From positions 1 to 52,950 of the forward strand of contig QCQA01000008.1 in NCBI GenBank assembly GCA_003212335.1: a stretch of DNA of 52,950 nucleotides, read 5' to 3'. The DNA is from SAR86 cluster bacterium AG-447-A08 (GTDB taxonomy: Bacteria; Pseudomonadota; Gammaproteobacteria; Magnimaribacterales; Magnimaribacteraceae). Shown here in pieces: positions 1-52,950 of this stretch. The notes beneath the pieces were generated by a model that saw only the letters and a list, made by a program, of their open reading frames with translations, did not search any database and was not told the origin of the DNA. The position numbers and the translations under genes were made by a program. Positions within the stretch are counted from its first letter, which is position 1. Every line of letters starts with the position of its first letter.

Positions 1-523
1 TCCATTTACTCTTTCCTGAAGCTAAGGCGATGCCTGCATCTAGGCCTGTTGCCATCTTTACTGTAATGAATGGTCTATTTTTTTCTATTCTAGAGAAGAA
101 ACCTCTATTTAATTTCCTTGCTTCTTCTCTTAATAGTCCTTCTACAATCTTTATATTTCTTTCCTTTCTTGCAAATCCATCTTGTGAGGTATCTTCTGAA
201 GCAATATAGACTTTTTTTATACCACTTCTTTTGATAGCTTCAGAGCAAGGAGGGGTTTTGCCGGTAGTTGAGCATGGCTCCAAGGTTACATACATTTCTG
301 CTTTTTCAAGCGAAGATATTGCTTCATCACCCAGATTATTGAAAACGTCTTGAATGGCATTAACCTCAGCATGGCCTTCACCTGCTTTCTGATGCCATCC
401 TCTTCCTATCACTTTATTCTCAAGTGTTATTACACATCCAACCATGGGGTTTGGCCTGGTTGTAAGCAAACCTTTTTTTGCTAGAGATAGAGCTTCGCTC
501 ATATGCTCTGAAGGAGAAGTCAT
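1..523 (-). CDS. ribD: RibD, riboflavin biosynthesis deaminase/reductase (5' part; runs off left edge)
   Basis: Bifunctional enzyme of riboflavin synthesis: an N-terminal zinc deaminase acts on the GTP cyclohydrolase II product and a C-terminal reductase follows. Only the deaminase part lies in the window. Translating the minus strand from the ATG at 523 gives the zinc-site motif HAEVNAI and then PCSTTGKTPPC, the two cytidine-deaminase signatures. The frame stays open to position 1, so the reductase domain must lie beyond the edge. It starts two bases after the nrdR stop, so it is the third gene of glyA-nrdR-ribD. No strong ribosome site precedes ATG 523; a second in-frame ATG lies seven codons downstream. 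Identity is clear. Confidence 0.95.
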   Translation of the reverse strand, partial: MTSPSEHMSEALSLAKKGLLTTRPNPMVGCVITLENKVIGRGWHQKAGEGHAEVNAIQDVFNNLGDEAISSLEKAEMYVTLEPCSTTGKTPPCSEAIKRSGIKKVYIASEDTSQDGFARKERNIKIVEGLLREEARKLNRGFFSRIEKNRPFITVKMATGLDAGIALASGKSKW

Positions 524-525
524 AA

Positions 526-981
526 TCAATCGCTCGTTAATTTCTCTACTTCTTCTGAGAATTCATTGATATCTTCAAACCTTCGATACACAGAAGCAAA
601 TCTAATGAATGCCACTTCATCTATCTTTCTAAGATTTTGCATGACCACTTCTCCAATTAATCTGGAAGGTATTTCTCTTTCTCCAGAAGATCTTATATCT
701 TTTTTTATGTCTTCAATTAGGGTTTCAATTTCTTCTTCCCCAACCGGTCTTTTCTCTAAAGATCTATACAGCCCCTCTCTGAGTTTGTGTTCATCAAAAG
801 GTTCTCTTGAATTATCTTTTTGCTTAATGACTCTTGGCATTAAGAGTTCTGCAGTCTCAAATGTTGTAAACCTTTCGTTACATTGAGGACATTCTCTTCT
901 TCTTCTGATTTGCTGTCCTTCAGCTATCAATCTTGAATCGATAACCTTTGTATCTGAGAAACTACAGTAAGGACAATGCAT
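526..981 (-). CDS. nrdR: NrdR, transcriptional repressor of ribonucleotide reductase genes
   Basis: Zinc-ribbon and ATP-cone repressor that senses ATP/dATP and represses nrd operons. The 151-aa product has the normal family length. Cys3, Cys6, Cys31 and Cys34 form the zinc ribbon (MHCPYC and RRRRECPQC), and the ATP-cone covers roughly residues 46-136. It lies 3 bases downstream of glyA and 2 bases upstream of ribD, the usual gammaproteobacterial nrdR-ribD pairing. No NrdR box is visible in the window, so its targets are elsewhere. Confidence 0.97.
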
Positions 982-984
982 AAA

Positions 985-2241
985 CTAATTTGAATATACT
1001 GGAAATCTAGAGCAAAGTTCAATAACTTTAGTTTTTACTTCTTCTATAACTTGTTCATTATCAATGTCCTCAAGAACATCGCATATCCAAGTTGCTACCA
1101 GAGTGATTTCTTCTTCTTTGAATCCTCTTGTAGTTGCCGCAGGTGTACCTATTCTTAAACCGCTAGTTACGAACGGTGACTGAGGGTCATTAGGCACAGC
1201 ATTTTTATTGACTGTTATATTGGCCCTACCTAAAGCAGCGTCAGCATCTTTACCTGTTAAACCTTTTTCAACGAGATCTACCAAGAACATATGATTTTCG
1301 GTTCCATTCGAAACGATATTAATTCCTCTTTCCATGAATGTAGCAGCCATTTGTTTTGCATTTGCTTTGACTTGCTTTTGGTAATTCTTAAAGGCAGGAT
1401 CCAGAGCTTCTTTAAAACAAACAGCTTTTGCTGCTATGACATGCATTAATGGCCCCCCTTGTGTTCCTGGAAAAATAGCCGAGTTAAGTTTCTTATGTAT
1501 CTCTTCGTTCTCCTTTGCCAAGATTAAGCCACCTCTCGGTCCTCTCAATGTTTTATGAGTAGTAGTCGTAACCACATCTGCATAAGGGATAGGAGAGGGG
1601 TATTCTCCTGCAGCCACTAAACCAGATACATGAGCCATATCAACAAGAAGGTAAGCATCAACTGAATCTGCAATTTTTCTGAATCTTTCCCAATCAACTA
1701 TTCCTGAATATGCTGAGAATCCAGCAACAATCATTTTAGGATTATGTTTTTTAGCTAAATCTTCAACTTCTTGATAATTTAGTTCACCTGTAGATGGGTC
1801 GAGACCATACTGAAAAGACTCGTAAGTTTTTCCCGAGAAGTTTACCTTAGCGCCATGAGTTAAATGACCACCGTGATCTAAGCTCATACCTAAGATAGAA
1901 TCGCCAGCCTCACATAAAGCTAGATAGACTGCGGAATTGGCACTTGCACCTGAGTGAGGTTGAACATTCGCATAAGCAGCTCCATATAATTCTTTAGCCC
2001 TATCTATTGCTAATGATTCTGCAACATCAACATGCTCACAACCTCCGTAGTATCTTTTGCCTGGATAACCTTCAGCATATTTGTTTGTTAAAACAGAACC
2101 TTGAACTTCCAAGATACTCTTGGATGTGTAGTTTTCAGATGCAATTAGCTCAATGTGCTCTTCTTGACGGGAGGTTTCATTGTTTATAGAAGACCATAAC
2201 TCTGGATCAAATTCCTTTAGATTCTTTTGGGTGATGAACAT
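985..2241 (-). CDS. glyA: Serine hydroxymethyltransferase
   Basis: PLP enzyme that converts serine and tetrahydrofolate to glycine and methylene-tetrahydrofolate, the main cellular one-carbon source. Length 418 aa matches the family. The PLP-binding lysine is K230 in the motif [15 protein letters not shown], and the N-terminal [10 protein letters not shown] and the [13 protein letters not shown] substrate loop are intact. It is the first gene of a minus-strand operon with nrdR and ribD. A TATAAT hexamer about 37 bases upstream of the start is the probable promoter. Nothing unusual is visible. Confidence 0.98.
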
Positions 2242-2277
2242 ATATTTTTAAAAAAGTTACGTTGAGCGACCTATAGG

Positions 2278-2283
2278 ATTATA
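2278..2283 (-). promoter_or_regulatory. Probable -10 element of the glyA-nrdR-ribD operon
   Basis: On the minus strand this reads TATAAT, a perfect sigma-70 -10 hexamer, and predicts a transcript start near 2271, about 30 bases upstream of the glyA ATG. No good -35 hexamer is visible at 16-18 bases. The element sits in the 73-base gap between nth and glyA, so glyA probably has its own promoter. Confidence 0.45.
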
Positions 2284-2314
2284 CAGAATGAGGTGGTACT
2301 TCTCTCTATTTTAT

Positions 2315-2968
2315 TTAAGCTTTGTTGGTAACTATTGGAGATTTTCTGCCTTTATTTACTACCGAACAGATTTTACACACTCTACCGTCACAACCTCTTG
2401 CAGTGCAGAACTCTCGACCATAAAAAATGATTTGAAGATGAAGTTTATTCCAATCTTCTATAGGGAAACCTTTTTTTAAATCCTTTTCAGTTTGAGTAAC
2501 ATTTTTCCCCTTAGAAAGTCTCCATCTTTGAGCTAATCTATGAATATGTGTGTCTACTGGAAAGGCTGGATGATTGAAGCCTTGACTCATAACAACCGAA
2601 GCAGTTTTATGGCCTACACCTGGTAAAGCCTCTAAAGCCTCAAAACTTTCAGGAACCTTACCTTCATAGTCTTTACAAAGAATCTTACTAAGCTCAGATA
2701 TAGCTCTAGATTTTTTTGGAGATAAACCACAAGGTTTGATGATTTCTCTTATTTCATCTATATCCACTAAGGCCATATCAAACGGGTTATCAGCTAATGA
2801 GAATAGTGCAGGAGTCACTTGATTAACTCGAATATCTGTACATTGAGCAGATAATAGAACTGCTACCAAAAGGGTATAGATAGAGTCATGGTCAAGGGGA
2901 ATAGGGGTTTTTGGATAGAGCTTTTGGAGCTCTTTACTGACATAAATAAATCTTTCTTCTTTATTCAA
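2315..2968 (-). CDS. nth: Endonuclease III (Nth), with unusual iron-sulfur cysteine spacing
   Basis: DNA glycosylase/AP lyase that removes oxidised pyrimidines. Length is 217 aa (E. coli about 211). The helix-hairpin-helix motif LPGVGHKTASVV carries the catalytic lysine K121, and VDTHIHR carries catalytic D139. The C-terminal cysteines are C188, C193, C198 and C201 (C-x4-C-x4-C-x2-C), whereas the canonical [4Fe-4S] pattern is C-x6-C-x2-C-x5-C; the usual last cysteine is missing. The reading frame is continuous, so this is not an obvious frameshift. It is divergent from the small gene at 3008. Confidence 0.95.
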   Translation of the reverse strand: MNKEERFIYVSKELQKLYPKTPIPLDHDSIYTLLVAVLLSAQCTDIRVNQVTPALFSLADNPFDMALVDIDEIREIIKPCGLSPKKSRAISELSKILCKDYEGKVPESFEALEALPGVGHKTASVVMSQGFNHPAFPVDTHIHRLAQRWRLSKGKNVTQTEKDLKKGFPIEDWNKLHLQIIFYGREFCTARGCDGRVCKICSVVNKGRKSPIVTNKA

Positions 2969-2995
2969 AACTTATTTCTTCTTTAATTTACTTAG

Positions 2996-3001
2996 TATAC
3001 T
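2996..3001 (+). promoter_or_regulatory. Probable -10 element giving a leaderless transcript for the 3008 gene
   Basis: TATACT ends six bases before the ATG at 3008, so a transcript would start at or next to that ATG. No Shine-Dalgarno sequence fits before the ATG, consistent with a leaderless message. The -35 region is not recognisable. Confidence 0.35.
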
Positions 3002-3007
3002 TGTTTA

Positions 3008-3301
3008 ATGCTTGATGGAAGAGCCAAAAAAATTATAGCTTTCTTAAAGGATAAACTTGCTGAAGAGACTGAGCCTTCAAGAAACATGCTTAAAACTTAC
3101 TCTGACTACATAAAAGATGAGGCAACTGACGAAGATTTAGAAAAAGCAAATAACCAGTTGAACGAATTACTTAAAGATTTGAGCTTAGGTCTCATGACAG
3201 TGATTCCTTTTGCACCAATAACTATTCCTATGATCGCAAAATTTGCCAAGAAATATGATATCGATCTTCTGCCCGAATGGTTTAAAGATACTCTCAAGTG
3301 A
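3008..3301 (+). CDS. Small protein of unknown function (97 aa)
   Basis: Mostly helical and charged for the first 60 residues (LKDKLAEETEPSRNMLKTY, then a glutamate/lysine-rich helix). A hydrophobic stretch follows (LGLMTVIPFAPITIPMIAKF), then a tail containing LLPEWF. The hydrophobic segment and the LLP-aromatic tail recall the ribosome-binding domain of LETM1-like proteins, but the likeness is weak and the protein is short. It is divergent from nth and convergent with the 3304 gene, with two bases between stops. A -10-like TATACT suggests leaderless expression. Confidence 0.7.
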   Translation: MLDGRAKKIIAFLKDKLAEETEPSRNMLKTYSDYIKDEATDEDLEKANNQLNELLKDLSLGLMTVIPFAPITIPMIAKFAKKYDIDLLPEWFKDTLK

Positions 3302-3303
3302 TG

Positions 3304-3606
3304 TCATTTTCTATTTTTTGAATAGTTTTCATTATCGAATTGTTTTTTGGTTATGTTGTCTGCCTTAACTGCGAACATATTGTTATTCTTTAGACTTGTA
3401 AAAACAAAAACTCCAATATTACTTGCTATCAACTCACTGCCCCATATCAAACTGTAAGTTTTATACAGCAATATAACATTCGCTTCACTATCTCCATTGA
3501 TTTCTACATCTCTGTCTATTTCTAGAACATTTACCCAAATATCATCTTTGTGCTTGTTTAAAAAATAGAACTCTGTTCCTTTTCTTGCACAGTAAATATT
3601 GAACAT
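3304..3606 (-). CDS. Hypothetical protein (100 aa)
   Basis: I do not recognise a family. The sequence alternates short hydrophobic and polar stretches, as in a small beta-rich soluble protein, and ends in a basic Asn/Lys-rich tail. There is no signal peptide or membrane helix. An AGGAG ribosome site lies ten bases upstream of the ATG at 3606, which supports a real gene. It follows the PD-(D/E)XK nuclease gene on the same strand after 71 bases, so it may be co-transcribed with it from the dyad-bearing promoter at 4407-4501. Confidence 0.65.
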   Translation of the reverse strand: MFNIYCARKGTEFYFLNKHKDDIWVNVLEIDRDVEINGDSEANVILLYKTYSLIWGSELIASNIGVFVFTSLKNNNMFAVKADNITKKQFDNENYSKNRK

Positions 3607-3677
3607 TTAAATATACTCCTGTAAGGCTCTTATTCATTATTTAAGAGATATGGTTCTTGGTAGTTTTTAAGAAAATC

Positions 3678-4406
3678 TTAGGCTACCAAACTGTTTTCTA
3701 CATATTTACAGAGTTCACAGTCTTGATGTGAAGCAGGTGCTGTATTAGAAAGCAAACACTGCTTAATATTCTTTAAAGTAGGTTCGACCCAATGGTCATT
3801 ACCTTTGTATGGGATAAGTTTGACCTTGAAATTCAGACGATTATTAAAGCTCTCTTCGTCTTTGATCCCATTGCAGTAGACAAAATATCCTGTATTTGAA
3901 ACTTTAAAGCCATTACCTCTAAGGAGCCATTGATAAAATTCAATTTGTTTCTTATATCCATCTTGCCAATCTGCATCTATGTTTACCTCTCCTTTTTTAG
4001 AAGTTGCTTTATAGTCAACAACAATCAATTCATCAGTTTTTTTATCTATCCAAACATCATCAAGCCCGCCTCTAAGGAGCAGGTTTGTAGGTTCATGATA
4101 CCTTTTTACACCTTTCCTTAATGATTCGCGCCAATCATCCAAATCAGGATGTTCAAATGGTATGGCATCAATGCCGTTTTCAATTTGTATTGGATGTGAT
4201 TCTTTATTTTTTCTATAAGCATCAAACTCATTTTTTAAGAGTTCATCTACTGCATTATTTAAGTTAAAAGGGAAAGAGGGTGGTTTTTTTATACCTAATC
4301 TCTGCGTTTTATAGAAACACTTGGGACAATCAAGAAAGTTATGAACTCTTGTTCTGCTTAATACATAAGGTTCATTTGTATTTGGATTAAAAATTGTTTT
4401 ACTCAT
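3678..4406 (-). CDS. PD-(D/E)XK nuclease family protein with paired CxxC motifs
   Basis: Predicted metal-dependent DNA nuclease of the RecB/Cas4-like PD-(D/E)XK fold. The active site is visible as GGLDDVW (D116/D117), then VVDYKAT (D131, K133), followed by the Q154-x3-Y158 motif (QIEFY). Two cysteine pairs, C27-x2-C30 (CPKC) and C230-x2-C233 (CELC), bracket the domain and could bind zinc or an iron-sulfur cluster. Cas4 and AddB instead use one cysteine before and three after the core. From memory it resembles a widespread small nuclease family of unassigned role. AGGAG precedes the ATG. It is divergent from the WYL regulator across a 17-bp dyad. Confidence 0.85.
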   Translation of the reverse strand: MSKTIFNPNTNEPYVLSRTRVHNFLDCPKCFYKTQRLGIKKPPSFPFNLNNAVDELLKNEFDAYRKNKESHPIQIENGIDAIPFEHPDLDDWRESLRKGVKRYHEPTNLLLRGGLDDVWIDKKTDELIVVDYKATSKKGEVNIDADWQDGYKKQIEFYQWLLRGNGFKVSNTGYFVYCNGIKDEESFNNRLNFKVKLIPYKGNDHWVEPTLKNIKQCLLSNTAPASHQDCELCKYVENSLVA

Positions 4407-4462
4407 AATTGCTCTCCTAAAAACTTGATAGATTTTTTATTCTTTTAGTTTAATATATTTAA

Positions 4463-4479
4463 ACGACATCTAATGTCGT
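4463..4479. promoter_or_regulatory. 17-bp perfect dyad, candidate WYL operator, copy 1
   Basis: ACGACATCTAATGTCGT: two 7-base arms that are exact reverse complements around a 3-base centre. It lies in the divergent promoter region between the nuclease and WYL genes and touches a TATAAA -10 (4479-4484) for the WYL gene. Its reverse complement recurs at 5543-5559 with a single mismatch at the last base. Repression by the WYL protein is inferred from position and from known WYL regulators that bind inverted repeats. Confidence 0.8.
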
Positions 4480-4484
4480 ATAAA
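4479..4484 (+). promoter_or_regulatory. Probable -10 element of the WYL regulator gene
   Basis: TATAAA ends 17 bases before the ATG at 4502 and begins at the last base of the dyad. Protein bound to the dyad would cover the promoter spacer, which suggests autorepression. The -35 is weak. Confidence 0.4.
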
Positions 4485-4501
4485 AATCCTAAAAATAACT
4501 T

Positions 4502-5503
4502 ATGTCACAAGAAACGAGTATTAGACTTATAAAGTTACTAACTTATATACCTAAATATCCAGCCAAGCGTTCATTAAGTAACTTTAAGGAACACTTGGAA
4601 TCATTAGGTTACGAAGTAACTGACCGAACTATTCAAAGAGATCTTCTTAAGTTAGAGAAGTATTTTCCCCTATTATGCGATGATAGAAATCCTCCTTATG
4701 GCTGGTCCTGGCAGGAGGATGCTAAAGAAATTAATCTATCAGCTATGGATAAAGTTGAGGCTCTATCTTTATCTTTGGCAGAAAAATATTTAGAACCTTT
4801 AATGCCGATAGAAAACTATGAAAGGATAAGGAACCTTTTCGATAGAGCAAATAATACCCTCGAAAGCTCTGAACAAAGTCAGTTAAAAAAATGGAGAGAT
4901 CGGGTAAGAGTACTTCCTCAATCTCAGAGACTTGAACCCCCGTTAATTAATCAGGAAGTTCAATCTAATATCTATGATGCACTTTTGCATGGGGAGCAGT
5001 TGGATGTTCAATACTTAAAAGCAAATAGCAGGCTCCAGGAAAAAAGAACAGTAAACCCTTTGGGTATTGTCCTAATGGGAATTGTACACAGATTGATATG
5101 CACCATGGATCCTGACTTCAAAATCATAAGACATCTTCCATTGCATAGATTTAAAACTGCTAATGCTAATGGTGAAACAAGCATTGAACCTGAAAATTTT
5201 GATATAGATGATTATTTAGACAAAGAGAGCCTAAGCTTTCTTAGAACGGAAAAAAAAATAAAAATTGAACTATTGTTCAGAGGTAATACAGGATTTCATT
5301 TGTCGGAGACTCCGGTAAGTAAGGATCAGAAATACAAAGAAGAAAAGAATGGAAAAATTAGAATCTCTGGGACTGTTGCTGATACTGAACAGTTGCGTTG
5401 GTGGATACTTGGCTTCGGAGAAAATGTAGAAGTAATAAAACCAAAAATTTTAAGAGATGAGATTTCTAAACGTATTAAATTAGCAAGCGCTATCTATAAG
5501 TGA
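4502..5503 (+). CDS. WYL-domain transcriptional regulator (HTH-WYL-WCX)
   Basis: Predicted DNA-binding regulator. Residues 1-75 form a winged helix-turn-helix with recognition helix DRTIQRDLLKLEK. Residues about 150-245 form the WYL domain, in which the name motif is degenerate (V195-H-R-L) but the flanking RTVNPLGIV and IIRHLPLHRF segments fit. The C-terminal 80 residues look like the WCX extension. Length 333 aa is typical of the BrxR/CapW-type architecture known to repress phage-defence operons. Its own promoter and that of the next operon each carry the same dyad, so autoregulation plus control of neighbours is likely. The ligand is unknown. Confidence 0.9.
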   Translation: MSQETSIRLIKLLTYIPKYPAKRSLSNFKEHLESLGYEVTDRTIQRDLLKLEKYFPLLCDDRNPPYGWSWQEDAKEINLSAMDKVEALSLSLAEKYLEPLMPIENYERIRNLFDRANNTLESSEQSQLKKWRDRVRVLPQSQRLEPPLINQEVQSNIYDALLHGEQLDVQYLKANSRLQEKRTVNPLGIVLMGIVHRLICTMDPDFKIIRHLPLHRFKTANANGETSIEPENFDIDDYLDKESLSFLRTEKKIKIELLFRGNTGFHLSETPVSKDQKYKEEKNGKIRISGTVADTEQLRWWILGFGENVEVIKPKILRDEISKRIKLASAIYK

Positions 5504-5542
5504 ATAGCAGTTTGCATAAGGATTATTTTTTAGAGCATTTTT

Positions 5543-5559
5543 ACGACATTAGATGTCGC
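5543..5559. promoter_or_regulatory. 17-bp dyad, candidate WYL operator, copy 2 (inverted)
   Basis: ACGACATTAGATGTCGC is the reverse complement of the 4463 dyad except for the final base, leaving perfect 6-base arms (5544-5558). It lies 42 bases upstream of the ATG at 5601 and just ahead of a TATACT -10 at 5570-5575, where a bound repressor would block the -35 and spacer. Confidence 0.8.
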
Positions 5560-5569
5560 TTACGAAGGT

Positions 5570-5575
5570 TATACT
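5570..5575 (+). promoter_or_regulatory. Probable -10 element of the 5601/5947 operon
   Basis: TATACT lies 11 bases downstream of the second dyad. A transcript starting about 7 bases later would leave a leader of about 19 bases containing GGAG at 5588-5591, well placed for the ATG at 5601. Confidence 0.4.
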
Positions 5576-5600
5576 TTCATAAAAATTGGAGTCAAACCTT

Positions 5601-5963
5601 ATGAATAAAAGAGAAGACACAGCACTGGAATTATGTGCTGAAATATGTGATTTCAGAAATCGATTATTAGAGAAATTCGAAGAAGAGGAAGTTTATACAT
5701 CTTTATTATGGGTTAGTTCTTTGATGTTTATGAGTTCTTCAAATAATTTATCAGAGGCAAAAACAGAAGCTTTTAGGGCTGCAAAGGCTTCTTTTAAAGA
5801 AGAGCTAGATAGAAGAAATAAGGAAAATATTCTAAAAGCTAAGACTTATATCGATAGAAAAAATTTTTTACCTAGAGATAATATTTGCGAGATACTTGAT
5901 TTTTCTCAATATAAAAGGACAAATATAAAAGATAAAAAAGTTAAGAATGAACGAACTAAGTAA
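5601..5963 (+). CDS. Hypothetical protein (120 aa), first gene of the dyad-controlled operon
   Basis: Unrecognised small soluble protein, predicted almost entirely helical, with a hydrophobic core helix (YTSLLWVSSLMFM) and a strongly basic C-terminus (repeated KD, KK and RTK). I chose ATG 5601 because GGAG lies nine bases upstream; an in-frame TTG at 5586 would remove that site from the leader. The 3' end overlaps the start of the 450-aa gene by 17 bases, so the two are translationally coupled and probably act together. The base composition is markedly AT-rich. Confidence 0.75.
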   Translation: MNKREDTALELCAEICDFRNRLLEKFEEEEVYTSLLWVSSLMFMSSSNNLSEAKTEAFRAAKASFKEELDRRNKENILKAKTYIDRKNFLPRDNICEILDFSQYKRTNIKDKKVKNERTK

Positions 5964-7299
5964 TAATATTTCAGATTTATTATTGAAATATAGATCCGTT
6001 ATCAGGCCTATTCTAGAGAAAGTAAGTAGGGAAAAAGTAGAAGAATTTCCTAAGATTAGTGATTTAAGAAATCTTGGAGATAGATATGATAATTTTCTTA
6101 CTGAATTGGAAATTATTTCTTTGAAGAATGAAACTTATACAGGGGTTTATGAACTTTTAAAAGAGTATAAACATCATTTACCGCCAGTCAGGACTACCAG
6201 GCAACAAAAGATAATAAGAATATTTTCAAAGAACAACAAAAGTAAAGAAGATTTCTTTAAAGGAGGTGCTAGCAAAATAAGTCAAAATCTACTCAAGGAA
6301 TTCAGCCAAGGAGAAGAAGGAGTCGTAAAGAAAATATATGAGTTGTGTAAACAAGCTGATATTTATCCAGTAGAGTTTGATAGATTATTCTATTTAATCG
6401 GTAGTGGTAGATTCTCGGGCTTAGGAGATTTAGAGAATGATGATTTCAAGAATGAAACCTTACGTAAAGGTGTCTACCAGCCTTCTGGAAAAAATAGAAT
6501 AGATATATATCTAAACTTTTTCGGTTCTTTTAAAAACAATATTGAAAAAAACTTTAACTCATTTACCTTTAAAGAAATGAAATCATGGGTCCTTAATCAC
6601 TACAATGAAGGACTCATTGAAAAACAGTTAGACTTCGATGATATAGATAGCTTCATTCACCACTCTTATTCTCCGAGTTTGTTGGAAGATGAGTTTCCTT
6701 CTGAAAACGCTCTGATTGAGCATCTGATACGTAATCGATATGCTTCTGGGGCTCCACACAAACCGGATGATGTAACTATCACCGTTGAAGCTCTCCAAAA
6801 ATATTTTAAATTGAATGAAAACCTTTCAATTAAAGAAATGCAAGAAAGAGCTTCTTTATTTGTAAAAGAAGAAAAATATTCTTCATTAACATTAAAAAAT
6901 CAGAAGGGAAACGACGGAAATTTGACTAAAGATATTAACTTATTATTTGATGCATATGATTTTATAAGAAAGAAGTGCGGCGGTTCTATGGAGAATTTTT
7001 ATAATGAAATTTCGATGAAGACTATAGATGAAGCAAGCAATATGGAATCTTATGAAGGGTCATTTATTGAGCTTGTAAAAGAAATATCAAACTGGAAGCA
7101 TTACAGTTTCGCTCTCTCTGCTAACTTTATAAAAGACTATCAATTAACCAGAGAATTAAGAGGCTTACCAAAGTCTGATTGGAAATTTAAATTTGCTTCG
7201 TATACAACAAAGCCCGACCTCCATCTCATAAATTTCACAAGTTTCCTGTCAAATAGGACGCTCTTAGATAAATTTCTAGAGAATAGATTGAATAATTAG
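5947..7299 (+). CDS. Hypothetical protein (450 aa) of the dyad-controlled operon
   Basis: I do not recognise any family. It is a charged, mostly helical soluble protein with no signal peptide, membrane helix or obvious nuclease, ATPase or helicase motif. A basic linker (RTTRQQKIIRIFSKNNK, near residues 82-98) separates a helical N-terminal part from the rest. Visible segments that could be searched as signatures are HLIRNRYASGAPHKPDDV and the C-terminal KFASYTTKPDLHLINF. It overlaps the 120-aa gene upstream by 17 bases. Hand counting rows 5941-6120 gives 47 G/C of 180, against 48 of 120 in gyrA rows 47161-47280, which hints at foreign origin. Confidence 0.8.
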   Translation: MNELSNNISDLLLKYRSVIRPILEKVSREKVEEFPKISDLRNLGDRYDNFLTELEIISLKNETYTGVYELLKEYKHHLPPVRTTRQQKIIRIFSKNNKSKEDFFKGGASKISQNLLKEFSQGEEGVVKKIYELCKQADIYPVEFDRLFYLIGSGRFSGLGDLENDDFKNETLRKGVYQPSGKNRIDIYLNFFGSFKNNIEKNFNSFTFKEMKSWVLNHYNEGLIEKQLDFDDIDSFIHHSYSPSLLEDEFPSENALIEHLIRNRYASGAPHKPDDVTITVEALQKYFKLNENLSIKEMQERASLFVKEEKYSSLTLKNQKGNDGNLTKDINLLFDAYDFIRKKCGGSMENFYNEISMKTIDEASNMESYEGSFIELVKEISNWKHYSFALSANFIKDYQLTRELRGLPKSDWKFKFASYTTKPDLHLINFTSFLSNRTLLDKFLENRLNN

Positions 7300-7396
7300 T
7301 TTGATGATTCGAGTTTATTTAACTAAAGGAAAATAAGCTCCATTAGTATCAAATTTGCAATCTATTGCTTACATCTCTATTCAAAATTATTTATTC

Positions 7397-7407
7397 ACAC
7401 TAAGTGT
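7397..7407. promoter_or_regulatory. Short palindrome in the gap before the LRV-like gene
   Basis: ACACTAAGTGT is a perfect 5+1+5 palindrome 50 bases upstream of the ATG at 7458. It is followed by AAGATA...TATCTT (a 6-base inverted repeat around 7421-7436). Either could be an operator or a chance match; there is no second copy to support it. Confidence 0.2.
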
Positions 7408-7457
7408 TTGATATTTAAAGAAGATAAGAATATCTTAATAAAAAAAAGGAGATAAAA

Positions 7458-7988
7458 ATGAAAACAATTTTAGGTTTAGAATTTGATGGAGAAACACTAG
7501 GAGTGGAGTTAGGGTTTGATGGTCTTCAAAACATCATTTACTACATTCCAGATACTGAAGAAAATACTCAAATTTTTTCTGCATTAGCAAAACATCCATC
7601 TGCTGGAGTTAGAGCTGCGGTAGCAGACAAACAGAATTTAGATGATGAGACTGTTATGCTATTAGCTGATGATAATGACCCTAACGTATCAAGAGGGATC
7701 CCATATAACGAGACTTTTAAGAATCTCGTAACTCTAGAACAAATTAAGAAAATGTTAGAAAAAGAGAACGATGCATCTATAAGCATAATTAATTATGCAG
7801 GCACCTTTATGAAAGTAAGTGTAGAAGAAGTTGAGCAGGCAATAAAGGATGCTGATATAAAAGATCCTGTTATATTGATGGAGGCTGCTCGGAGTTATGA
7901 TTTGTCTTCAGAATATATTGAAGAATTAACTCAGCATCCTGATGTTTCAGTAGCGAACGCAGCAAAAGAAACTTTAAAAAATAGGTAA
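7458..7988 (+). CDS. Leucine-rich-repeat-variant / HEAT-like repeat protein (176 aa)
   Basis: After a 40-residue N-terminal part, the middle carries a repeat unit typical of LRV/HEAT-like solenoids: LAKHPSAGVRAAVADKQNL followed by LLADDNDPNVSRGI. The C-terminus ends with a related unit, LTQHPDVSVANAAKETL. Such short alpha solenoids usually bind proteins; no enzyme motif is visible. A strong AGGAG site precedes the ATG. The 158-base gap upstream contains an 11-base palindrome (7397-7407) but no copy of the WYL dyad, so control may differ from the 5601 operon. The next gene starts 18 bases downstream. Confidence 0.8.
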   Translation: MKTILGLEFDGETLGVELGFDGLQNIIYYIPDTEENTQIFSALAKHPSAGVRAAVADKQNLDDETVMLLADDNDPNVSRGIPYNETFKNLVTLEQIKKMLEKENDASISIINYAGTFMKVSVEEVEQAIKDADIKDPVILMEAARSYDLSSEYIEELTQHPDVSVANAAKETLKNR

Positions 7989-8006
7989 TTATCGAAAATA
8001 GTTCGT

Positions 8007-9506
8007 ATGAACGAATGGGAAGATGAATTTGACGACGATGACTTTGATGCTGAGGAGTGGTTAGAGAATAACATCACTATAAATGGCCAACCGATAAGTT
8101 TTGATGGATCAAATTCACAAGAACGAAGTCTAATAGCTGAACTGTTGGATGATGCTATTACGGGAGCAGTTGCTGGAACATCAAGCTTATTCAAAAAAGC
8201 GAAAAATGCTATAGCTTCTAGATCAACGAGAGAGGTAACGAATAAAAATGAAGAGGAAGAAATAATGACTGAAAAAGATCCCTCACTAAAAGAAATATTT
8301 ACCTCCATGCAAAAGGAGTTAAGGGAAGAGATAAAAGAAGCCGGAGGTTTTGAATTCACTTCTAAAAAATTCGGTCAAACATTTAATTTAGAAAATAATT
8401 TATTAAATGATCAAGGTGAGTTGAACCTGGAAGGAGAAGGAACCATTTACGCATGGATAATTGCTTATATAACTAAAGAGGAATGGTTAGCTGATAGAGA
8501 TTTAGAGGCAAAAGAGTTACATGCTCTTTTTAGGCAACTAGTAAATAGCTGTGGTATTTATGGGCACCAAATAGGTTTGCGCATTTCTAATTTCATTGAG
8601 TATGCAACTGCTATGGAAGACCCCTTTATGATTGATCAAGTAATGATTTTATCTCTTGAAGAAGAGTATTCTGATTTAGAAATCAATAGAGAAATGGCGG
8701 AATCCCTAGTTGAAAACCTATCGGGTGAAGGACTTTCTTTGCTTATGAAAGAAAATTTGTCAGCTTATTTAGTAGATCAAGAAATTAAAAAAGATCTCTA
8801 TTACGAAGATAAATACGCTTGGATACAGAAAATAAAAGATGCTTTAAATGAATATATATCTAAAGATCACTCCATCAAATCTAATGCCCTGAAAGATTCT
8901 AAGAAAGATTTGAAATCAGATAAACCGGAAAAGAACAAACAAACACAAGCAACATCTGCTAACGAAATAGCTAAAAAATTATTCGAAGGAAATACAATGA
9001 ATAAAAAAAAGAAACCTAAAACTTCAGGTTCGCCAGCTGAAATGGCAAAAGGCTTATTTCAGCAATTAGAATCTGATAAACAAAATAAAGAAAACCAGAA
9101 AGAAGATAAAAATTTACCTGAAAGCTACTTTGATGATCGAATTACTCCGGGTATAGAGTTATCAGTCTTTGACTTTAACGAAGATAATTATGAGCTTGGA
9201 GCCAAAACATTACTTTGTATTTTACTAAAACACTTTACTCAAAAAGAGTTTGATCCGGATAAGCTTCAATCTGATGACTTGTTGTTACATTTATCTGATT
9301 TTGACGAGATGATAGTAAAGAATTTAAGCGTCAATGTTTGCAACCATATGCAAGAAATAGGCAGCCTGACTAATCCAGAAATCCACTTTACTCCTGATGA
9401 TCTGAGTGATTTAAAAGTGGAGCATGTAGTTTTGTATGTACAGGATATGGTAAATGATCCTGAATCAGCTTATGTGAGTATGATTCAAGACAAAATTTCT
9501 GAGTAA
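8007..9506 (+). CDS. Hypothetical acidic multidomain protein (499 aa)
   Basis: Unrecognised. The first 18 residues are extremely acidic (MNEWEDEFDDDDFDAEEW). Residues about 95-290 form a helical domain, residues 290-370 a Lys/Gln/Asn-rich disordered linker, and residues 375-499 a second globular domain. Inside the linker a short motif occurs twice, 25 residues apart: SANEIAKKLF (317-326) and SPAEMAKGLF (342-351), like a repeated docking peptide. No signal peptide or convincing membrane helix is present. It follows the LRV-like gene by 18 bases, suggesting that the solenoid and this protein are partners. An internal ATG at residue 87 is a possible second start. Confidence 0.75.
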   Translation: MNEWEDEFDDDDFDAEEWLENNITINGQPISFDGSNSQERSLIAELLDDAITGAVAGTSSLFKKAKNAIASRSTREVTNKNEEEEIMTEKDPSLKEIFTSMQKELREEIKEAGGFEFTSKKFGQTFNLENNLLNDQGELNLEGEGTIYAWIIAYITKEEWLADRDLEAKELHALFRQLVNSCGIYGHQIGLRISNFIEYATAMEDPFMIDQVMILSLEEEYSDLEINREMAESLVENLSGEGLSLLMKENLSAYLVDQEIKKDLYYEDKYAWIQKIKDALNEYISKDHSIKSNALKDSKKDLKSDKPEKNKQTQATSANEIAKKLFEGNTMNKKKKPKTSGSPAEMAKGLFQQLESDKQNKENQKEDKNLPESYFDDRITPGIELSVFDFNEDNYELGAKTLLCILLKHFTQKEFDPDKLQSDDLLLHLSDFDEMIVKNLSVNVCNHMQEIGSLTNPEIHFTPDDLSDLKVEHVVLYVQDMVNDPESAYVSMIQDKISE

Positions 9507-9556
9507 GAAATTACAAAATTAAAGGCTACAGAAGCTTTGTAAATGTAAAAATTTTA

Positions 9557-10171
9557 CTAACCACCCTTTTTATTTGAGTATAAAAATAAGTAGATGCCAG
9601 AAAGAGCACTTAACAAAGCCAATATAGAAAACACTTTCAGAAAAATATTACCTATGTTGTCTCTCTCATTCCAATCCATGATGTGTATACCCCACATAAA
9701 GTCCCAAATTCTCCACTGATTTGATCTTATAGCTACTATCTTTTCTGAGTAGGGATCTAAGTAGACATTAATTTTTTCATCCTCTTCGCTAAGAGCTTCA
9801 ATCTTGTATAAAGGTAAGGGCCTTCCTCTATATTCTGAGCCCGGTTGATCTTCTGTTATTTCTAAAACCTCAACAGGGTTTAGAAAAGTCTTATCAGAGA
9901 CGATCGATAAGGCTCGTTTCGGGTCTATCTTATTGCTTCTAGGGGTTTCTATCACTTCAGTCGATTTCAAGTATTGACTGCCCCTAACATCCTCAATTTT
10001 ATTAAAGGAAAAATAGATGCCCGATATGGTCCATAACAAGAGTTGAACCGAAATAGCTAAACTCAGATACTTATGTATCTTTCTTGAGGACCTTATCAAG
10101 ATTTTATTTTTATATCGCTTTTTGTAGTTTAGAAGCAATAATATCTTCAGCTTCAGACATAATTCGATCAA
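9557..10171 (-). CDS. PepSY-associated transmembrane protein
   Basis: Membrane protein with an N-terminal helix (SLAISVQLLLWTISGIYF), a periplasmic PepSY-like region of about 100 residues (including INVYLDPYSEKIVAIRS) and a C-terminal helix (VFSILALLSALSGIYLFLY). This is the layout of small PepSY_TM proteins often found with redox or iron systems; the exact role is unknown. The ATG at 10171 makes it overlap the upstream oxidoreductase by 62 bases. Recognisable family sequence begins near residue 30 (RKIHKYL), so an internal TTG at 10099, just past the upstream stop, may be the real start. Neither has a good ribosome site. Confidence 0.8.
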   Translation of the reverse strand: MIELCLKLKILLLLNYKKRYKNKILIRSSRKIHKYLSLAISVQLLLWTISGIYFSFNKIEDVRGSQYLKSTEVIETPRSNKIDPKRALSIVSDKTFLNPVEVLEITEDQPGSEYRGRPLPLYKIEALSEEDEKINVYLDPYSEKIVAIRSNQWRIWDFMWGIHIMDWNERDNIGNIFLKVFSILALLSALSGIYLFLYSNKKGG

Positions 10172-11081
10172 TTAATTCTTTTACTGTAGGTATATCGCTT
10201 ACCAATCCAGCCACCATACCGCAAGACCAAGCACCTGCTTCTGGCTCTCCATCCATCATCACCTTAGGATAAACACCTGCAACTTCATCAATAATATCTT
10301 CAAATTTTAAGTCATCTCCTAGCGCTTTTTCTTTTGCCATAAGGCTCTCAACAGCAGGATTATTTAAAACTCTTTCAGTATTTGTTAGAGATCTCATTAT
10401 TAATCTAGTATCTAGTTCGCTTGCATTAACAATGGCCTCTTTAACATTTTGATGTACTGGTGCATCTTCTGTTGCAATAAAACGAGTGCCCATATTCATG
10501 CCTTCAGCTCCAAGCGCCATAGCGGCAACTAAGCTTCTTGCATCTGCCATTCCACCAGAAGCAACAAAAGGTATGTCTAGTTCATCGGCAGCTCTTGGAA
10601 GAAGAATAAAATTAGGAATATCATCCTCACCCGGATGACCGCCACACTCAAAGCCATCAACCGATACAGCATCACAACCAATATCTTGTGCCTTGATTGA
10701 GTGCCTTACAGATGTGCATTTATGGATTACTTTGATGCCAGCATCTTTCATAGCCGGCATATAGACTGCTGGATTTCTCCCAGCTGTCTCTACTACTTTT
10801 ACACCATTATTAATGATGACTTCAATAAGCCCAGGATAGTCTGGAGGTGTCATAGAAGGCAAGAAAGTTAGATTCACACCAAAAGGCTTATCAGTTAATG
10901 CTTGGCATTTTTTGATCTCAGCATCTAATTTTTCTGGCGTACCCTGAGTGAGACCTGTAATTATTCCAAGACCACCTGCATTTGATACTGCAGCAGCCAG
11001 TTCAGCAAAACCAACAAAATGCATTCCACCTTGGATAATGGGATGCTCTATTCCAAAAAGTTCAGTTATTTGTGTTTTCAT
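10110..11081 (-). CDS. Nitronate monooxygenase-family flavin oxidoreductase (1)
   Basis: FMN-dependent TIM-barrel enzyme of the nitronate monooxygenase / FabK-like family (323 aa). It shows the N-terminal HPIIQGGM, the FGVNLTFL strand, the catalytic-His motif GFECGGHPG (H149), and the phosphate-binding segment FVASGGMADARSL with GAEGMNMGTRF. The family oxidises nitronates or reduces enoyl thioesters, so the exact substrate cannot be read from sequence. It lies 79 bases downstream of a membrane-protein gene in the minus catabolic arm. A paralogue at 14809 lacks the histidine. Confidence 0.88.
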   Translation of the reverse strand: MKTQITELFGIEHPIIQGGMHFVGFAELAAAVSNAGGLGIITGLTQGTPEKLDAEIKKCQALTDKPFGVNLTFLPSMTPPDYPGLIEVIINNGVKVVETAGRNPAVYMPAMKDAGIKVIHKCTSVRHSIKAQDIGCDAVSVDGFECGGHPGEDDIPNFILLPRAADELDIPFVASGGMADARSLVAAMALGAEGMNMGTRFIATEDAPVHQNVKEAIVNASELDTRLIMRSLTNTERVLNNPAVESLMAKEKALGDDLKFEDIIDEVAGVYPKVMMDGEPEAGAWSCGMVAGLVSDIPTVKELIDRIMSEAEDIIASKLQKAI

Positions 11082-11160
11082 TTCTCCTCCATAAATTTAG
11101 AAACTTAGTATATAGAATGATTAATCTATAGACAGTAACCTTTTTTTGAAAAGTAATGCC

Positions 11161-11559
11161 TTATATTTTCATCTGTTTCCAGAGATATCGTAAAGCTATG
11201 ATAGCTGGTATGTAGTACCCAAACAGAAAAATTACAATGAAAGCAATTTCACTGACCTGATCCCTAAAGAACCAAAAGGCTGGACCATCAATTAAATCAG
11301 TAAATAACCTAATAAAAATTAATATGAATAACATCGGAGCATTCTTAAGATAGTAGGCAAGAATAAATGCAAAACCTACAGCAAGATTTCTTGCGGTATA
11401 AATCCAATCTCCAAGAATAGTTGTTGTGGATTCTGGAGTTCCGAAGAAAGTGGGGTCAGTCAGGGCCCAGTAAGGACCTAAAAACATAGGCCAAACTTCC
11501 ATAAAGATAATTAAAGTGAGCCACCAAGGGATATGAGTTTTTTGAGCTAATTGATTCAT
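11161..11559 (-). CDS. Small integral membrane protein (132 aa, about four helices)
   Basis: Predicted four-helix inner-membrane protein of unknown function. Hydrophobic segments include WWLTLIIFMEVWPMFLG, AVGFAFILAYYL, MLFILIFIRLF and IAFIVIFLFGYYIPAIIAL. The interhelix motif FIRLFTDLIDGPAFWF is the most distinctive part. It is 16 bases downstream of the sulfatase gene and so is probably in the same operon. A second small four-helix protein occurs at 14336. I cannot tell whether the two are related. Confidence 0.75.
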   Translation of the reverse strand: MNQLAQKTHIPWWLTLIIFMEVWPMFLGPYWALTDPTFFGTPESTTTILGDWIYTARNLAVGFAFILAYYLKNAPMLFILIFIRLFTDLIDGPAFWFFRDQVSEIAFIVIFLFGYYIPAIIALRYLWKQMKI

Positions 11560-11575
11560 GATTTATTTTTTTATC

Positions 11576-13231
11576 TTAATTAGACCAGTAAATATATTCA
11601 TCTCCTTCCTCATATTCTTGCCCATCATACTTATCTATCATAATTGGGGCCTCAAAAGCGGATGGAAATAAAGGCTCTTTTTGTTCAGAGTTAAATTGCT
11701 CTAAAAGCTCCTCTATTTGCTTAGCTTCTTTGGGATGACTTTCTATCAAGTTATTTTTTTCTGTAGGATCTATAGAAGTATCGAATAACCAGCGTTTATT
11801 TTCTTTTTTGCTAACTATATATTTCCATTTTTTATGTAGGACAGATTGATGATTTCCTGACCGCCAAAAAAGTGTTTCATGGGGTTCGGCAGAAATTTCT
11901 TTTTTAATATGAGGTAACAAATCAACTCCATCTAAAATTCTTTCATTAGAAGGTTTAACTTTTGCCGCTGAAGTAATTGTTGGAAAAATATCAAAATGAT
12001 GAACTGCGCTGTCAGAGATCATCCCTGGATTTATCTCATCGGGCCAACTAACTATAAAGGGAACTCTTATTCCTCCTTCAAAAAAACTAATTTTCCAGCC
12101 TCTAAAAGGTTTGTTTATATCTTCTAATTCGATGTAATTGGCCCCACCATTGTCGCTAGTAAAGATGATTAAGGTTTTTCCATAAATATCCAAATCTTTT
12201 AATTTCTGTACAACTTTTCCTACACTTCTATCCAGAGAAGCAATCATTCCTGCATATACTTGAAGATTGTGACCTGACATATGACTCATTTGTTCTACAT
12301 CGCTCCTCAAAGCCTGTAGAGGGTTATGAATGGCCCAATGACTTAGATATAAGAAAAATGGTCTATTTTTATTTTTCTCAATTACTTTTAGAGCTTCTTC
12401 CGTATAGTAATCAGTTACATATTTATCCGGTGCGAAAGAATCTCCTTCGTTGAACCTAGCCGCATATTGACCTGAGCTCCAGACCATCTTATCGATGCTG
12501 GTATCAAACTTTGCATTCACTACCTCTGGATGGTCTTCCGGTAAATAATACGCACCTCCCAAAGATAAAGAATCTACGAATCCTTGGCTTAAAGGATCCA
12601 TTCCACCTGCATGACCAAGATGCCATTTTCCGATATGAGCTGTGTAATATCCTGCATCCTTCAAAACCTCCGCAATTGTTATCTGCTCAGATGGCATACC
12701 CTGCTCCATAAATGCAGGTAAGTTCATTGCTAGTTCTTTATCAATTCTTGCTTTTAACTCTGAGTCATCCTCTTCTGCCAGCCAAGTTAGAACCATCCTT
12801 CCAGCGTCAGGAACAGGGGTAAATTCAAAACCAAATCTTGTTGGGTATCTTCCAGTCATTATTGAAGCTCTAGAAGGTGCACAAGTAGCATTAGCCGCAT
12901 AACCTCTTGAGAATAAGACTCCACTCTTTGCTAACGAATCAATATTTGGAGTCTGGAGAGAACCATCTGCGGCACCGCCATTATGCAAAGATATATCGTT
13001 GTAACCCATATCATCAGCCAAAATCAAAATAATATTTGGTCTAGAATCGTATTTATTTGAAATTTCTGAGGGGCCTTCTGACCAATTCGTAGGTATATTC
13101 TCCTGAATTGGATTTACCAAGTTCATAACTTTAGGCAATGTCCAAATGATTAAATTTACTTTGTATTCCCAGATTAAAAACCCCGAAATTAAAAGTACTG
13201 GTAAAAAGTAAGTCAGCTTTTTACGCATCAT
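11576..13231 (-). CDS. Type I sulfatase (formylglycine-dependent, membrane-anchored)
   Basis: Sulfate-ester hydrolase of 551 aa. An N-terminal hydrophobic anchor (about residues 6-32) places the enzyme on the periplasmic side. The metal-binding pair D73-D74 lies in ILADDMGYND, and C117 in CAPSRASIMTGRYP is the C-x-P-S-R cysteine that a formylglycine-generating enzyme converts to the catalytic aldehyde. GKWHLGHAGG and FTSDNGGANY supply further active-site residues. The substrate is unknown. The start overlaps the end of the DUF2855 gene by 11 bases, showing tight coupling. The formylglycine-generating enzyme is not in this window. Confidence 0.95.
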   Translation of the reverse strand: MMRKKLTYFLPVLLISGFLIWEYKVNLIIWTLPKVMNLVNPIQENIPTNWSEGPSEISNKYDSRPNIILILADDMGYNDISLHNGGAADGSLQTPNIDSLAKSGVLFSRGYAANATCAPSRASIMTGRYPTRFGFEFTPVPDAGRMVLTWLAEEDDSELKARIDKELAMNLPAFMEQGMPSEQITIAEVLKDAGYYTAHIGKWHLGHAGGMDPLSQGFVDSLSLGGAYYLPEDHPEVVNAKFDTSIDKMVWSSGQYAARFNEGDSFAPDKYVTDYYTEEALKVIEKNKNRPFFLYLSHWAIHNPLQALRSDVEQMSHMSGHNLQVYAGMIASLDRSVGKVVQKLKDLDIYGKTLIIFTSDNGGANYIELEDINKPFRGWKISFFEGGIRVPFIVSWPDEINPGMISDSAVHHFDIFPTITSAAKVKPSNERILDGVDLLPHIKKEISAEPHETLFWRSGNHQSVLHKKWKYIVSKKENKRWLFDTSIDPTEKNNLIESHPKEAKQIEELLEQFNSEQKEPLFPSAFEAPIMIDKYDGQEYEEGDEYIYWSN

Positions 13232-14327
13232 AAACTTCTACTATGATTCCCTCATTAGGATTTATATTTCCTGCAACCACTTCTTTGTAGGTTTCAGAAA
13301 AATTATCTAATCCTTTAATCTTTTTGATTTGCATCCAATCATTACTTTGTTCTGCTCTTTTACTCATAAATGCATTCGTTTTTTCTGCATAGCCATCCTG
13401 ACCCCAATCTCCTATTCGCTTTTGTATATGAGCGGGTGCAAAAAAGAATTCTGTTCTATCTTGTAACTCAGCTTGGGCAAGTGCTTCATCCACCGATCCA
13501 CCCTTATCCCAATGAGTCATACCGACAGTTAGACACTTCAGTAAATCTTCTTTCAATTTATTTTGGACTGCAGACAAAACTTCTTGGTTACCTGACATAT
13601 CGACCATGACTGAAGTTACATTATTTATGCTGCCTAAATCATCATAGGATATTACTTGGTCATAACACCCCAGGCTTTCGACAAAATGAATGTTATTGCT
13701 TGAGGTTAACCCAACAATTTTTGGTGAATCTTCAGTTTCAGCTAAACCTTGAGCAAGACCTATGGCTGTTTTACTTGAAGCACTTACTATAAGAATTTGA
13801 GATGCACCATCATAGGATTGCTCTTCTAAAGCATCACATAAACAAAATGCAGTGATATGTAGAGGGAACAGTAATGCCCTTATATCATCCATTGATTGAT
13901 CGTAACCTGTTTCAGCATTAAGCCTTACATAGTTGTTGTAGACAGGCGGTAATTCTTTACGATGCTCTTTGCCATCACTAAATGATGCAGGAGAAACTTT
14001 TATAGGATTAACAATTAAAAAGTTAGCAGGAGGAAAATAACCAAATATTCTTTCACCATGCTCTATTTCAGGATTATTCGACATTATGACTTCGGCAAAA
14101 CCCCAGACCGGTATACAGCCCCATGTATTTTCAGGGTTATTGATAGCTGGAAAAAAATTCCAATAACCTATGCTATCGCCCGCAACTCCATAAGTTACAT
14201 TGTTGGCAGTAAAAGAAAATTTCTCTACTTGTAGAAGAACTTCACCATCCTGAATATCTTCTCCTAGTTGCTCCAAGACAATTCGTGACTGATGAAGATC
14301 AGATTTTAAGCTTTGTAATTGTTTCAT
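13221..14327 (-). CDS. DUF2855 family protein
   Basis: Member of the DUF2855 family (368 aa), distantly related to medium-chain dehydrogenases by its N-terminal part (VEKFSFTANNVTYGVAGD) and a Rossmann-like segment (ILIVSASSKTAIGLAQGL). No metal-binding cysteine cluster is visible, and the reaction is unknown. Such proteins often accompany fatty-acid or xenobiotic genes, as here between a membrane protein and a sulfatase. It has an 8-base gap to the upstream gene and an 11-base overlap with the sulfatase gene. Confidence 0.85.
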   Translation of the reverse strand: MKQLQSLKSDLHQSRIVLEQLGEDIQDGEVLLQVEKFSFTANNVTYGVAGDSIGYWNFFPAINNPENTWGCIPVWGFAEVIMSNNPEIEHGERIFGYFPPANFLIVNPIKVSPASFSDGKEHRKELPPVYNNYVRLNAETGYDQSMDDIRALLFPLHITAFCLCDALEEQSYDGASQILIVSASSKTAIGLAQGLAETEDSPKIVGLTSSNNIHFVESLGCYDQVISYDDLGSINNVTSVMVDMSGNQEVLSAVQNKLKEDLLKCLTVGMTHWDKGGSVDEALAQAELQDRTEFFFAPAHIQKRIGDWGQDGYAEKTNAFMSKRAEQSNDWMQIKKIKGLDNFSETYKEVVAGNINPNEGIIVEVYDA

Positions 14328-14335
14328 AATTTATC

Positions 14336-14806
14336 CTACTTTTTTTCTCTTAATGAAAGTATTAAAAAAATCACCAACAGGATGGTGACATAGGGAGCGC
14401 CTTCAACTCCTGGTGTATTGCCGGTTGAATAAATACCAGTGTCTACGGTTGCTCTACCTATAAGTGGATATAAAAATAGTCTTCCGGACCATTCAACTAA
14501 CCAAAATACCAACATCAAAGGAATTAATGATTTGTATCTAAATATAACTATCCAACAAACTCCGCAAAAAATCAGTTGAGCAAAACCCCATAAAGAAAAA
14601 AACATATAAATAAGCGGCATGGGATCTGGATCACCCGATAGAACTACTAAGTTTGCTATTTCGTGCATGCCATACTTTTCAAAGAACATATGGATGATTG
14701 ATCTCCATGTCATCAGGCAGACGAAGGCAATAAAAAACCATAGAGCAATCTTATTACCTCTGTAAATATTATCTGCAGGGGAGGGCAGCAAATTAAAATT
14801 GAACAT
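14336..14806 (-). CDS. Small integral membrane protein (156 aa, about four helices)
   Basis: Predicted membrane protein without a recognised family. Hydrophobic segments include ALWFFIAFVCLMTW, LIYMFFSLWGFAQLIFCGVCW, SLIPLMLVFWLVEW and YVTILLVIFLILSL. A hydrophilic loop of about 30 residues (TVDTGIYSTGNTPGVEGAP) precedes the last helix. It is 2 bases downstream of the flavin oxidoreductase gene and 8 bases upstream of the DUF2855 gene, so it belongs to the catabolic operon. Transport of, or a membrane scaffold for, the substrate is possible but unsupported. Confidence 0.75.
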   Translation of the reverse strand: MFNFNLLPSPADNIYRGNKIALWFFIAFVCLMTWRSIIHMFFEKYGMHEIANLVVLSGDPDPMPLIYMFFSLWGFAQLIFCGVCWIVIFRYKSLIPLMLVFWLVEWSGRLFLYPLIGRATVDTGIYSTGNTPGVEGAPYVTILLVIFLILSLREKK

Positions 14807-14808
14807 AT

Positions 14809-15732
14809 CTATAGCTTCAATGCTCCGAGCTTAGAACATGCTTCATTAAATTCTTTTATAGTATCTTGAATAATTTCTTCAGCAGATTTAATACCGTCTA
14901 TCAGACCAACCGATTGACCTGAAAGTGCAGGTGCTGCATTCATATCACCACCAAAGTATAAATCCTGTATTTTTCCCATTGCGGTCATATCCATTTCTCC
15001 AGCATCCAAGATTTCTTTAGTGAAGTCAGTTCTCAATGCTCTAATTACGGGCTTGGATGTTTTATTCAATATCCAAGTTCCATTGAGCGGGGAGTCAAAG
15101 ATGTAATTTTTGAAATTGTCATGAACTGGGCTTTCTTTGCTTGAAACAAAACGTGTTCCCATCTGAATACCTTCAGCACCCACCGCAAATGCTGCTGCCA
15201 TACCGGCACCATCAGCAATTCCACCCGCAGCAATAATTGGAAGATCTATTTGTTTTCGAATTGCTTGTATTAATACAAAAAGACCTACTTCTTCGGGGCT
15301 TTTGAATCCACCACCTTCTGTTCCTTCGACAACCAGCCCATCCACACCACAATCCGCAGCTTTAATTGCACCTTCAACACTAGGCACAGCATGATAGACG
15401 GTTATTCCAGCATACTTGAGTATATCTATGTATTTAGAAGGATCTCCAGCTGAGGTAGTTACAAATTTCACACCATGTTGAACACAGAACTCCACCATAC
15501 TTTCGTCTCTTAAGAAGAGTAGCGGCAGATTTACTCCAAAGGGTTGATCAGTCAGTTCTGACATTTTTTCTATTTCAGCCTTACAGTTGTCTACTTCACC
15601 TGAAGAAGTTTCTATAACGCCAAAACCGCCAGCATTACAAACTGCAGAAGCTAATTGGCTTCTTGCAATCCACCCCATGGGTGCTTGAATTATTGGATAT
15701 TTTGATCCTGTGTGTTCCGTTACTCTGTTCAT
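14809..15732 (-). CDS. Nitronate monooxygenase-family flavin oxidoreductase (2), catalytic His replaced
   Basis: Same TIM-barrel FMN family as the 10110 gene (307 aa), with KYPIIQAPMG, FGVNLPLL, PIIAAGGIADGAGM and AEGIQMGTRF. Where the relative has GGHPG, this one reads EGGGFKSP, so residue 143 is Phe in place of the catalytic His. The FMN-binding parts look intact, so it may be a reductase with other chemistry and not a nitronate monooxygenase. It overlaps the upstream dehalogenase-like gene by one base. Confidence 0.87.
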   Translation of the reverse strand: MNRVTEHTGSKYPIIQAPMGWIARSQLASAVCNAGGFGVIETSSGEVDNCKAEIEKMSELTDQPFGVNLPLLFLRDESMVEFCVQHGVKFVTTSAGDPSKYIDILKYAGITVYHAVPSVEGAIKAADCGVDGLVVEGTEGGGFKSPEEVGLFVLIQAIRKQIDLPIIAAGGIADGAGMAAAFAVGAEGIQMGTRFVSSKESPVHDNFKNYIFDSPLNGTWILNKTSKPVIRALRTDFTKEILDAGEMDMTAMGKIQDLYFGGDMNAAPALSGQSVGLIDGIKSAEEIIQDTIKEFNEACSKLGALKL

Positions 15733-16796
15733 CAGTTTTCCTTTATAAAATTAATTAATAATTCAGATAATTCTTTAGGTCGCGTCCACTGGTAAAAATG
15801 ACCACCTCCAATATGGGGAGCACTCTTTGCATTTGGGCACATCTCTAAAACATCTTTTTCAATTCCATTGGTCACTGGATCATCCCCTGCAAAAACACTA
15901 AGAAAAGGTTTATCCCATGTTGAGAAAAACTCTCTTGCCTTTCTCTGTTCTTCTAAAGATTGATCGGGAACTGTTGGCACGTGACTAGGCATAGCTCTCG
16001 GACCCATTTTATAGCTTGGATCTGGAAAAGGCGCCTCATAAGCTTTAGCAATATAGGACTTAAAAGGTGATGCACTATATTTTCCTACAAGTATAAAAAT
16101 ATAATTAAGGATTGTTGAAATAATAGATCTTTTATCCATCTGCATCGATTGAATAAAACCTATAGGTAAGTCTTCGGTATCCCAACAAAATTTCTGCCAG
16201 TACATGAACTTAAGACCTGGATGAGTTTTTCCACTATCCATTTGCATTATCTGTTTCGCCATCGACATTGGATGAAGTTTTATGTTACTTTCTCTGAAGG
16301 CTTTTATTTCTTCAATAACCTCATCAGACACTTCAGGATTGTAAGGAAGACCAGTATTCCCCATTGAGACTTTTGAGAATCTATCAGGCTCTCTAGCAAC
16401 TATTCTTAATCCGATTAAACCACCCCAATCTTGCCCAAAGAAAGTAATATTATGAAAATCATTGGCATTAAGCCAATCAACCATCCAATCCACCTGATTT
16501 TGATAGCTATAGTCTTCCCTTGAAGCGGGCTTATCAGATTTTCCATAACCCGGTAAATCTGGAGCAATCACCCTTATACCAGCATCAGTCAAAAAAGGTA
16601 TCATCTTTGAATAAAGATAACACCATACTGGTTGGCCGTGCATTGCTAATAAAATAGGTCCTTCTTTAGGCCCTTCATCTACATGATGAATTCTCATTTC
16701 CGAACCATCGTGGGTTTTTATATTTGTGTAGTGGGGCTCGTATGGAAAATCAGTTATTCCTTCAAAGTTCTTGTCCGGTGTTCTTAATATTTTCAT
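15732..16796 (-). CDS. Haloalkane dehalogenase-like alpha/beta hydrolase (type I pentad)
   Basis: Alpha/beta hydrolase of 354 aa. Nucleophile D123 with halide-binding neighbour W124 lies in FFGQDWGG. The candidate acid is D306 in AGDDPVTN and the base is H333 in GGGHFYQW. The oxyanion region HGQPVW (53-58) resembles the HGEPTW of DhlA, and a cap-domain Trp is available in YWQKFCW. This Asp-His-Asp plus Trp-Trp set fits the HLD-I subfamily, which splits carbon-halogen bonds. Epoxide hydrolase activity is less likely because no ring-opening tyrosine pair is obvious. It starts one base after the GST stop. Confidence 0.85.
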   Translation of the reverse strand: MKILRTPDKNFEGITDFPYEPHYTNIKTHDGSEMRIHHVDEGPKEGPILLAMHGQPVWCYLYSKMIPFLTDAGIRVIAPDLPGYGKSDKPASREDYSYQNQVDWMVDWLNANDFHNITFFGQDWGGLIGLRIVAREPDRFSKVSMGNTGLPYNPEVSDEVIEEIKAFRESNIKLHPMSMAKQIMQMDSGKTHPGLKFMYWQKFCWDTEDLPIGFIQSMQMDKRSIISTILNYIFILVGKYSASPFKSYIAKAYEAPFPDPSYKMGPRAMPSHVPTVPDQSLEEQRKAREFFSTWDKPFLSVFAGDDPVTNGIEKDVLEMCPNAKSAPHIGGGHFYQWTRPKELSELLINFIKEN

Positions 16797-16797
16797 T

Positions 16798-17862
16798 TTA
16801 TTTTTCTTTCATCAATAATTTTTCACAGCCTGTTCCATCAAAAAGATCCAGTAATCTTTTCTGATCCATGTCAGTTAAGGCATAAAACTCTTGATTTATC
16901 CATTGGAGACATTTGCCCTGATAATTAAAAGTCTTTTGAGACCAAGTAGACCCATCAATTTCTGTTTCCCAAGTTTCATCTCCATTTTCTAAAGCTTTAT
17001 TATTTTCCAATAGGGCAGGAACATACACATGACCTATTTCCTTTATTAAAGATTTCATAGATTCGGGTAATTCTTCCAGATTAACCCAAGGACTTTTTTC
17101 AGGGTTTATTCCTGATAGATCCTCAAGGCCATTAATCCATGCAACTGTTCTAAGAGAATTTTTATGGGCGATGGCCCTTGAAGTAGGATCCAAACCAATT
17201 AATTGAGTAAGTTGTCCATAGATTGCAAAATCTGCTGAGCTTGGCCTGTATCCAAAAAGAAAAGGTAAGTTTGCTAGATGAGTCTGCATGATTTTTAGAA
17301 ATCGTTTATAACTATTTTCTATAATTGGTGCTGTAATATCGTTTGACCCAACTACCCAAAGCCTTTCTATCTGCCTTGAACCAATACCTTCTTTGAATAT
17401 TTTCCAAGCATCATCTGGAAGATCTACTTTATGATTTAAAGGGAGTATTGAAGAAGCATTATCAGCATCTTCTTCAAAGTGCCATCGGTAATGGAACATG
17501 TATTTTGTGACCCATTCATCTCCAAAATCTTCCAGAAGATAATTTAAGAAAGATAGTGCTGGATCTTCTGGAATGACACTTCTACCTTCAAACTCATCTT
17601 CTAGTCTCCTAATTATTGGTGTTGAATCAGTAACGGTTTTAAGTTCTCCTCGTTCATCCCGCATGAGAAAAGTTGGAAGGAGGACAGGCTTAGGAGGTTC
17701 AATTTCCAGATCTGCCAAAGGACCTTCGCCGGCTAAAAGCTCTCCAGGATTACCCCATATTATTTCATAGGGTATGTGCCTGTAACGCAGAAGTGCGATC
17801 ATCTTTCTCGTGTAAGGAGAGGGCGGAGCACCTATGAGTGTAAGTCTTTCTTTTTGCAACAT
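16798..17862 (-). CDS. Glutathione S-transferase family protein
   Basis: Large GST-like protein (354 aa against the usual 200-250). The N-terminal thioredoxin-fold domain begins at LTLIGAPPSPYTRKM and carries the glutathione-contacting TDSTPIIRRLE near residue 80. The all-helical C-terminal domain includes FLFGYRPSSADFAIYGQL. About 90 extra residues follow the usual C-terminus. The substrate is unknown; conjugation or reductive dehalogenation would suit the neighbouring dehalogenase-like genes. It sits between the two hydrolases with gaps of 1 and 4 bases. Confidence 0.88.
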   Translation of the reverse strand: MLQKERLTLIGAPPSPYTRKMIALLRYRHIPYEIIWGNPGELLAGEGPLADLEIEPPKPVLLPTFLMRDERGELKTVTDSTPIIRRLEDEFEGRSVIPEDPALSFLNYLLEDFGDEWVTKYMFHYRWHFEEDADNASSILPLNHKVDLPDDAWKIFKEGIGSRQIERLWVVGSNDITAPIIENSYKRFLKIMQTHLANLPFLFGYRPSSADFAIYGQLTQLIGLDPTSRAIAHKNSLRTVAWINGLEDLSGINPEKSPWVNLEELPESMKSLIKEIGHVYVPALLENNKALENGDETWETEIDGSTWSQKTFNYQGKCLQWINQEFYALTDMDQKRLLDLFDGTGCEKLLMKEK

Positions 17863-17866
17863 ATCT

Positions 17867-18895
17867 TTATTCCTTAACTTGGTTTAAGACTCTAATTAGA
17901 GCTTCAGCTATTTCATCAGGAACCTCTTCCTGTAAAAAATGACCAGCATCGGTTTGCGTTACTGGCGCCTTTGGAAAATTTTCTTCCATTCTTGGAAGAG
18001 CTTTTCCTAGAATTGGGTCACTCATTCCCCAGACTATTTCTACAGGAATATCTAGGGTTTTGACATAATTTTCTATTTTAATCATTGAAGGAGTACTTGG
18101 ATGACTTGGACCATCTGTTACCATTCTCATCATGGCCAATGGTGCCTTGGCGTTACCATTGTCGAACAGAGGTTTACCATAGAGCTCTGCTACTTCAGGC
18201 GTCCATGATTCTGGATCTCCTTGCACATTTCCTAGTTGATCAAACATAGAGAAGAACACCTCTACGATCAGCTCTCCTACTATAGGAGTTTTAACAGTTG
18301 CGTGTGCTGGCGAAAGGTCAATACTCAGAGTTGGTGCATTAAATCCCGTATTCATAACAACTGCACCTTTAAGAAGATCGGGTGAAAGAGATAATGCACC
18401 CATACCAATAGGTCCTCCCCAATCTTGTCCGGCGTATATTAATTCTTTCAACTCTAGTTTATTTAAGACTGCATTGATCCATCGAATATGATTTTCTAGC
18501 TTGTGCTCGCTTGCAGGAATTTTAGAAGAAAAGCCAAGCCCAGGGCTTGTCGGCATAATGACTCTGACTTTATCCAAAGGTAAACCTTCTACTATCTTTC
18601 TATATAAAAAACCTGAAGTTGGGTTGCCGTGCATCAAAAAAACTGGGAAACCTTCACCCACCTCTAGAATATGAACTTTTATACCTGGCTCTACTTCGAT
18701 AAAGTAACTCTTATAGTTGGAATTAACCATAGCTGCTGCGTAGTCAGGTAACGAAAATGCCTCATAGGTACCTGAGTCCAAAACAACTTCACCATCTCCA
18801 GAAGGAGTATAAGTATCTCCATCTCGAGTTATGTAAATTACAAAAACAACTAGCGCAATAGTAATTGCGATAAAGATTCGGCTAAAAGTTTTCAT
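17867..18895 (-). CDS. Haloalkane dehalogenase-like hydrolase with N-terminal membrane anchor (type III-like pentad)
   Basis: Alpha/beta hydrolase of 342 aa behind a hydrophobic anchor (residues 5-22, IFIAITIALVVFVIYI), so it is probably exported or membrane-tethered. The visible pentad is N91 in HGNPTSGFL, D158-W159 in YAGQDWGG, D293 in WGMSDPILG and H319 in DAGHFLQ. Asp-His-Asp plus Asn-Trp corresponds to the HLD-III set. HLD-II would have Glu after strand six, but here that position reads MNTGF. It differs from the neighbouring HLD-I-like paralogue, suggesting different substrates or compartments. Confidence 0.85.
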   Translation of the reverse strand: MKTFSRIFIAITIALVVFVIYITRDGDTYTPSGDGEVVLDSGTYEAFSLPDYAAAMVNSNYKSYFIEVEPGIKVHILEVGEGFPVFLMHGNPTSGFLYRKIVEGLPLDKVRVIMPTSPGLGFSSKIPASEHKLENHIRWINAVLNKLELKELIYAGQDWGGPIGMGALSLSPDLLKGAVVMNTGFNAPTLSIDLSPAHATVKTPIVGELIVEVFFSMFDQLGNVQGDPESWTPEVAELYGKPLFDNGNAKAPLAMMRMVTDGPSHPSTPSMIKIENYVKTLDIPVEIVWGMSDPILGKALPRMEENFPKAPVTQTDAGHFLQEEVPDEIAEALIRVLNQVKE

Positions 18896-18906
18896 CCTTT
18901 ATCACC

Positions 18907-19332
18907 TTAGGATTTATGAAATATATCTTCAACAGAGGTTTCAATATTTAACTGACCTTCAAGGCCAGCAACCCTGTGCTGTGCACTTATAATATAGTCA
19001 GGGTCCGAAATCATTTCTAGCATTGCTTTTCTTGATGGATACATTGCTATTGCTACTTGATCCCATAGGTCTTCTACCTCTCCAAGCATTAGCCTTTCTA
19101 CATTTCCTCCAAAGATAGGTTTACCTCCAACCCTTGCCAAATGTTCTACCACTTCTTCTCCATAAATAGCGTAAGCTTCCCTGCCTGTTAAATCGGTTTC
19201 TCTCTTATCCGGATATTGGGCTTTTTCTTTAAATTTGAGAAGATTGACCATAAAAATAGGTTTATCTTCTCCCTGTTGATTGAACTCTTTTAGTTGAGTT
19301 TCGTTTGGCATTACTGCATTTTTTACTTCCAT
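18907..19332 (-). CDS. DUF1330 domain protein, first gene of the minus catabolic arm
   Basis: Small alpha/beta ferredoxin-like protein (141 aa) of the DUF1330 family, recognised by FMVNLLKFKEKA, YAIYGEEVVEHLARVGGKPIF and WDQVAIAMYPSRKAMLEM. The function is unknown; related dimeric barrels bind or modify small aromatic or polyketide-like molecules. It is the first gene of a tightly packed run of at least eight genes down to the 11161 gene, and diverges from the TetR gene across 54 bases. Confidence 0.85.
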   Translation of the reverse strand: MEVKNAVMPNETQLKEFNQQGEDKPIFMVNLLKFKEKAQYPDKRETDLTGREAYAIYGEEVVEHLARVGGKPIFGGNVERLMLGEVEDLWDQVAIAMYPSRKAMLEMISDPDYIISAQHRVAGLEGQLNIETSVEDIFHKS

Positions 19333-19350
19333 AATTCTCCTTCAATACAA

Positions 19351-19380
19351 TTGACACATCTTATGACATTAGTTTATATT
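19351..19380 (+). promoter_or_regulatory. Near-consensus promoter for the TetR operon, leaderless
   Basis: TTGACA at 19351-19356 is a perfect -35. TATATT at 19375-19380 (18-base spacer) or TTATAT one base earlier (17) is a good -10. The predicted start falls at 19386-19387, on the ATG itself, so the message is probably leaderless; this fixes the TetR start at 19387. Confidence 0.6.
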
Positions 19381-19389
19381 TGTCTAATG
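19367..19389. promoter_or_regulatory. Candidate TetR operator overlapping the -10 and start codon
   Basis: CATTAG and CTAATG are exact reverse complements separated by 11 bases, spanning the -10 element and the ATG of the TetR gene. Position and 23-bp span suit a TetR-family autoregulatory site that could also affect the divergent DUF1330 promoter. The centre is not symmetrical, so confidence is limited. Confidence 0.4.
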
Positions 19390-19983
19390 CAAAATCCGCA
19401 ATCCAAAGAAAGATCAAAACAAGATGGAAGAAGGTTAAGAAGCGTAACTAGCCAAAATATCATTGTTGATGCCATGATGACTCTTATCCAGAGAGGCATT
19501 CTGGAACCTACTGCTCAGCAGGTTGCCGACGAAGCTGGAATAGGTATTAGAACTGTATTTAGGCAAGTGCAAGATAAAGAGAACCTATTTTTAAAGATGG
19601 ACGAGAAAGTACGAGCTAGACTACAAGAGACTCTCAAGAGAGCAGCAAATCCTCGAGGAAATCTTGAAGAGCGAATTGAAGGATTGATTGAGCTAGAAGC
19701 TGAACTTTTCGAAAATAATTTACAATTTCTAAGAGCCACGCTTGCAAATAAATGGAAATACAACACTCTACAGAAGAACTACGAACGTAACCAAAAAAAT
19801 ATAAAATCTCTTTTGTATGCATGGATCCCAGAGTTAAAGGACCTCTCAGAATCTAAACAAATTCTTCTTACTTCTGTAAATTCTGCGGGATATTGGATAG
19901 AGTTAAGAGAAAATCTTGTACTTTCAGTAATAGGAGCAAAGAACCTTAAAATTAGCATCTTCCAAGACGCACTTTTAACATAA
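19387..19983 (+). CDS. TetR/AcrR family transcriptional regulator
   Basis: Regulator of 198 aa. The N-terminal helix-turn-helix covers about residues 20-65 (TAQQVADEAGIGIRTVFRQV, then KENLF), and the helical ligand-binding domain follows. I take ATG 19387 because the consensus promoter places the transcript start there. An upstream in-frame start at 19294 would lie inside the divergent gene. It is the first gene of the plus catabolic arm and sits at the hub between the two arms, so it is the likely local regulator. The ligand is unknown. Confidence 0.9.
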   Translation: MQNPQSKERSKQDGRRLRSVTSQNIIVDAMMTLIQRGILEPTAQQVADEAGIGIRTVFRQVQDKENLFLKMDEKVRARLQETLKRAANPRGNLEERIEGLIELEAELFENNLQFLRATLANKWKYNTLQKNYERNQKNIKSLLYAWIPELKDLSESKQILLTSVNSAGYWIELRENLVLSVIGAKNLKISIFQDALLT

Positions 19984-19992
19984 AATTTAACA

Positions 19993-20988
19993 ATGAAAAA
20001 TAAACAAGTCTTAATCAATAGCCTTCCAGAAGGGAAGCTAGTTGAAAATAATTACAAACTGGTTGAATCTGAAATACCTGAAGCGAATTCGGAGGAAATC
20101 ATAGTTAAAACGATCTCTTTTGCTATAACTGCAGGAACTAGGGCGGGGCTTCAAGGAAGTGCAAGTTACGCTGGTGCACCTACCACAGGCATTGTTATGA
20201 ATTGCACAGGTATTGGTGAAATTATTGAAAGTAACGATCAAGATTATCCTGTAGGCAGAAATGTTCTTACTCAGACCGGTTGGCAAGAATATTCAGTTCA
20301 AAAGAAAGAATCGTTAACTCTTTTAAGGGAAGGAATAGATGCTTCTTTGTATTTAGGACCTCTTGGTATTAATGGGCTGACAGCATACTTCGGTTTATTA
20401 GAAGTTGGCCAACCGCAAGCAGGCGAGACGGTGATGATTTCAGCTGCGGCAGGGTCTGTAGGGCATATGGTTGGGCAAATAGCGAAAATCAAAGGCTGCA
20501 AGGTTGTAGGAGTCTGTGGCAGTGATGAAAAGTGTAAAAAACTCACAGAAGATTTAGGCTTTGACGCAGCGGTAAATTATAAGGATGCTAATTTTAGACA
20601 GAATTTAAAGGATGCTACCCCAGATGGAGTTGACGTTTATTTTGACAACACAGGGGGAATGATTCTTGGCTCAGCCTTATTTAGATTAAATTCAGGTGGT
20701 CGCATAGCTTGTTGTGGAGTCGTTTCTCAGTACGATACAAGCACACCTGAACCGGGACCAAAGGGAATTCCGGGCTTGCTTGTAAATAAAAGTATTAGGA
20801 TGCAAGGATTTTTAGTATTTGATTATGCCGATAAGTATGATGATGCCACTGATAATTTACTTGAATGGATCAATAGCGGGCAACTCAAGGTTCTAAAAGA
20901 TGAGCTTGATGGTCTTGAAAAGGCACCTCAGGGATTTGTTGACTTATTAGCTGGCGGAAACATAGGTACTAGAATAGTTAATATATAA
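19993..20988 (+). CDS. Medium-chain NADP-dependent oxidoreductase (zinc-free, PTGR/CurA-like)
   Basis: Medium-chain reductase (331 aa) of the leukotriene B4 dehydrogenase / CurA-like branch, which reduces activated double bonds with NADPH. The substrate-binding half is N-terminal. The Rossmann segment shows VMISAAAGSVGHMVGQIAKI (AAxGxVG), followed by GVDVYFDNTGG and GRIACCGVVSQYD, the usual landmarks. The catalytic zinc cysteines are absent, as expected for this branch. It starts 9 bases after the TetR stop and ends 3 bases before the acyl-CoA dehydrogenase. Confidence 0.9.
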   Translation: MKNKQVLINSLPEGKLVENNYKLVESEIPEANSEEIIVKTISFAITAGTRAGLQGSASYAGAPTTGIVMNCTGIGEIIESNDQDYPVGRNVLTQTGWQEYSVQKKESLTLLREGIDASLYLGPLGINGLTAYFGLLEVGQPQAGETVMISAAAGSVGHMVGQIAKIKGCKVVGVCGSDEKCKKLTEDLGFDAAVNYKDANFRQNLKDATPDGVDVYFDNTGGMILGSALFRLNSGGRIACCGVVSQYDTSTPEPGPKGIPGLLVNKSIRMQGFLVFDYADKYDDATDNLLEWINSGQLKVLKDELDGLEKAPQGFVDLLAGGNIGTRIVNI

Positions 20989-20991
20989 AGA

Positions 20992-22188
20992 ATGAATCTT
21001 AATTTCTCTCAAGAAGAGATTGCTTTCCAAAATGAAGTAAAAGAATTTCTGGATAAAGAACTTACTCCAGAATTAGTTAATGCAGCCAAGCGAACCTCTG
21101 CCGTATTCACTGAGAAAGAAGTTGCTATGGAGTGGCAAGCCAAATTGGCTAAAAAAGGTTGGCTGGTTCCTTCTTGGCCAGAAGAGTACGGAGGAACGGA
21201 TTGGAATGAAACACAGAAGTACATCTTCTCTTCAGAATGTGCAAATGCAGGAGCGCCAAATTTAATTCCAATGGGCCTAGCTATGATTGGGCCGTTATTA
21301 TTGGGAAAGGGTACCAAAGAACAGAAAGATTACTATATTCCAAGAATTATCAATGGAGATGATTATTGGTGTCAGGGGTATAGTGAACCAGGAGCAGGTT
21401 CAGACTTGGCAAGTTTACAATGTAAAGCTGTAAGAGAAGGTGATAAGTACATTATAAACGGTACCAAAATTTGGACTACTCATGCTCATCTTGCCAATAA
21501 GATATTTTGTTTGGTAAGAACTGACAATACCGGAAAGAAACAAGAAGGGATCACATTTTTAATGTTAGATATGGATCAACCCGGCATTAAAGTAGAGCCA
21601 ATTTTAACCATGGCTCAAGATCACGATTTTAATCAAGTGGTTTTCACGGATGCTATAGCATATGTCAAAGACAGAATAGGTGAAGAAAACGAAGGTTGGG
21701 CTGTCGCTAAGTACTTACTGGAGTTTGAAAGGAGTGGTGGAGTTGGAGGGTCGAAAAGTTTATCTGACATTAATTTTATAAAAAAACTAGTAAGTAAAAT
21801 ATCTTCACAAATTCAAGGAGATGATTTCAGCAGTATTTATGCCAATAAAATGAATGAGCTGGAAATTAAAGCAAAAGCTATTCAATATACTTCCTTAAGA
21901 ATTTTAAGCTCTCTTAGAAGCGGCGAAAGCCCCGGTCCAGAGTCTTCCATGATGAAAACACTAGTCACTGATCTTGAGCAAGAAATTTCAGAATTAACCC
22001 TTGAGGTAATTGGTTATTACGGAATTGCATTTCAAGATACAAGTCTTGGCACAAATGAACCTGCAATTGGAGACGAAGATTACCGAGCTGTTGCAGGTAA
22101 ATATCAAAATCTTCGAGCTACCACTATTTATGGAGGTAGCAATGAAATTCAAAGAAATATTATGGCAAAAGCCGTTCTGGGATTATAA
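20992..22188 (+). CDS. Acyl-CoA dehydrogenase family protein, alternative catalytic Glu position
   Basis: FAD enzyme (398 aa) expected to introduce a 2,3-double bond in an acyl-CoA. It shows CQGYSEPGAGSDLASLQ, KIWTTHAHLANK and C-terminal YGGSNEIQRNIMAKAVLG. The classical catalytic Glu of the YEG motif is Gly here; a replacement base may be E244 or E246 in LLEFERSGG, where isovaleryl-CoA-type and some steroid-side-chain enzymes carry theirs. The substrate is unknown, possibly branched or ring-linked. It is tightly spaced with its neighbours (3 and 5 bases). Confidence 0.92.
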   Translation: MNLNFSQEEIAFQNEVKEFLDKELTPELVNAAKRTSAVFTEKEVAMEWQAKLAKKGWLVPSWPEEYGGTDWNETQKYIFSSECANAGAPNLIPMGLAMIGPLLLGKGTKEQKDYYIPRIINGDDYWCQGYSEPGAGSDLASLQCKAVREGDKYIINGTKIWTTHAHLANKIFCLVRTDNTGKKQEGITFLMLDMDQPGIKVEPILTMAQDHDFNQVVFTDAIAYVKDRIGEENEGWAVAKYLLEFERSGGVGGSKSLSDINFIKKLVSKISSQIQGDDFSSIYANKMNELEIKAKAIQYTSLRILSSLRSGESPGPESSMMKTLVTDLEQEISELTLEVIGYYGIAFQDTSLGTNEPAIGDEDYRAVAGKYQNLRATTIYGGSNEIQRNIMAKAVLGL

Positions 22189-22193
22189 AAATT

Positions 22194-23252
22194 ATGAAAA
22201 TATTAATAAGAATAGTCATCGCATCATCAATTCTTGGTGTTGCTTCTTGGGTAATAATTCAAGTTCCTTCTGTTCAAGATAGAATATTGGTGGCGGCATT
22301 TACTGCCATCGGATCTGCTGGTGATAATCTCCCTAAAGAGGATGCTCTAAGCGCTGCAGTTTGTGGTTCAAGGTCACCTCTACCAAGTCCAGGGAGGGCT
22401 GAGACATGTATTTTAGTCGCTGCTGGAGACGATCTTTTTGTAGTAGATATAGGTGATGGCAGTAATCAAAATTTAAGAAGTTGGAATATTGATTTTAGCG
22501 ATATTCAGGCAGTTTTAATTACGCATTTACATTCAGATCATATTGCTGACTTGCCTGGTCTCCACCAGAATGCTTGGGTTGTAGGTGAACGTAGCTCAAA
22601 GCTAAAAGTCTATGGCCCTGAGGGTGTTGATCAGTTCACTCAAGGAATCGAGATGGCTTATGCACACGATTATGCATTTCGTAATGAGCATCATGGTGAC
22701 GCAATAGCTCCTTTGGAATACGCAGGTTTTGACACAAGTGTAATAGACCTTAACAACCCGGTGATATTTGATAATGGTGAATTGAAAATAACAGCATTTA
22801 GAGTTGTGCATGAGCCAATAGAACCTGCTTTAGGGTTTAAATTTGAATACAAAGGAAGATCTTTAGTAATAACGGGAGATACTTCATACACCCAAAGTGT
22901 CATTGATAACTCAATGAATGTTGATGTCCTGTTTCACGAAGCCCAAGCTAATCATATGTTGGCTGTTATGGAAGAGGCTCTAAGAAGTAGTGGTGCCGAT
23001 CTGCTAGCAACAGTATTGGATGACATAACCACTTATCACACTACTTTAGTTGAGGCTGCGGAGATAGCTAATAAGGCTAATGTTAAAAAATTAGTTTTTT
23101 ATCATCTAACACCTGCACCAAGAAATTATATTCAAGAAATTATGTTTATAAGGGGAGTCGATGAAGTGCGTAAAGAATGGACTCTTGTTGATGACGGAAC
23201 ATTGGTAATTTTACCGGTAGGTTCAGAGAAGGTAATTGTCACAAATATGTAG
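22194..23252 (+). CDS. Metallo-beta-lactamase-fold hydrolase with N-terminal signal/anchor
   Basis: Zinc hydrolase of 352 aa. The metal motif ITHLHSDHIADLPG (HxHxDH), the later VVHEPIEPALGF and the bridging GDTSYTQS are present, so two metals are likely bound. A hydrophobic N-terminus (MKILIRIVIASSILGVASWV) suggests export or anchoring in the periplasm. The arrangement recalls ribonuclease Z/arylsulfatase-like members, including AtsA-type enzymes, but the substrate cannot be assigned. It is last in the plus catabolic arm, five bases after the acyl-CoA dehydrogenase. Confidence 0.9.
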   Translation: MKILIRIVIASSILGVASWVIIQVPSVQDRILVAAFTAIGSAGDNLPKEDALSAAVCGSRSPLPSPGRAETCILVAAGDDLFVVDIGDGSNQNLRSWNIDFSDIQAVLITHLHSDHIADLPGLHQNAWVVGERSSKLKVYGPEGVDQFTQGIEMAYAHDYAFRNEHHGDAIAPLEYAGFDTSVIDLNNPVIFDNGELKITAFRVVHEPIEPALGFKFEYKGRSLVITGDTSYTQSVIDNSMNVDVLFHEAQANHMLAVMEEALRSSGADLLATVLDDITTYHTTLVEAAEIANKANVKKLVFYHLTPAPRNYIQEIMFIRGVDEVRKEWTLVDDGTLVILPVGSEKVIVTNM

Positions 23253-23332
23253 TTTTGTGGCTTTAATTTAACTTGCTTATTGGGTTTCAGTAACCTAACA
23301 TCTGACGCCCGATTTTATAAAAAGGAGAATAT

Positions 23333-24526
23333 ATGCGTAATGCAGTAATTGTTGATAGTGTGAGAACAGGTCTCGCGAAATCTTTTCGTGGTGGGTTCAA
23401 CAACACTCGTGCAGACAATATGACAGCTCATATTGTAAATGCACTTTTAGAAAGGAATCCTAAGGTTGAAGCTTCTATGGTTGAAGACATCATTTTAGGT
23501 TGTGGTAGTCCAGAAGGAGCGCAAGGTCACAATATAGCTAGAAACGTTGCTGTACTTTCAAACCTTCCTATTGAAACTGGTGGAGTAACTATTAATCGTT
23601 ACTGTTCTTCAGGTTTAAATTCAATAGCTATGGCGGCAACCCAAATTCAAAGTGGTTTCTATGATTGCATAATAGCTGGTGGAGTAGAGTCTATAAGCAC
23701 TACTCAAGGCAAGGGTAATATGCATATGTATGTTAACGAAAAACTGGCTGAAGAAGTTCCGGGTATTTATCACGCTATGGGCACAACAGCAGAAGCCGTT
23801 GCAGACCGATATGATGTCTCTAGAGAAGCTCAAGATGAGTACGCTCTGTCAAGTCAACAAAGATGTGCAGCAGCCCAAGATGCTGGACTATATGATGACG
23901 AAATTATACCTATGGATACTAAGATGATCCTCAAGAATAAAGAGACTGGAGCAGAAAAAGAAGTTGATGTAACTGTTGATAGAGATGATTGCAATAGACC
24001 AGAAACAACTCTTGAAGGTCTTTCAAGTTTAAATCCTGTATTTAATCCTGAGAGTGGTTCTGTAACTGCAGGAAATTCTTCTCAATTATCTGATGGAGCT
24101 TCAGTAACATTAATAATGAGTGAAGAAAAAGCAAATGAATTAGGCCTCAAGCCTTTAGCTTATTTCAGAGGATTTACTACAGTAGGTTGTCAACCAGACG
24201 AGATGGGAATAGGACCAGTATTCTCTATCCCCAAACTACTTGATTCTGCAGGACTAACAATTGATGACATTGACCTATGGGAACTCAACGAAGCATTTGC
24301 TTCCCAGGTTGTATACATCAGAGATCAATTAAATCTACCTACCGAAAAACTGAATGTTAATGGTGGTTCTATTGCTATAGGACATCCATTTGGCATGACA
24401 GGTTCTAGGCAAGTTGGACACTTAGCAAGAGAACTGAAACGCAGGGGTGGCAAGTATGGAATAGTCACTATGTGCGTTGGCGGTGGAATGGGAGCTACAG
24501 GCTTATTTGAGTCTATCCCTGATTAA
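23333..24526 (+). CDS. Thiolase (acetyl-CoA C-acyltransferase)
   Basis: Condensing/cleaving thiolase (397 aa) of the last beta-oxidation step. The acyl-accepting cysteine is C91 in NRYCSSGLNSIAM. The C-terminal catalytic motifs are WELNEAFASQ, GGSIAIGHPFGMTG and TMCVGGGMGATG. All three active-site regions are intact, so it should be active. AAGGAG-like purines lie just ahead of the ATG, and an 80-base gap separates it from the metallo-hydrolase gene, so it may have its own promoter. It fits acyl-CoA products of the neighbouring dehydrogenase. Confidence 0.95.
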   Translation: MRNAVIVDSVRTGLAKSFRGGFNNTRADNMTAHIVNALLERNPKVEASMVEDIILGCGSPEGAQGHNIARNVAVLSNLPIETGGVTINRYCSSGLNSIAMAATQIQSGFYDCIIAGGVESISTTQGKGNMHMYVNEKLAEEVPGIYHAMGTTAEAVADRYDVSREAQDEYALSSQQRCAAAQDAGLYDDEIIPMDTKMILKNKETGAEKEVDVTVDRDDCNRPETTLEGLSSLNPVFNPESGSVTAGNSSQLSDGASVTLIMSEEKANELGLKPLAYFRGFTTVGCQPDEMGIGPVFSIPKLLDSAGLTIDDIDLWELNEAFASQVVYIRDQLNLPTEKLNVNGGSIAIGHPFGMTGSRQVGHLARELKRRGGKYGIVTMCVGGGMGATGLFESIPD

Positions 24527-24550
24527 TAAACTATTGTCTAAGGAGTAACC

Positions 24551-25477
24551 TTGGACGAGCATTTATTAATTCAAAAATACTTTTCTGACATTGGCTCGGC
24601 CTTTCTGGCCGAGCACAATGTAGAAGTCCCAATCGGTGACGATGCCTCTTTTGTATCTGCAAATAGCAACAGTCAACAAGTTAATTCAATAGACACCTCC
24701 ATAGAGGGTGTACACTTTTTAGCAACTATGACTGCAGAGGATATAGCCTACAGATCATGTGTGGTTGCTTTAAGTGATTTAGCTGCATGTGGTGCAAGAC
24801 CCCAATGGTATTCAATAGCTCTTACATTACCTGAATTAGATGAAGATTGGCTCAAAGGATATTCAAGTGGCTTAAAGAAATTTTCAGAAGAATATAGAAT
24901 CCCATTGATAGGAGGTGATACAACAAAAGGCTCACTTACTATTTCTGTGCAGGTTATGGGAGAAGTAGATAAAGGAAAAACTCTTTTAAGATCTAAAGCT
25001 AAAGCAGATCAACTAATTTTTGTTAGCGGAGTAATCGGTGATGCTTATTTGGGTCTAATTGAACTCCAGAATGATCCGAAATCAGAAAAAAATGTTAATT
25101 CTTATTTATATCCCAAAGCACGTATTGACCTTGGTTTAGGCTTAATAGACCTAGCTACTGCTGCTATTGATATTTCAGATGGTCTCATCCAAGATCTAGA
25201 ATTGATTTGTAACGCTAGTGGAGTCGGAGCGGAGATTTATTTCGAAAAGATTCCAACATCAAAGAATAATAAAACTCTAGAATTAATTAATTCTGGAGAT
25301 GATTACGAATTATGCTTTACCGCTGATGAGGATAAGTTAGATCAAATAATTAAACTTTCCAAGACTTTAAATATTCCTCTGACCGAGATTGGTAGAATAA
25401 CTTCTTCGAGAGAATTTATTTTGTATGACAAAGATCTGAAACCTATGAATCCTGCCTCAGGTTACAAGCACTTTTAG
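24551..25477 (+). CDS. thiL: Thiamine-monophosphate kinase
   Basis: Phosphorylates thiamine monophosphate to the active cofactor thiamine diphosphate. The 308-aa product shows VPIGDDASFV, DLAACGARPQW, LIGGDTTKG and DISDGLIQDL, the standard ThiL landmarks. The start is a TTG at 24551 with AAGGAG five bases upstream; no suitable ATG precedes the conserved QKYFSDIG. A perfect 8-bp GC hairpin lies in codons 15-21. It is followed one base later by pgpA. Identity is sure. Confidence 0.96.
   Translation: MDEHLLIQKYFSDIGSAFLAEHNVEVPIGDDASFVSANSNSQQVNSIDTSIEGVHFLATMTAEDIAYRSCVVALSDLAACGARPQWYSIALTLPELDEDWLKGYSSGLKKFSEEYRIPLIGGDTTKGSLTISVQVMGEVDKGKTLLRSKAKADQLIFVSGVIGDAYLGLIELQNDPKSEKNVNSYLYPKARIDLGLGLIDLATAAIDISDGLIQDLELICNASGVGAEIYFEKIPTSKNNKTLELINSGDDYELCFTADEDKLDQIIKLSKTLNIPLTEIGRITSSREFILYDKDLKPMNPASGYKHF
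24594..24614 (+). promoter_or_regulatory. GC-rich hairpin inside the start of thiL
   Basis: Arms 24594-24601 (GCTCGGCC) and 24607-24614 (GGCCGAGC) are perfect complements with a 5-base loop TTTCT. This is an unusually stable stem for an AT-rich genome and starts 43 bases after the TTG start codon. No U-run follows, so it is not a classical terminator. An effect on translation or RNA stability is possible. Confidence 0.4.
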
Positions 25478-25478
25478 T

Positions 25479-25955
25479 ATGAATTTAAAAAATCCCCTAT
25501 CATGGTTATCAAATGGATTCGGTTCAGGCTTATCACCTGTAGCGCCCGGCACTGTAGGAAGTTTCTTAGCTTTGTTAATCTATTATTTCCTTTTTTATGA
25601 AAATATAGGCACTTTCAAACAGCATATATTTTTCATCATTTTTATATTAATTTCCTTTTTCATTGGACTTTTTATTTATCCAAGAACAGTTGGAGAAGAT
25701 CATGATCCTGGTAGTTTTGTCTGGGATGAGTTTGTAGGAATGTGGATTGCCTGTATCCCGCTTGCATTAATTGACCATTCTTTAAAATGGCTGCTCATAT
25801 CTTTTATCTCTTTTAGACTCTTCGATATCTGGAAGCCTTTTGGAATTAAATTTCTTGATAATAAGACTGGAGCATTTTATGTAATGATAGATGATGTTTT
25901 AGCGGGTCTTTTAGCTGCTATTTTGGTTACTTTTTTATCGATATTTTTAATTTGA
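25479..25955 (+). CDS. pgpA: Phosphatidylglycerophosphatase A
   Basis: Membrane phosphatase making phosphatidylglycerol. The 158-aa protein opens with FGSGLSPVAPGTVGS, the PgpA signature, has DPGSFVWDEFVGMWIA in the middle and DDVLAGLLAAILV at the end, and about four membrane segments. It follows thiL by one base, the usual thiL-pgpA pair of gammaproteobacteria. Confidence 0.95.
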   Translation: MNLKNPLSWLSNGFGSGLSPVAPGTVGSFLALLIYYFLFYENIGTFKQHIFFIIFILISFFIGLFIYPRTVGEDHDPGSFVWDEFVGMWIACIPLALIDHSLKWLLISFISFRLFDIWKPFGIKFLDNKTGAFYVMIDDVLAGLLAAILVTFLSIFLI

Positions 25956-25994
25956 AATTTTCATTTCTGAAGTAGAATACTCAACCTTAAAACC

Positions 25995-26585
25995 ATGACA
26001 ATCCAAAAAATCGCAGAAGCAAAGCTACCTACACATTGGGGCGAGTTCAAGGTAATAGCCTTCGAAGACAAAAAACTTAATGAAGAACATTTACTTTTGT
26101 ACATGGGAGAATTACAAAATGATTCCCTTCTTCGCATACACTCTCAATGTCTAACTGGAGATACGCTATACAGTCTTAAGTGTGACTGCGGATCCCAGTT
26201 AGCTATGGCACTCCAAAGAATATCTGAAGAGGGCGTTGGTATGATTATCTACATGGCCCAAGAGGGAAGGGGTATTGGTCTTGTGAACAAGATACGAGCC
26301 TACGAGCTCCAAGATAAAGGGATGAATACCGTTGAGGCTAATGAGGCACTAGGATTTGCTGCTGACGAGAGAGATTATTCTTACTGTAAAGAAATATTGT
26401 CTGCAGTAAATATATCTTCTGTAAGATTAATGACAAATAACCCCAGAAAGATAAAAGGTTTAGAGAATGTTGATATAAAAGTAACCGAGAGAGTTTCGAT
26501 TGAAATTGAGCCCAACAAACACAATGAAGATTATTTAAAAGTGAAGGCTGATAAGTTGGGACACATGATTGGGCCCTCAAATTAG
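25995..26585 (+). CDS. ribA: GTP cyclohydrolase II
   Basis: Opens the GTP ring as the first step of riboflavin synthesis. The 196-aa monofunctional enzyme has zinc ligands C52, C63 and C65 (C-x10-C-x-C, ending KCDCGSQL), the catalytic MAQEGRGIGL segment and LMTNNPRKIKGL. It lies downstream of pgpA with a 39-base gap that shows no FMN riboswitch. Its 3' end overlaps the convergent dxs by 9 bases. Confidence 0.97.
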   Translation: MTIQKIAEAKLPTHWGEFKVIAFEDKKLNEEHLLLYMGELQNDSLLRIHSQCLTGDTLYSLKCDCGSQLAMALQRISEEGVGMIIYMAQEGRGIGLVNKIRAYELQDKGMNTVEANEALGFAADERDYSYCKEILSAVNISSVRLMTNNPRKIKGLENVDIKVTERVSIEIEPNKHNEDYLKVKADKLGHMIGPSN

Positions 26586-28472
26586 ATTCAGTTTTTGTCT
26601 TATAGATTTCTCTACACCCTCACCATCTAATCCATTTAAAACCTTTTGTTGTTCTTGGTCTCCGTGTTCAATAAATTCATCGGGCAACCCAAGATTTAAT
26701 ATTCTAGCTTTTGAATCTAGCTTTATAAGTAATTCATTTACGGCTGATCCAGCGCCTCCAGCTACAACATTGTCTTCAAGTGTAACTATCAATTTGTAGT
26801 TATCACTTATATCTTGGATCAATTCATGATCAATTGGTTTTACAAATTGCATATCCACGACTCTGGCATTTAATTTCTCTCCTGCATGAATTGCTGATTC
26901 CAAAAGACTTCCAAAAGATAAAATAATAATTTCATTTTCATTTGAATCTAAGATATTACGACTCTTTCCAATAGTAATTTTATCTTCAGTTCTTTTCACA
27001 GGCATACCTCTACCCGTGCCTCTGGGGTACCTTATCGCGACAGGACCTTCGTGTTCAAATCCAGTATTTAGCATTTTCCAGGCAATATCTTCATCTGAAG
27101 GAGCCATGATTACCATATTTGGAATGCATCTAATAAACGATAAATCGAATGCACCTTGGTGTGTTGCTCCATCTAAACCAACCAATCCTGCCCTATCTAA
27201 TGCAAAAAGAACATCAAGCTCCTGAAGTGCTACATCATGTATTAGTTGATCATAGGCTCTTTGTAAAAAAGTACTATAAATTGCAACAACAGGCTTCATA
27301 CCTTCACAGGCTAGTCCTGCAGCAAAACTTACACTATGTTGCTCAGCAATAGCTACATCGTAATAACGATCAGGAAATTCTTTTGAAAACTCTATCATGC
27401 CTGACCCTTCTCCCATGGCCGGTGTAATAGCAACCAATCTTTCGTCTTTAGAGGCTTTATAAGATAGCCAGTTACCAAATATCTCAGAGAAAGAGGGAGT
27501 CTTAGGCTTTGTTTTATTATGAGAAGGTAGGTCTTCTTGTTTTATTTTATTAATGGCATGAAAACCCACAGGATCCTCTTCAGCAGGAGCGAATCCCTTT
27601 CCTTTAGTAGTTATTACATGAAGAAACTTAGGACCATGGATAAGTTTTATATTTTCCAAGATATTGATTAGATTATTAGTATCATGCCCATCTACGGGAC
27701 CAAAGTATTCAAAACCTAATTCTTCAAATAATGACCCTGGAGCCACCATACCTTTTGCATGAATTTCTGCTTTTCGTACAAACTCTTTTGCTCCTGGCAA
27801 ATATGTAAGTACGCTTTTCCCGCTCTCTCTAATCCTGTTGTAAGTCTTACTTGCCCAAATTCGAGCAAGATAATTTCTTAGACCGCCAATATTTTCAGAA
27901 ATAGACATCTGATTATCATTCAAGATAACTAAAAGATTCTTATCGATTGATCCTGCATGCGCAAGAGCTTCATAGGCCATTCCTGCAGTCATAGCTCCGT
28001 CACCTATGACAGCCGTAACATGTCTATCTTCTTGTTTTTTTTCAGCTGCCGTGATCATTCCAAGGGCAGCGCTAATAGACGTGCTGGAGTGCCCAACTCC
28101 AAAGGTGTCATATTGACTCTCTGATCTAACTGGAAAGGGGGCAAGTCCATTACTTTGTCTCATGCTTTGCATTGCATCTTTTCTACCAGTCAAAATTTTA
28201 TGGGGATATGTTTGATGCCCTACGTCCCAGACTATCCGGTCTTTTGGAGTATCAAATTTATAATGAAGAGCTAAAGTTAATTCGATTACACCAAGTCCGG
28301 CACCAAAATGTCCACCGGTTTTTCCTACTGTGTAGAGAAGAAATTCCCTCAACTCATCTGCTAATTTTGGAATTTGAGATTGATCAAGTTTTCTAAGATC
28401 TTCCGGAGAATTTATATCTTGAAGTAGCTCAGTAGATGGCTCATCAATAGGAATAGAATCGAAGATTTTCAC
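26577..28472 (-). CDS. dxs: 1-deoxy-D-xylulose-5-phosphate synthase
   Basis: Thiamine-diphosphate enzyme condensing pyruvate and glyceraldehyde 3-phosphate, the first step of the MEP isoprenoid pathway. Length 631 aa is normal. Landmarks are GHFGAGLGVIELTLALHY, VIGDGAMTAGMAYEAL, LNDNQMSISENIGG, VDGHD, and in the C-terminal half VAIAEQHSVSFAAGLA and DRAGLVGLDGATHQG. It is downstream of ispA with a 3-base gap and needs the thiamine diphosphate supplied by the nearby thiL product. Confidence 0.98.
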   Translation of the reverse strand: MKIFDSIPIDEPSTELLQDINSPEDLRKLDQSQIPKLADELREFLLYTVGKTGGHFGAGLGVIELTLALHYKFDTPKDRIVWDVGHQTYPHKILTGRKDAMQSMRQSNGLAPFPVRSESQYDTFGVGHSSTSISAALGMITAAEKKQEDRHVTAVIGDGAMTAGMAYEALAHAGSIDKNLLVILNDNQMSISENIGGLRNYLARIWASKTYNRIRESGKSVLTYLPGAKEFVRKAEIHAKGMVAPGSLFEELGFEYFGPVDGHDTNNLINILENIKLIHGPKFLHVITTKGKGFAPAEEDPVGFHAINKIKQEDLPSHNKTKPKTPSFSEIFGNWLSYKASKDERLVAITPAMGEGSGMIEFSKEFPDRYYDVAIAEQHSVSFAAGLACEGMKPVVAIYSTFLQRAYDQLIHDVALQELDVLFALDRAGLVGLDGATHQGAFDLSFIRCIPNMVIMAPSDEDIAWKMLNTGFEHEGPVAIRYPRGTGRGMPVKRTEDKITIGKSRNILDSNENEIIILSFGSLLESAIHAGEKLNARVVDMQFVKPIDHELIQDISDNYKLIVTLEDNVVAGGAGSAVNELLIKLDSKARILNLGLPDEFIEHGDQEQQKVLNGLDGEGVEKSIRQKLNLI

Positions 28473-28475
28473 AGT

Positions 28476-29345
28476 TTAGGTTTTTCTTTGAACAATGTAA
28501 TCAGCTAGTTTATGAAGATTATCTGCATTTTTATGTGAAAGATGAAGTATTTCTTTAGCTTCAGATGCAAGTTCTCTGGCCCTAGTCCTTGATTCTTCAA
28601 GTCCCACAATAGATGGATAGGTAATTTTATTCTGATTGATGTCAGAGCCTTGATCTTTGCCGCTTATTGAAGAGGGTGATTCTATATCGATAATATCGTC
28701 TTGAATTTGAAACGCTAAGCCTATTTTTTCGCCATATTTATTAAGTGCTTCAATATCTTTTTGATCAAGCTCCGATAATATACCGGAGGTTTCTAGGGAG
28801 GCTTGGATCAATCTACCCGTCTTTTGCGAGTGCATTATATCTAGGTCTTGAACTGTATTTATTTCTTTAGAATGAATGTCTTTTATTTGACCGCCTACCA
28901 TGCCTGAATAGCCGCATGCATTGGCTAGGCAATTGACTATAGTAATTTTATTGGAATCTGAAGTATCTAGATTAGATATTAATTCAAAGGCTAATGGCTG
29001 AAGAGCATCTCCAGCAAGTATAGCAGTGGCTTCATCATATTTTTTATGTGTAGTTGGATTACCTCTTCTTAAATCATCATCATCCATTGATGGTAAATCG
29101 TCATGAATAAGTGAATAACAGTGAATAAGTTCAATAGAGCCAGCTAATGTATCTATAGAATCATGGCTCGCTTCACCAAGCTCACTTGATAAGTAAACCA
29201 AGATAGGTCTTAGCCTCTTTCCGCCATTCAATACTGAATAGCGCATGGCTTCACTTAATATTGAATCATCAGAAGGAAGTAACCCTTCTAGTGTTTGGTT
29301 GATTCTTTTTTGATAGGATCCCAGAAGGCTTTCAAATTCAGACAT
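28476..29345 (-). CDS. ispA: Farnesyl/geranyl diphosphate synthase
   Basis: Short-chain trans-prenyl transferase that makes farnesyl diphosphate. The 289-aa protein has the first aspartate-rich motif HDDLPSMDDDDLRRG (D82 onward), the second motif IQDDIIDIE (D216, D217, D220), and NGGKRLRP for diphosphate binding. It overlaps xseB by 8 bases. Order xseB-ispA-dxs is conserved in gammaproteobacteria. Confidence 0.96.
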   Translation of the reverse strand: MSEFESLLGSYQKRINQTLEGLLPSDDSILSEAMRYSVLNGGKRLRPILVYLSSELGEASHDSIDTLAGSIELIHCYSLIHDDLPSMDDDDLRRGNPTTHKKYDEATAILAGDALQPLAFELISNLDTSDSNKITIVNCLANACGYSGMVGGQIKDIHSKEINTVQDLDIMHSQKTGRLIQASLETSGILSELDQKDIEALNKYGEKIGLAFQIQDDIIDIESPSSISGKDQGSDINQNKITYPSIVGLEESRTRARELASEAKEILHLSHKNADNLHKLADYIVQRKT

Positions 29346-29568
29346 CTTTCAATGGAGTAGTTTTGAGTTCTCCATCTTCTTCAATCAATTTTTGGACCTG
29401 TAGTTCAGCTTGAGATAATTTATCTTGGCATTGTCTCGCCAACTTTATTCCTTTTTCAAAAGATTTGAGTGAATTTTCTAAACTTAAATCTCCAGATTCT
29501 AAATCTTCAACTATAGACTCAAGTTCCTCAAGAGCTTTTTCAAAATTTATTTCTACTTTCTTATTCAT
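29338..29568 (-). CDS. xseB: Exodeoxyribonuclease VII small subunit
   Basis: Small helical subunit (76 aa) of exonuclease VII, which degrades single-stranded DNA. It is recognised by FEKALEELESIVEDLESGDL, SLENSLKSFEKGIKLARQCQ and length. It starts ten bases after the TonB-receptor stop and overlaps ispA by 8 bases. The large subunit xseA is not in this window. Confidence 0.95.
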   Translation of the reverse strand: MNKKVEINFEKALEELESIVEDLESGDLSLENSLKSFEKGIKLARQCQDKLSQAELQVQKLIEEDGELKTTPLKDV

Positions 29569-29578
29569 TTATATATAA

Positions 29579-31630
29579 CTAGAAAGTATATTCTATACCG
29601 ACATAAAATTCTCTTGGTAACCCAGGAAAATATCTATCTCCACCAAAAGCATTAAAATCAGCTCGTTCTGCATAAGCTTTATCAAATATATTGTCTACTC
29701 TTACAAAACCTTTCATAGAAGTGGATAAATTTTTATTAAATCTTGCATGATAAAGCGTATGGCCATCGTACTCGTGGAGATTAGCAGCATCTGTATAGTA
29801 AGAGCTCACATGTTCAATCTCAAAAGATATAGAGCTATCATTTCGTAGGTTAAGATCCCATATAAGGTTTGCCATGAGTTTAGGAGAAGTATCTATCTTA
29901 TTTCCGATTCTTATTTTTTCTCTCATTGAAGTGTCGGTTTCAAAGTCGTATCTATGATCGCCATAAGTTATATTTGAGCTTACCGTATTATTTGAACTAA
30001 TTAGCCAATTTAGGCTTAGTTCAATCCCTTCATGGTCAGTTTTTCCATTATCGACGATGAAATTTTCAGCATCCCTAAAGATAGAATTCTTTTTCTTACT
30101 TTTATAGAGGCTAACGCTTCCGTTAACTGTATCTCTGTCAAATCTGCTGCCTATTTCAATCATAGTTAGAGTTTCAGAATCTAGGTCAGTGACATTTTGT
30201 TTCTTTTGAAGTCTGTAAGCTTCATTTATTTGAGGAGGTCTAAAACCAAGACTGATTTGAGCAAAATAATTAAGCTCTTCAAAGGTGGTTGATACACCGA
30301 ATCTTGCACTGATCTCATTAAAATCATCCGATCTATCAGACGGTCTATTGTAATAACACCCTCCAAACCCACATTTGGATCCATCCTCTCTGGTGTTACC
30401 ACTAATCATCCTGTTAGAGTAGTCATATTCAATAAACTCAGCTCTTGCATCGGCAAAGAAATTTAAATCTCCATTAATCCTGTAATCTTCTACGCCAGCG
30501 AAGAGGGCATAGACAACAGAATCAACTTCATAGTCGTAGTGTTTACCTTTAGGTCTAGTTGCATTGTTAAAGGCTGAACTAGTAGTCAGGGCATCCTTCT
30601 GTGTTTCCGTTAATTCGGCTTTTGCTATGTCAATTTGGAGACCTCTTACAAGGTTAAAGTCTCGATATTCAGATATTCTTTGAAAGACAATTCCAATACT
30701 TTTGTGATTATTCTCTTCAAGAGGAGTCCCAGGTAGGAAGTGTTGAAAAAACTTCATGTCATTGCTTCTTATATAAGGAGTAATCGAATCTAAGTTATTA
30801 TCATTTTCTTTAGTTAGCCTTAAAGACACCCTTTGAGAATTAGCATCTCTATATGCTTCAGGATTGAAATTTTGTTTACTAAAGCTTTCATCTTTATATG
30901 AGTTAAGTCCGTTTACATAGCCAGCTGTTTCTTGATTAAGATTAGTTAATGTCGCGTTTAATAGAGCATTCCAAGAGGACAGAGAAAATCTTGATTGGAT
31001 CTTGATCTTTTGTTGATCATAACCAGATTGATCTCTGAATCCATCGTTGTTTGCAAAGAATCCATCAATACTCCAGTCTTCTTGGTTTCCTGCCCTTAGC
31101 TTGTAATTCTTGTAATTATTAGGACCTATATTTGTAGAGAACTTATTTAGTGAATCTATTGGTTTTGACAGGATATTAATAACTCCATGCATTGCATTTG
31201 CACCATATCTGGCGCTTGCAGGACCAGTAATTGTTTCAACTCCTGAAGAAATTTCATAAGAGGTTTCAAACAATCCATTAACATTACAAAAACCAGTTGG
31301 TCGCACTGGAAGTCCGTCTTCAAGAATCAAAAAAGAACCGCAAGCACCTGGACCAGTTAAAACAGGAGATCTCATAGCCGTAAGATGTTCCTGTCCAGAC
31401 CCTCTGCTTATCCATACACCTGGTGATCTTCTGAATATCTGTTTTGGGTGTTGCGCATCAAGATCTTCTAGTTCTTTTTCGTTGATGGTAGTAATAGATT
31501 GATTATTAGACCAACCATTTAAGCTAGATAGCTTTTTTTCTAATACGATTATCTCTTCTACACTTTCGGAAAGTAAATTGCCTGATAGCAAACCTGTTAA
31601 AAGCGTAGAAATAAAAAATTTTTTAGTCAT
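29579..31630 (-). CDS. TonB-dependent outer-membrane receptor
   Basis: Outer-membrane gated importer (683 aa). A signal peptide of about 22 residues is followed by a TonB-box-like EEIIVLE. The plug domain runs to about residue 155 (QIFRRSPGVWISRGSGQEH, ITGPASARYGANAMHGVINI), then a beta-barrel ends in a terminal aromatic strand (FYVGIEYTF). A cysteine pair lies in the plug (GACGSFL and GFCNVNG). The ligand cannot be read; no Fur box or cobalamin riboswitch is visible in the 93 bases upstream. It sits beside an RND pump. Confidence 0.93.
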   Translation of the reverse strand: MTKKFFISTLLTGLLSGNLLSESVEEIIVLEKKLSSLNGWSNNQSITTINEKELEDLDAQHPKQIFRRSPGVWISRGSGQEHLTAMRSPVLTGPGACGSFLILEDGLPVRPTGFCNVNGLFETSYEISSGVETITGPASARYGANAMHGVINILSKPIDSLNKFSTNIGPNNYKNYKLRAGNQEDWSIDGFFANNDGFRDQSGYDQQKIKIQSRFSLSSWNALLNATLTNLNQETAGYVNGLNSYKDESFSKQNFNPEAYRDANSQRVSLRLTKENDNNLDSITPYIRSNDMKFFQHFLPGTPLEENNHKSIGIVFQRISEYRDFNLVRGLQIDIAKAELTETQKDALTTSSAFNNATRPKGKHYDYEVDSVVYALFAGVEDYRINGDLNFFADARAEFIEYDYSNRMISGNTREDGSKCGFGGCYYNRPSDRSDDFNEISARFGVSTTFEELNYFAQISLGFRPPQINEAYRLQKKQNVTDLDSETLTMIEIGSRFDRDTVNGSVSLYKSKKKNSIFRDAENFIVDNGKTDHEGIELSLNWLISSNNTVSSNITYGDHRYDFETDTSMREKIRIGNKIDTSPKLMANLIWDLNLRNDSSISFEIEHVSSYYTDAANLHEYDGHTLYHARFNKNLSTSMKGFVRVDNIFDKAYAERADFNAFGGDRYFPGLPREFYVGIEYTF

Positions 31631-31723
31631 TGATTTTCCTTAATTGATACATGACTTCATTCAAGTCCATTTAAGCGAATATGATAACGCAGATTAGTAG
31701 AAAATCAGGAGAATCTTGCTTCC

Positions 31724-34700
31724 CTAGTTTGGTTTTCTAATCAATCCAAAAACTGAAAATGGTTTCAAGATCAGCTTCGTAAGTTTAGAAGGAAAAGACC
31801 TGACACTGTCAGAAAAAGCTAAAGCGCAAGGAGTAACAACAAGAGTCAGGATAGTGGCAACTGTTAGTCCTACCACTAGAGAAGCAGCCATCTGTTCCCA
31901 GAAACTTGTAATGTAAGAACCTGATTTAATTGTTCTATCTATGAGGTCTATACTGTAACCCATAGCAATTGGCATGAGGCCAGCAATCGTTGTAAACGAG
32001 GTTAAGAATACTGGTCTTAAACGCAAAATTGCGCTCCTTAAGGCTAAAGACTTAGTTGTTGATCCTGGGTTGTTTCTTTTAAGTAGATTAAAGGTATCAA
32101 TTAGTACAATATTGTTATTGACCACAATACCTGCTAAAGCCACACAACTTATTCCAGTTTGCAGAGTACTAAAAGATCTATCTAGTATTAAGAGGGAAAC
32201 AAAAACACCTCCAAAAGACAAAAGAATTGCTGAAAGAACTATATTGGCTTGATAAAAGCTATTGAATTGGGCTACCAGAACTATCAACATAACAAATAGC
32301 ATGGCTATAAACCCTAATACAAGAAAATCAGCAGCTTCTTTGTTGTACTTATCAAATCCGTCATCTCCAACGGATACCCCTCTACCTAAATCTTGAGTTG
32401 CAAGCCAATCTTTTACTTTTTTAATTTGGACAGAGGGTATAGCGCCCTCTACAGTGTTAGCTGAAATGCTGTGAACTCTCTTTCCACCTTTTCTCGATAT
32501 ACTTTTGGTAGCTGGTTTAATATTCGTTTCTACAAAACTGCTAACAGGCACCAAACCTTTCATTGTTTGAACATTTAGGTTTCCTAACTGATCAATGTTT
32601 CTCTCTGATTTAGGGAATCTAACTCTTATGTCTACTTCTCTATCTAGATTCAACGGTCTGTACTCACCAACTTTTATACCATTGGTTACCATTTGGACCG
32701 AGGCACCTACATCACTCAACCCCGCACCATATTGAGCTGCCTTAGTTCTATTTATTTGCAATTCCCATTCAATACCTCTTGTTACTGTCGTATCTTCAAT
32801 ATCTATAAAGCTTCCCATGCTTTCTAGATGACTTCGTATTTTACGTATTGCAGCAATGAGCAATTGCTCATTATCACCGCTAACATTCAACTGGAGAGGC
32901 TTGCCTATTGGAGGTCCACCTTTTTCTTCTTCAACTTGTACTATGTAACCTGGAGTATCTTTAAGCCTTTCGCGTAGAACTTCCATGATCTCAAAACCAT
33001 TTAGATCGGAAACTGCTTCATCTTCTCCGTAGAAATCTATGAACATACCTCCGACCCTATCAGGAGATCTCGAACCTCGACCTAAGCCTCTGCTTCCTCC
33101 AGAATTTGACCATACAGATAATCTTTCTATTTCTTCGACATCAATTATTTTTTGTTCAGCTTCAACGGCAATATCTCTTATTTCATCTACTGATAGATTT
33201 CCTCTTGCTAAGATATCTACATCTGCAAATTGAGGAGCTACTTGTGGAAAGTAAACTATTCCTTTGCCGTGATGAACCCAAAGTCCAATACAAAGGATAA
33301 TGGCACCTAGAATAATGGAAATCGTTTGACCAGGTGTATCTAGGTAGCGATTAATTTTTCTGGCATAGATACCCGAAGCACCTGATAAGCTTAGTGGATC
33401 AGATGACTCTAGCAACCTTGTATTATTTATTTCTTCTTCTGATTGCTTAGCAAGTCCGCCAAACATAGCTCCTAAAATTGGAGCAAAGAATAAAGAGTAG
33501 AGAAGTGATCCTACAAGAACACAAAAAACCGTTATGGGCATGTCCCTAATGAAAGCACCAAATCCAGGCATAAACATTAGAGGCGTAAAAGCTATTAATG
33601 TAGTAGTAGTTGACGAGAGTACTGGCCAGAACATTCGAGTTGCCGCTGCCGTATAAGCTTCAATTCTATTCATGCCCTCAGCAAGTTTTCTATCAGCATA
33701 TTCTGTGACAACTATGGAACCATCTATAGTCATTCCCATTGAAATGAGCATGCCAAACATGACCATGAAGTTAAACTCTTTATCTAAGACAAAAAGTACC
33801 AAAAGAGCGAAGAGGTAAGAAAAGGGTATAGCCATACCAACCAGCATCGAAGTTCTAAAACCCAATGCTGCCAAAACAACAATCATTACTAATGCTATTG
33901 AAGTTAGTACATTGCCTTGTAATTCAGAGATCATCTGGAGAGCAAACTCTGAGTCATCACGAACAAAATTAACATCTATACCTTCAGGAAAACTTTCAAT
34001 TTTTTCCTCAACCATTTGTCTGATGTCTGTAACTGTATCTATGATATTAGTGCCAATACGTTTTTTGATGTCTATTGACAGAGATTGCTGGCCATTGATT
34101 CTGGAATATCCTCCTCTGTCCTTAAAAGTAAGGCTTACGTCGGCTACATCTTTGAGTGTAACAACAGAATTACCAGATACTTTAATTGGTAATGTCTCTA
34201 TGTCTTCTAAACTGGAAAATACACTTGGAACGTTAACTGCAAATCTACCTGTACCGGTATCCTGGTATCCAGCTGGTATAACTCTATTGTTATTTGATAC
34301 TGCCTGAAAAAGTTGATTCATAGAGATCCCGTAGGACTCTAATTTGCTTTTATCAACTATTGCTTCAATTAAATCCTCAGGTACACCATTAAGTTCAGCT
34401 TCTAGTACGTTCGGATGTGTTTCAACCAAGTCTTGTAACTCTTGAGTTAAATTTACTAGTACTCTTTGAGGTAGCACTGAACTGGCAACACTTATTGTCA
34501 AAATAGGATCATCAGTTGATGTGAACTCTCTTATTGATGGTTCTCTTGCGTCTTGAGGTAACTCTGCTCTAGCTTCATCAACCTTTACCCTCACATCATA
34601 TAAAGCATCATCTATATCAACATCCTGATCAAACTCTACAACTACTGCAGCATAGCCTGTTGCAGAAGTAGATCTAATGTCGACAACTCCTGAGATTGTT

Positions 34701-34918
34701 CTTAGGGCATCTTCGAGCGGTTTAGCTAAAAGTCTTTCTGAGTCTTCAGGTGAAACCCCTTCGAATCCAACACCAATGTACGCTCCTGGAAAACTTACTT
34801 GAGGCTCGGTAGCTTTAGGTAGATAGTTAAGTGCGAATATCCCTGAAAGTGCTAAAAGTAATAAGATACTTAAAGACGTTCTACTTTTCTTTATTGCTCC
34901 AGTAATAAAAGTTTTCAT
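31724..34918 (-). CDS. RND-family efflux transporter inner-membrane subunit
   Basis: Proton-driven tripartite efflux pump subunit (1064 aa, 12 predicted helices, two large periplasmic loops). It starts with FITGAIKKSRTSLSILLLLAL and has the porter segment FPGAYIGVGFEGVSPEDSE. In helix 4 the proton-relay motif reads GMTIDGSIVVTE: the first Asp is kept and the second is Gly, as in metal-type RND pumps. In helix 10 GIVVNNNIVLIDTF has no lysine. The substrate is not predictable. Its start overlaps the adaptor gene by 4 bases. Confidence 0.94.
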   Translation of the reverse strand: MKTFITGAIKKSRTSLSILLLLALSGIFALNYLPKATEPQVSFPGAYIGVGFEGVSPEDSERLLAKPLEDALRTISGVVDIRSTSATGYAAVVVEFDQDVDIDDALYDVRVKVDEARAELPQDAREPSIREFTSTDDPILTISVASSVLPQRVLVNLTQELQDLVETHPNVLEAELNGVPEDLIEAIVDKSKLESYGISMNQLFQAVSNNNRVIPAGYQDTGTGRFAVNVPSVFSSLEDIETLPIKVSGNSVVTLKDVADVSLTFKDRGGYSRINGQQSLSIDIKKRIGTNIIDTVTDIRQMVEEKIESFPEGIDVNFVRDDSEFALQMISELQGNVLTSIALVMIVVLAALGFRTSMLVGMAIPFSYLFALLVLFVLDKEFNFMVMFGMLISMGMTIDGSIVVTEYADRKLAEGMNRIEAYTAAATRMFWPVLSSTTTTLIAFTPLMFMPGFGAFIRDMPITVFCVLVGSLLYSLFFAPILGAMFGGLAKQSEEEINNTRLLESSDPLSLSGASGIYARKINRYLDTPGQTISIILGAIILCIGLWVHHGKGIVYFPQVAPQFADVDILARGNLSVDEIRDIAVEAEQKIIDVEEIERLSVWSNSGGSRGLGRGSRSPDRVGGMFIDFYGEDEAVSDLNGFEIMEVLRERLKDTPGYIVQVEEEKGGPPIGKPLQLNVSGDNEQLLIAAIRKIRSHLESMGSFIDIEDTTVTRGIEWELQINRTKAAQYGAGLSDVGASVQMVTNGIKVGEYRPLNLDREVDIRVRFPKSERNIDQLGNLNVQTMKGLVPVSSFVETNIKPATKSISRKGGKRVHSISANTVEGAIPSVQIKKVKDWLATQDLGRGVSVGDDGFDKYNKEAADFLVLGFIAMLFVMLIVLVAQFNSFYQANIVLSAILLSFGGVFVSLLILDRSFSTLQTGISCVALAGIVVNNNIVLIDTFNLLKRNNPGSTTKSLALRSAILRLRPVFLTSFTTIAGLMPIAMGYSIDLIDRTIKSGSYITSFWEQMAASLVVGLTVATILTLVVTPCALAFSDSVRSFPSKLTKLILKPFSVFGLIRKPN

Positions 34919-35820
34919 GCATCAGGCGTAAAAGTTTCTTTAACGTTGACGGTCTGACCTTGGAATACGTATTCCTGACCCAGGGTTATGATTCTAGCTT
35001 CTTCTCCGAGACCAGATACCCACATACCACTATTTGTGTCTTCGAGTATGTTGATCTCTTTAAATTCAACTCTGTTATCAGTAGTCACTGTTCTTACTCC
35101 TAACTTACCTTGGTCATTGAGCGATAAAATAGCTGGCGATATTTTGTGAGCGGCCTCCTGTTTCCCTTTGATATATATCTCAGCTGAAACACCATCTCTG
35201 ATAGTTCTATCTTTATTATCCACGCTGATCTCAACTCTAAAGGTTCTTGTATTTTTGTCTGCTGATGATGCTATAAAAGTGACTTCGCCTGATATATATC
35301 TTCCAGAAATTAGTTTTGCGCTTGCTTCAGATCCAAGTTCTACCTGAGCAATATCTTTTTCAGCAATGTCTGCAACTATTAGCATTGGATCAGGATCGAT
35401 AAGAGCGGCACATACTGCTCCGGTGTTGAGGAAATCACCTTCCTCCACTCTGAGTGTTTCGAGATAACCTGAAAAGGGAGCTACAATTTTAGGGTAGGCC
35501 TCTCGACCAGCTATGTAAAGTTGGCAAATTAAATCACCTTCTTCGACGTAATCGCCTTGTTGAGCTGGCCTTGCAATTAATCTGCCGCTAACTTCTGCTC
35601 TCACTTGAACAAACTTATCAGCCTCAGTAAATCCACTTGATTTGAGAATTTTAGATTTATTTGTGGCCTTACTGTTAACAATTGTTACAGACGAGAGTGT
35701 GTCTAATTTGGAAGTATTCTTTTCAAAGTTTTGTTCTTCAATCATGCTGCCTGAGACCATCCAGATAGCTAAAAAGGAAGCAAGAATTGCCGCAGTTTTA
35801 TAGGTTTGTTTAATTTTCAT
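34915..35820 (-). CDS. RND periplasmic adaptor (membrane fusion protein)
   Basis: HlyD/AcrA-type adaptor (301 aa) that joins the RND pump to an outer-membrane channel. It has an N-terminal anchor (TAAILASFLAIWMVSG) and a lipoyl/biotinyl-like half VRAEVSGRLIARPAQQGDYV with VEEGDLICQLY, then VAPFSGYLETLRVEEGDF. A beta-barrel domain and IVADIAEKDIAQVELG follow. The alpha-helical hairpin is very short for the class. The outer-membrane channel gene is not in the window, so a shared one must be used. Confidence 0.92.
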   Translation of the reverse strand: MKIKQTYKTAAILASFLAIWMVSGSMIEEQNFEKNTSKLDTLSSVTIVNSKATNKSKILKSSGFTEADKFVQVRAEVSGRLIARPAQQGDYVEEGDLICQLYIAGREAYPKIVAPFSGYLETLRVEEGDFLNTGAVCAALIDPDPMLIVADIAEKDIAQVELGSEASAKLISGRYISGEVTFIASSADKNTRTFRVEISVDNKDRTIRDGVSAEIYIKGKQEAAHKISPAILSLNDQGKLGVRTVTTDNRVEFKEINILEDTNSGMWVSGLGEEARIITLGQEYVFQGQTVNVKETFTPDA

Positions 35821-35873
35821 AGAAATATTTAGGTGTTATACATAACTATAACACTAAAATACTTAAGTTAAAA

Positions 35874-36917
35874 CTAGATTTGGTGCTTTTCTTTCAGTTT
35901 TTTGAATTTTTCTTGAATCATCTCATTATCAGGTTGAGGGGCTCTCTTTAGTGAGCTTTCTTCGATTTTCCAACTTGATTCAATTCTTCTATCAATCTGA
36001 TCTGATGATTGAGGCGTTTGCCCCTTATTTGTTTTTTCCCAGTTATATTTCACATGCTGGAGGAATTTACTATTCCAAGAGTTCAGACTTTGCCCCGTCT
36101 CTTTCCAGTACATAATAAACTCAGGTTTAGTATTTTCTGCAAATTCTCTAGGTATATCAGTTAACTCGAGGATATCAAAGAAGTCTTCGTTAGGTCTCCA
36201 TTCTGATGTCATTTTGGAAGGTAAGTCATCATTTTCTTTTACATCTTTAAATCTTCCCCATTGTCTTCTTATGTGGGCTATGAACTTACTGTTCCAGATA
36301 TCAGACTCTTCTTTCCGCTCGGTCCAATAAAGAATAAATTCAGGTATTTCTTTGTCTATGAAATCTTCATTTATTCCAGACTTAATTAGTATTTCTAGAG
36401 CATCATCATCAGGTAACCAAGTTTTTTCCATGGGTTTCATCTTCTTTTTTTTATTCTCTTCGACCTCCTGATGGCGCCATTTTTTTATCACAAACCGTAG
36501 AAATTTTACTCCCCAATTTTTGTCTTTTTGATTTCTTTCTTCATTTAGTTTTTTAAAATCATCTATGTGTAAATTTGCAAAATCTTCAGGTATGCCGTAT
36601 TCAGTTATCTGATCGAACACTTCTTTTTCTGGCATCCAGGTATTCTCTATAATCGGTTTTGAAACTTGATTTGGCTTCCTAGAAGAAAAATAAATAGTTC
36701 CTCCAAGGTTAGATTCCATCACCAAGCCTCTCTTAATGAGCTTATTCAAAAGATCTGATGTTCTGTTTTCGTCCCAAAACCCTAAGTGAGTGTTTATTTG
36801 TTTAAGAGATATTTTATCTAGGCTTTCATTTTCCTTTATGTATTCAAGGAGAATTGCTTCTTCTAGGCCTATGGTATTGGCTATTTCAATTGAAAAGGAT
36901 ATCTTTGAATCAGTCAT
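35874..36917 (-). CDS. Protein with three DnaT-like DNA-binding repeats and N-terminal winged helix
   Basis: 347 aa. Residues 1-85 look like a winged-helix domain (ISLKQINTHLGFWDENRTSD, LLNKLIKRGLV). Three copies of a unit follow near 94-151, 167-225 and 240-297, each with a W-x-P start, a central GI or DIP turn, and a closing segment such as WNSKFIAHIRRQW or WNSKFLQHVKYNW. This unit matches the DNA-binding domain of primosomal DnaT, which normally occurs once. A role in replication restart or single-stranded DNA binding is inferred. Promoter and partners are not obvious. Confidence 0.8.
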   Translation of the reverse strand: MTDSKISFSIEIANTIGLEEAILLEYIKENESLDKISLKQINTHLGFWDENRTSDLLNKLIKRGLVMESNLGGTIYFSSRKPNQVSKPIIENTWMPEKEVFDQITEYGIPEDFANLHIDDFKKLNEERNQKDKNWGVKFLRFVIKKWRHQEVEENKKKKMKPMEKTWLPDDDALEILIKSGINEDFIDKEIPEFILYWTERKEESDIWNSKFIAHIRRQWGRFKDVKENDDLPSKMTSEWRPNEDFFDILELTDIPREFAENTKPEFIMYWKETGQSLNSWNSKFLQHVKYNWEKTNKGQTPQSSDQIDRRIESSWKIEESSLKRAPQPDNEMIQEKFKKLKEKHQI

Positions 36918-36971
36918 AAATTAAGTTTCTCCAGATTAGATTATGATCTAGGTCAGTACAAGAAATTTGGG

Positions 36972-38021
36972 TTACTTATTTCTATCTCTTACTGATTCAG
37001 CCAATCTATAGAGGCAGTCTTTAGTATCTTTCCAATTTATACATGCATCAGTAATACTTTTACCGTATGTTAGATTATCCAGATCGTCGGCTTTCTGGTT
37101 CCCTTCTTCAAGGTTACTTTCAATCATAACTCCGGTAATCCTTGTTTCACCAGACTTAATTTGGGAAGCAATATCAGTACAAACATCAATTTGTTTCTTG
37201 TGCTGTTTACTGCTATTTCCATGGCTCATGTCAATCATTATTGAATCTTCTAGATTGTTAGATCTAAGTAACTCAGAAGTTTCGTTGATATGCTTGTTTG
37301 AATAATTTGGTTCTTTACCACCCCTTAAAATAATGTGACAGTCCTTATTACCAGATGAAGAAAAAATTGCAGCTCTTCCGTCTTTTGTTACAGATAAAAA
37401 CTTATGAGGATGAAGGGCAGAACCTATAGCATCTGCAGCTACTTGTATGCCTCCATTAGTCGCATTTTTAAAGCCTATTGGACACGATGAACCTGAAGCC
37501 AATTCCCTATGGACCTGACTCTCAGTAGTTCTAGCTCCTATTGCACCCCAAGAGATTAGGTCAGCAATATATTGAGGTGTAATTACATCAAGGAATTCTG
37601 TCCCTGCTGGCATACCTAAGTCATTTATATCTCTTAATAGCTGTCTAGATACAGATAGACCTTTATCAATATTGAAAGAATTATCAAGATCCGGATCATT
37701 AATTAGGCCTTTCCATCCTACTGTGGTTCTGGGCTTTTCGAAATATACCCTCATAATGATTAGAAGCTCATCTTTAAGATTATTTTTTTCTTCCAACAAG
37801 AGATTTGCATACTCCATGGCTGCATTGGTGTCATGTATCGAACAGGGTCCAACTACAACAGCCAATCTATTGTCTTTCTTATATAGAATTTTTGAAAACT
37901 CTTTTCTGGCATTAAAAACCGTTTCAGAAGAAACTTCTGATATTGGTTGCTCTGCCAAGAGCGAGCTTGCAGAAATTACTTCCTGCCTTCCTGATATTCT
38001 TAAATCGCTTGTTTTTTGCAT
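36972..38021 (-). CDS. 3-deoxy-7-phosphoheptulonate (DAHP) synthase, class I
   Basis: First enzyme of the shikimate pathway, joining phosphoenolpyruvate and erythrose 4-phosphate. The 349-aa protein is the AroF/G/H type: VVVGPCSIHDTNAAMEYA, MRVYFEKPRTTVGWKGLIND, GARTTESQVHRELASG, GFKNATNGG and IDMSHGNSSKQ. Which aromatic amino acid inhibits it cannot be decided by eye, so no specific symbol is given. It is divergent from nadE across 134 bases. Confidence 0.95.
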   Translation of the reverse strand: MQKTSDLRISGRQEVISASSLLAEQPISEVSSETVFNARKEFSKILYKKDNRLAVVVGPCSIHDTNAAMEYANLLLEEKNNLKDELLIIMRVYFEKPRTTVGWKGLINDPDLDNSFNIDKGLSVSRQLLRDINDLGMPAGTEFLDVITPQYIADLISWGAIGARTTESQVHRELASGSSCPIGFKNATNGGIQVAADAIGSALHPHKFLSVTKDGRAAIFSSSGNKDCHIILRGGKEPNYSNKHINETSELLRSNNLEDSIMIDMSHGNSSKQHKKQIDVCTDIASQIKSGETRITGVMIESNLEEGNQKADDLDNLTYGKSITDACINWKDTKDCLYRLAESVRDRNK

Positions 38022-38126
38022 TTTTAAAAAAATTTACCGGAGATGCATTCTACATATATTGTGATCAGATTAAAGCATGAAAGTGTTAATATACACGACC
38101 AGTTAATTTGCTTTTCAAACATTAAA

Positions 38127-38132
38127 TATAAT
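38127..38132 (+). promoter_or_regulatory. Probable -10 element of nadE
   Basis: A perfect TATAAT 23 bases before the nadE ATG. No good -35 is found at the usual spacing. The rest of the 134-base divergent gap contains GTGTTAATATACAC-like weak symmetry only. Confidence 0.4.
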
Positions 38133-38155
38133 TCTTATCTAAAAAGTCTCCTTAC

Positions 38156-39787
38156 ATGACTAAAAAGAAAATCTCTATAGGAATAGTTCAAGAAAATCCA
38201 ATTGTTGGAGATATTGAAGGTAATTTGCAATTAGCTATTAATGCTATTGATAAATTATCAAAACAATCTTCACCGGATATATTCGTATTTACTGAAATGT
38301 TCCTAACTGGATATCCGCCTGAAGACTTAATACTAAGAGATGATCTGTTGGATGCATCTTATGAAGCTGTTGAAAAACTCTGTGACGTTAAACCTGAGAG
38401 TTTTATTGTTATTGGCTATCCAAAAAAAGAAGGGGATTCAATTTTTAATTGTGCTGGGGTATTAAGGAATAAATCAGTCATAACAGAATATAAAAAACAG
38501 GAATTACCTAATTATGAAGTTTTTGATGAAAAAAGATATTTCCAACCTGGAAAAGGCCCAGGAATTTTTGAAGTTAATGGCTTAAGAGTTGGATTATCCG
38601 TTTGTGAAGACATATGGCATGAAAATGTCATAAAACAACTACATGAAAAGAAAACAGATTTAATTCTCAATATTAATGCCTCACCTTTTCATTTAGATAA
38701 GATCAAAGAGAGGAAGGCTTTGATATCAGGTCATGCAATTGATTACTCTTTGCCGATAGTCTATGCCAATCAAGTTGGAGGTCAGGATGAACTTGTTTTT
38801 GATGGTACTTCAATGGTAATGGATGGAGATGGACAACAGATACTTCAATTAGAAAAATTTAAAGAGGATTATAAGATTATTAATTTTATTTCTGACCAAG
38901 ACGGTAAATTATCAAGTGAAAAGAGGGAAGAAATACCAGAAGATAAGGAATTAGAGGAAGTTTATAAGGCTTTAGTCTTGGGTGCAAAAGACTATATACA
39001 GAAGAATAATTTTCCTGGAGTATTGATTGGTTCTTCCGGAGGTATCGACTCTGCACTAACAGCTGCGATTGCAGCCGATGCAATTGGACCTGAAAAGGTC
39101 AGAACTTTTATGCTGCCATTTAAGTTCACTTCAGATATGAGTGTGGAAGATTCCGAAAAGTTAGCAGTTAATCTAGGTATTAAACATTCCGTTATTCCTA
39201 TTGGAGAGATATATGAATCATTCGCCGATAGCCTTGAAGATGAGTTTAGTGGCTTAGAGCCTGATATTACTGAGGAGAATCTTCAGTCAAGATGCAGAGG
39301 TGTGATACTAATGGCCTTATCGAATAAATCTGGAGAGTTAGTTTTAACCACAGGTAATAAAAGTGAGACAGCCGTTGGTTATTCTACCCTCTATGGAGAT
39401 ACTGCTGGAGGTTTTGGAGTTCTAAAAGATGTTCCTAAAACACTCGTTTATGACCTTTCTAGATACAGAAATACTATTTCTCATGTTATCCCGGATAGGA
39501 TTATAGACAGGCCTCCCAGCGCGGAGTTGGCACCCGATCAGCAAGATAGCGATAGCCTTCCTGATTATGCAATCTTAGATAAAATAATAGAGCTTTACGT
39601 TGAACAAGATAAGAGTAAGGCAGAAATAGAAGCGTCAGGCATAGAGAAAGGTATGGTTGATCGAGTTATAAGGTTAATCGACCTAAGCGAATATAAAAGG
39701 CGTCAAGCTCCGCTTGGAGTGAAAATTACACCCAGAGGATTTGGTAAAGATAGAAGATATCCAATAACAAATAAGTTTTTGAAATAA
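38156..39787 (+). CDS. nadE: Glutamine-dependent NAD+ synthetase
   Basis: Makes NAD from nicotinic acid adenine dinucleotide using glutamine. The N-terminal nitrilase-type glutaminase (about residues 1-260) has the triad E47 (FTEMFLTG), K114 (KQELPN) and C150 (LSVCEDIW). The C-terminal synthetase has the pyrophosphate loop IGSSGGIDSALT, then LTTGNKSETAVGY and RRQAPLGVKITPRGFGKDRR. Length 543 aa fits the two-domain bacterial form. The stop codon is inside a 7-bp AT-rich inverted repeat (39781-39797). Confidence 0.97.
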   Translation: MTKKKISIGIVQENPIVGDIEGNLQLAINAIDKLSKQSSPDIFVFTEMFLTGYPPEDLILRDDLLDASYEAVEKLCDVKPESFIVIGYPKKEGDSIFNCAGVLRNKSVITEYKKQELPNYEVFDEKRYFQPGKGPGIFEVNGLRVGLSVCEDIWHENVIKQLHEKKTDLILNINASPFHLDKIKERKALISGHAIDYSLPIVYANQVGGQDELVFDGTSMVMDGDGQQILQLEKFKEDYKIINFISDQDGKLSSEKREEIPEDKELEEVYKALVLGAKDYIQKNNFPGVLIGSSGGIDSALTAAIAADAIGPEKVRTFMLPFKFTSDMSVEDSEKLAVNLGIKHSVIPIGEIYESFADSLEDEFSGLEPDITEENLQSRCRGVILMALSNKSGELVLTTGNKSETAVGYSTLYGDTAGGFGVLKDVPKTLVYDLSRYRNTISHVIPDRIIDRPPSAELAPDQQDSDSLPDYAILDKIIELYVEQDKSKAEIEASGIEKGMVDRVIRLIDLSEYKRRQAPLGVKITPRGFGKDRRYPITNKFLK

Positions 39788-39797
39788 GCCTTATTTC
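39781..39797. repeat. Inverted repeat across the nadE stop codon
   Basis: GAAATAA and TTATTTC flank GCC, a perfect 7-bp stem. It is AT-rich and is not followed by a clean T-run, so it may be only a weak terminator or mRNA 3' end. Confidence 0.25.
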
Positions 39798-39817
39798 CTC
39801 ATTTCTTCATAAATAGC

Positions 39818-39847
39818 TATAATACAAAGCCAATACAGAAGTATTGG
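39818..39847 (+). promoter_or_regulatory. scpAB-rluB promoter with hairpin at the predicted 5' end
   Basis: TATAAT at 39818-39823 predicts a start near 39830. Exactly there, CCAATAC (39830-39836) and GTATTGG (39841-39847) form a perfect 7-bp stem with a 4-base loop AGAA. The stem ends in the GG that would serve as ribosome site for ATG 39853, so it could protect the 5' end or reduce translation. Confidence 0.4.
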
Positions 39848-39852
39848 AAAAA

Positions 39853-40692
39853 ATGGTTGATTCAAAGACCTCAGATCCTCTTAAAGCAGAGGAAAAACCA
39901 ATCCATCCTCGTCAAGAGGAGATGTTCTTAGCGACTGTAAAAGGCAAAGAGACTGTTCTTCCTGAAGATCTCTATGTTCCTCCTAATGCATTGGAGATTT
40001 TATTGGATAGTTTTGCTGGACCTCTCGACTTCCTTTTGTATCTTATTAAAAAACAGAACCTCGATATTCTTGATATTAATGTAGCCAAGATTACAGAACA
40101 ATATACCTCTTACATTGAGTTAATGGATGCTATGCAAGTTGAGCTTGCTGGCGATTACCTCGTTATGGCTGCGTATTTAGCAGAATTAAAATCTAGAATG
40201 CTTTTACCAAGGCCAGAAGAACAGGCTGAAGAGGAGGATCCAAGGGCAGAGCTCATTAAACGACTTCAAGAATATCAGAGATACAAAGAAGCTGCTGAAA
40301 GAATTGACAAGATTCCTAGATTGGATAGAGAAATTTTTGCAGCCAACGCTAAATTGCCGGAGTTCTCGACAGAAGCACCTCTTATTGATGTTCCATTAGA
40401 GGAGTTAACAATTGCTTTAGCGGAAGTTATGAGGCGTGCCGAACAATCTCAAGCACATTTAATTAATTTTGAAGAACTATCTACGCGAGAAAGAATGAGT
40501 CAGATTTTAGAGCGAATGAAAACAGAATCTTTCATTGAATTTAGCTCTTTATTTAATTCAAAAGAAGGCAAAATCGGTGTTGTGGTAACATTCTTAGCCA
40601 TATTAGAGTTATTAAAGGATTCTTTAATAGAGATTGTGCAATCTGAAGAATTTGGACCAATACATATAAAGGGGATTGAAGAGGTACATTAA
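39853..40692 (+). CDS. scpA: ScpA, segregation and condensation protein A
   Basis: Kleisin subunit of the SMC-ScpAB condensin that organises and segregates the chromosome. The 279-aa protein has the N-terminal kleisin motif FAGPLDFLLYLIKKQNLDIL, AGDYLVMAAYLAELKSRMLLP in the middle and a C-terminal winged helix (VVVTFLAILELLKDSLIEI). I prefer ATG 39853 over an in-frame TTG at 39844 because the TTG lies in the leader hairpin. The stop overlaps the scpB start (TAATG). Confidence 0.95.
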   Translation: MVDSKTSDPLKAEEKPIHPRQEEMFLATVKGKETVLPEDLYVPPNALEILLDSFAGPLDFLLYLIKKQNLDILDINVAKITEQYTSYIELMDAMQVELAGDYLVMAAYLAELKSRMLLPRPEEQAEEEDPRAELIKRLQEYQRYKEAAERIDKIPRLDREIFAANAKLPEFSTEAPLIDVPLEELTIALAEVMRRAEQSQAHLINFEELSTRERMSQILERMKTESFIEFSSLFNSKEGKIGVVVTFLAILELLKDSLIEIVQSEEFGPIHIKGIEEVH

Positions 40693-41282
40693 TGGAAAAT
40701 AAACTTAGTGAAATTCTAGAAGCATTACTCTTATCAGCTTCCAGGCCAATAAGTGTTGATGATATGGTGAAAGTCTTTGAAGATCCGAAACCTTCTAAAG
40801 ACGAAATAAGAAATGCTCTAAACTCTATAGATGAAGATTGCACAAATAGGGGTATTGAATTGAAGAGAATTGCAAGCGGTTATCGCTTACAAGTTAAACA
40901 ATCTTTATCTGAGTTCGTTGCAAAACTTTGGGAAGAAAAGCCTCAAAAGTTTTCAAAAGCTACTTTAGAAACTCTTTCTCTAATTGCCTATAAACAACCT
41001 ATTACTCGAGGAGAAATTGAAGAAATTCGAGGAGTAACAGTTGGGACACAGTTAATGCGGGGTCTTATGGAAAGAGGGTGGGTAAAGATAGTGGGTCAAA
41101 GAGATGTGCCGGGTAGACCTTCACTCTACGCTACTACAAAAGAATTTTTAGATTATTTTGGTCTTCAGCACTTAAGAGAATTGCCTGAACTTCCATCGCT
41201 CCCAGATTTAAAATCAATTGAACTTGAGTTACCTATTGAAGAGCCTGAAAGCTCTCAAGAGAACACTCAAACATTAAACTAG
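40692..41282 (+). CDS. scpB: ScpB, segregation and condensation protein B
   Basis: Dimeric winged-helix partner of ScpA in the condensin complex. The 196-aa product has ILEALLLSASRPISVDDM, RLQVKQSLSEFVAKLW, the highly conserved ETLSLIAYKQPITRGEIEE and GRPSLYATTKEFLDYFGL. Its start overlaps the scpA stop by one base, giving translational coupling, and it is followed after 3 bases by the pseudouridine synthase gene. Confidence 0.96.
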   Translation: MENKLSEILEALLLSASRPISVDDMVKVFEDPKPSKDEIRNALNSIDEDCTNRGIELKRIASGYRLQVKQSLSEFVAKLWEEKPQKFSKATLETLSLIAYKQPITRGEIEEIRGVTVGTQLMRGLMERGWVKIVGQRDVPGRPSLYATTKEFLDYFGLQHLRELPELPSLPDLKSIELELPIEEPESSQENTQTLN

Positions 41283-41285
41283 GTT

Positions 41286-42023
41286 TTGAAAACCAGGATC
41301 CATAAGATCCTTGCAGATCATGGTATTGGCTCAAGGCGAGGCATCGAGTCTTTAATCAAACAAAGAAAAGTTAAAGTTAATGGGGAATTAGCTACTCTAG
41401 GGCAACTAGTTTCTGAGCATGATATTTTTGAAGTTGAGGGCCGAACTGTTCGACTATCCAAGAAAGATCCCTCTAAAAAAAGAATTTTGATGTACAACAA
41501 AAAGGTTGGAGAGATCTCTTCTAGAAATGATCCTGACCACAAAAAAACAATATTTGATTCACTTCCTAAATTAAAATCAGGTAGATGGGTCTCTGTAGGA
41601 AGACTGGACATTAACACCTCAGGACTGATCCTTTTCACAAATGATGGATCTCTTGCAAATCAGTTTATGCACCCATCATCAAATATAGAGAGAGAATATA
41701 TTGCTAGGGTTCATGGTCAAGTAACAGATCAAATACTAAACAATCTAATGAAGGGAGTTAAATTAGAAGATGGCTTCGCAAAATTTACCGATGTACAGGG
41801 AGGAAGAAAAGGAAATACCAATCAGTGGTTTGCAATGGTCATTATGGAAGGTCGCACTAGAGAGGTTAGAAGATTGTGGGAGAGTCAAGGATTAGAAATT
41901 TCTCGTCTTAAAAGAGTCAGATATGGTAGCTTGTTTCTTCCGGCTAGCTTGAAGCAAGGGGCTTTTAAGGAGTTGTCAAAAAGTGAAATCAGCGCTCTTG
42001 AGCATCAAGTGACTGACCATTGA
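41286..42023 (+). CDS. rluB: RluB-type 23S rRNA pseudouridine synthase
   Basis: Modifies a uridine in 23S rRNA. The N-terminal S4 RNA-binding domain (ILADHGIGSRRGIESLIKQ) precedes the catalytic domain with GRLDINTSGLILFTNDG, which holds the catalytic Asp, and MEGRTREVRRLWESQGL. Length is 245 aa. The start is a TTG at 41286; there is no usable ATG before the S4 domain. The scpA-scpB-rluB order is common. The 3' end overlaps the convergent SDR gene by 35 bases. RluB versus RluE/F is judged from context and size. Confidence 0.9.
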   Translation: MKTRIHKILADHGIGSRRGIESLIKQRKVKVNGELATLGQLVSEHDIFEVEGRTVRLSKKDPSKKRILMYNKKVGEISSRNDPDHKKTIFDSLPKLKSGRWVSVGRLDINTSGLILFTNDGSLANQFMHPSSNIEREYIARVHGQVTDQILNNLMKGVKLEDGFAKFTDVQGGRKGNTNQWFAMVIMEGRTREVRRLWESQGLEISRLKRVRYGSLFLPASLKQGAFKELSKSEISALEHQVTDH

Positions 42024-42747
42024 TACCTAAACTCATATCACTCATCAAATACAGATAAAGTTTCATAATCATTTCTGCTGTTGGATTTTTATTAGGATCT
42101 TCTGCTGGATATGCAGATTCACGCATCTTAGTTCTTACAGCTCCTGGATTAATACAGTTAACTCTGATGGAAGAGGTGTTTTGGAGCTCTTCAGATAAGA
42201 TTTGCATCATGGCTTCAGTAGCAAACTTGCTTATTGAATATGCACCCCAGTATGCTCTTCCCTTTCTTCCGACACCCGATGAAGTGAAAATAATGGAACC
42301 GTTATCAGATTTTTTTATTAGAGGTATTAGGTTTTTTGTTAGCAAGAAACTAGCATCTAGATTCACTTTCAGAACATTTTTCCAACTTACGTAACTAAAT
42401 TGCTCTAGGGCTTTTTTTTCTCCCAAAATTCCTGCATTGTTAAGTAGACCATCAATAATTGAATATTCTTCTTTAATAGCCAGAACGATTTCTTCGTAAT
42501 CTTTTTCCGAAGAATTTTCAAAATTTATTGGTTGGATTAGTACATTGTTAGAGTTATCACAGTTTATTTCGTCATATAGAGATTCAAGTTTTTCTTGATC
42601 TTTACTGAGTAGTATTAAATTAGCTCCATAATCGAAAAAGGTCTTAGAAGCTTGTCTTCCTATACCTGATCCTGCACCAGAAATGACAATTGTCTTACCC
42701 TCAAGAAGATTCTTGGGTAAATTGTCTTCAGTTAAATCTTTAATCAC
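41989..42747 (-). CDS. YciK-like short-chain dehydrogenase/reductase
   Basis: NAD(P)-dependent SDR (252 aa) with cofactor motif ISGAGSGIG (from residue 22), LLNNAGIL, catalytic Ser near 156-157, and Y170-x3-K174 (YSISK). Similarity to YciK and the position beside a MupP-like phosphatase and ubiG, as in pseudomonads, support that sub-family. The substrate is unknown. Its start overlaps the phosphatase stop by 4 bases. Confidence 0.9.
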   Translation of the reverse strand: MIKDLTEDNLPKNLLEGKTIVISGAGSGIGRQASKTFFDYGANLILLSKDQEKLESLYDEINCDNSNNVLIQPINFENSSEKDYEEIVLAIKEEYSIIDGLLNNAGILGEKKALEQFSYVSWKNVLKVNLDASFLLTKNLIPLIKKSDNGSIIFTSSGVGRKGRAYWGAYSISKFATEAMMQILSEELQNTSSIRVNCINPGAVRTKMRESAYPAEDPNKNPTAEMIMKLYLYLMSDMSLGINGQSLDAQER

Positions 42748-43406
42748 AGATCTAGCAGATTATTAATATCCCTAGGATGGTAGAAGATGAAATCTGCTTG
42801 CCATTCTTCGGCAGCATCTTCCATAGGTATATAACCGTAAGCTGCTGCACCTGTCATCATGTTTGCTTGTTCACCAGCCTTTATATCTATTTTATGATCT
42901 CCAATATAGATGCTGTTCTTAGGATTAGATTCAGATACTTTTAGAGCAAGATTTAATCCATCTGGATCTGGCTTTCGAACTCCAACATCATCGGGACAAA
43001 TTAGAAAAGGAGTTTTGAATTTATTTAATTTATCTTGAACAATGACTTCTGCGAATCTTCGAGGCTTATTAGTAATAATTCCCCATTTGATTTTGGTTGA
43101 ATTGAGTTTATCGAGAACGTCCTCTATGCCATCGAATACTCTGGTGTTTTTGAGGCAGCAATCTTCGTAGATATCAAGTAATTCTTGTCTATGAAACTCA
43201 ATCTTTTCATCTGATTCTGATTCAAGCCCTAAAGCGTAGGAGGCTAGGCTTGCTGCACCTTGCGATACTCTTGACCTAACCTGATCAGAATCAGCCTCTT
43301 CAAGACTATATCTTTCCCTCAATACATTCACTGCATATAGAAAGTCTGGAGCTGTATCAAGAAGAGTTCCATCTAGATCAAAAGCAAATAGTTCAATACC
43401 TTTCAA
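42744..43406 (-). CDS. mupP: HAD phosphatase, MupP / phosphoglycolate phosphatase-like
   Basis: HAD hydrolase (220 aa) with nucleophile motif FDLDGTLLDT (D10, D12), motif II GIITNKPRRFAE and motif III/IV CPDDVGVRKPDPDG with YIGDHKIDIKAG. Sequence alone allows phosphoglycolate phosphatase (Gph). The ubiG-phosphatase-yciK order matches the pseudomonad locus of MupP, the N-acetylmuramic acid 6-phosphate phosphatase of cell-wall recycling, so MupP is preferred. It overlaps ubiG by 4 bases. Confidence 0.8.
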   Translation of the reverse strand: MKGIELFAFDLDGTLLDTAPDFLYAVNVLRERYSLEEADSDQVRSRVSQGAASLASYALGLESESDEKIEFHRQELLDIYEDCCLKNTRVFDGIEDVLDKLNSTKIKWGIITNKPRRFAEVIVQDKLNKFKTPFLICPDDVGVRKPDPDGLNLALKVSESNPKNSIYIGDHKIDIKAGEQANMMTGAAAYGYIPMEDAAEEWQADFIFYHPRDINNLLDL

Positions 43407-44113
43407 CCTACTTCCTTTTTTGCGTGAACCATATAGTTGACTTGAATATCTTTACCAAGCCAATAATTATCAGTTATCGGGTTATAGCTCAAACCAATCG
43501 TCTCTTTGCTAGTTAAGCCTGCATCTCTTATCCATTTTGCAAGCTCGGAGGGTTTAATAAATTTCTCGTAGTCATGTGTACCCTTTGGAAGAAGATTTAA
43601 AACATATTCTGCACCTATAACAGCGAATAAATAAGATTTTGGATTTCTATTAATTGTTGAAAAGAAAATATCTCCATTATCATTTAAGAGATTAGAACAG
43701 CTTTTGATTATATCTCCGGGAGAGGGAACATGCTCTAGCATTTCTAAGCACGTGATTACGTCAAATTTTTTATTTGGATTAGAAGCAATAAAATCTTCTA
43801 TTGTCTGTTGAAAAAACTCAACATCACTCTTTATTAGTTCAGAATGCGCCTTTGCTACACCTATTGTTCTCTCTGAAGCGTCAATACCGATAACTTCTGC
43901 CCCTAATTCTCCAAGCGCTTGAGAAAGAATACCTCCACCACAACCAACATCTAACACTTTTTTTCCTTCTAGTGCAGATCTCTCTTTAATGAAACCAACT
44001 CTTAATGGATTTATTTGATGAAGAGGCTTAAATTCTCCATCTTTATCCCACCACCTAGCGGCCAGTTCATCAAATTTATTTACTTCATCATGATCTAAAT
44101 TTTCTATGTTCAT
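43403..44113 (-). CDS. ubiG: UbiG, ubiquinone O-methyltransferase
   Basis: SAM-dependent O-methyltransferase acting twice in ubiquinone synthesis. The 236-aa protein has the UbiG N-terminal motif FDELAARWWDKDGEFKPLHQ, then LRVGFI, SAM motif LDVGCGGGILSQAL and the C-terminal GLSYNPITDNYWLG. It is the first gene of the minus-strand ubiG-mupP-SDR operon, with 4-base overlaps downstream. It is divergent from pntAA. Confidence 0.97.
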   Translation of the reverse strand: MNIENLDHDEVNKFDELAARWWDKDGEFKPLHQINPLRVGFIKERSALEGKKVLDVGCGGGILSQALGELGAEVIGIDASERTIGVAKAHSELIKSDVEFFQQTIEDFIASNPNKKFDVITCLEMLEHVPSPGDIIKSCSNLLNDNGDIFFSTINRNPKSYLFAVIGAEYVLNLLPKGTHDYEKFIKPSELAKWIRDAGLTSKETIGLSYNPITDNYWLGKDIQVNYMVHAKKEVG

Positions 44114-44169
44114 GGCATGTTTTTTTCTTTAAACTGTTGTTCGACAAACTTTCGAAGTCAAAAATTATT

Positions 44170-45291
44170 ATGCAAATATTTTTTCCTAAAGAAGAGGCAA
44201 ACGAAATTCGTGCCACTATTTTACCTGAAGTAGCTAAGAAATTTATCGATTTAGGTATCGAAGTCTCTATCGAAACTGGATTAGGAGAAAATGTATTCGT
44301 TTCCGATACGCTCTATGAAGAGGTAGGTGCTTCTATATGCACAAATAAATCGGATGGTTTTAAATCTGCAGACATAGTTTGTAAAATCAATAAGCCATCA
44401 ACAGAAGAAATTCAAGAGCTAAAAAAAGGCACAATTTATATCAGTTTCTTAGATCCTTTTAATGAGAAACAAATCGTTTCTGATTTAGCTTCTGCTGAAG
44501 TGAGCTCTATTAGTATGGAGCTTGTTCCAAGAATAACGAGGGCTCAAAAGATGGATGCGCTAAGCTCTCAAGCAAATCTAGGAGGTTATGCTGCAGTTAT
44601 CGAAGCCTCAAGAACTTTAACGAAATCATTTCCTATGATGATGACAGCTGCAGGAACTATCTCTCCTGCCAGAGTATTTGTAGTTGGTGTTGGTGTTGCC
44701 GGACTGCAGGCTATAGCAACTGCCAAGAGATTAGGCGCTAGAGTAGAAGCTTTTGATACAAGACCTGTAGTAGAAGAGCAAGTCAAATCATTAGGTGCTA
44801 AATTTGTAAAAATCGATATTGGTGAGACTGAAGAAACTGATCAGGGATATGCAAAAGAACTCACTGAAGAACAAATAAAGATGCAACAAGAAGGGATGAA
44901 GAAAGTTTGCTCACAGTCAGACGTGGTTATAACAACTGCTCAGGTTTTCGGAAGGCCAGCTCCAAAAATAATTACAAGCGATATGGTAGAAGCAATGCAA
45001 CCTGGAAGTGTTATCGTAGACATGGCAGTTTCAACTGGGGGTAACGTTGAGGGCTCTAAAAATGATGAATATATATTTCATGAAGGAGTTACAATCATCG
45101 GAATGTCTAATTTACCCGGAGAAGTAGCAAAGGATGCCTCTCAGGTCTACGGCTCAAACCTTTTTAATATGATTGAAGAGTTTTGGGATAAAGAAAATAA
45201 AGTAATAAATTTTGATTTAGAAGACGAAATACTAAAAGGTTGTGTAATTACCCACCAAGGAAGTGTGGTCAACGAATCGGTAAATAAATAA
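44170..45291 (+). CDS. pntAA: NAD(P) transhydrogenase subunit alpha part 1
   Basis: NAD(H)-binding subunit of the proton-translocating transhydrogenase, which makes NADPH from NADH. The 373-aa protein starts at ATG 44170 (MQIFFPKEEANEIR), matching the usual family start; a longer frame from 44137 adds 11 residues unlike the family. It contains MDALSSQANLGGYAAVIEA and the Rossmann loop VVGVGVAGLQAIATAKRLGA. It ends 3 bases before pntAB. The split alpha subunit is the three-gene form. Confidence 0.95.
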   Translation: MQIFFPKEEANEIRATILPEVAKKFIDLGIEVSIETGLGENVFVSDTLYEEVGASICTNKSDGFKSADIVCKINKPSTEEIQELKKGTIYISFLDPFNEKQIVSDLASAEVSSISMELVPRITRAQKMDALSSQANLGGYAAVIEASRTLTKSFPMMMTAAGTISPARVFVVGVGVAGLQAIATAKRLGARVEAFDTRPVVEEQVKSLGAKFVKIDIGETEETDQGYAKELTEEQIKMQQEGMKKVCSQSDVVITTAQVFGRPAPKIITSDMVEAMQPGSVIVDMAVSTGGNVEGSKNDEYIFHEGVTIIGMSNLPGEVAKDASQVYGSNLFNMIEEFWDKENKVINFDLEDEILKGCVITHQGSVVNESVNK

Positions 45292-45294
45292 GTT

Positions 45295-45573
45295 ATGGAA
45301 AGTCAGATAATACTATTAATATTCATTCTCGTTCTCTCGATCTTCTTGGGGGTAGAGTTAATAACTAAGGTACCTTCAACCTTGCATACTCCTCTAATGT
45401 CCGGTGCTAATGCTATATCTGGTATAACCTTAGTGGGAGCAATATTATCTTCAGGATCATCTGATATTTTAACAATCATACTAGGAACAGCGGCCGTCTT
45501 TTTTGCCTCTATAAACGTAGTGGGTGGGTACCTAGTTACCAATAGAATGCTTGGAATGTTCAAGAAGAAATAA
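45295..45573 (+). CDS. pntAB: NAD(P) transhydrogenase subunit alpha part 2
   Basis: Membrane part of the alpha subunit (92 aa) with about three helices. It shows VELITKVPSTLHTPLMSGAN and GGYLVTNRMLGMFKKK, which are typical of the PntAB membrane domain. It lies between pntAA and pntB with 3- and 2-base gaps, so the three are co-translated. Confidence 0.96.
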   Translation: MESQIILLIFILVLSIFLGVELITKVPSTLHTPLMSGANAISGITLVGAILSSGSSDILTIILGTAAVFFASINVVGGYLVTNRMLGMFKKK

Positions 45574-45575
45574 TT

Positions 45576-46961
45576 ATGGATACAGCTCTTTTAGTAAATT
45601 TAGCGTACATAGCTTCATCTATTTTATTTATCGTTGGCCTTAAGATGTTAGGGTCGCCCGATACGGCTAGACGCGGAAATTTTTTATCTTCTTCAGGAAT
45701 GCTATTGGCTGTCCTTATTACGTTATTAGATCAAAATATTATTGATTACAAATACATAGCTGGAGCTTTGGTGGCAGGAAGTGTAGTAGGTTATTTTGCT
45801 GCTACCAAGGTAAAGATGACTTCAATGCCAGAAATGGTAGCAATTTTTAACGGGTTTGGAGGTATTGCAAGCCTTTTAGTAGGTTCTGCAGAGTATGTAT
45901 CTGGAACCTTAAACAATCCAGCATTCCTTGGGGCCATCTTCTTAACTGTTCTTATTGGAGGGGTAACCTTTACTGGAAGTATTATCGCTTACGGAAAACT
46001 ATCCGAAGTCATTTCTGGAAAGCCTTATCTTTACAAGGGACAGCAATTTGTAAATAGCCTTCTACTTATAGCTATACTAATAGTCGGTGTAAATATGCTC
46101 TTCTATCAAGGGCTTATTACTTCTGAGCAAACATTAATACTGTTAATAGGATTGGCTTTTGTATTGGGAATTTTATTTGTAATTCCAATTGGTGGAGCAG
46201 ATATGCCAGTTGTAATTGCTTTGCTGAATAGTTTTTCAGGACTAGCTGCGTGTGCAGCAGGATTTGTTATTTTAAACAATGTTCTCATAGTTGCAGGAGC
46301 TCTAGTAGGCGCAAGTGGTTTGATTCTTACTAATATCATGTGTAAGGCAATGAATCGCTCTCTAGCAAATGTATTATTTAGTGGTTTTGGAGCAGCTCCA
46401 GACTCGTCCAATGAATCTTCACAAGAACAGGGCGAAGTTAAGCCTATTTCAGCAGAAGACGCTTATTTAATTCTTGAAGCAGCTTCTTCCGTGTTAATCG
46501 TGCCTGGTTATGGTATGGCAGTAGCTCAAGCTCAACATGCCGTAAGAGAGTTAGGAGAATTATTGGAAGAAAATGGAGCAGAAGTGAAGTATGCCATACA
46601 CCCCGTAGCTGGAAGAATGCCCGGTCATATGAACGTCTTGTTGGCAGAAGCTAATGTATCTTATGACGTATTAGTAGAACCAGAAGATGTTAATCCAATA
46701 ATGGAAACCGTTGATGTTTGTATGGTAATTGGTGCCAATGACGTAGTTAACCCAGACGCTAAAGAAAATGAAGGCAGTCCTATTTACGGAATGCCGATAA
46801 TTGAAGTTGATAATTCCAAAACTGTCTTTGTTCTAAAACGTTCTATGGCTTCTGGTTTTGCAGGTATACAAAACCCTCTATTTTTCAAATCCAACACAAG
46901 AATGCTGTTTGGCGATGCGAAAGAAACTGTATCTACTTTAGTTTCAGAATTTAAGGGCTAA
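45576..46961 (+). CDS. pntB: NAD(P) transhydrogenase subunit beta
   Basis: Forms the rest of the proton channel and the NADP-binding domain. The 461-aa protein has about eight or nine N-terminal membrane helices (including EMVAIFNGFGGIASLLVG), then the soluble domain with VPGYGMAVAQAQHAVRELGE, HPVAGRMPGHMNVLLAEA and IGANDVVNPDAKE. It is followed by a possible weak terminator. Confidence 0.97.
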   Translation: MDTALLVNLAYIASSILFIVGLKMLGSPDTARRGNFLSSSGMLLAVLITLLDQNIIDYKYIAGALVAGSVVGYFAATKVKMTSMPEMVAIFNGFGGIASLLVGSAEYVSGTLNNPAFLGAIFLTVLIGGVTFTGSIIAYGKLSEVISGKPYLYKGQQFVNSLLLIAILIVGVNMLFYQGLITSEQTLILLIGLAFVLGILFVIPIGGADMPVVIALLNSFSGLAACAAGFVILNNVLIVAGALVGASGLILTNIMCKAMNRSLANVLFSGFGAAPDSSNESSQEQGEVKPISAEDAYLILEAASSVLIVPGYGMAVAQAQHAVRELGELLEENGAEVKYAIHPVAGRMPGHMNVLLAEANVSYDVLVEPEDVNPIMETVDVCMVIGANDVVNPDAKENEGSPIYGMPIIEVDNSKTVFVLKRSMASGFAGIQNPLFFKSNTRMLFGDAKETVSTLVSEFKG

Positions 46962-46975
46962 TATCTGCCTTTTTT
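46953..46975 (+). terminator. Possible weak terminator after pntB
   Basis: AAGGGC (46953-46958) can pair imperfectly with GCCTT (46967-46971), followed by a run of six T; a second run of seven T lies at 46981-46987. The stem is short and bulged and overlaps the end of pntB, so this is tentative. Confidence 0.25.
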
Positions 46976-46984
46976 AACCGTTTT

Positions 46985-47042
46985 TTTACACGATTTTTGA
47001 GGTCAATTATGATAAAATTGACCTAAGTTGATACCTCAAAAA
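46985..47042 (+). promoter_or_regulatory. gyrA promoter with overlapping nested dyads
   Basis: TTTACA (46985-46990) and TATGAT (47008-47013) are 17 bases apart; an extended -10 TGATAAAAT overlaps at 47010-47018. A perfect 9-bp inverted repeat, AGGTCAATT (47000-47008) and AATTGACCT (47016-47024), is centred on the -10. An outer 10-bp pair, TTTTTGAGGT (46994-47003) and ACCTCAAAAA (47033-47042), shares its AGGT with the inner pair. The predicted leader is about 100 bases. Confidence 0.6.
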
Positions 47043-47120
47043 AGACATCATAAAACCTGCCTTTTAAATGGAAGACTTTCTTCTGATTCCTTCATTAAAT
47101 TAATACTTTGGATATAAATT

Positions 47121-49664
47121 ATGGGCGAAATTGCTGCTAAGGAAATAGTACCTGTTGATATAGGTAAAGAGCTTAAACAATCTTATTTAGATTATGCAAT
47201 GAGCGTAATCGTAGGAAGAGCCTTACCCGATGCAAGAGACGGCTTAAAGCCAGTGCATAGAAGAGTTCTTTATGCAATGCATGTGCTCAATAATGATTTT
47301 GGAAGGCCTCATAAGAAATCAGCTAGAATCGTTGGTGACGTAATAGGCAAGTATCATCCCCATGGCGATAGCGCAGCTTACGAAACAATTGTAAGAATGG
47401 CGCAATGGTGGTCTCTTCGATATCCGCTTGTTGATGGACAAGGTAATTTTGGATCTATGGATGGTGATGGTCCTGCTGCTCAAAGATATACAGAAGTCAG
47501 AATGGCTCGTATATCTCAAGAACTTTTAGCCGATCTCGAAAAAGAAACCGTCAATTATGTAGAAAACTACGATGGTACAGAAATGATGCCGGAAGTTTTG
47601 CCTACCCGAATTCCTAATATGCTCGTCAACGGCTCAGCTGGAATTGCTGTTGGAATGGCAACTAATATGGCACCGCATAATCTCAATGAATCTTTATCAG
47701 CTTGTTTAGCCTTCATTGATAACCCTGAAATAACTGTCCAAGAGCTTATGGAATATATACCAGGCCCCGATTTTCCAACTGGAGCAATAATTAATGGAAG
47801 GGCTGGAATAGTTAGCGCTTATGAAACAGGAAGAGGAAGAGTAAAAATAAGAGCAAAAACAGAATTTGAGGACGAAGAAAAAGACAAAGCAAAAATTATC
47901 ATTACTGAGATGCCTTATCAGGTTGTCAAAGCAAGACTGATAGAAAAAATAGCTGAACTTTCAAGAGATAAAAAGTTAGAAGGAATTAGAGATATCAGAG
48001 ATGAATCTGACAAAGATGGTGTTCGTGTCGTTATAGAACTTAAGTCAGGACAAATTCCTGATGTTGTTCTCAATAACCTTTATGCACAAACACAAATGCA
48101 GACTGTCTTTGGAATTAATAATGTAGCTTTAATAGACGGAGAGCCTAAATTATTAAACCTTAAATCTATTCTCTCTGTATTTTTTAATCATAGAAAAGAA
48201 GTCGTCTCTAGAAGAACCTTTTTTGATTTAAGAAAGGCAAAAGAAAGAGGCCACATCCTAGAAGGTCTCACTATTGCTCTTGCAAATATTGATGAAATGA
48301 TAGATTTGATTAAGAAGTCTAAAGAAGGCTCTGAGGCAAAAAAGAAACTCTTGGCTAAAAAATGGAAGCCAGGAAAGATAATTGCAATGCTAGAAAAAGC
48401 AGGACCCGATGCTTGTAAGATCGATGTTAATGACAAATCTGTTGGATTAATTGGAAAAACATATCAGTTATCTGAACAACAGGCTCAAGCAATTCTGGAT
48501 ATGAGGTTACAAAGACTTACTGGCCTCGAACAGGATAAATTAATAAAAGAATATGAAGAAATAATAGATCACATTACCTACCTACTGGAAATTTTAGGAG
48601 ATTCTGATCGGTTGATTGAAGTTGTCAAAGAAGAACTGAAAGAAGTACAAGAAAAATATAAAGATGATAGAAGAACTGAGATACAAGATTCTGCCGCAGA
48701 TTTAACTGAAGCAGATTTAATTACTCCAGAAGATAGGGTAGTGACAATCTCGCATGAAGGCTATGCAAAAACTCAGCCACTAGAAGAATACAGAGCACAA
48801 AGAAGAGGAGGTACTGGTAAAACAGCTGCTTCCGTAAAAGATGAAGATTTTGTGGAACAACTTTTAGTTGCAAATACACATACCACTCTTCTATGTTTCT
48901 CTAATTTAGGACAAGTCTACTGGCTTAAAGTTTATGAGATCCCTTCTGCTGGCAGGGCGGCTAAAGGACGTCCTCTTGTTAATCTTATCCAACTCAGTGA
49001 AGGAGAAAGAATAACTAGTATGGTCCCCGTTGAAGAATATGATGATAAACATTTTATCCTCATGGCTACCAGAGCTGGGACAGTTAAGAAGACAGTATTA
49101 ACCGAGTTCCAAAACCAAAGAAAAGGCGGAAAAAGAGCTATTACTCTAGAAGAGGGCGATGAGTTGGTTGGAACTACCATAACGGATGGAAGTAAATTTG
49201 TAATGCTAGTTACTAATGCCGGAAAGGCAGCACATTTCTCCGAGACTGAAGTTAGGTCTATGGGGAGAACTGCTAAAGGTGTCAGAGGTATAAAGCTTGA
49301 AAAAGATCAACATGTGATTTCTCTAATAATTCCTGAAGAAGAGGCGAGCATATTTACTGTAAGTGAAAATGGATACGGTAAACGTTCTAAATCTATAGAT
49401 TTTAGGAAAACTAGACGAGGAGCCAAAGGTGTTATCGCTATGCAGATCTCTGAAAGGAATGGCCAACTTATCGGCGCTGCTCAGGTTTCAGATGATGATG
49501 AATTAATGCTTATTTCTGATAAAGGTATGTTGGTTAGGACAAGAGTTGCCGAAGTAAATATCATTGGAAGAAATACCCAAGGAGTAACTGTAATTAGGCT
49601 TAAAGATTCTGAAAAACTGATTAGCATAGCTCCTATAAGCGAAGAATTCATAGGAGATGAATAA
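47121..49664 (+). CDS. gyrA: DNA gyrase subunit A
   Basis: Breakage-reunion subunit of the type II topoisomerase that introduces negative supercoils. The 847-aa protein has catalytic Y123 in AAQRYTEVR and the GyrA box [10 protein letters not shown] before the C-terminal beta-pinwheel. The quinolone-region segment reads [13 protein letters not shown], with Ser at the E. coli Ser83 position and Glu at the Asp87 position. It is shorter than E. coli GyrA (875) mainly at the C-terminal tail. The stop overlaps the serC start (TAATG). Confidence 0.98.
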
Positions 49665-50743
49665 TGCCAAGGAAGTATAATTTTGGCGCTGGTCCAGCTA
49701 CTATGCCTGAAGCTGTATTAAAAGAAGTCCAAGATGAATTATTAGACTGGAATGGTCTGGGCCTTTCTGTGATGGAAATAAGTCATAGAAGTCCAGAATT
49801 TATTGAGATTGCAAAACAAGCAGAACAGGATTTTAGGGATCTATTATCTATCTCAGAAGATTTCGCAGTTTTGTTTACCCACGGAGGAGCAACGATGCAA
49901 AATGCTATGGTTCCTCTAAATCTGGCTACTCAGGATGGCAATGCAGATTATGTTAACAGTGGTCACTGGGCCAAGCGCTCTATTAAGGAAGCTCAGAGAT
50001 ATACCAATGTCAATATCGCAGCTTCTTCCGAGGAAGAAGAGTTCAGATTTTTTCCAAAACAAGAGTCTTGGAAGCTCTCTGAGAATTCTTCGTATGTACA
50101 TTACACTCCTAACGAAACCATTGGAGGTTTATGTTTGAGGTCTATTGAACATTCAGAAGTGCCAATAGTGGCAGATTACTCTTCAGGTATTCTTTCAGAG
50201 CCTCTCGATGTGAGCAAATTTTCTTTGATTTATGGTGGAGCACAAAAAAACATAGGCCCTTCTGGTCTTGGCTTTGTAATCATAAAAAAAGATTTACTAG
50301 GCAATCCTCAACCCATAACACCAAATCTTTTGAATTACACCCTCATAGATGAAGGTGAATCTATGTCTAATACGCCTCCAACTTTTGCTTGGTATGTAGC
50401 AGGTAAGGTATTCAAGTGGCTGAAATCTTTGGGTGGAGTTGAAGAAATTGCAAAGATTAATATCAGAAAAGCAGATAAATTGTACAGCTATATAGATGGT
50501 TCTAACTTTTATAGAAACAATATAAATACTGAAGATCGATCTATTATGAATGTGCCTTTTTTATTAGCCAATGAAGATCTAAATGATAAATTTCTAGAAC
50601 AATCCAAAGAAGCTGGATTGTTGGCTTTAAAGGGTCATAGGTCTGTAGGAGGTATGAGGGCTAGCATATATAACGGTCTTCCAGAGGAAGGGGTAGATGC
50701 CCTTGTGGACTTTATGGAAGTATTTTCTAAAGAAAATTCTTGA
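49664..50743 (+). CDS. serC: Phosphoserine aminotransferase
   Basis: PLP enzyme of serine (and pyridoxal phosphate) synthesis. Length 359 aa. The start YNFGAGPATMP, the active-site lysine K195 in YGGAQKNIGPSG, and HRSVGGMRASIYN near the C-terminus identify it. It is translationally coupled to gyrA by a one-base overlap. The gyrA-serC-pheA-hisC order is as in pseudomonads. Confidence 0.98.
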   Translation: MPRKYNFGAGPATMPEAVLKEVQDELLDWNGLGLSVMEISHRSPEFIEIAKQAEQDFRDLLSISEDFAVLFTHGGATMQNAMVPLNLATQDGNADYVNSGHWAKRSIKEAQRYTNVNIAASSEEEEFRFFPKQESWKLSENSSYVHYTPNETIGGLCLRSIEHSEVPIVADYSSGILSEPLDVSKFSLIYGGAQKNIGPSGLGFVIIKKDLLGNPQPITPNLLNYTLIDEGESMSNTPPTFAWYVAGKVFKWLKSLGGVEEIAKINIRKADKLYSYIDGSNFYRNNINTEDRSIMNVPFLLANEDLNDKFLEQSKEAGLLALKGHRSVGGMRASIYNGLPEEGVDALVDFMEVFSKENS

Positions 50744-50749
50744 TGAGTA

Positions 50750-51826
50750 ATGTCAAAAAAAGATGACCTTAAAAATATTCGAGATTCAATTGATTCAATT
50801 GATAATCAAATTTTGTCACTTGTAAGTGAAAGAGCAAAGCTAGCTATACAAGCTGGTCAAGCCAAGCAAGATAGCAGTAAATATAAACCTGCGAGAGAAT
50901 CTTCTATTTTAAATAGATTGACCGAGATGAACGAAGGTCCATTAGAACAAGATCAAATTAGAAATATTTTTAATGAGATCATTTCAAGCTGTCGCTCAAC
51001 GGAATCAACTTTTACATTATCTTATCTAGGTCCAGAAGGCACATTTTCAGAGTCTGCTCTTGAAGGGCAATTTGGGAAATCAGTAGATAAGTCCCCACAA
51101 GATACCATTAGATCTATTTTTGAATCTGTTGAAGATGGATCCTCTGATTATGGAATTGTTCCAATAGAGAATTCGACTGAAGGTTCTGTCAACACTACCT
51201 TAGATTGCTTGAGTGAGTTTAACTTAAAAATTTGTGGCGAGATTGAAATGGAGATTCATCATAATCTACTTGGTCATAACAAACCCCTACCTAAAGAAGG
51301 TTTTGAGATCCATGCTCATGAGCAAACTCTTGGACAATGTAAACAGTGGTTGGAGTCTTATTGTCCTGGCGTAAAGTTAGTTAGTGTAAGTAGTAATGCA
51401 CAGGCAGCTTCTAATGTTACAGAGGATAACTCAATTATTGCGATTGCAGGAGAGTTAGCAGCATCAAAATATGGATTGGAAATTTTAAATAGAAATATTG
51501 AAGATTATTCTAGTAATACAACAAGATTTATAACAATAGGCAAAATTGATGCTGGCCAGACTAATGCTGATAAAACATCAATCATGGCAACCACAAAGAA
51601 TGAGGAAGGAGCTCTTTATTCCTTATTAGAGCCCTTTAATGCTTTAGATATAAATTTATCACATCTCACTTACAGACCTTCAAAAATTAATAAATGGCAA
51701 TATTCATTCTTTATAGATTTTGAAGGGCACTTAGAAGACAAAAAAATACTAAGCTTAGTCTCTAGCTTGGAAAGTAAGGATATTGAATTAAAAATATTAG
51801 GGTCTTACCCAAGATCTTTAGGATAG
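50750..51826 (+). CDS. pheA: Chorismate mutase / prephenate dehydratase (P-protein)
   Basis: Bifunctional enzyme of phenylalanine synthesis (358 aa). An AroQ-type chorismate mutase covers about residues 1-90 (LKNIRDSIDSIDNQILSLV). Prephenate dehydratase covers about 95-275 (YLGPEGTFSE, VPIENSTEGSVN, TTRFITIG). A C-terminal ACT domain follows with GALYSLL. In the ACT domain the phenylalanine-binding ESRP-type motif is replaced by LTYRPSK, so feedback control may differ. It lies 6 bases after serC and 2 bases before hisC. Confidence 0.97.
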   Translation: MSKKDDLKNIRDSIDSIDNQILSLVSERAKLAIQAGQAKQDSSKYKPARESSILNRLTEMNEGPLEQDQIRNIFNEIISSCRSTESTFTLSYLGPEGTFSESALEGQFGKSVDKSPQDTIRSIFESVEDGSSDYGIVPIENSTEGSVNTTLDCLSEFNLKICGEIEMEIHHNLLGHNKPLPKEGFEIHAHEQTLGQCKQWLESYCPGVKLVSVSSNAQAASNVTEDNSIIAIAGELAASKYGLEILNRNIEDYSSNTTRFITIGKIDAGQTNADKTSIMATTKNEEGALYSLLEPFNALDINLSHLTYRPSKINKWQYSFFIDFEGHLEDKKILSLVSSLESKDIELKILGSYPRSLG

Positions 51827-51828
51827 GC

Positions 51829-52923
51829 ATGGATATAAAAGAATTAGTTAATAGAGGAATTGACGACCTAAGTCCTTATGAACCTGGTAAGCCAATCGAA
51901 GATCTGGAAAGAGACTTGGGTATTGAAAATGCAATTAAGTTGGCCAGCAATGAAAATCCAATGGGACCAAGTCCCAAAATCTTTGATTCCATAGAAGCAG
52001 TGCTAAAAGAGACACATAGATATCCTGATGGAAATGCTACCCGATTGAAGTCAACCATAGCTCGTAAATTTAATGTCGAAGATAATCAAGTGACAATAGG
52101 TAATGGCTCAAACGACATTATAGAGTTCGTTGCTAGAATATTTTTGAGCCATAATGATAGCGCTATCTATTCAGAACATGCTTTTGCAGTATACCCTTTG
52201 GTGGTTAAAGCTGTAGGAGCTAAAGGTATAGAAGTTCCTGCTAAGAACTTCTCTCATGACCTTGATCTTATGTTTGAGTCTATTGAAGAAAATACTAAAT
52301 TAATCTTTATAGCAAATCCTAATAATCCAACCGGATCTTTCATAGAATACGACCAACTCATTGAGTTTCTAAAGAAAGTTCCAGAACACATAATCGTCTT
52401 GCTTGATCAAGCTTATTTTGACTATTCCTCTTTCGAAACCAAGGATATAGATTTTGATGTCTTAAGTAGATTTCCTAATTTAATTATGAGTCGAAGCTTT
52501 TCAAAAGCTTATGGGCTTGCAGGATTTCGAGTAGGTTTTTGTGTATCTTCAACAGAGATAGCTGACTACTTAAATAGGGTTAGGCAGCCATTTAATGCAA
52601 ACTCACTAGCCTTATTTGCTGCTGAAAAAGCTCTGGAAGATCAAGATTTCATAGATAAATGCCTTCAGCTTAATTTAGAGCAAAAAGAACTGCTATATAA
52701 AGAATTAAATTCCCTCGGGTTTGACTGTCTTCCCAGCAGAGGTAATTTTATATCTTTTGACTGTAAACAAGACTCTAGAGAGGCATTTAATAAGCTTTTA
52801 AAGGAAGGCGTGATTGTTAGATCACTCGCGGTTTATAAGATGCAAAATTATTTGAGAGTTTCAGTAGGTTTACCTGAAGAGAATCTTTCATTTTTAGAAA
52901 AGATTAAGTCGACTCTTCTCTAG
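51829..52923 (+). CDS. hisC: Histidinol-phosphate aminotransferase
   Basis: PLP aminotransferase (364 aa) of histidine synthesis, in some bacteria also used for aromatic amino acids. It shows KLASNENPMGPSPK, the binding motif NPNNPTGSF, and the PLP lysine K226 in SRSFSKAYGLAGFRVG. Its place after pheA suggests aromatic transamination as a second role. It is followed directly by another start codon. Confidence 0.96.
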   Translation: MDIKELVNRGIDDLSPYEPGKPIEDLERDLGIENAIKLASNENPMGPSPKIFDSIEAVLKETHRYPDGNATRLKSTIARKFNVEDNQVTIGNGSNDIIEFVARIFLSHNDSAIYSEHAFAVYPLVVKAVGAKGIEVPAKNFSHDLDLMFESIEENTKLIFIANPNNPTGSFIEYDQLIEFLKKVPEHIIVLLDQAYFDYSSFETKDIDFDVLSRFPNLIMSRSFSKAYGLAGFRVGFCVSSTEIADYLNRVRQPFNANSLALFAAEKALEDQDFIDKCLQLNLEQKELLYKELNSLGFDCLPSRGNFISFDCKQDSREAFNKLLKEGVIVRSLAVYKMQNYLRVSVGLPEENLSFLEKIKSTLL

Positions 52924-52950
52924 ATGAAAAATAAAGAAGGTTTTAAGAAT
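52924..52950 (+). CDS. Start of a further gene, cut by the right edge
   Basis: An ATG immediately follows the hisC stop and stays open for nine codons (MKNKEGFKN) to the end of the window. By analogy with the pseudomonad order after hisC it could be a prephenate dehydrogenase / EPSP synthase gene, but the nine residues alone do not show this. Confidence 0.4.

What the first reader, a model, noticed from the sequence alone, without database searches (positions are those of the whole stretch)
3304..7299. WYL-regulated module defined by two mirror-image 17-bp dyads
The sequence shows ACGACATCTAATGTCGT at 4463 in the divergent nuclease/WYL promoter and its reverse complement (one end mismatch) at 5543 ahead of an unknown two-gene operon. 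Both touch or adjoin -10-like hexamers. WYL regulators of the BrxR/CapW type are known to repress phage-defence operons through inverted repeats. I infer one regulon: PD-(D/E)XK nuclease, 100-aa protein, WYL regulator, 120-aa and 450-aa unknowns. This composition matches no defence system I can name.
Basis: partly seen in the sequence, partly recalled or inferred. Interest (0 to 1): 0.82.

Follow-up and report, generated by a model that had tools for sequence, protein, structure and literature searches.

The report
DriD-type switch for exchangeable defence genes
An uncultured marine bacterium carries a gene island whose regulator probably senses damaged or invading DNA and switches on a nuclease and a swappable set of unknown genes through two matching DNA sites, laid out as in a known Caulobacter DNA-damage activator rather than as in the known phage-defence repressors.

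Summary
The two dyads are real (4463-4479, 5543-5559). The genome belongs to the SAR86 order. The dyad, ACGAC-N7-GTCGT, has the half-sites and spacing of Caulobacter DriD, an ssDNA-activated WYL activator. Over 203 genomes of the order, CGACAN5TGTCG occurs in 21 of 29 with a WYL homologue and 16 of 174 without. A -10-like hexamer lies exactly 10 nt past the dyad in 46 of 87 gene-facing orientations (16 of 26 target families; background 3.6%), with poor -35s. 'Mirror-image' means one promoter design used once per strand. The island runs about 3302-9556; the site is empty in 16 of 18 relatives fetched. Cargo between p120 and p176 is exchangeable: p450 here, an OGG-like protein in G013, only a p100 paralogue in G014. 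Further sites face a 5'-nucleotidase divergent from lexA, and an exonuclease gene. WYL homologues lie near Hma and Ssp defence genes. A paralogous clade has switched operator (ACGTC-N7-GACGT) together with one recognition-helix residue. DNA binding, activation, the ssDNA signal and anti-phage action are inferred.

The parts
3304..3606 (-). p100, 100-aa unknown; a family that recurs in related islands
   Evidence: homologues in L014, L153, L154, L155
3678..4406 (-). PD-(D/E)XK nuclease, Cas4/RecB-like (GGLDD...VVDYK; Cys at 27/30 and 230/233)
   Evidence: Pfam PDDEXK_1 3.6e-10; residues read; a 64-71% identical chromosomal copy in 28 of 35 family genomes (my count)
4447..4452 (-). -10-like hexamer TAAACT of the nuclease promoter, 10 nt from dyad 1
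   Evidence: same hexamer and offset in G013 (L014)
4463..4479 (.). dyad 1, ACGAC-N7-GTCGT operator between nuclease and WYL genes
   Evidence: DriD consensus in passages of PMC12340889
4502..5503 (+). WYL/WCX regulator, 333 aa, DriD-like
5543..5559 (.). dyad 2, operator of the p120 operon
   Evidence: dyad at the same place in G013 and G014
5570..5575 (+). -10-like hexamer TATACT, 10 nt from dyad 2
   Evidence: TATAAT in G013 and TATACT in G014 at the same offset
5601..5963 (+). p120 (125 aa from TTG 5586), unknown; first gene behind dyad 2
   Evidence: 3 of 35 family genomes (G000, G013, G014)
5947..7299 (+). p450, unknown cargo protein
   Evidence: 1 of 35 family genomes; 33% identical homologue in G126
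7458..7988 (+). p176; LRV repeat match just below cut-off; homologues in G013, G014, G126
8007..9506 (+). p499, unknown; 92% identical in G013 and G014, 54% in G126
3302..9556 (.). extent of the inserted island, between p97 and p204
   Evidence: p97 followed directly by p204 or by the 323-aa gene in 16 of 18 nth flanks fetched

Best explanation
The locus is a variable genomic island run by a DriD-type WYL regulator. The WYL dimer binds ACGAC-N7-GTCGT sites that cover the -35 position, 10 nt before a -10 hexamer, and activates promoters that lack a usable -35. Here it drives (i) a Cas4/RecB-like nuclease, probably with p100, (ii) the p120-p450-p176-p499 operon, whose second position is an exchangeable cargo slot, and (iii) outside the island, a 5'-nucleotidase gene divergent from lexA. 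By analogy with DriD, PafBC and CapW the trigger is ssDNA from damage or phage replication, and the output is DNA degradation and nucleotide turnover against invading or damaged DNA. Shown by computation: the sites, their link to the WYL family, the fixed spacing, cargo exchange and empty sites. Inferred: dimer, binding, activation, the ssDNA signal, operon structure and the anti-phage role.
For: Half-sites and spacing of DriD's ATACGAC(X)7GTCGTAT. Motif in 21 of 29 genomes with and 16 of 174 without a WYL homologue (Fisher 1.4e-12, relatedness not corrected); 38 of 47 sites in WYL genomes within 12.5 kb of the WYL gene. Offset of 10 nt in 46 of 87 gene-facing orientations, background 3.6%; 16 of 26 target families; 1 of 20 orientations of sites inside frames, and that one (L016) faces a WYL gene. 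Best -35 match 1 to 3 of 6 in 49 such sites. DriD sites lie a fixed distance from the -10 over poor -35s. Nearest structures DriD, then PafBC. A paralogous clade (100/99) with ACGTC-N7-GACGT has Met for Thr in the recognition helix in 5 of 5 and its -10 at 9 nt in 9 of 14 orientations, at most 4 at any other offset 0-19. Island site empty in 16 of 18 flanks. Defence neighbours.
Against: G010, G011, G014 and G017 (51-79% complete) keep the site at the lexA/5'-nucleotidase region but show no WCX protein; G011, G014 and G017 have an empty island site. Against the 10-nt rule: only 6 of 16 orientations that face WYL genes have it, the window's own WYL promoter does not, lexA-facing 0 of 6, the 167/168-aa family 0 of 3, and 10 of 26 families none. 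The reversed control motif is nearly as frequent over all 203 genomes (58 places, my count, against 65). The N-terminal profile finds ArgR, not DriD. Foldseek TM-scores to DriD are only 0.41-0.46 for full-length chains (rmsd 16-19), so domain arrangement is not matched. Of the two WYL arginines that bind ssDNA in PafBC, the first reads Pro213 here by my alignment through DriD; Arg216 remains. Eight of 29 WYL genomes lack the exact motif, four of them with only the paralogous type. No expression data.
Confidence: 0.66

Rival explanations
1. One reading: a BrxR/CapW-type repressor that holds a defence island silent through operators over its promoters and lets go on infection.
For: WYL homologues lie near known defence genes (HmaA, HmaB, SspC, SspD); CapW/BrxR are ssDNA-responsive repressors of adjacent immune operons (passages of PMC13373217); dyad 1 touches a TATAAA in front of the WYL gene, so autorepression is possible.
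Against: Sequence and fold nearer to DriD and PafBC; fixed 10-nt spacing with no usable -35; the published BrxR operator is an 11-bp repeat with a 5-bp spacer, downstream of a -10 (passages of PMC9122601).
Confidence: 0.2
2. The module is a DNA-repair or stress regulon, not anti-phage defence; variability reflects ordinary accessory-gene exchange.
For: Sites at a 5'-nucleotidase beside lexA and at an exonuclease I-like gene; an OGG-like protein as cargo in G013; DriD itself controls damage-response genes (passages).
Against: Presence in a minority of genomes, empty sites and cargo exchange; Hma and Ssp near homologues.
Confidence: 0.3
3. The dyads are read by another factor (for example LexA) and the WYL gene is a passenger.
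For: Four genomes with the lexA-region site but no WCX protein.
Against: All 26 lexA upstream regions fetched carry a separate CTGT-N8-ACAG SOS box, only 6 of 26 the dyad; the motif stands before WYL genes in three families; operator and recognition helix change together.
Confidence: 0.08
4. Chance palindromes.
For: Of 18 sites in WYL-less genomes 10 lie inside genes; reversed control about as frequent overall.
Against: In the 29 WYL genomes 47 sites against 5 for the control (control my count); conserved positions and spacing.
Confidence: 0.01

Closest known systems
DriD of Caulobacter crescentus (WYL activator, SOS-independent DNA-damage response)
   Same: Half-sites and 7-bp spacing of the operator; WYL and WCX domains; operator over a poor -35 at fixed distance from the -10; nucleases among the targets
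   Different: 16-18% identity in structural alignment; N-terminal domain not matched by profile; here the targets are an exchangeable island, a 5'-nucleotidase and an exonuclease gene, in some relatives near defence genes; first PafB-type arginine missing
BrxR / CapW family of WYL repressors
   Same: WYL regulators next to phage-defence operons, inverted-repeat operators
   Different: Repressors; weaker fold match, no sequence match up to E 10; different operator layout
PafBC (mycobacteria)
   Same: ssDNA-triggered WYL/WCX activator; second-nearest structure
   Different: Heterodimer; here a single gene
Cas4 / PDDEXK_1 nucleases
   Same: PD-(D/E)XK core, Cys pairs near both ends
   Different: cas4 model 27.5 bits against a cut-off of 65; a CRISPR locus was not looked for beyond

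Membership tests
DriD-type WYL activators | Operator ATACGAC-N7-GTCGTAT | tested here: met
   Core ACGAC-N7-GTCG in both window sites; outer bases match only in part; consensus from passages of PMC12340889
DriD-type WYL activators | Site over a poor -35 at constant distance from the -10 | tested here: met
   (46 of 87 orientations, not all); DriD rule from section 11 of PMC12340889
DriD-type WYL activators | wHTH, three-helix bundle, WYL, WCX in one homodimeric chain | tested here: inconclusive
   WYL and WCX met; model pLDDT 77, pTM 0.45; DriD best Foldseek hit over 345 columns but TM 0.43-0.45; dimer not tested
DriD-type WYL activators | N-terminal domain recognisably like DriD's | tested here: not met
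   Profile of residues 1-79 finds arginine repressors, not DriD
DriD-type WYL activators | ssDNA binding by WYL-domain arginines | tested here: inconclusive
   Arg216 kept, the PafB Arg211 position reads Pro213
DriD-type WYL activators | Activates transcription after DNA damage | not testable with these tools
   Needs expression data
BrxR/CapW repressors | Sequence and fold kinship | tested here: not met
   Not among 17 hits up to E 10; fold E 7e-7 and weaker, behind DriD and PafBC
BrxR/CapW repressors | Adjacent to phage-defence operons | tested here: met
   HmaA, HmaB, SspC, SspD near homologues; in the window itself no known system
BrxR/CapW repressors | Repression relieved by ligand | not testable with these tools
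   Needs a reporter assay
Known anti-phage system (PADLOC models) | Module proteins match a defence model specifically | tested here: not met
   only WYL, Cas4, and partial Cas3c and Cas1g models for the WYL protein and the nuclease; p100, p120, p450, p176, p499 none
Cas4 | Above the curated cas4 cut-off | tested here: not met
   27.5 of 65 bits

The most novel reading that the evidence does not exclude
An order-wide WYL activator network in SAR86: a DriD-type, SOS-independent activator wired to interchangeable immune cargo and to host nucleotide and nuclease genes, with two insulated channels in the same cell (ACGAC-N7-GTCGT, 10 nt to the -10; ACGTC-N7-GACGT, 9 nt) separated by one operator base and one recognition-helix residue. 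Immunity would then be switched on by activation rather than by release of repression, and p450, p120, p176 and p499 would be new defence proteins.
Probability: 0.4. Interest if true: 0.82.

Novelty: new variant of a known kind. Interest (0 to 1): 0.62.

Why it matters
In the passages read, the WYL regulators tied to immune operons are repressors (CapW/BrxR) and DriD is an activator of chromosomal damage genes. Here the DriD operator and geometry mark exchangeable islands, some near known defence systems, in a mostly uncultured marine order. The rule 'dyad, 10 nt, -10' can be used to find further targets by computation, and the paired change of operator base and recognition-helix residue gives a direct test of WYL specificity.

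Tried and rejected
In one search the loci whose lexA lies on the minus strand were shown from the wrong side, being in contig orientation; one search repeats the check for all 26. Likewise read loci without turning them and was replaced.

p450 function: no Pfam, PHROGs or PADLOC match below E 0.01, no match in plasmids or viral contigs, one in genome contigs; the AlphaFold model from two sequences failed (pLDDT 40) and was not searched. Kinship of p450 to the OGG-like protein of G013 was tested and not found. Island ends: no direct repeat pairing the two ends among the 19 families listed in 3200-9800, and none of 14 nt within either end stretch; an integrase was not looked for beyond.

Counting choices: sites inside open frames of at least 130 codons were dropped, except L016, kept by hand because its frame is an over-long start of the WYL gene; L151, which one search places inside a gene near its start, passed the filter and has no hit. 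The G184 site was not read, and sites too near the end of a fetched stretch fell out. TA...T at offset 5 occurs in 17 of 87, the next highest. The totals 46, 48 and 49 differ between because of different edge and gene filters. Nth flanks were fetched for 18 of 24 relatives with a near-full nth hit.
Full report
What is there. Both dyads are as described; one further place in the genome comes within three mismatches, a tolerance at which the reversed control is as frequent. Around them lie p100 and a PD-(D/E)XK nuclease on the minus strand and a WYL/WCX regulator, p120, p450, p176 and p499 on the plus strand.

The operator. The dyad reads ACGAC-N7-GTCGT. The Caulobacter DriD consensus is given as ATACGAC(X)7GTCGTAT (passages of PMC12340889). 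In the direction of nuclease transcription dyad 1 reads ATACGACATTAGATGTCGTTT; in the direction of p120 transcription dyad 2 reads ACGACATTAGATGTCGC. The 'mirror image' is therefore one promoter design used once on each strand; a 49-nt inverted repeat covers dyad, spacer and -10.

Link to the WYL family. A WYL homologue occurs in 29 of 203 genomes of the order. The exact motif CGACAN5TGTCG occurs at 65 places in 37 genomes. It is in 21 of 29 genomes with and 16 of 174 without a WYL homologue (Fisher 1.4e-12, not corrected for relatedness), and 38 of 47 sites in WYL genomes lie within 12.5 kb of the WYL gene. The reversed control pattern occurs at 58 places overall but at 5 in the 29 WYL genomes (my counts from the table). 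Of the 18 sites in WYL-less genomes 10 lie inside genes, 7 are intergenic (lexA region of G010, G011, G014, G017; exonuclease gene and p125 homologue of G014; a broken nuclease homologue in G128) and one (G184) was not read.

Operator and reader change together. Five WYL proteins (second copy of G000, G012, G016, G028, G029) form one clade (100/99). CGTCAN5TGACG occurs at 7 places in 6 of 35 family genomes: these five, and G020, which has no WYL. The reversed control is more frequent here too (18 places, my count), so the evidence is position: in all five genomes the motif stands at the WYL or 119-aa gene (a second G012 place lies elsewhere). In all five the recognition helix reads R-M-I-Q-R where the 19 other close homologues read R-T-[IV]-Q-R. 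TA...T stands at 9 nt in 9 of 14 orientations, at most 4 at any other offset from 0 to 19.

Activator geometry. In 63 distinct contexts read both ways, TA...T at 10 nt past the dyad occurs in 38% of 126 orientations and in at most 12% at any other offset from 0 to 34. Among gene-facing orientations outside long frames it is 46 of 87, background 3.6%; 16 of 26 target families have it, and one row per family gives 13.5 of 26 on average against 0.95 expected. Orientations of sites inside frames have it in 1 of 20, that one (L016) facing a WYL gene. Ten families lack it; of WYL-facing orientations 6 of 16 have it, of lexA-facing ones 0 of 6. In 49 sites with it the best -35 match over spacers of 16-18 is 1 (14 sites), 2 (27) or 3 (8) of 6. 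DriD promoters follow the same rule: same distance from the -10, site over a poor -35 (section 11 of PMC12340889, read in full). A repressor would not need this.

Kinship of the regulator. A profile of 17 WYL proteins finds DriD (full-length chains 7e-10), then PafC (2e-4); BrxR and CapW are not among 17 hits up to E 10. The predicted model (pLDDT 77, pTM 0.45) matches DriD at 2.8e-14, PafBC 9.6e-13, CapW and BrxR 7e-7 and weaker, though TM-scores to full-length DriD are 0.41-0.46. Against DriD membership: the N-terminal profile finds ArgR, and only one of the two arginines that bind ssDNA in PafBC is kept.

The island. In the window p100 to p499 lie between p97 and p204. In 16 of 18 nth flanks fetched p97 is followed directly by p204 or by the 323-aa gene; one contig ends too early (L187) and one has another arrangement (L191). 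G013 has the island at the same place with both dyads. In G014 p125-p100-p176-p499 with a dyad lie elsewhere while the nth site is empty. The slot between p125 and p176 holds p450 (window), an OGG-like protein (PF21790, 8.8e-11) plus a p100 paralogue (G013), or a p100 paralogue alone (G014). A p450 homologue (33%) sits near a WYL gene with dyads in G126, with p176 and p499 homologues in the divergent gene row. That p120-p450-p176-p499 is one operon is inference; 158 nt separate p450 from p176.

Sites outside the island. Beside lexA the site faces a divergent 5'-nucleotidase (PF06189, 2.8e-115) with the -10 at 10 nt in 6 of 6 genomes; a canonical SOS box lies in all 26 lexA upstream regions fetched. 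In G013 and G014 a site with the same spacing precedes an exonuclease gene (PF08411 and RNase_T; 'exonuclease I' is the name I recall for this pair). Four of the six lexA-region genomes show no WCX protein; they are 51-79% complete, so loss and a missed gene cannot be told apart.

Defence context. Within a few kb of WYL homologues lie HmaA (2121.7 bits) and HmaB (G030), SspC and SspD (G009), and weaker GajB- and MzaB-like proteins (G053, G057); an Hhe-like protein below its cut-off lies near the G016 WYL gene.

Print. Searches for SAR86 with WYL, WYL activator with defence island and ssDNA, SAR86 with defence systems and DriD homologues in gammaproteobacteria listed no paper that by title describes such a system; only listings were seen, and most subscription journals are not held. 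Passages of PMC13373217 describe CapW/BrxR as ssDNA-responsive repressors.

Verdict. A new variant of a known kind: a DriD-like activator regulon carrying exchangeable, probably defensive, cargo. Confidence in the main reading was lowered from 0.68 to 0.66 on recheck, for the families without the 10-nt hexamer, the loose domain fit and the control counts.

Noticed in passing
G000:C1:50463-54795 (L021:6462-10798): Second WYL regulator of the same genome, upstream of a 1108-aa RecB-like nuclease/helicase (TIGR03491) and a 119-aa gene, with its own operator ACGTC-N7-GACGT and a -10-like hexamer at 9 nt.
   Followed up: partly
G000:C1:117913-118626 (L172:9811-10632): Chromosomal paralogue (64-65%) of the module nuclease, with uvrB-, cysS- and umuC-like neighbours (names recalled from sequence); a 64-71% copy is in 28 of 35 family genomes.
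   Followed up: partly
L153:12614-13531 and L155:10384-11292: Two proteins with a GIY-YIG-like motif (recalled; no Pfam hit for the L153 one) between the WYL gene and the dyad of a 168-aa gene.
   Followed up: no
L147:1501 (G128): Dyad kept before a nuclease homologue broken into two frames, in a genome without a detected WYL homologue: a likely remnant.
   Followed up: no
L168:3004-8988 (G154): Distant WYL island: a row of AAA ATPase, DUF2201 metallopeptidase/VWA-like, DUF4116, unknown and nuclease homologue behind one dyad divergent from WYL.
   Followed up: partly
Acinetobacter phage MD-2021a records: WYL homologues 32% identical over 94% of the query in two phage-labelled records, and one in an unnamed fecal phage record.
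   Followed up: no
L157:7624-8520, L016:1688-2752: RmuC-family genes directly downstream of WYL homologues.
   Followed up: no
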